Made by a program: the position numbers and the translations under genes
Origin: a virus
Strand: one strand, 5' to 3'
Virus record (IMG/VR): IMGVR_UViG_3300000101_003974
Span: 1 to 21,411 of that record
DNA length: 21,411 nt
Part shown: piece after piece, positions 1-21,411 of the stretch
Layout of the letters: each line of letters opens with the position of its first letter
Position numbering within the stretch: the stretch's first letter is position 1
The notes under the pieces: generated by a model
What the model was told of the DNA's origin: nothing
What the model saw: the letters and a program-made list of their open reading frames with translations, nothing else
Databases searched by the model: none

Positions 1-315
1 GAAGAACACGCTCATGAATACTTTGACATGCCAGCGTTTGACAATAGTCCTTACATGCAATTTACATATTACTGTAAGAAGCCCAAGGAGTTTCCAGCTA
101 TTGTTCATCAAGATAACACAAGCAGAGTACAAACTGTGGGCAGAAACGATCATACTGGAGTTAGAGAGTTATTAGAAAAATGGTATGTATTAACAGACTG
201 CCCTATGTTGCTAAACACCAGTTTAAACATTAGAGGTGAACCCATGGTTAACACTAAAGAAGACGCCAAACGATGGACAGAAAAGTATGGTATTAAGGTA
301 TGTACAAGCTATTGA
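1..315 (+). CDS. Carbamoyltransferase (NodU/CmcH family), C-terminal end, partial
   Basis: The frame is open from the left edge, so only the last 104 codons are present. The fragment carries the C-terminal signature of NodU/CmcH O-carbamoyltransferases: a PAIVHQDNTSRVQTV segment followed by LLNTSLNIRGEP and a TKEDA stretch. This family moves a carbamoyl group from carbamoyl phosphate to a hydroxyl on a sugar or similar acceptor in the cytoplasm. Phage-encoded members are known, and their substrate is usually undefined. A Na/Pi-type membrane protein follows on the same strand after a short gap. Together with the aminotransferase at 3688 it suggests glycan or small-molecule decoration, which is inference. 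The family call is firm; the substrate is unknown. Confidence 0.88.
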   Translation, partial: EEHAHEYFDMPAFDNSPYMQFTYYCKKPKEFPAIVHQDNTSRVQTVGRNDHTGVRELLEKWYVLTDCPMLLNTSLNIRGEPMVNTKEDAKRWTEKYGIKVCTSY

Positions 316-328
316 GGTATGCAACTAA

Positions 329-823
329 ATGAAAAATAAAATAATTAAAAATAAAGATAAGTTAATTAAAAAGGTATATAAAATGGAATTAGGTAACCCT
401 ATAATTACTACCCTTGTTGGTTTGGTAATCTTCTATATTGGGTTAAAAATGTTTTCGGGTGGAATGAAGTCGATGGGTAATATGGACCATTTATCCTATT
501 TTATTCATAACCCCTACTGGATGTTTTTAGGTGGTATTATTATGACATTGTTATGGCAAAGTTCATCATTGTCGACAACTGCAATTATTGCTCTTGTAGC
601 AAGTGGCGCAGTGCCACTACCAGCGGCGATAGCGGCAGTCCTGGGTGCAAACATTGGCACAACAGGCACTATATGGATTGCTGGAGCATTGGTATCTGAC
701 GGTATGCCAAAAGGTGATACACTAAGGATTGCATTAGCTCATAGTGGAGTAAATCTGTTTATGGCTGCTACGTTGCTGCCATTTATTCATCATATTGCTA
801 GATTCTTAGGAAGGTTTGGTTAA
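329..823 (+). CDS. Na+/Pi-cotransporter-like membrane protein, single repeat
   Basis: The protein is 164 aa from ATG 329, or 146 aa from ATG 383, which has AAGG 8 nt upstream; the extra 18 residues are lysine-rich and look cytoplasmic. It has about four hydrophobic segments. A QSSS motif sits near residue 77 (long form), followed by GANIGTTGT about 29 residues later and then an ALAHSGVN stretch. These are the hallmarks of the Na/Pi-cotransporter (NptA/SLC34-like) fold, which imports phosphate with sodium. Typical family members carry two inverted QSSS repeats in over 300 residues, while this has one, so it would have to dimerise or pair with a host protein to form a transporter. Its stop codon shares TTAA with the stop of the opposing gene. 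Family call is good; activity is inferred. Confidence 0.82.
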   Translation: MKNKIIKNKDKLIKKVYKMELGNPIITTLVGLVIFYIGLKMFSGGMKSMGNMDHLSYFIHNPYWMFLGGIIMTLLWQSSSLSTTAIIALVASGAVPLPAAIAAVLGANIGTTGTIWIAGALVSDGMPKGDTLRIALAHSGVNLFMAATLLPFIHHIARFLGRFG

Positions 824-1416
824 GGTAACTTAGGTAAGTTAAAGATTTCCTTAACTTGCTTTTGGCGAACCTCTAATTTAGACCAACACTCACTATTAAT
901 AGTCATAGCACTGTTAATATATGTATGATCAACCATATCATACACTACTTTAGAACTAAATTGCTGTCTTAGTTCGATGGAACGTTTTTTCTCAACGGCA
1001 TCTATGTCAACACTGGGATCAGTAGCCTTAAATACTGCTTTAATAAACACAATTATGTCCTGATAATCTTTATATACTTTTTCAAGAGCTTTAATTGTAG
1101 GCGGAGGATTTACAGCTTGTTTTGTTATTACATCAGGATCAGTTTTTTCTAGACCCTGTTTAAACCCTAGGTAAATATAATAGTAATTACGAGTTAATTC
1201 CGCGGCAACCTGGCACTGAAGGCTGGACTCAATGAGCACTATTAACGATTTTATCTGTTCTTCGTTTACAACTTTTTCTTCAGGTACTACATTTTCTGGT
1301 GGTGCTACGGGCTGTTGCCACGGAAGTTTAAAATCAAATTCTTCAAAAGGTTCTGCTTTAGCAGGACTAATTACGAAAAAAAATACAAAAAACATAAAAA
1401 ATAAGTTGCGAATCAT
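820..1416 (-). CDS. Unknown secreted/periplasmic protein with signal peptide
   Basis: This 198-aa protein starts with a clear Sec signal peptide: a basic MIRN start, a very Phe-rich hydrophobic core, and a probable AKA cleavage site near residue 21 followed by EPFEEF. The mature part is Glu/Lys-rich, probably mainly helical, with a proline-rich stretch after the signal and two cysteines that could form a periplasmic disulfide. I do not recognise a family. AGGATA lies about 6 nt before the ATG. The gene runs against its neighbours: its stop shares TTAA with the stop of the Na/Pi-like gene, and its start faces the gene at 1468 across 51 bp. The signal peptide and full-length frame argue that it is real. 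Confidence 0.72.
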   Translation of the reverse strand: MIRNLFFMFFVFFFVISPAKAEPFEEFDFKLPWQQPVAPPENVVPEEKVVNEEQIKSLIVLIESSLQCQVAAELTRNYYYIYLGFKQGLEKTDPDVITKQAVNPPPTIKALEKVYKDYQDIIVFIKAVFKATDPSVDIDAVEKKRSIELRQQFSSKVVYDMVDHTYINSAMTINSECWSKLEVRQKQVKEIFNLPKLP

Positions 1417-1434
1417 GATATTATCCTATATAAT
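1406..1434 (+). promoter_or_regulatory. Sigma70-type promoter for the 1468 gene
   Basis: TTGCGA at 1406-1411 and a perfect TATAAT at 1429-1434 are separated by 17 bp. The pair sits in the divergent space between the inverted secreted-protein gene and the plus-strand gene at 1468, about 34 bp before its start. It overlaps the first codons of the minus-strand gene. Confidence 0.6.
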
Positions 1435-1467
1435 ATACTTATCGTTGTACACAAGGAGATACAAATA

Positions 1468-1857
1468 ATGAGTGATACTACAGAAAATACACAACATGAA
1501 GAGCCAATGCTTGGCGGAGATCCGGAAACATGGACTCCAGAACCTGAAGAAGCCAGCGAAGAAGCACCCCAGGAACAGCCTGCCGCTAGCGGGTTAGGTA
1601 TTGAAGATTTAAATTTAATGGCACAAGTTCTAGAAATTGCTGGACAACGTGGTGCTATTAAAGCTGAAGAAATGCAGGTAGTTGGTAATCTATACAACAA
1701 ACTGTTTGCTTTTCTAGTAGCTAATGGCGTCAGACAGGCACCAAGCGCACAGGCCGCAGATCAGCCTGTACATACACATGACGATGGCACCGAACATGCA
1801 CACGAAGGCGGTGACGCTGATCACAGTCATGATAAAGGAGAAAATGAAGATGCTTAA
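1468..1857 (+). CDS. Acidic protein with His-rich C-terminal tail, unknown function
   Basis: The start has a strong AAGGAG ribosome site 8 nt upstream. The 129-aa product has three parts: residues 1-45 are acidic and Pro/Glu-rich; residues 46-92 form a compact helical core (IEDLNLMAQVLEIAGQRGAI and onward); residues 100-129 are a His/Asp/Glu tail with HTHDD, EHAHEGG and DHSHD clusters. The core resembles, from memory, a small protein conserved beside the next gene in marine T4-like phages; this was not checked. The tail looks able to bind divalent metal, which is inference. It overlaps the start of the next gene by 8 nt, so the two are probably co-translated. Confidence 0.8.
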   Translation: MSDTTENTQHEEPMLGGDPETWTPEPEEASEEAPQEQPAASGLGIEDLNLMAQVLEIAGQRGAIKAEEMQVVGNLYNKLFAFLVANGVRQAPSAQAADQPVHTHDDGTEHAHEGGDADHSHDKGENEDA

Positions 1858-2476
1858 ACATGTTGGTAAACACAACAGTCAAAGTGTACTAGTGATTTTT
1901 AGGGAAGTTCCTGACGAAGATCACATGGCACTAGTAACTTATCCAGATCGTCTCCCTACACAAGTCCATAATGACATTATGGGTTGTTTGGAAAGTAATG
2001 CTGGTCAAGCCGCTAAACATCTAGGTGATGCATTGCATCGTGTAGTTGGCACTGATGGAGAAAACTTGCTAATTAAAATACATCGTGAGCAATGGATGAA
2101 AAAAGTTCGTACTCAGGATATTTTAGTTACGCCAAGTCCAGGACAACAAGGTGCTAGACTAGACGAGATTAACAAGATTATCCGTGACATGGAAACAGGT
2201 GGCGATGCAGCTAAAAAACTTGCTGAACTAGATGCTACCAGTGGACTAGCCCATCCAGATAAGACTCGAGCAGCCGCAGAAGCAAGTGCAGCAATTGGCG
2301 GAGTATTAACTGATGAGTCACTTGCAGCAGACTTGGTAAGGCAAGCAGATGGTATGAAAGCACAAGTTAAAGTACTCAGTGAAGAAGCTGAAAACCTTAT
2401 GCAACAGGCTATTGACCTAAATCCAGGACTTGCTCCCAAGCCAAAACGTGGACGCAAGAAAAAGGTAGCTGCTTGA
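1850..2476 (+). CDS. Conserved phage protein with basic AT-hook-like tail, unknown function
   Basis: ATG 1850 was chosen because AAGGAG ends 9 nt before it; ATG 1844 is too close to that site, and the open frame further upstream lies wholly inside the preceding gene. The product is 208 aa. Residues 1-100 look globular, with REVPDEDHMALVTYPDRLP and a conserved-looking LDEINKIIRDME region. Residues 120-190 are Ala-rich and helical, possibly a coiled coil. The last dozen residues are strongly basic (KPKRGRKKK), an AT-hook-like segment that could touch DNA. I recall similar pairs of this gene and its upstream neighbour in marine T4-like phages but know no function. The stop overlaps the thyX start as TGATG. 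Confidence 0.8.
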   Translation: MLKHVGKHNSQSVLVIFREVPDEDHMALVTYPDRLPTQVHNDIMGCLESNAGQAAKHLGDALHRVVGTDGENLLIKIHREQWMKKVRTQDILVTPSPGQQGARLDEINKIIRDMETGGDAAKKLAELDATSGLAHPDKTRAAAEASAAIGGVLTDESLAADLVRQADGMKAQVKVLSEEAENLMQQAIDLNPGLAPKPKRGRKKKVAA

Positions 2477-3162
2477 TGCAGGTAAGTCTAGTTAGTTCTA
2501 GCAAAGCCAGTACAGAGTTTCTACAAGAGCATGAGTTAGCTGACGCTGACATTCAGGAGCTTATTGCGTTTTGTGCAAGGGTTAGTAACCCTAGTAACCA
2601 GGTTAACAGTGAGACCAGTGAGCGTTTGATTAAGTATTTAATTAAGCATAAACATTGGTCACCGTTAGAAATGGTTAACGCTACCCTTGCGATTGAAACC
2701 ACACGTGACATTGCACATCAAATTGTAAGACATCGTAGCTTTAGTTTTCAGGAATTTAGTCAGCGTTATGCTAATCCTGAAGACATGGGCGATGTCTTTG
2801 TCTACAGTGAAGCCCGTTTACAAGACACTAAGAACAGGCAAAATTCTGTAGAAACTGATAATGTCGGACTACATCATGATTGGCTTGACAAGCAACAAGA
2901 AGTTGCAATGCATGCTCAGGAAGTTTACAACTGGGCTTTAGAAAATAACATTGCAAAGGAACTTGCACGTAAGGTATTACCAGAAGGTTTAACCAAGACA
3001 CGATTGTATATGAACGGTACTCTACGCAGCTGGGTGCATTACATTGAACTACGTGGTTCCAATGGGACGCAAAAAGAACACATGGAAATTGCTCGTGAAT
3101 GTGCTAAAGTTATTGCAGAAATTTTTCCATTAGCAAAAGATATGTTAAATGGGTCTACCTAA
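2476..3162 (+). CDS. thyX: FAD-dependent thymidylate synthase ThyX
   Basis: ThyX makes dTMP from dUMP using methylene-tetrahydrofolate, FAD and NADPH. The 228-aa product carries the family signature RHR-x7-S at residues 85-95 in RHRSFSFQEFSQR. It is followed by the substrate- and flavin-site region near LTKTRLYMNGTLRSWVHYIELR and an EHMEIA segment. Length fits the family. ATG 2476 overlaps the previous stop by one base; a TTG three bases earlier could serve instead. With the dCMP deaminase at 6022 it gives the phage its own dTMP supply. Many marine phages carry thyX. Confidence 0.96.
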   Translation: MQVSLVSSSKASTEFLQEHELADADIQELIAFCARVSNPSNQVNSETSERLIKYLIKHKHWSPLEMVNATLAIETTRDIAHQIVRHRSFSFQEFSQRYANPEDMGDVFVYSEARLQDTKNRQNSVETDNVGLHHDWLDKQQEVAMHAQEVYNWALENNIAKELARKVLPEGLTKTRLYMNGTLRSWVHYIELRGSNGTQKEHMEIARECAKVIAEIFPLAKDMLNGST

Positions 3163-3430
3163 ATTTAATGCGGCTGGATTTACACATAAAGAATGGGATA
3201 TGTTAAAATTGAAGATACCTAGCAAATGTGGATATAATAAAAAATTTAAACATAGTACTAACTTAGATTCTGTTGGTGTAAACGGTTTAACTATTGAATG
3301 GGCCGCAGAAAATTGTCAAGATCTCTGGGGATGGTGGTTTGACGAAGATAAAAAAGCACATATGAGTTTCCGAGATAAAACTGATATGGCGCATTGGCTA
3401 TTAGTAAATTATAACAAGCAAAATAGATAG
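3149..3430 (+). CDS. Small Trp-rich phage protein, unknown function
   Basis: The 93-aa product overlaps the 3' end of thyX by 14 nt and shares its strand. It is basic at the N-terminus and rich in Trp toward the middle (DLWGWWFDEDKKAHMSFRD), with one Cys at each side of that region. I recognise no domain. The ribosome site is weak, so translation probably depends on ribosomes finishing thyX. It fits the compact, co-directional arrangement, which supports it as a real gene. Confidence 0.68.
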   Translation: MGLPKFNAAGFTHKEWDMLKLKIPSKCGYNKKFKHSTNLDSVGVNGLTIEWAAENCQDLWGWWFDEDKKAHMSFRDKTDMAHWLLVNYNKQNR

Positions 3431-3439
3431 GAATCTAAT

Positions 3440-3691
3440 ATGGCTTACATAGACGTAGAAAAAGTACTTTTAGGATACCAAGATCAAAATCTTAGCAGGC
3501 CAGACTTAGTTCTTTTAGCAACAAAAATTAGTAGAATTAAAAAAGTATCAGGTGCAGAAGCTCTACGTATGATTGGCAATAAAGAAGTCGATCTAGATGA
3601 AGTACATGAAGCAATTATTCAGGACTATCAAAAGGTTAAACTTCCAGACGAAACAGATGATAATGTCACCGACCCCACGTCTAAATTATGA
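3440..3691 (+). CDS. Small helical phage protein, unknown function
   Basis: The 83-aa product has AGGA about 7 nt upstream of its ATG. The sequence looks mostly helical, with an acidic C-terminus (PDETDDNVTDPT). The frame ends in an ATGA overlap with the aminotransferase start, which indicates translational coupling. No family recognised. Confidence 0.72.
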   Translation: MAYIDVEKVLLGYQDQNLSRPDLVLLATKISRIKKVSGAEALRMIGNKEVDLDEVHEAIIQDYQKVKLPDETDDNVTDPTSKL

Positions 3692-4686
3692 TAAGGTTAT
3701 ATAATTTAGACAGACTGTATAAAGAGATACATAGATCCCTTAATAATGTTTCAGAAATGATCTTAAAATCAGGTCAAGTTATGCTGGGAGAATTTACACA
3801 AGAATTTGAACAAAGAATTGCTAATGTAGCAGGTACTAGATATGCGGCAGTAGTAGGCAGTGGCAGTGATGCATTATATTATGCATTAGTTGCAGAACAA
3901 GCACAAGGAGTTGTTGCCATGCCAGCGCAAACCTATATTGCTACAGCTAACAGTATTATACGTGCCGGATGTACTCCACTTGCTATTGATGTTAAAAAAA
4001 ATGGCTTAATGGATTGGGATCAAATTACACCTGACGTAAACGTTAATGCTGCAGTGTGGGTTGGATTATTTGGCAATACGGAGAAATTACCCACAGACAT
4101 TCCACTAATAGAAGACGGCGCACAACATTTTGGTACTCCAGTTCAGGGCAATACAGCTAGTTATAGTTTTGATCCTACCAAGAACTTGCCTAATTTTAGT
4201 AATGGCGGCGCAGTTGCAAGTCATGATGCATCGGTTATAGATCGAGTTAAAGAGTTACGCCGACATAGAAGAGTAGGCGAACACACTGGCGGTAACAGTG
4301 TTATGAGTGAACGTGACTGTGGTGAAATGCTGGTTAAGTTAGAACATTTTCCGTTTTGGACAGAACGTAGACAGGAAATTGCTAGAGATTATCATGCACA
4401 ATTAAGTCAGTATGTAGATTGCGTAACTCAACCAACTGGTCAGGTCAGTAAGTTTGTTATTGATACTCCTTATAGAAAAGAACTATCAAAATTTTTATCA
4501 TATCGTAAGATTGAAACTAAACGTGCATACAGCCAGCCGCTTGCTGATGTAGAACAAGCTGCATGGAATTGCCATCAATTTTTACAAATACCTTGCAGCC
4601 CGCACACCACTGATGAAGAGCTTTTAGAAGTTATACTTGCTATTAAAGAGTTCTTCAAGGAACCCCCACTCGAACGTGTCTTGTAA
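3688..4686 (+). CDS. DegT/DnrJ/EryC1-type PLP aminotransferase
   Basis: The family transfers an amino group from glutamate or glutamine to a keto-sugar nucleotide using pyridoxal phosphate. Residues GSGSDAL (57-63) match the cofactor phosphate loop, EDGAQHFG (142-149) the ring-stacking Asp/Gln segment, and SFDPTKNLPNFSNGGA the Schiff-base lysine region, with K165 as the likely catalytic lysine. At 332 aa it is shorter than the usual 360-400, mainly in the C-terminal small domain. It begins with an ATGA overlap with the previous gene. Its 3' end overlaps the convergent gene at 4624 by 63 nt. The product could feed glycan synthesis for host-surface or virion decoration (inference); substrate unknown. 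Confidence 0.88.
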   Translation: MIRLYNLDRLYKEIHRSLNNVSEMILKSGQVMLGEFTQEFEQRIANVAGTRYAAVVGSGSDALYYALVAEQAQGVVAMPAQTYIATANSIIRAGCTPLAIDVKKNGLMDWDQITPDVNVNAAVWVGLFGNTEKLPTDIPLIEDGAQHFGTPVQGNTASYSFDPTKNLPNFSNGGAVASHDASVIDRVKELRRHRRVGEHTGGNSVMSERDCGEMLVKLEHFPFWTERRQEIARDYHAQLSQYVDCVTQPTGQVSKFVIDTPYRKELSKFLSYRKIETKRAYSQPLADVEQAAWNCHQFLQIPCSPHTTDEELLEVILAIKEFFKEPPLERVL

Positions 4687-5865
4687 ATTGTTGCCGCTCG
4701 CTACATATACTCTAGCATAGGTAGCACCCTCTATACTCCACTCAGCATGCTCGCCTTCAGCTACAGTACACCATTGATCCAGTCTGTAGCGACTTTCTAT
4801 GTCAGTTTGCTGGGTAAGTTTAATACATTCTCTAAATGCTGTACGCCAGGTTTCATAAGGCGTGGTGTTAAATTCTGCAATACTGCCCACAACAGGAACT
4901 ACCCCGTGTCTGGCGCTTAGAGTAAAATCTAGTCCCCACTCAGTTTGCTCCAGTACCAGCTTTTTATTATAAGCAATAATGCCCATGTGGCCATACTCTA
5001 ATCCATTAACAGGATTGCGAGAATGAAAAATCCAGTGCTTGTCTCCTTGTAGCCAGTCTGGTTGCCAATTAAAGTCAAACTCTGGCAATATATTACACTT
5101 AGCAAACACATTAAAAAACCAGGGCGTTTCACTAACCTCTGCACATGCCTTGTACGCTTCTGCCCTGCCTGTAATACCTGATACCCACTTTGCTCTAGGG
5201 CAAACTTCTTTTAAGTTATTGTAGTTTTTAAGAGCGTTTTTTTCACCATTAGAAAGATATACAACATCTAGTGGCTGTTCTGCCATATTATGCTGTTTAT
5301 GACGCAAGATATAGGGATAGTCGTAGTATTGCTCATTAAAATGCGTTTTACAGTCCCTGGGCACTAGTAGTACACTTCCGCTTTTATTAAAAACGTGTAG
5401 ATTACGTTCTTTCCATAAACTAGGATCATATACTACATCTGCTGGTGTATTTTTAATCCAGGCATACAAGCTACTAATTTCGTCTAACGTGTTAACAGTG
5501 GGCCAGGGTTTGCGTGGCACACAGGGATCGGTATGCCAGTTGATGTGTTCGTACCACTCTAAGAGTTTAAGCCCAGCTTCTTGCTCTTTAAAAGCCTGTA
5601 CAGGCACTAAGAATGTATCACCAAATTTTTGGTTACCACTGGCCCAACAATGTATTTGATCTGCTTCCCAAGGAACTGGCTGCCAGGTAAAATCAAAAGT
5701 TGCATAGTTGCAACAGTCAGCTACAATCCAAACGTACTCAGTTCGTGATCTATTAACACACCTGCGGATGGTATCCAAATGTGTGCCGTTCCATCTAGTG
5801 TATTCTGTGTGTGCAGGTAAGTCTACTGGATCGTCAGTAATTTGCATACAAAAGATATCAAACAT
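4624..5865 (-). CDS. Two-domain glycosyltransferase-like protein with internal duplication
   Basis: The 413-aa protein consists of two related halves. Residues 27-92 (TRWNGTHLDTIRRCVNRS, then a FDFTWQP strand) match residues 230-303 (a VSGITGRAEAYKACAEVS stretch, then FDFNWQP), and each half has a similar order of strands. The layout resembles a marine-phage family I recall as hypothetical or glycosyltransferase-like. The second half also has RNPVNGLEYGHMGI and a LDQWCTVAEG segment. A DxD metal motif is not evident: the first half has VADCC and the second VFAKC at the matching place, so catalysis is doubtful. The start overlaps the preceding small gene by 8 nt. Its 3' end runs 63 nt into the opposing aminotransferase gene. 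Confidence 0.7.
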   Translation of the reverse strand: MFDIFCMQITDDPVDLPAHTEYTRWNGTHLDTIRRCVNRSRTEYVWIVADCCNYATFDFTWQPVPWEADQIHCWASGNQKFGDTFLVPVQAFKEQEAGLKLLEWYEHINWHTDPCVPRKPWPTVNTLDEISSLYAWIKNTPADVVYDPSLWKERNLHVFNKSGSVLLVPRDCKTHFNEQYYDYPYILRHKQHNMAEQPLDVVYLSNGEKNALKNYNNLKEVCPRAKWVSGITGRAEAYKACAEVSETPWFFNVFAKCNILPEFDFNWQPDWLQGDKHWIFHSRNPVNGLEYGHMGIIAYNKKLVLEQTEWGLDFTLSARHGVVPVVGSIAEFNTTPYETWRTAFRECIKLTQQTDIESRYRLDQWCTVAEGEHAEWSIEGATYARVYVASGNNLQDTFEWGFLEELFNSKYNF

Positions 5866-6022
5866 CTGTTATATCTGCTCTAACAATAACCTGCCTACAA
5901 TCTTCATCAAATAGTCCATATACTCGCATATGCCCACAATGCAATCCAGCACAGGCTCCATATCCAGAGTTTTCTGGTACTTCTTCAACAATCTCTCTAT
6001 CGCAATATTTGCAGGTTTCCAT
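5858..6022 (-). CDS. 54-aa zinc-ribbon-like small protein
   Basis: This short gene fills the gap between the dCMP deaminase and the two-domain protein. It starts at ATG 6022, overlapping the deaminase stop by one base (TAATG), and its TGA stop overlaps the next gene's start by 8 nt. The product begins METCKYCDREIVEEV and has C4 and C7 (CxxC), then C24, H28, C29, H31 and C42, a pattern suited to binding one zinc ion. The two overlaps and the clean frame make it convincing although short. Function unknown; small zinc ribbons of this kind often bind nucleic acid or protein. Confidence 0.72.
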   Translation of the reverse strand: METCKYCDREIVEEVPENSGYGACAGLHCGHMRVYGLFDEDCRQVIVRADITDV

Positions 6023-6483
6023 TAAACTACCATTTGTTCTACTGGTATCTTACACTGTTTTAAAAAGTCTAAGCCCTCATTTAGTCTATATGAATGCACA
6101 TAATAAACTTCTTTAATACCGCTTTGGTATAAGAGCTTGGCACAATTTAGGCAGGGCTGATGTGTGATGAACGCAATAGCACCTTCCCCACTCTCACTAC
6201 ACCTAGCAAGTTTAGCAATAGCATTAGATTCTGCATGAAGAACTTCTGGCTTCGTAACCAGGGATCTAATTTCGTTTTCAGGCAAGTCTGATTGGTTCCA
6301 TGGAACCTCGACAACTTCATGTTCGCACTCATTTGTCCAGCCACTGGGCATGCCATTATACCCAATGCTGATTACGCGATTGTCTTTAACAATCACGCAA
6401 CCAACTTGTAAACGTTGAGCAGTTGAGCACTCTGCATAATTAAATGCAGATTTCATGTGTGCTATCTTGTGTTTAGCTTTCAT
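6022..6483 (-). CDS. dCMP deaminase (zinc cytidine/deoxycytidylate deaminase family)
   Basis: The enzyme converts dCMP to dUMP, the substrate of thymidylate synthase. The zinc site is clear: HAES at residues 83-86 gives the His ligand and catalytic Glu, and PCLNC at 110-114 gives the two Cys ligands. An N-terminal CSTAQRLQVGCVIVKD and an IGYNGMPSG segment are typical of T4 gene cd-type deaminases. ATG 6483 was chosen because AAAGGA lies about 5 nt upstream and the preceding small gene ends just inside it; a start at 6513 would overlap that gene by 41 nt. Length 153 aa is near normal. It pairs functionally with ThyX at 2476. Confidence 0.94.
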   Translation of the reverse strand: MKAKHKIAHMKSAFNYAECSTAQRLQVGCVIVKDNRVISIGYNGMPSGWTNECEHEVVEVPWNQSDLPENEIRSLVTKPEVLHAESNAIAKLARCSESGEGAIAFITHQPCLNCAKLLYQSGIKEVYYVHSYRLNEGLDFLKQCKIPVEQMVV

Positions 6484-6628
6484 TTTTTCCTTTAACTTTT
6501 TTAGGACGTCCACGACGCCACGGATTCACTGTAGCTTCGTCACTTTGTTCATCTGGTCCCAGTTTAGTAATTACACCACCCTTGGCAAGATACTCTTCTA
6601 AAGCTCTTTCGTACTCAGATTTTTCATT
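6473..6628 (-). CDS. 51-aa small protein with AT-hook-like GRPKK tail
   Basis: The frame runs from ATG 6628 to TAA at 6473-6475 and overlaps the deaminase start by 11 nt. The product begins MKNLSTKELLEEYLAKGG and ends with WRRGRPKKVKGKNES. The central GRP flanked by basic residues is an AT-hook-like minor-groove binding motif. I recall similar short proteins with an EYLAKGG start and GRPKK end in marine T4-like phages; unverified. The ribosome site is weak. Probably a DNA-associated peptide, which is inference. Confidence 0.62.
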   Translation of the reverse strand, partial: NEKSEYERALEEYLAKGGVITKLGPDEQSDEATVNPWRRGRPKKVKGKNES

Positions 6629-6681
6629 GTTTATCATCATTTGTTTACCTGTGCTACTTTCATTCTAGGGGTTAAAGTCGA

Positions 6682-7983
6682 TTATGCAGCCTGCTTATGA
6701 TCATAATAAGCATAGTTGCCAAACGGAGGTTTAATAGTATCTGGACCATGTATAATAAACACTGTATCACAGTAGTGTTCGTCGCCCCAGCTACCACAAG
6801 GATAACCATCTGTAAACATTACAAAACGGTTAGGTTCAACTTCGTTGTCCCGCATAAACTGCCAGTTGCACTCAAACATGGTACCACCGCCACCCATGGG
6901 CTCGTAATCTAAAATGTCGTCTAAGTTATTGTTGTCAAACTCAGCATAGTTATAAACTTGAGTATCAAAACACCATAACTTAATTTTAAAGTCTGAGTAA
7001 CTTTCCATGATAGCTTTAATCTCTGAGAAGAAGTCTCTGGCTTGTTCGTTACTTATGCTACCCGACATGTCCACTGATATCGCAATATCAATTGTGTTCT
7101 CAGGAACCATACCAGGTAAGATGGCATCCATGCCCCAGGACTTACGGCTAGGACGCATAAAGCTATAATCGCTTTTAATACTGCTTTCAATTGTTTGGCT
7201 AAGTAGCTCATGCCAGTTCATCTTAGGCTCTGTAAGGTCTTTAATAATACGCTGTACACCGCCTGGAATATCGCCAGCACCGCCAGCTTGTTTAGCACTA
7301 TTGATCAGGCTCTCTTTAATCTCGTCTCTGATCTTCTTTTTGTCTTCCTCACTGTATGCTGGCTTGCTCTTGCTAACAAGGTTGCCATTCTCATCTTCTT
7401 CAGGCTTGCCACCGCCATCGCCATCCTTATCTTCATTTTCCAGGTGCTCATCCAGCAACATATCTGCAAGTTCATCTATGTTAATTTTCTCTGCGTTTTC
7501 ATAGATATCGTCGTATATCTCTTCCATGCTCATGTCATAGTATTTTACATTATGCAATGCAGGAACAGTGGTAATCATTTTACCAATCCTGGCCTTAACA
7601 AGATCACCATTTACAGCAAAGTCTGCGGCAATGTTAGCAATAGTAGGATTATGTAAATTAAATTTGCTACGGCCCAGATGGTCGTATACATTGTGTAAAA
7701 CTTCATGCCCAAACAAGAACTCAATCTCGCCTTTTTTAAGCATAAGGATAAATTTACTGTTATAGTAGAAGAAACGGCCATCTGTAGCCGCTGTAGGCAA
7801 CCAGGCATCTGCATTAACAAGCGGCAAACGTGTAGCCATGTTGCCAAAGAAGCTGGCTTTTAGCAACAGTCCTACACGGGCGGTTGTGAGCTTCTCGCGA
7901 GCCTCAACATCTTCAGCAGGAATAGTCTCGAATCCTACGGGAAGATCGGGCATATCTTTCTTGTTTGCAGTGGTAGTAGCCAT
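6682..7983 (-). CDS. VWA-domain protein with N-terminal metallopeptidase-like domain
   Basis: ATG 7983 is preceded by AAGGAGAG at a good distance; an in-frame ATG 18 codons upstream would place the start inside the promoter. The 433-aa product has an N-terminal domain with HEVLH at residues 93-97 followed by D101-H102, a zincin-like HExxH site. A low-complexity acidic linker follows (about 165-235). The C-terminal von Willebrand A domain has a MIDAS site: DMSGS at 305-309, GGGGT at 364-368 and TDG at 391-393. This is the DUF2201-type arrangement. Such proteins usually work with MoxR AAA+ ATPases, and a MoxR gene lies 3 kb upstream at 11097. The pair may act as a metal-dependent chaperone or remodeller. 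Its own promoter lies at 8010-8037. Confidence 0.88.
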   Translation of the reverse strand: MATTTANKKDMPDLPVGFETIPAEDVEAREKLTTARVGLLLKASFFGNMATRLPLVNADAWLPTAATDGRFFYYNSKFILMLKKGEIEFLFGHEVLHNVYDHLGRSKFNLHNPTIANIAADFAVNGDLVKARIGKMITTVPALHNVKYYDMSMEEIYDDIYENAEKINIDELADMLLDEHLENEDKDGDGGGKPEEDENGNLVSKSKPAYSEEDKKKIRDEIKESLINSAKQAGGAGDIPGGVQRIIKDLTEPKMNWHELLSQTIESSIKSDYSFMRPSRKSWGMDAILPGMVPENTIDIAISVDMSGSISNEQARDFFSEIKAIMESYSDFKIKLWCFDTQVYNYAEFDNNNLDDILDYEPMGGGGTMFECNWQFMRDNEVEPNRFVMFTDGYPCGSWGDEHYCDTVFIIHGPDTIKPPFGNYAYYDHKQAA

Positions 7984-8009
7984 TAATACTCTCTCCTTGC
8001 TATATATAC

Positions 8010-8037
8010 ATAATAGCACATATAGCATGATTGTCAA
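8010..8037 (-). promoter_or_regulatory. Sigma70-type promoter for the VWA gene
   Basis: On the minus strand TTGACA (8037-8032) and TATTAT (8015-8010) are spaced 16 bp. A G-G pair precedes the -35, as in several other promoters of this window. The -10 ends about 26 bp before the VWA start at 7983. Confidence 0.72.
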
Positions 8038-8048
8038 CCATAATCTAT

Positions 8049-8489
8049 CTAATTTTGATTGCTAGGTGTAAGTGTATCTCCGTTGATCACCGTTTTAATT
8101 GCATGGCATACAGTGCAAAGAGTCTGTAGATTTTCGTCATTGTTGTTTTCATGATTGCCGTCTATATGATCTACAGTTAGCAATGTACGACACAATCGGT
8201 TGCGAACTTTTAAATCCTCCACATCCTGTACTCGATTGTCAGTGAGCGGAGTGTAACCACAATGTTCGCAATGAGTACCTCTATTTTGGCTATATGATTT
8301 TTTAGTTGTTGCTAACCCACCATAATCAGCTAGGTTTTTTTGGTGATTACGGCATAGCGTGTCACTGCCAGGTCCTTGATAGGCTGTGAGAAAATTCTCA
8401 CAGCCTTCGATGCTGCAGCGTGTCTTTCGAGCATTCCGTAATGCGGTTCCTTCTTTAAGAAGGTCTAAGTTAGGATCTCTAAGTGTCAT
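8049..8489 (-). CDS. HNH endonuclease
   Basis: ATG 8489 is one base after the stop of the upstream nuclease gene, with GGGGAG about 7 nt before it; the open frame upstream lies inside that other gene. The 146-aa product has two zinc-type clusters, C25-x4-C30 with C46-x2-H49, and C74-x2-C77 with C125-x2-C128. The HNH core is VDHIDGNHENNNDENLQTLC at residues 106-125 (D107, H108, N120), giving a beta-beta-alpha metal nuclease. It is the last gene of a three-gene unit with the PD-(D/E)XK nuclease and the DGQHT protein. It could be a homing-type enzyme, but tight coupling to the partner nuclease suggests a shared role. Confidence 0.9.
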   Translation of the reverse strand: MTLRDPNLDLLKEGTALRNARKTRCSIEGCENFLTAYQGPGSDTLCRNHQKNLADYGGLATTKKSYSQNRGTHCEHCGYTPLTDNRVQDVEDLKVRNRLCRTLLTVDHIDGNHENNNDENLQTLCTVCHAIKTVINGDTLTPSNQN

Positions 8490-8490
8490 T

Positions 8491-9081
8491 CTAATCTCCC
8501 CAGTTAAAAAGATTGTTGCACTCTGCATTTGATATACCTTCCATGCGTTCCATAATGTCATTAGGAATACGGAATTGCCAACTGGTATTTGATTGTTTTT
8601 CCAGCTGCATCCAGTCATCATTATGACGAATATATGTCTGTTTATCGCAAATTCCATTTTTAAGAATATTTTGAATATTCTTGTACGCTTTTTCAAGGTT
8701 ATCTTGAATCTTTGGCGAAGTAAAATCGTAAATTTGTTCTGATTTTACTACATTTTTGCAAGTGGTTACATCTTTGTCGTAAATTATCCTAAGTTGCGTT
8801 TGTAACTTGCTTCTTAAATAACTACCTTTCCATTCAGTAGATATAATATCTTTAATAGTAGATGCTCCTACTGTATGCGGACTATTGCTACTACGCATTC
8901 GTGTTTTAATTTCAGTAGCTAGATCAATTAAGTCTAATCCTTTGCCTTTATTAAGCCGGTGTCCGCCTTTTTCGATTTCATTTTCTGCCCACCGACCGAT
9001 ATTACCACAGCTCTGCTCCATAGGAATTACAGTACCAGGCTTCATAGTGTGTTTAACTGATTTTACTTTTATATTATTCAT
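8491..9081 (-). CDS. PD-(D/E)XK nuclease resembling MutH/Sau3AI
   Basis: The 196-aa product has a candidate PD-(D/E)XK active site: D50, then E57-x-K59, in GLDLIDLATEIKTR. The D-x6-E-x-K spacing is the one I know from MutH, and an upstream GRWAE (29-33) resembles the GQLLE helix that supplies the extra acidic residue in MutH/Sau3AI enzymes. The remaining two thirds (SSNSPHTVGASTIKDI onward) I do not recognise; they may bind DNA. The start overlaps the DGQHT gene by ATGA, and its stop is one base from the HNH gene. Nuclease assignment rests on motif reading only; specificity unknown. Similarity to GATC-cutting enzymes is suggestive, but GATC is common in this window. Confidence 0.66.
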   Translation of the reverse strand: MNNIKVKSVKHTMKPGTVIPMEQSCGNIGRWAENEIEKGGHRLNKGKGLDLIDLATEIKTRMRSSNSPHTVGASTIKDIISTEWKGSYLRSKLQTQLRIIYDKDVTTCKNVVKSEQIYDFTSPKIQDNLEKAYKNIQNILKNGICDKQTYIRHNDDWMQLEKQSNTSWQFRIPNDIMERMEGISNAECNNLFNWGD

Positions 9082-10310
9082 GCCCCTAACTCCTTGTCAT
9101 CAAAATCATATGCAAACCTACCAGTAAAGATCGGCAAGTCTTTGGAAAACCCTGCTTTGGCTATTGCCTGACAGATCCAAGTAGGAGCAACTTCTGTCTG
9201 ATTACAGCGGCTATTCAGTGTCATACGGACTTGTGAGTCCTGTCTATTAAACCAACTCTTGTAGGCACTAGAAACTAACTTGTGTTTAAGTTGTGAATTA
9301 GTATATCCCTTTGCCCAAGTGTTCTGTGTCACAGCGGCCAGATACTTGCCAAACTCGCGCACGTACTCATCGTCTACGACAATACCTTGCTGGTCGCAAG
9401 CACGGAAAATGTGTGCCATGTTGTCGATTTCCAGAGGCTCGATGGGCCTGTCTGCAAGGTACATGTTATGATACTGGAAAACACGCCGTAGCACACTACT
9501 CTTCCACTTAGTCACATCACGACCTGTAGGAAAAATTTCTGTAGGACGTGATACAGCACCAGGCTTGTCTGTGTCTCCAAACTTGTCATGCGTAAAAAAG
9601 CAATTGAACTCTTCTAGAGCGCACTGGATTTCTTCAAAACGCATGCTCCAAGGATCAGTATCTCCATTGTTTCGTACTGCCCATACGTACTGCATATACA
9701 AATCAATCTTGTCCAAGGGTTTGGTCATAGTGTTATCATGTACACCAATAAACCGTTTCCGTAACTTGGCAACATTTGTCCCTGGATAGATAGCTGTTGG
9801 TACTTCAAGTTCCATAGCGTCCTCAAAGCTCATATCAAATGCGTACATAGCAATGCAGAGCAAACTAAAGGCTGTATGCTGACCGTCCCAGATAGCAAAC
9901 AATTCTCGTTTAGCTTTGCTGGTTAGCACGGGATATAAGCGAATGATGTTAACAAAGAAAGGATCAAACTTGCCAACAATAGTCAGTACCCACTCAGGAT
10001 CAACTTCACGCTGAATAGTTGCGTTAAGTAGCATCTGCTTGAGTTTAACACGTTCACTTTTGTTAGCAGACATTTGCACCATGTCTGCATACATGTCAGC
10101 AAACTCTTTGTACTGAGGATTGCGGTCACGGAACTCCTTGCCTAATGCACTGAGAAAGTCTGGCAGGGAAGGATCTTTTTCAACAATAGCCTGGACAAAA
10201 CGCTCAGCCAGTTCTACAATAGTATCTTCTGTGGTTTTAAATTTTTCGTTAACTTGTTCTGCATAGCTTTGGGGCTTTGCTACGTATAGACCAATAGTGT
10301 CTTTTTTCAT
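9078..10310 (-). CDS. DGQHT-motif protein, ParB/DndB-like superfamily
   Basis: ATG 10310 is preferred over TTG 10343; GGAG lies 9 nt upstream. The 410-aa protein contains FDPFFVNIIRLYPVLT, then ELFAIWDGQHTAFSL (DGQHT at 142-146), then ELEVPTAIYPG. This order matches the core of the ParB/sulfiredoxin-like fold, including DGQHR proteins such as DndB. Those proteins bind nucleotides or DNA, and some regulate or modify DNA. Residues 160-410 are mostly helical and unrecognised. It heads a three-gene unit with a PD-(D/E)XK and an HNH nuclease, transcribed from the promoter at 10399-10427. A DNA-recognition or control subunit is a reasonable guess, not shown by the sequence. Confidence 0.72.
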   Translation of the reverse strand: MKKDTIGLYVAKPQSYAEQVNEKFKTTEDTIVELAERFVQAIVEKDPSLPDFLSALGKEFRDRNPQYKEFADMYADMVQMSANKSERVKLKQMLLNATIQREVDPEWVLTIVGKFDPFFVNIIRLYPVLTSKAKRELFAIWDGQHTAFSLLCIAMYAFDMSFEDAMELEVPTAIYPGTNVAKLRKRFIGVHDNTMTKPLDKIDLYMQYVWAVRNNGDTDPWSMRFEEIQCALEEFNCFFTHDKFGDTDKPGAVSRPTEIFPTGRDVTKWKSSVLRRVFQYHNMYLADRPIEPLEIDNMAHIFRACDQQGIVVDDEYVREFGKYLAAVTQNTWAKGYTNSQLKHKLVSSAYKSWFNRQDSQVRMTLNSRCNQTEVAPTWICQAIAKAGFSKDLPIFTGRFAYDFDDKELGA

Positions 10311-10398
10311 TTGTTGTACTCCGGTAAGTCCTAAAACGGACAATTAAATATGCCCTAGTACGGGCTATAAGTAAGACACAATGCCTTACTATTCATAC

Positions 10399-10427
10399 AT
10401 AGTACTTTATTTAAGACAATTTGTCAA
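10399..10427 (-). promoter_or_regulatory. Sigma70-type promoter for the nuclease cassette
   Basis: On the minus strand TTGACA (10427-10422) and TACTAT (10404-10399) are spaced exactly 17 bp. It lies right after the stop of the gene at 10432. The predicted leader of about 80 nt contains two inverted repeats: AGTAAG/CTTACT and GCCC/GGGC (10352-10365). Confidence 0.75.
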
Positions 10428-10431
10428 CTTT

Positions 10432-10701
10432 TTATCGTAACTTAGCAACAGGGAATTCTGCATACTTAGAACGTCTAATTCCTGTAGCACTACGCCCGTG
10501 TCTAAATCCAACTGCAAAACCGTTATACAATTCTACCCAGTACTCAACGTCTTTTTGTTCACCTGGCCAGCCGCTATTGCTACCATGCCGCATTTTAATA
10601 ACTTCATTACTAAATTCCTTGGCTGGAACATCACGAGTCTGATACTTTTTCATGCTCCACCATGGGCTAAAATCTTCTGCTAGAGTTAAGTTATTTCTCA
10701 T
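10432..10701 (-). CDS. Small phage protein, unknown function
   Basis: The 89-aa product has a GGAG site about 8 nt before its ATG and overlaps the preceding membrane-peptide gene by 11 nt. The sequence contains FSPWWSMKKYQTRDVPAKEF, then MRHGSNSGWPGEQKDVEYW, and ends with a basic RHGRSATGIRRSKYAEF stretch. It looks like a compact soluble basic protein. No family recognised. It ends just before a promoter, so it is probably the last gene of the MoxR transcription unit. Confidence 0.7.
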   Translation of the reverse strand: MRNNLTLAEDFSPWWSMKKYQTRDVPAKEFSNEVIKMRHGSNSGWPGEQKDVEYWVELYNGFAVGFRHGRSATGIRRSKYAEFPVAKLR

Positions 10702-10816
10702 TATTTTTCTCCATGTTTAAATTTAAAAATATGCTTCCTAAAACCATGCCAATTATAACAGCCGTAATAGCAATGCTACCCATAAACACTAAAATTAATT
10801 CAAATATTGGTGTCAT
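10691..10816 (-). CDS. 41-aa single-span membrane peptide
   Basis: The frame starts at ATG 10816, overlapping the previous stop as ATGA, and ends at TAA 10691-10693 inside the next gene's start. The product begins MTPIFELILVFMGSIAITAV and continues hydrophobic to about residue 34, giving one transmembrane helix with a short charged tail (MEKNNEK). AGAAGA precedes the start. The coupling on both sides makes it a likely gene. Small phage membrane peptides often act on the host envelope or exclude other phages, but nothing here shows which. Confidence 0.6.
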   Translation of the reverse strand: MTPIFELILVFMGSIAITAVIIGMVLGSIFLNLNMEKNNEK

Positions 10817-10956
10817 TCTTCTAATGCCTCTTTTACTTTCTCTATGAGATTTTCATAGGTAGCATAACAGCCGCCTGTCCACTCACCATCTTCAAATTCA
10901 CGAATATCAAGGTTACCTTCCAGATATTCTGCGTGTGGTCTTTTCCAACCATTCAA
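10813..10956 (-). CDS. 47-aa small protein with probable TTG start
   Basis: The frame is open from just after a TAA near 10977 to the TGA at 10813-10815 and has no ATG, so TTG at 10956 is the best start. The product reads NGWKRPHAEYLEGNLDIREF, then DGEWTGGCYATYENLIEKVK to the end, which looks like real folded protein rather than noise. It overlaps the coiled-coil gene by 44 nt and joins the membrane peptide by ATGA. No family recognised. The start is uncertain. Confidence 0.5.
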   Translation of the reverse strand: MNGWKRPHAEYLEGNLDIREFEDGEWTGGCYATYENLIEKVKEALEE

Positions 10957-11095
10957 CTTTTTTCTGTAAGTCGATTATTTGTTCTTGTAGTAATTTAATT
11001 TGTTCTGTTACTTCTAATTCTTTTTGTGCATTGGCTTGTGCCATAAATTCAGGTACTTCACCGTCTTCCATAACTGATATTTCTATATGTTTCAT
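10913..11095 (-). CDS. 60-aa coiled-coil protein
   Basis: ATG 11095 follows the MoxR stop by one base; a longer open frame upstream lies inside the MoxR gene. The product starts MKHIEISVMEDGEVPEFM. From about residue 24 to 55 it is one long amphipathic helix with heptad leucines and isoleucines (EVTEQIKLLQEQIIDLQKKV), a probable dimeric coiled coil, and ends in a basic TTRRISGR tail. It may bind the MoxR protein or nucleic acid; that is only suggested by position. Confidence 0.7.
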   Translation of the reverse strand: MKHIEISVMEDGEVPEFMAQANAQKELEVTEQIKLLQEQIIDLQKKVEWLEKTTRRISGR

Positions 11096-11096
11096 C

Positions 11097-12212
11097 TTAA
11101 TCTTCCATAGCTTTAACAACATACTTGCCAAAGCGATCAAAGAACTCTTTGAAGTGCTTGAGCTTGTTAGCTTGGAATGGCAGGTTGTAGTTAGTAATTG
11201 CCATCCTAGCACCCATAACAGTCATTTCTGTTGGAAAATGGTCCATCATAAAGCGGAAGAAGTTATCAGCAAGGTCATGGAACTTTTTACTGTCTTTCTT
11301 ACCAAACTTGTCGTAAGCATCTTTAAGCTCATAACACATTCCAACAGTAAGAGCATATTGTGCTGAGATTTCCTTAACCTTCAATTCCTTAACTTTACCA
11401 GCAAGGATGTCTGTAGGGTTAGGCATGTCTTTAGCAATTTTACGGTGTGCCATAAACTTAATAGCAACACCTTCGCCTACGCAACCACTGATCAAGTCAG
11501 TTAGTTCGCTTTCTGAAGCATCATCTTCGTCTTCAAGGAACTCACTTACATAAGTCCAGCTACGTGGTGTTGCAAAAGAACGCCCACTTGAACGGGGATC
11601 AAAGTCACACAAGTCGCCTTTAGCAAACGAAATGTAACCAAGTACATCTTCATGTATCTTGTTTTCCACAGCCCAATTAAAATAGCTGTCATAGTCTACA
11701 CGAACTTCTAAGTGTACAAACCTGTTAGCAAGCGGAGTAGGCATTCTGTAAGTAACACCTTTGTCGCTTTCACGGTTGCCAGCGGCAACAATAACAACAT
11801 TGTCAGGCAATTTATATTGTCCAACACGGCGTCCTAGTGTAAGCTGATAAGCGGCCGCTTGCACGGCAGGAGCGGCACTGTTCATTTCGTCCAAAAACAA
11901 AATAACAGTATCAAACTTGCTAGCATACTCTTCGCTGGGAAGATCTACTGGAGGAGCCCATTCCATCATGCCTGAGTCTTTGTTATAAAAAGGCATACCA
12001 CGTAAATCTGTAGGCTCCATAAGAGCTACACGGACATCTAGCAGGGCAGTTTTGCCCAGTGTTTCTAATCTAGCAATACGTGTCATAAGTTCGGATTTAC
12101 CAACACCTGGCAATCCCCACAAAAATACTGGACGTTGCTTACGAAAAGCTCGGATAATACGAGTCTCTGCTTCTGCAAGTGTTACGGTACGGCTGTTAAC
12201 TGCTTCGCTCAT
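11097..12212 (-). CDS. MoxR-type AAA+ ATPase
   Basis: The 371-aa product has a complete AAA+ core: Walker A GLPGVGKS at 33-40, Walker B ILFLDE at 104-109, a sensor-1 segment AAGN at 143-146 and an LANRF arginine-finger motif near 164. An SGRSFATPRSWTYVSEF segment later is typical of MoxR proteins. MoxR ATPases remodel or mature other proteins together with a VWA-domain partner, and that partner is at 6682. The start has GAGGAAAA upstream, and a promoter lies at 12246-12273. ATPase motifs appear intact. The phage role is not known; similar pairs are found in marine T4-like phages (memory, unverified). Confidence 0.92.
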   Translation of the reverse strand: MSEAVNSRTVTLAEAETRIIRAFRKQRPVFLWGLPGVGKSELMTRIARLETLGKTALLDVRVALMEPTDLRGMPFYNKDSGMMEWAPPVDLPSEEYASKFDTVILFLDEMNSAAPAVQAAAYQLTLGRRVGQYKLPDNVVIVAAGNRESDKGVTYRMPTPLANRFVHLEVRVDYDSYFNWAVENKIHEDVLGYISFAKGDLCDFDPRSSGRSFATPRSWTYVSEFLEDEDDASESELTDLISGCVGEGVAIKFMAHRKIAKDMPNPTDILAGKVKELKVKEISAQYALTVGMCYELKDAYDKFGKKDSKKFHDLADNFFRFMMDHFPTEMTVMGARMAITNYNLPFQANKLKHFKEFFDRFGKYVVKAMED

Positions 12213-12245
12213 GTTGTATTTTCCTCTAATTCCTAACTATAACTA

Positions 12246-12273
12246 ACTATAACACATATCTACAATATGTCAA
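12246..12273 (-). promoter_or_regulatory. Sigma70-type promoter for the MoxR gene
   Basis: On the minus strand TTGACA (12273-12268) and TATAGT (12251-12246) are spaced 16 bp, with GG before the -35. The start codon at 12212 is about 34 bp downstream of the -10. It overlaps the end of the gene at 12279 only by adjacency. Confidence 0.72.
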
Positions 12274-12278
12274 CCGGC

Positions 12279-12518
12279 CTAGCCTGCAATCTTCATATCA
12301 ATTGCAGTTTGGACAACATCTACATAACGATTAAATGCTGCATTATACTGGTTAAGCATCTTCTTGGTAACAGGATCATCTGCTGCGATGGCCATATACG
12401 CATCAGCATCAACATAATCCCAGTTTACAGTGCCGTCTGCATTGTAATTTACCATGTCTTCGCAAGCCTTGTTGACTTCCGACATTACCATTCTGTCCAT
12501 TTTAGTAAGTTTTGTCAT
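12279..12518 (-). CDS. 79-aa small helical protein, unknown function
   Basis: The start has AGGA about 9 nt upstream and its own promoter at 12557-12584. The product is acidic in the middle (NWDYVDADAYMAIAADD) and helical at both ends, with a C-terminal NRYVDVVQTAIDMKIAG. Single Cys. No family recognised. Because it is preceded and followed by promoters it may be made alone early in infection. Confidence 0.72.
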   Translation of the reverse strand: MTKLTKMDRMVMSEVNKACEDMVNYNADGTVNWDYVDADAYMAIAADDPVTKKMLNQYNAAFNRYVDVVQTAIDMKIAG

Positions 12519-12556
12519 ATCATTTGGTCCTTTGTTTGTGTTTTCTAACTATAATC

Positions 12557-12584
12557 ATAGTAGCACGAACTAGCAGATCGTCAA
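12557..12584 (-). promoter_or_regulatory. Sigma70-type promoter for the 12279 gene
   Basis: On the minus strand TTGACG (12584-12579) and TACTAT (12562-12557) are spaced 16 bp. The whole stretch including the spacer is nearly the same as the promoter at 12908-12935 (both have CTGGTTGAC, ATCTGCTAG and CGTG before the -10). Confidence 0.72.
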
Positions 12585-12597
12585 CCAGAACAGATAA

Positions 12598-12624
12598 AAA
12601 AAGTGCTGGATTACAGCACTTTTT
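12598..12624 (-). terminator. Intrinsic terminator after the 12634 gene
   Basis: An 11-bp inverted repeat (AAAAAGTGCTG / CAGCACTTTTT) with a 5-nt loop lies just past the stop of the minus-strand gene at 12634. On the minus strand it is followed by a run of seven T. It could also act on plus-strand transcripts. It separates that gene from the next promoter at 12557-12584. Confidence 0.82.
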
Positions 12625-12633
12625 AGGTGGATT

Positions 12634-12882
12634 TTAATCCTTGTGTGTGTACATGTATTGCTTGGGATTAAGCGTAGCACAGGGGTGCTTTTTTGCTTTA
12701 CTAGTCCAAACTGCTACAAATTCCTCCTCGCTGGGGAGGTAAGGCAGTTGCATGCTAGCATACGTACCCATTTTTGTTTGTAACGCTAGGGCATCTTCTT
12801 GCACTTTTGCGGGAACGTTAGGGTTAATGGTGAGATCTCCTAAAAACAAAAAAACTTGTTGCTGTGTAGTAAACTTGGACAT
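12634..12882 (-). CDS. 82-aa small protein, unknown function
   Basis: A strong AAAGGAGAG site precedes the ATG, and a promoter (12908-12935) and a terminator (12598-12624) frame it, so it is a single-gene unit. The product has FTTQQQVFLFLGDLTINPN, then a helical middle, a PYLPSEEEFVAVW segment and a short basic end. No family recognised. The complete promoter-gene-terminator arrangement makes it a convincing early gene. Confidence 0.78.
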   Translation of the reverse strand: MSKFTTQQQVFLFLGDLTINPNVPAKVQEDALALQTKMGTYASMQLPYLPSEEEFVAVWTSKAKKHPCATLNPKQYMYTHKD

Positions 12883-12907
12883 TATGCTCTCCTTTAAGTT
12901 AGACTTA

Positions 12908-12935
12908 ATACTAACACGGGCTAGCAGATAGTCAA
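12908..12935 (-). promoter_or_regulatory. Sigma70-type promoter for the 12634 gene
   Basis: On the minus strand TTGACT (12935-12930) and TAGTAT (12913-12908) are spaced 16 bp. It is a near copy of the promoter at 12557-12584, including spacer bases. Confidence 0.72.
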
Positions 12936-12959
12936 CCAGAACTAATAAATAATATTGTT

Positions 12960-13020
12960 AAAAGAATTCGCAAGTTGGGATAAGGCGCCAACATGTCCGT
13001 GCATTAATGCACGGTTTTTT
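12960..13020 (+). ncRNA. Possible plus-strand small RNA ending in a terminator
   Basis: No plus-strand gene is nearby, yet the stretch has two consecutive hairpins: GTTGG (12974-12978) with CCAAC (12988-12992), then the perfect palindrome at 12997-13014 followed by six T. An AATAAATA at 12944-12951 matches a T4-like late promoter at seven of eight bases and would start a transcript of about 60 nt. Candidate only; the promoter is the weak part. Confidence 0.3.
12997..13020 (+). terminator. Plus-strand intrinsic terminator (perfect palindrome + T6)
   Basis: CCGTGCA TTAA TGCACGG is a perfect 18-bp palindrome, followed on the plus strand by TTTTTT (13015-13020). On the minus strand the T-run would be on the wrong side for the gene that ends at 13026, so the signal reads best as a plus-strand terminator. 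Confidence 0.65.
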
Positions 13021-13025
13021 AATGA

Positions 13026-13367
13026 TTAAAGGGTGTGGAACGAGTCGTTATACCGCGTTCGGCCGCCAGCATCGTATATCCATTTAGGTTTCATATTTTT
13101 AGTATGGAACATTATAAAACTGCCAGCATCACTGTCGAATTTAAACCTAATATCTACACCGTAGTCAGTCCAACGACAACTAAATCGCTTATCCTGCTCG
13201 CCGTAGTGTTCGATCATAAACTGTAAAAAATCTTGTTGAGCTTTATGTAAAGTAACGCCTGACATGCCAGATTTAGAGAACGGCGTCTGTAACTCAATAT
13301 TAACTAGATGTTTCCAATTACTGTCAGTAATCTCTTTGCTAAATCCGTAACTAAATTTTGTATCCAT
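13026..13367 (-). CDS. 113-aa protein, unknown function
   Basis: The product overlaps the end of the upstream gene by 17 nt. It has alternating hydrophobic strands and helices (LHKAQQDFLQFMIEHYG, then RFSCRWTDYGVDIRFKFD), giving the look of a small alpha/beta protein, and ends with DAGGRTRYNDSFHTL. No family recognised. It is the last gene of a block that starts near 13988. Confidence 0.68.
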   Translation of the reverse strand: MDTKFSYGFSKEITDSNWKHLVNIELQTPFSKSGMSGVTLHKAQQDFLQFMIEHYGEQDKRFSCRWTDYGVDIRFKFDSDAGSFIMFHTKNMKPKWIYDAGGRTRYNDSFHTL

Positions 13368-13620
13368 TTAAAAAACTCTTAAAGTCTTCATGCAAGCAGC
13401 ACCACATGTATGTATGCTCAGAGAATAAAATAATCTTGGGCCATCTTCCCCTGATCAAGTAATATGGACAATCCATAAACTTATCAAGCTCTAGTAAAAA
13501 TTTATGATTTACTTGTTGCTCGTATATTGGGACGGTATAGCTTTCTAGATCTATCTCATCAATTAAAAAATGATAACCATTATCACATAGGCGAAGTCCG
13601 CCATTTTCTCTAACATTCAT
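13351..13620 (-). CDS. 89-aa protein, unknown function; start possibly further upstream
   Basis: From ATG 13620 the product is 89 aa (MNVRENGGLRLCDNGYHFL and onward). The same frame stays open for 32 more codons up to 13716, and that extra part reads like protein (TKHQYTQKFAEVGKLNIPV, then REQGVFFW). The natural start would be at 13704, where the codon is ATA and overlaps the previous gene's TAA stop (ATAA); one G-to-A change from ATGA would explain this. Either the gene uses ATG 13620, an unusual ATA, or the start has been lost. Family not recognised. Confidence 0.6.
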   Translation of the reverse strand: MNVRENGGLRLCDNGYHFLIDEIDLESYTVPIYEQQVNHKFLLELDKFMDCPYYLIRGRWPKIILFSEHTYMWCCLHEDFKSFLNGYKI

Positions 13621-13700
13621 CCAAAAAAATACACCCTGCTCTCTAACAGGAATGTTTAATTTTCCTACTTCAGCAAACTTTTGGGTATACTGATGTTTAG

Positions 13701-13988
13701 TTATGGATATATTATGTCACCCTTCTTAAGCAGGACAACTGAGAAATCTTCACAGTCAAATTTCTTGTTAAGTTTCCTTGCCAAGTTAATAGCATGGCCA
13801 GAGTTACTGAAACTTACCTTTTTATATTTTGGACCTGGATAGCTAATAAGCATATTATGTGTCTTTAAGTTAATTGGTCTGCCTTGATAGTATACACTCC
13901 AGATGCCGTGGCTAGCAAGAACTTGCTCGGCTTTGTATGTATTCTTATCAATCTTCTCAATCAGCACTTCTGGCTTTGGTCTACTCAT
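13701..13988 (-). CDS. 95-aa conserved-looking phage protein, unknown function
   Basis: The product contains ASHGIWSVYYQGRPINLKTH, then LISYPGPKYKKVSFSNSGHA and NLARKLNKKFDCEDFSV. I recall this pattern (YQG.PINLRT ... YPGPKYKK) from small proteins of marine T4-like phages, without a known function. A GATAAATA late-type promoter lies 26 bp upstream. It is the first gene of a three-gene minus-strand block. Confidence 0.75.
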   Translation of the reverse strand: MSRPKPEVLIEKIDKNTYKAEQVLASHGIWSVYYQGRPINLKTHNMLISYPGPKYKKVSFSNSGHAINLARKLNKKFDCEDFSVVLLKKGDIIYP

Positions 13989-14013
13989 TTTTATTCCTTA
14001 AAATATACGTATA

Positions 14014-14021
14014 TATTTATC
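14014..14021 (-). promoter_or_regulatory. T4-like late promoter candidate
   Basis: GATAAATA on the minus strand matches the T4 late consensus TATAAATA at seven of eight bases and lies 25 bp before ATG 13988. No -35 box is needed for this class. Chance matches are possible in AT-rich DNA. Confidence 0.42.
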
Positions 14022-14059
14022 GGAATAATGTAAGTATATAACTAAAGCCTAGGGCGCGA

Positions 14060-14089
14060 TCTCTATAGAATCATAAGACTCTATAGAGA
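14060..14089 (-). repeat. 13-bp inverted repeat after the beta-barrel gene
   Basis: TCTCTATAGAATC (14060-14072) and GACTCTATAGAGA (14077-14089) pair over 13 positions with one mismatch around an ATAA loop. It is 24 bp past the stop of the beta-barrel gene on the minus strand and has no T-run, so it may be an RNA-stabilising or processing hairpin rather than an intrinsic terminator. Confidence 0.6.
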
Positions 14090-14113
14090 CCATGCATCCA
14101 TTACTCAAATATA

Positions 14114-14650
14114 TTAAAATCTAAAACGTACACCAGCGGTAACTGCTTGACTGTCCCAATCTTCATTGCCTGAAGAATTAGTTACAGTAATAGTATTGCT
14201 GGTTAGATATTGATAACTGGTAACTAAGTCAATTGTGTCAGTTACTTTATATCCTACACCAAGTGACGCTCCATAAACAATACCTGAATCATTTGCTGAC
14301 ACAACACCAGCGCCATCTGCCCAACCGTAACCAGCGTTAACGCCAACAAACGGAGTGAACTTGCTGTTAGTGTTGATGTCGTAATAAGCACCGCCTACTA
14401 GTGCGTCTAATTCAACTTCTCCAAGTGTAGTGGCGTCTCCGCTGGAATTACGAACTCCAGCAAGGCTAACACGGATATCACCAAGGTCTTTGCCTACAGT
14501 AATACCTACAACACCAGAATTATCACGCCCGCTATCAGCACGAACTGTTGATCCAATCTGAGTTTCAATATATTGGGTATTTGCTTGATCTGCATGAGCA
14601 GTTGAAGCAATAAAAAATGCAGCTACTGCCGCAAATATAGTACGAAACAT
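14114..14650 (-). CDS. Outer-membrane beta-barrel protein (OmpA-like/porin-like)
   Basis: The 178-aa product has a signal peptide ending near AHA at residues 18-20. The mature part alternates polar and hydrophobic residues in strands with Gly/Ser/Asn/Asp turns, including KFTPFVGVNAGYGW and GASLGVGYKVTDTIDLVTSY, and ends in VRFRF, whose terminal Phe is the usual signal for outer-membrane assembly. Length fits an eight-stranded barrel. A gene of this kind in a phage is unusual: it could change host surface properties or block other phages, both inference. AAAGGAAA precedes the ATG, and an extended -10 promoter lies at 14682-14690. Confidence 0.82.
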   Translation of the reverse strand: MFRTIFAAVAAFFIASTAHADQANTQYIETQIGSTVRADSGRDNSGVVGITVGKDLGDIRVSLAGVRNSSGDATTLGEVELDALVGGAYYDINTNSKFTPFVGVNAGYGWADGAGVVSANDSGIVYGASLGVGYKVTDTIDLVTSYQYLTSNTITVTNSSGNEDWDSQAVTAGVRFRF

Positions 14651-14681
14651 ATATTTTCCTTTCTGTTTAAACTATATGATT

Positions 14682-14690
14682 ATTATAACA
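14682..14690 (-). promoter_or_regulatory. Extended -10 promoter for the beta-barrel gene
   Basis: On the minus strand TGT (14690-14688) directly precedes TATAAT (14687-14682), giving TGnTATAAT. No good -35 is seen, which is typical of this type. It lies about 31 bp before the start codon at 14650. Confidence 0.5.
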
Positions 14691-14708
14691 TAAAAAAAGT
14701 TAGAAAAC

Positions 14709-14927
14709 CTAAAAGTTTCCTGAAACTATTTCTATTTTTGTAGGATCGTTATTTTCACGTTCTAACTCAACAACACGATCCTGTAGCTCTAGTGTATACT
14801 TTACTAGATTTAAATACTCTTTAGCGATGTGTTGAGCTTCTTCTCTGCTAACACTAATACTGGGACTAATGCCAGTATTAGCTTTCTTAACAAAAATGTC
14901 TAGATTGGCAAACTTAGGTAATCTCAT
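14709..14927 (-). CDS. 72-aa small protein with C-terminal coiled coil
   Basis: The start overlaps the previous stop by ATGA, so it is co-translated with the 152-aa gene upstream. Residues 1-35 are mixed; residues 36-60 form an amphipathic helix (YTLELQDRVVELERENND). No family recognised. It is probably the last gene in the RNase H transcription unit. Confidence 0.7.
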   Translation of the reverse strand: MRLPKFANLDIFVKKANTGISPSISVSREEAQHIAKEYLNLVKYTLELQDRVVELERENNDPTKIEIVSGNF

Positions 14928-15382
14928 ACTCGTTTTAATGCCTGTTGCATTTCAAACTTACTCTTGTATGGTCCTTGAAACTCTTGCCTGCCCAGTGTTA
15001 ATAACTTAGGGCAATAACTTGGGAGCCATCTATCAAACTTAATAATGTAATATCCAGCACAATAAAAGCTCTGGCTCTTGGCTGTTTTAGTATATAAAGG
15101 TAATTTGCGTTTAATATCAAACATTCCATTAAATGGAACAGTTTTAGTAGGAAATCCGTTAACATCTTTATCAACGTCTGGTTTTGTTACTACAGCTATT
15201 TCTTTTGAATCTACCATTTGTATATTAAACTTATCCTCCAATTCATCTACGCTTGCACACTTACTGATACCAGTTGGCAATACTACAGTTAAATCACGTC
15301 CTTTACGGACGGTACCAATACGCTCGCCGTTTTGCTCTACGATCCAAAACTTATTATCAACTATGGGTCGGGCTTTGTACAT
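14924..15382 (-). CDS. 152-aa conserved-looking phage protein, unknown function
   Basis: ATG 15382 (or 15385) lies inside the 3' end of the RNase H gene, with GAGG just upstream; an earlier ATG would overlap that gene by nearly 100 nt. The product contains IVDNKFWIVEQNGERIGTV and later KTAKSQSFYCAGYYIIKFD and WLPSYCPKLLTLGRQEF, ending KSKFEMQQALKR. This block order matches, from memory, a protein conserved next to RNase H in marine T4-like phages; no function known. Its stop is ATGA-coupled to the next gene. Confidence 0.8.
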   Translation of the reverse strand: MYKARPIVDNKFWIVEQNGERIGTVRKGRDLTVVLPTGISKCASVDELEDKFNIQMVDSKEIAVVTKPDVDKDVNGFPTKTVPFNGMFDIKRKLPLYTKTAKSQSFYCAGYYIIKFDRWLPSYCPKLLTLGRQEFQGPYKSKFEMQQALKRV

Positions 15383-16364
15383 CATAACCTCGTTGTAGCC
15401 ATTCTGCATATTTTGTTGCCTCCTCTGCGATACGTTTAAGTTCATACTTTCCACAAAACTTTAAGAACTTAGCACCCACCATGGGGTTACTCTTACATAC
15501 TAACTGATCAGTCATTGTGTTGTCAATATACTCTTTTAGTTCGCTTGGTTGAGCAGTTAGATCTACCAGTGTTACATTGCGGTTATAATCATCTAATACA
15601 CGATGCTCATCGCCATTATGATCTGTCCAACGCTGAAGCATCATATTATTCCAGTTGTAACCTTTGTTACCACGATCTTCAAATGCTTCTACTAGACCAA
15701 CTTTGTTCTTAGTACCTTTTTTGCGTACACCAGGGTATGCACTAAAAACGTTATCAGTTGCATCTCCACGCATACATTTTTCAAACAACAACCATGCTGG
15801 ATGTACTTCTTTAGGTTCTCCTGTCTTTTTGTCTTTCACAGGCTTCCCATAGTCGTCAAATACACCATCTAATGTAATCATATGGTTTTGTATGCCATTG
15901 TACTGCTTAACATTGTCACTAACTAGTTGTACAAAATCAGTGTCACTGCTAACAATAACATGTTTGTCATCTTCATGTCTGTGTATCCAACGTGCAATAA
16001 TATCATCAGCTTCTGCAATATCACAGCGTAGTACACTGCAATTACTTTGCTCTTTAAGGAACTTAGTTAAGTCGTCATAGGTGTCCCAGAACAACTGATC
16101 TTCTTCTTGCTGTTCATCTGTTAATGCTTCACGAGCAACTTTACGATTTGCTTTGTAGGGCTTGTAATAATCTTTGCGCCAGCTACGCCCTTCCAGTGCA
16201 AATACTACATGATCAGCACCAGCAATACGCCATGCTTTGTTTACGGCCGCCATTGTAACGTGCATTGCAAACCCTAGTCGTGTCCATGAATCCATGCCAC
16301 GATGTGCTACATGACGGGCTCTAAAAAACGTGTTAGCAGTGTCTACTAGTAGGTATGTTGTCAC
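15357..16364 (-). CDS. rnh: T4-like RNase H (5'-3' exonuclease / flap nuclease)
   Basis: This family removes RNA primers and 5' flaps during replication. The 335-aa product has the nuclease motifs in order: D8 in LLVDTAN; FALEGRSWRKDYYKPYKANR at 55-74; AEADD at 117-121; SSDTDF at 139-144; and RGDATDN at 199-205, with D120, D121, D141, D143, D201 and D204 as likely metal ligands. Glu58 replaces the more usual Asp in the second motif. The start is GTG 16364, overlapping the upstream TGA stop (GTGA). A TTGACT/TATAAT promoter lies inside the upstream gene at 16428-16456. Confidence 0.92.
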   Translation of the reverse strand: MTTYLLVDTANTFFRARHVAHRGMDSWTRLGFAMHVTMAAVNKAWRIAGADHVVFALEGRSWRKDYYKPYKANRKVAREALTDEQQEEDQLFWDTYDDLTKFLKEQSNCSVLRCDIAEADDIIARWIHRHEDDKHVIVSSDTDFVQLVSDNVKQYNGIQNHMITLDGVFDDYGKPVKDKKTGEPKEVHPAWLLFEKCMRGDATDNVFSAYPGVRKKGTKNKVGLVEAFEDRGNKGYNWNNMMLQRWTDHNGDEHRVLDDYNRNVTLVDLTAQPSELKEYIDNTMTDQLVCKSNPMVGAKFLKFCGKYELKRIAEEATKYAEWLQRGYDVQSPTHS

Positions 16365-17143
16365 TTTATCCTCATAATTGCAGTATTAACGGTTGTATCT
16401 ATTTTGTTCTTCGGCTTCTTAACGTTAATTATACTAGTATCCGTTTGGCCAGTCAATCGTTTTAGAAGAACTTTGCTCCAAGCTCTGTGTGCGTCTTCGC
16501 CGTAATGATTACTTCCATAGTTAACATTTATAAAACCCTGGTTTGATGCCCAACTACTGTATGTCCAATCTTTGTTGTATGGCTCAATAAAGCAATCTTG
16601 CCAATCAACTTCTCCAGTCCATTCTTTATCAAAGGAGTGCATACTATTAAAGAATAAATGTTTAATATTAGATTCTGTTAATTCATTATGAAAATTGTAG
16701 ATTTGTTTATGCCAGTACTCTTGTTTCTCACGTAATTTATCTTGTGTTTGCTCCATTACCCAGGACTGATATGTATCAGAAAGCTCGTCAGGAACACTGT
16801 CTGAACCACTTGCTGTAAATTGATAATATCTATCTTTGTGCCATACCTCTTGCCGCTCCCAGGTAGTCCATCCGATGATAATCATCTTACTACCTGCACG
16901 TTTCTTTTTTAAAAATTCTCTGGTAGTTCTTACAACTCTATCGTTACTGCCGGCACTTTCAGCATCCAGAAAGTACCCAGCATTAAGAGCGTTTGCTATA
17001 TAATTTCCATATGTTAGGTGAACAGCATCTGGGTGTGGGATTCTTCCCAGATAATTGTATCTTGGGTCGTCTTCAGCAAAGCAGTAATTTTTAACTAGTT
17101 CTGCTCCAGCACTATGACTATCTCCATTTACATAGATTATCAT
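16361..17143 (-). CDS. SGNH/GDSL-like hydrolase domain protein (first copy)
   Basis: The 260-aa product begins MIIYVNGDSHSAGAEL, where GDSHS (7-11) matches block I of SGNH/GDSL hydrolases with the nucleophilic serine near position 9. ESAGSNDRV gives a GSND segment (65-68), IIGWTTWER (89-97) is shared with the second copy at 19150, and SNHYGEDAHRAW (211-222) fits the last block with the catalytic His at 213. The usual Asp before that His is not visible. Such enzymes cut esters, for example on acetylated glycans. The start is ATGA-coupled to the small membrane gene. The substrate is unknown. Confidence 0.68.
   Translation of the reverse strand: MIIYVNGDSHSAGAELVKNYCFAEDDPRYNYLGRIPHPDAVHLTYGNYIANALNAGYFLDAESAGSNDRVVRTTREFLKKKRAGSKMIIIGWTTWERQEVWHKDRYYQFTASGSDSVPDELSDTYQSWVMEQTQDKLREKQEYWHKQIYNFHNELTESNIKHLFFNSMHSFDKEWTGEVDWQDCFIEPYNKDWTYSSWASNQGFINVNYGSNHYGEDAHRAWSKVLLKRLTGQTDTSIINVKKPKNKIDTTVNTAIMRIK
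16428..16456 (-). promoter_or_regulatory. Sigma70-type promoter for the RNase H gene
   Basis: On the minus strand TTGACT (16456-16451) and a perfect TATAAT (16433-16428) are spaced 17 bp. It lies inside the 3' part of the SGNH-like gene, about 63 bp before the GTG start at 16364, so RNase H can be made apart from its upstream neighbours. Confidence 0.75.
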
Positions 17144-17334
17144 TGGTCTTTAAATATACCTTCTTCGTCTAGCATATGCCAGATATAATCTATTGCTAAT
17201 ATAATTATTAGCATTAATATTGGTTTTAGTATAACGCCAAATACCATGGGCATTCCTATAAGTAATGCCATCCATTTAGCTAGAAACCTTAGGTAACTTT
17301 CTATTTTTCGTTCTGGTATCTGTCTTATCTTCAT
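17140..17334 (-). CDS. 64-aa small membrane protein
   Basis: ATGA overlaps at both ends tie it to its neighbours. The sequence has a basic start, a hydrophobic region from about 17 to 52 (LAKWMALLIGMPMVFGVIL, then KPILMLIIILAIDYIW), which could be two transmembrane helices, and a charged end (DEEGIFKDQ). No family recognised. Confidence 0.7.
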   Translation of the reverse strand: MKIRQIPERKIESYLRFLAKWMALLIGMPMVFGVILKPILMLIIILAIDYIWHMLDEEGIFKDQ

Positions 17335-17699
17335 GAGTATTCTGACTTACCGTCCCCTATGTCATTTTTTGTTATCATAGCTTCATCCTTTTCGTATGTT
17401 TCTAACACAACATTTCTACAAACATCCTGAAACCAACGATCTACCATGTCGTTCTCGTCTTCGTCTCTGTAACCGGATTTCCACAACTTTTTAATAAAGT
17501 GTTCGTTCCAGTCTAGTTCAAAAGCTCCACTGCCTACATTCTCTGGATCTAGTTCTACGTCAATGACACTAACCCATGGTTCTCCGGCGTCTGTAGCTTT
17601 TTCCTTTTCACTTTTCTTTTTAACCTTAGGCTTTGCAGAATCAACTTTAGTAGCTTCTCCTATTCCCATGGCCTTCTTAGCTGAGTCTAAAATACCCAT
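17331..17699 (-). CDS. 122-aa conserved-looking phage protein, unknown function
   Basis: AGGAGA sits a good distance before ATG 17699. Residues 1-38 are Lys/Glu-rich and probably disordered; residues 42-110 form a conserved-looking core (WVSVIDVELDPENVGSGAFE, then WNEHFIKKLWKSGYRDED and VDRWFQDVCRNVVLETYE). I recall this core from marine T4-like phages without known function. It overlaps the phosphatase gene by 13 nt and the membrane gene by ATGA. Confidence 0.78.
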   Translation of the reverse strand: MGILDSAKKAMGIGEATKVDSAKPKVKKKSEKEKATDAGEPWVSVIDVELDPENVGSGAFELDWNEHFIKKLWKSGYRDEDENDMVDRWFQDVCRNVVLETYEKDEAMITKNDIGDGKSEYS

Positions 17700-18214
17700 T
17701 CTATTACTTCTCCTGTCAGTACATCAAAGTCTTGTACATCGTCCGGTGCGTTAATGCCTATAACTACACTTGCGGCTCGTATTGTATTGTTATGGCATAC
17801 AATTATATGCGGTAAGTCTGAGTTGTTACTTTCTAGTTCTTTTAAAAAGCCATAGACTCTAGCCGCACATTCCTTCATACTTTCGCCATTGTCGGGTTTT
17901 GGTAACCATTTTTTCCACTCTTCATTTGGCGGCTTTCCACTCCAGTCACCAAAGTCACGATCTCTAATAGCAGGGCTTACTTGTAATGATTCACTCCAAT
18001 TTGCAGCATCTGTAATATAATTTGCTGTCTGATGAGCTCGTCTAAGATCACTGGAATATATTCCTGCTATCTCTGGATATGTACGAAATAGTTGGCTCCC
18101 TGCTTGTTGTGCTTCAAGAACACCTTGTTCAGTTAGATCAGGATCATGCCAGCCAGTATCTATGCCTTGTGCATTGTACTCACTTTGTCCGTGTCTGATC
18201 CAAACTGTTTTCAT
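17687..18214 (-). CDS. Histidine phosphatase / phosphoglycerate mutase-like protein
   Basis: The 175-aa product has the histidine phosphatase signature RHGQSEYN (7-14, His8 as phospho-acceptor), SSDLRRAHQTA (54-64, with Arg58), RDFGDWSG (86-93) for the acid position and CHNNTIRA (140-147, His141). These match the branch that removes phosphate from small molecules. It is shorter than phosphoglycerate mutase (about 240 aa). The substrate is unknown; it may clear or salvage a nucleotide or sugar phosphate. The start is ATGA-coupled to the upstream 36-aa gene. Confidence 0.88.
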   Translation of the reverse strand: MKTVWIRHGQSEYNAQGIDTGWHDPDLTEQGVLEAQQAGSQLFRTYPEIAGIYSSDLRRAHQTANYITDAANWSESLQVSPAIRDRDFGDWSGKPPNEEWKKWLPKPDNGESMKECAARVYGFLKELESNNSDLPHIIVCHNNTIRAASVVIGINAPDDVQDFDVLTGEVIEWVF

Positions 18215-18321
18215 AAACCTACTTTCCTAAGTTTGTCGTCTAGGTCTTCGTCTACTACTGGTTTCGGAGTAGTATCTTTTTTGTCTTTAAGTTCCCCAGG
18301 CGTTTCCAAAGACGTCGACAT
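18211..18321 (-). CDS. 36-aa small protein between queE and the phosphatase
   Basis: The frame from ATG 18321 overlaps the end of queE by 35 nt and ends in an ATGA overlap with the phosphatase start. The product is polar and charged (TPGELKDKKDTTPKPVVD, then EDLDDKLRKVGL) and probably disordered until a short C-terminal helix. The frame is longer upstream, but that part is inside queE and not likely used. The ATGA coupling is the main reason to accept it. Confidence 0.5.
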   Translation of the reverse strand: MSTSLETPGELKDKKDTTPKPVVDEDLDDKLRKVGL

Positions 18322-19153
18322 GAAGCCTGGGGGAGTAACGATAGCCTTTTTTAAGCGCCAGTTCTGCGACATCTTTTCCGTTTTTAAAGTAACTTTCTGA
18401 TGTGCCTCCGACAGCCATGAGGTATACCGGTGCATTGACTCCACTGGATCCAAATACCGACACAGCCTTGTCAACTTCATCCACATCCACTGTATCACAA
18501 ACAACAAATTTGAAATACAGTTTACTGCCAGGAATATCGCTGTAACTACGAGCAATATCAGGCTTAATAGCGTCATCCCAATCATGTCCACTAACCGATA
18601 ATTTTGGGGAACATGACCATGTAACATGTAGTCGTTGTGTATTTGTGAGATAAGACTTGAAATCGTCGTGCAGAGTTTGTGTGGTATTTGTTTCAAAAGT
18701 AACATTTTTTAGATCCTTCATCCGGGGGTGTTCAAATAGTTCAGTATACATGCGTTGCCATCCTAGCAACGGTTCGCCGCCAGTAACAACAAGATGGATA
18801 TCTTGTCCATCTTCCTGCGTCCAGCATCCATTAGGTGTTAAGACTAATAAATCATCTACTAACCTGTCTAAATCCACATTGTTTTGGAACTTTTTAAATG
18901 CTGGATGCCAGGCTGCATAACTATCACAGCCTGTTGTTGCTAGTGGCAGATCATCTAATTTCTTATAAAGATGTGGATTTTTTTTAACTTGTGCTGCAAT
19001 GTCATCTGGCTCAGTAGTTTTCTGACCATGTGGTAATCCAAATCCTGGACAAGTAAAATTGCAACCGAACATACGAAGGAAGACACTGGGAACGCCAGTA
19101 AATCTTCCTTCGCCTTGTACGCTATAAAATGCTTCTGTATATCTAATCTTCAT
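18287..19153 (-). CDS. queE: 7-carboxy-7-deazaguanine synthase-like radical SAM protein QueE
   Basis: QueE converts 6-carboxy-tetrahydropterin to 7-carboxy-7-deazaguanine, a step to queuosine or 7-deazaguanine DNA bases. EAFYSVQGEGRFTGVPSVFL and FGCNFTC (C31, C35) are typical, followed by TGGEPLLG at 124-131 for SAM binding. The third iron-sulfur Cys of a simple CxxxCxxC is absent (Phe38); the best candidate is C76 in TGCDSY, so the cluster loop is enlarged. At 288 aa it is longer than bacterial QueE. Its start is ATGA-coupled to the SGNH-like gene. The QueD-like gene lies a little upstream. Family call is good, exact product inferred. Confidence 0.86.
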   Translation of the reverse strand: MKIRYTEAFYSVQGEGRFTGVPSVFLRMFGCNFTCPGFGLPHGQKTTEPDDIAAQVKKNPHLYKKLDDLPLATTGCDSYAAWHPAFKKFQNNVDLDRLVDDLLVLTPNGCWTQEDGQDIHLVVTGGEPLLGWQRMYTELFEHPRMKDLKNVTFETNTTQTLHDDFKSYLTNTQRLHVTWSCSPKLSVSGHDWDDAIKPDIARSYSDIPGSKLYFKFVVCDTVDVDEVDKAVSVFGSSGVNAPVYLMAVGGTSESYFKNGKDVAELALKKGYRYSPRLHVDVFGNAWGT

Positions 19154-19785
19154 ATTTTTTTCTCTGCAATCTTAGTGTTATAAATTTTCTCTAAAATTTT
19201 ATTTGCTAACAATACGTGTCCTGCAGCACTGGGGTGCAAATCTTGCTTATTAATATAAAGTTGATTATCTGTTATAATATTCATTATTTTGTCAAACTCT
19301 AAATGAACAGTGTTCTTGTCTTGTGTAGCGTTTTGGTATGCTTTTAGGTTTGTTTCACTTTCATAAGAATCAAAGTAGTCATTCCACCATATGTCATAGA
19401 ATTCTATGCCAGAGTTTCTAGGTGTAGTATCAGGATCGACTAATTTTGTTGCGTTACAATCATTTATTCTTCTAAAATAACTTTTATTGTTGCGCTTTAT
19501 AGTTAAAGGTTTTTCTTTCATAGCACGTTTGTGGTTCTCGTTATGCTTGTTATATAAAAACATTTTTCTAAACGGTGTGGTCCATTGTAAAAGTGTTATA
19601 TCATCTGGTTTAATGTTATTTTTTTGGTTTATATAGCTACTATATATAAAAAAATTATCTACTGCTTCATGTGCAAAGTTATTCACTGATGTGCCTAAGG
19701 ATTTTGCTACTATTTGAGGCCAGCATTGATCTAATTCTACGTTAAAAGCAGTACTTAAACTACATCCAAAAACCCAAATGGTCAT
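19150..19785 (-). CDS. SGNH-like hydrolase domain protein (second copy)
   Basis: The 211-aa product starts MTIWVFGCSLSTAFNVEL, where GCSLS (7-11) fills the block-I place of GDSHS in the first copy. NNFAHEAVDNFF gives an Asn-containing block, LLQWTTPFR matches the IIGWTTWER segment of the copy at 16361, and DLHPSAAGH (near 186-194) is a good last block with Asp and His. The active site looks more complete here than in the first copy. Substrate unknown; deacetylation of surface glycans is a guess. It ends in an ATGA overlap with queE. Confidence 0.68.
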   Translation of the reverse strand: MTIWVFGCSLSTAFNVELDQCWPQIVAKSLGTSVNNFAHEAVDNFFIYSSYINQKNNIKPDDITLLQWTTPFRKMFLYNKHNENHKRAMKEKPLTIKRNNKSYFRRINDCNATKLVDPDTTPRNSGIEFYDIWWNDYFDSYESETNLKAYQNATQDKNTVHLEFDKIMNIITDNQLYINKQDLHPSAAGHVLLANKILEKIYNTKIAEKKI

Positions 19786-19803
19786 ACTTTATTTCCTATC
19801 TTA

Positions 19804-20004
19804 CTACTTTAGTTTAGATTTAAGGTCAGCAATCATGTTGCTTTTTGTCATACGGCGATCTAGTTCAACACCCACTTTACGGCCATGAGCTTCAAGTTTT
19901 ACCTTGGTCATTGCCGTAAGTTCGCTATCATTGAGTTGCTTTACAGCCTTTTCAACTTTAGCAGGGGTAGAACTCTTCATTAAGCCTTTAAGCCAATTAA
20001 ACAT
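19804..20004 (-). CDS. 66-aa basic helical protein, unknown function
   Basis: ATG 20004 has GGAG 6 nt upstream and overlaps the QueD-like stop by 8 nt, so it is preferred over in-frame ATGs at 20016 and 20034. The product (MFNWLKGLMKSSTPAKVEKA onward) ends with KLEAHGRKVGVELDRRMTKS and a helical ADLKSKLK. The C-terminal half resembles a SAP/LEM-like DNA-binding helix pair, a weak impression. No firm family. Confidence 0.7.
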   Translation of the reverse strand: MFNWLKGLMKSSTPAKVEKAVKQLNDSELTAMTKVKLEAHGRKVGVELDRRMTKSNMIADLKSKLK

Positions 20005-20473
20005 TGAATTCTCCATCTTCTCTATGACCGACACGCATTGCCATGTTGGCGTCGGTTTCTCTTACCTCAACTCGGTTACACCAAACCCTGGTGCCCGGTT
20101 CTAAATTAGGTAAGAATGTTGTATTAATATATTCATATAAAAAGTCAGCAATGCCTTCGCATCCAGCCTTGTCAACTTCGGTAATTTTAGCAAGATTTAA
20201 CTCGCCTAGTTTCATTAACTCTTCACGCTGTGGATCGTCATGTGCCACCAACAGTGTGTGATCATACCAGTCTTCTAAGTTGTTTTTTAGTGGGCGTAAG
20301 CCTCCAAAATCTACAACCCAGTTACGAGCATCTAGATCGTTACTTTCAAACTCAAAATAAAATGAAAGTGCATAACCATGAATTAAATTACAGTGGCTAT
20401 CTGATTTCCACTGTCTATAACAACAAGGTCCAATTTGGTTGTACGTCTTAGTACTAATGTATTTTTTTGCCAT
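19997..20473 (-). CDS. queD: QueD/6-pyruvoyl-tetrahydropterin synthase-like protein
   Basis: ATG 20473 has AGGAGA upstream; the longer frame is not needed. The 158-aa product matches the family in CNLIHGYALSF (28-38), NWVVDFGGLRPL (51-62), YDHTLLV (70-76) and NRVEVRET (133-140). The family makes 6-carboxy-tetrahydropterin or related pterins using zinc held by three His. Here the usual HGH is HGY (32-34), and the N-terminal FSAAH block is not visible; H27 and H32 may remain. So zinc binding and activity may differ from classic QueD. I recall this same form in marine phages. It lies just upstream of queE and is part of the same pathway by context. Confidence 0.82.
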   Translation of the reverse strand: MAKKYISTKTYNQIGPCCYRQWKSDSHCNLIHGYALSFYFEFESNDLDARNWVVDFGGLRPLKNNLEDWYDHTLLVAHDDPQREELMKLGELNLAKITEVDKAGCEGIADFLYEYINTTFLPNLEPGTRVWCNRVEVRETDANMAMRVGHREDGEFNV

Positions 20474-20574
20474 CTCTTGTCTCCTTTTTTGTAGCAAGAT
20501 TGATGACACGCAGAATATTTAAAGAGGGATGAGCGCCAAAGTCCTCATTGTTATTCTTTATATTACTATACTTA

Positions 20575-21174
20575 TCAAGTTTTTGCAATATCTTTTTTAC
20601 CTAACCGTTCTTTTAATGCGTCTTTTTGCACTGCTTGAAAGGCTAAAACACTACGCATTTCCTTGCACCGACGTTGCGGTCCTTTGCCAATATGTGGAAT
20701 ACTGCTATCAAATGTAATTAGTTTACATGGTTGATATTCACTAGCATATAACCAACTATGCTTATCGCCATCAATATCTGGATGTGCAAACAGCGTTTCT
20801 CCGCCCCAGTTACGTTCCCATTCTTTGTCAGTATAAAGTACACCGGTAACACTTACATCAGGGTGTGGCCAATCTGTGTGATAGTCACCATCTAAACCAA
20901 ATGTGTTTGCACTTGCCATTGAACGTACTAGTAAATAATCGTCTGGCAAAAGATCCTGAAAACGTTCTGTAATTGTTTTAGCAATAGCTGGACAAGTATC
21001 TACAAAATCCATGGTTTTAATATTATAGTAATTTTGGAACCACATTGGATAGTTTGGTTCAATAGTATCATCACTTACTTGTCCAAATCTCCATCTAGAT
21101 TGGTATATACAATCTGTTAGTACATCAGCATGTTCTATACTGGTTATAAAATCTGGATACTCTTTAAAAATCAT
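20575..21174 (-). CDS. 2-oxoglutarate/Fe(II)-dependent oxygenase
   Basis: ATG 21174 overlaps the upstream stop by ATGA, so it is chosen over a start at 21210. The 199-aa product has the iron-binding HxD in DYHTDWPHPD (H99, D101), the distal His in SSIPHIGKGPQRR (H161), and a following Arg for 2-oxoglutarate (R168, R169 or R174). YLLVRSMASANTFGLDGDYH and WGGETLFAH fit the double-stranded beta-helix of phage 2OG-Fe(II) enzymes. Substrate unknown; in phages such enzymes may hydroxylate proteins, nucleotides or sugars. Confidence 0.88.
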   Translation of the reverse strand: MIFKEYPDFITSIEHADVLTDCIYQSRWRFGQVSDDTIEPNYPMWFQNYYNIKTMDFVDTCPAIAKTITERFQDLLPDDYLLVRSMASANTFGLDGDYHTDWPHPDVSVTGVLYTDKEWERNWGGETLFAHPDIDGDKHSWLYASEYQPCKLITFDSSIPHIGKGPQRRCKEMRSVLAFQAVQKDALKERLGKKDIAKT

Positions 21175-21411
21175 TGTTGCCACCACCCTTCGTGCGGAAA
21201 AACAATCCAACTAGGATCTTCTTCTTTATTAATTTCAGTTCCAAAGTACTGTATTTCTGCTTCGCTGGGAAGATTGTCCATTAAGCAGGCAAAGCGAACA
21301 TTATTGCCCCAAATTTGATTCCATAATGGACTATCTGGTAAACAGTTGCTTTGCCAATCTTTTGCAATCCAATTAAATGTAGCACCAGTATCATTAATAT
21401 CATCTACAATA
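21171..21411 (-). CDS. Phosphoribosyltransferase, C-terminal part, cut by the window edge
   Basis: The frame is open to the right edge, giving about 79 codons of the 3' end. It begins in the 5-phosphoribosyl-1-pyrophosphate loop, IVDDINDTGATF, typical of type I phosphoribosyltransferases, and ends with EEDPSWIVFPHEGWWQQ, like the tail of xanthine-guanine or similar enzymes. These attach ribose phosphate to a purine or related base, so a salvage or modified-base role is likely. Its TGA overlaps the oxygenase ATG (ATGA). Exact base not known. Confidence 0.85.
   Translation of the reverse strand, partial: IVDDINDTGATFNWIAKDWQSNCLPDSPLWNQIWGNNVRFACLMDNLPSEAEIQYFGTEINKEEDPSWIVFPHEGWWQQ

What the first reader, a model, noticed from the sequence alone, without database searches (positions are those of the whole stretch)
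8049..10310. Three-gene cassette: DGQHT/ParB-like protein + MutH-like PD-(D/E)XK nuclease + HNH nuclease
Seen: three minus-strand genes joined by an ATGA overlap and a one-base gap, with their own TTGACA-N17-TACTAT promoter. The first has DGQHT at 142-146, the second D50-x6-E57-x-K59 plus a GRWAE helix, the third an intact HNH core. Known: DGQHR proteins include DndB of DNA phosphorothioation systems, MutH/Sau3AI enzymes cut GATC, and HNH enzymes cut DNA. Inference: the set could be a phage DNA-attack or self/non-self system in which the DGQHT protein senses or controls cleavage. I know of no described system with this composition.
Basis: partly seen in the sequence, partly recalled or inferred. 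Interest (0 to 1): 0.72.

Follow-up and report, generated by a model that had tools for sequence, protein, structure and literature searches.

The report
Phage ParB-fold plus nuclease gene pair
Many uncultured phages carry a small, swappable two-gene unit that pairs a ParB/sulfiredoxin-fold protein with a DNA-cutting enzyme, probably a two-subunit nuclease used in phage conflicts; in this phage an extra MutH-like nuclease gene has recently been slotted between the two.

Summary
In detail: three coupled minus-strand genes (DGQHT 9078-10310, 196-aa protein 8491-9081, HNH 8049-8489). The unit is really a two-gene core. Of 70 distinct DGQHT-family proteins from viral contigs, 65 are followed on the same strand by this HNH family, nearly all with overlapping or abutting ends, and 5 by a different nuclease-like gene. 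The middle gene lies between the pair only here and in one other contig, as a recent transfer (dS 0.09 against about 1.3 to saturated in neighbours). The DGQHT protein is predicted to have the ParB/sulfiredoxin fold and keeps the QR, DGQH and FxxxN motifs of GmrS/DndB, but the arginine needed for GTP hydrolysis in SspE is threonine in every member. The pair is a mobile transcription unit with its own promoter: a close relative has an empty site and others carry divergent pairs there. It was not found in Pfam, PHROGs, cultured phages or 85,000 prokaryote species genomes. Most likely it is a GmrSD/SspE-like two-subunit nuclease attacking host or rival DNA. No activity was tested. New variant of a known kind.

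The parts
10399..10427 (-). sigma-70-type promoter (TTGACA-N17-TACTAT) of the cassette
   Evidence: comparable promoters upstream of 43/65 family loci against 5.4% of random windows
10328..10365 (-). 5' leader with two small hairpins (GCCC-GTACTA-GGGC, GTCC-GTTTTA-GGAC) just upstream of the DGQHT start
   Evidence: 3 of 4 pairs of the second hairpin show changes on both sides across 8 loci
9078..10310 (-). DGQHT protein (410 aa), predicted ParB/sulfiredoxin fold, GmrS/DndB-type motifs with Arg replaced by Thr
10008..10013 (-). invariant Q100-R101 pair
   Evidence: 67/67
9873..9887 (-). D142-G-Q-H-T146 motif
   Evidence: 67/67 DGxHT; 28/28 end in HT in the set found without the motif
8491..9081 (-). 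optional MutH/Sau3AI-like PD-(D/E)XK protein (196 aa), recently acquired, overlapping DGQHT by ATGA
8905..8934 (-). D50-x6-E57-x-K59 active-site pattern
   Evidence: conserved in the 27% identical homologue L139:7577-8227; aligned to E. coli MutH D70/E77/K79 by a weak hhalign match
8806..8808 (-). K92, aligned with MutH K116 in a W..SH.R.KL segment
   Evidence: weak alignment
8049..8489 (-). zinc-finger plus HNH nuclease (146 aa), constant partner of the DGQHT gene
8103..8171 (-). HNH core D107-H108 ... N120 ... C125xxC128H129
   Evidence: H108 64/65 and N120 64/65, the remaining row gapped
8010..8037 (-). promoter of the following metallopeptidase-vWA gene, bounding the cassette
   Evidence: in the empty site L246 an equivalent TTGACA element follows the small ORF directly

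Best explanation
The core is a two-subunit DNA nuclease carried by phages as an accessory cassette. The DGQHT protein has the ParB/Srx fold and acts as DNA- and/or nucleotide-binding sensor or clamp; the co-translated HNH protein is the cutting subunit. The ParB/Srx subunit most likely gates the nuclease, as GmrS does for GmrD and the DUF262 domain does for the HNH domain of SspE, so that host or rival phage DNA is cut and the phage's own DNA is spared. The MutH/Sau3AI-like protein is an optional second effector, recently captured. Shown: the genes, their near-absolute linkage, motif conservation, predicted fold, transfer and replacement as a unit at one site, own promoters. Inferred: complex formation, nucleotide gating, DNA cleavage, the biological target and how self DNA is spared.
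For: Linkage: 70 distinct DGQHT proteins, 65 followed by this HNH family, mostly with ends overlapping by up to 9 nt or abutting, and 5 by other nuclease-like genes. Loci were found by DGQHT-protein patterns, so the HNH linkage there is not built in. Partner exchange while the DGQHT protein stays: an EHVIP gene in L142, L143, L164, L169 (resembles the (E/D)H(I/L/V)xP motif of GmrD, PMC4619093) and a DRIDN-type gene in L252; these partners are assigned by motif only. AlphaFold2 pLDDT 85; Foldseek: sulfiredoxin with ATP (prob 1.00, TM 0.59 by target length) and Noc (prob 0.90), but E 0.05-0.07 only; viral ParB/Srx entries E 1e-9 to 1e-5. QR, DGQH and FxxxN (N 57, H 10 of 67; H in the window) motifs of GmrS/DGQHR present. 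HNH catalytic residues conserved. Mobile unit: empty site L246, divergent pair in the same site in L242/L245, other cargo in L244/L247; pair in unrelated surroundings in L004/L005. DNA methyltransferase genes directly downstream in L119 and L152.
Against: The arginine needed for GTP hydrolysis in SspE (PMC13251355) is threonine in all members, so hydrolysis may be lost or work differently. No modification system is common to these phages: full-length QueC was not seen in 39 carriers. GATC is not avoided (79 against 66 expected), so an unspecific GATC cutter would need some protection of the phage DNA. No biochemical evidence. The HNH domain belongs to the general phage HNH group, which also includes homing enzymes.
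Confidence: 0.5

Rival explanations
1. A homing-type mobile element: the HNH protein is a free-standing homing endonuclease that spreads the cassette between phages, and the DGQHT protein helps it bind DNA or regulates it.
For: Empty site, replaced alleles and other inserts at one position; blocks of raised identity limited to the DGQHT gene (W-L003 dS 0.40 against saturated neighbours) and to the middle gene (W-L006 dS 0.09); HNH related to the general phage HNH group; an HNH relative without DGQHT at the same site in L247.
Against: A selfish nuclease would not need the DGQHT partner, yet no DGQHT gene was found without a nuclease-like partner and the nuclease family is exchanged while DGQHT stays. 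The cassette lies between genes, behind its own promoter, and the identity block covers DGQHT rather than the HNH gene and both flanks.
Confidence: 0.25
2. Host-genome degradation or nucleotide salvage early in infection, with no role against other phages.
For: Host-type sigma-70 promoter; the window holds ThyX and dCMP deaminase genes; ParB-like DNases in phages have been proposed to degrade host DNA (PMC5512222).
Against: Patchy presence and allele replacement within close relatives fit an accessory conflict gene better than a core step.
Confidence: 0.25
3. A ParB-like segregation, packaging or replication factor with an unrelated HNH neighbour.
For: ParB/Noc-like fold.
Against: Nuclease or nuclease-like neighbour in 70 of 70 members; no ParA-like gene was seen among the coupled neighbours listed; absent from a close relative at the same site.
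Confidence: 0.07

Closest known systems
GmrSD type IV restriction enzymes (GmrS DUF262 ParB/Srx; GmrD DUF1524 HNH)
   Same: ParB/Srx protein plus His-Me finger nuclease, in some cases as two separate genes; QR, DGQ-, FxxxN motifs; a few members pair with an EHxxP gene reminiscent of GmrD
   Different: No DUF262 or DUF1524 Pfam match; DGQHT instead of DGQQR; zinc-type HNH partner; found here only in viral contigs
SspE (phosphorothioate-sensing DUF262-HNH effector)
   Same: ParB/Srx domain that gates an HNH nuclease (here proposed, in SspE shown)
   Different: Single chain; needs the DGQQR arginine for GTP hydrolysis; partner of a phosphorothioation system in a bacterium
DndB / DGQHR-domain proteins (TIGR03187/PF14072)
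   Same: QR pair, DGQH- core, FxxxN
   Different: Arg replaced by Thr; no dnd genes seen next to it; no Pfam match
MutH / Sau3AI nucleases (PF02976)
   Same: D-x6-E-x-K pattern; divergent homologue L139 passes the Pfam cut-off (28.2 against 23 bits)
   Different: Window protein itself is below detection; optional part of a phage cassette; GATC specificity untested
Phage DdrB-like ParB DNases (PMC5512222)
   Same: Phage ParB/Srx proteins proposed to act in conflicts

Membership tests
GmrSD | DUF262 domain (PF03235) | tested here: not met
   no Pfam match up to E 1
GmrSD | DGQQR motif with arginine | tested here: not met
   DGxHT in 67/67
GmrSD | QR pair and FxxxN motif | tested here: met
   Q100/R101 67/67; F187xxxN191 with N 57, H 10
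GmrSD | ParB/Srx fold of the S subunit | tested here: met
   model pLDDT 85, sulfiredoxin and Noc top matches, modest Foldseek E-values
GmrSD | DUF1524 nuclease partner | tested here: not met
   partner matches HNH families; 4 loci have an EHVIP gene, without Pfam match in the two tested
GmrSD | NTP-dependent cleavage of modified DNA | not testable with these tools
   needs biochemistry
DndB / DGQHR | DGQHR pentapeptide | tested here: not met
   R to T in all
MutH (PF02976) | match above curated cut-off | tested here: inconclusive
   window protein no match; 25-27% identical homologue L139:7577-8227 passes (28.2 against 23 bits)
MutH (PF02976) | D/E/K/K active-site residues | tested here: met
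   D50, E57, K59 kept in the homologue; with K92 aligned to MutH D70, E77, K79, K116 by hhalign, probability only 4.7%
MutH (PF02976) | PD-(D/E)XK fold | tested here: inconclusive
   AlphaFold2 model from two sequences has pLDDT 43
HNH endonuclease | HNH core residues and Cys pairs | tested here: met
   Pfam HNH 37 bits in L138, 18.4 (below the 21.4 cut-off) in the window
Homing endonuclease | cuts cassette-free allele at the insertion site | not testable with these tools
   empty site exists (L246)

The most novel reading that the evidence does not exclude
A virus-specific nuclease platform: a ParB/Srx protein with an altered catalytic site (DGQHT) that works with interchangeable nuclease subunits (zinc-HNH, EHVIP-type, DRIDN-type) and picks up optional extra effectors (MutH-like, other PD-(D/E)XK-like, DNA methyltransferase), exchanged between large phages as a self-promoted weapon cassette.
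Probability: 0.35. Interest if true: 0.8.

Novelty: new variant of a known kind. Interest (0 to 1): 0.6.

Why it matters
ParB/Srx-gated nucleases (GmrSD, SspE, BrxU) are known as bacterial defences. A widespread phage-only branch would show phages wielding the same architecture, with a natural change of the arginine needed for hydrolysis in SspE, giving a direct test of whether hydrolysis is needed for gating. The family was found as 70 distinct proteins in uncultured-phage contigs and is missing from Pfam, PHROGs and the cultured-phage records searched.

Tried and rejected
AlphaFold2 of the middle protein (pLDDT 43) is unusable. Profile searches of PDB sequences gave no relatives of the DGQHT or middle protein. 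tblastn of the DGQHT, the middle and two distant DGQHT proteins in 50,697 cultured phages: none; the middle protein and its L139 homologue in plasmids, and that homologue in phages: none. Scans of 84,980 prokaryote species genomes: none for DGQHT or the middle protein; the middle-protein scans only reach near-identical relatives. 7-deazaguanine DNA modification as a shared self mark: only short partial QueC matches, rejected as a general feature. GATC avoidance as self-protection from a Sau3AI-like enzyme: not seen. PADLOC: no system match for the DGQHT or middle protein; HNH matches only the general ZorE/homing HNH group. Literature: no paper with DGQHT and none found describing this pair. 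Rfam and tRNA scans: none.

Full report
Observation. The three ORFs, their ATGA overlap and one-base gap, the DGQHT, D-x6-E-x-K and HNH motifs and the TTGACA-N17-TACTAT element are at the stated places. The promoter string by itself is at chance level for this region, but 43 of 65 related loci carry an 11-12/12 consensus promoter within 180 nt upstream of the DGQHT gene, against 5.4% of random windows. The window is a 21-kb virus record.

What is conserved. Searches of IMG/VR with the DGQHT and HNH proteins and their alignments and with the neighbouring vWA protein gave 70 distinct DGQHT-family proteins. In 65 the next gene on the strand is the same zinc-finger/HNH family, usually abutting or overlapping by 3-9 nt; in the other five it is another nuclease-like gene: an EHVIP protein in L142, L143, L164, L169 and a DRIDN-type HNH-like protein in L252. 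The scan used DGQHT-protein patterns only, so the HNH linkage is not an artefact of selection there. The assignment of the five alternative partners rests on motifs (EHVIP resembles the (E/D)H(I/L/V)xP motif of GmrD described in PMC4619093); Pfam gives no match for those tested.

The DGQHT protein. A 14-sequence alignment gave a good AlphaFold2 model (pLDDT 85, pTM 0.79) whose best PDB neighbours are sulfiredoxin with ATP (probability 1.00, TM 0.59 by target length) and Noc (0.90), with modest Foldseek E-values (0.05-0.07); viral ParB/Srx entries match at 1e-9 to 1e-5. Over 67 members, Q100-R101, D142-G-x-H-T146 and R184 are invariant and F187xxxN191 is nearly so (N 57, H 10; the window has H). 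These are the QR, DGQ(Q/H)R and FxxxN signatures that PMC4619093 describes for GmrS and DGQHR proteins, except that Arg is Thr. Because one search pattern contained the motif, I repeated the count on 28 proteins found without it: all still end in HT. In SspE that arginine is essential for GTP hydrolysis (PMC13251355), so the chemistry here may differ.

The HNH partner. D107, H108, N120 and the Cys residues C25, C30, C46, C74, C77, C125, C128 are kept in 63-65 of 65, with H or C at 49 in 63 and H or N at 129. The tree distances of DGQHT and HNH correlate (r 0.69; best of 500 permutations 0.15); shared ancestry of the phages contributes to this.

The middle gene. It occurs between the pair only here and in IMGVR_UViG_3300031696_001483 (L006). 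L001-L003, whose DGQHT proteins are 91-93% identical to the window's, lack it. Between the window and L006 the middle gene has dS 0.09 while the flanking genes have dS of about 1.3 to saturated, so it was transferred recently; its G+C is lower too (0.345 against 0.39 for the window). A 25-27% identical homologue lies at L139:7577-8227, overlapping the end of the HNH gene in a divergent DGQHT-HNH locus on a 172-kb contig, whereas the near-identical pair in L133 lacks it. That homologue matches Pfam MutH above its cut-off (28.2 against 23 bits). D50, E57 and K59 are conserved in it and a weak hhalign match places them, with K92, on D70, E77, K79 and K116 of E. coli MutH. Thus the MutH-like call is supported through the homologue, although the window protein has no direct Pfam hit and its own fold model failed. 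Among 50 large contigs searched, most of them DGQHT carriers, the only two copies are those beside the pair; the same association twice, at different positions, argues against coincidence, but copies elsewhere were not searched for sensitively.

Mobility. The pair sits between a small ORF and a metallopeptidase-vWA gene that, with a MoxR-like ATPase, is a known jumbo-phage pair (PMC7824862). L246 has the same neighbourhood with no cassette: a promoter for the vWA gene follows the small ORF directly. L242 and L245 hold a very divergent DGQHT-HNH pair in the same site, L244 and L247 other cargo. L004 and L005 carry the pair (66-67% and 74-76% identical) in unrelated surroundings. The DGQHT gene itself was exchanged more recently than its neighbours (W-L003 dS 0.40 against saturated or 2.6). 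The cassette therefore behaves as an accessory unit with its own promoter. Two loci have a DNA methyltransferase gene directly downstream (L119, L152) and L170 a protein similar to PADLOC PDC-S11, both in keeping with a conflict role but few in number.

Mechanism. Best reading: a two-subunit nuclease in which the ParB/Srx protein senses DNA and/or a nucleotide and licenses the HNH subunit, as in GmrSD and SspE, used against host or rival DNA. Shown: linkage, motifs, predicted fold, exchange as a unit. Inferred: complex, gating, cleavage, target. The main rivals are a homing element and plain host-DNA degradation. No common DNA modification was found in the carriers (QueC), and GATC is not depleted, so how self DNA is spared is open.

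Membership and novelty. It fails the Pfam and arginine criteria of GmrSD and DndB and is not filed in them; it works like them at the level of layout. It is absent from Pfam and PHROGs, from 50,697 cultured phage records and from 84,980 prokaryote species genomes as far as these searches reach. I rate it a new variant of a known kind.

Noticed in passing
window 10328-10365 (-) and leaders of L001, L003, L006, L008, L009, L014, L017: Small hairpin (GNNC-GTTTTA-GNNC type) just upstream of the ribosome-binding site of the DGQHT gene; 3 of 4 pairs show changes on both sides and the two hairpins are the only ones of this type with G+C-rich stems in the window. Possible autogenous translational operator.
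   Followed up: partly
L119:7565-8116, L152:6196-7068: N6/N4 and D12 (Dam-type) DNA methyltransferase genes about 15 nt downstream of the HNH gene in two DGQHT-HNH loci; suggests restriction-modification-like logic in some lineages.
   Followed up: partly
L170:2474-3319: Gene abutting the HNH gene whose protein matches the PADLOC candidate defence family PDC-S11 (E 3e-7).
   Followed up: no
L244:3471-4715: At the same insertion site a relative carries a protein that by eye is ParB-like (SGGHTR) with a sub-threshold NOV_C match, next to a YhhQ-like transporter gene (by eye).
   Followed up: no
window 6682-7983 (-) and 11097-12212 (-): Metallopeptidase-vWA gene (DUF2201) and MoxR-like AAA ATPase gene, the jumbo-phage chaperone pair of PMC7824862; an accessory-gene hot spot lies just upstream of the vWA gene.
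   Followed up: partly
window 18287-19153 (-): Looks like a QueE-type radical SAM protein by eye (YSVQGEG...CNFTC) but had no Pfam match at E 1e-4; possible 7-deazaguanine chemistry in this phage.
   Followed up: no
window 4624-5865 (-): 413-aa protein, about 80% identical in relatives but without Pfam match or relative among cultured phages.
   Followed up: no
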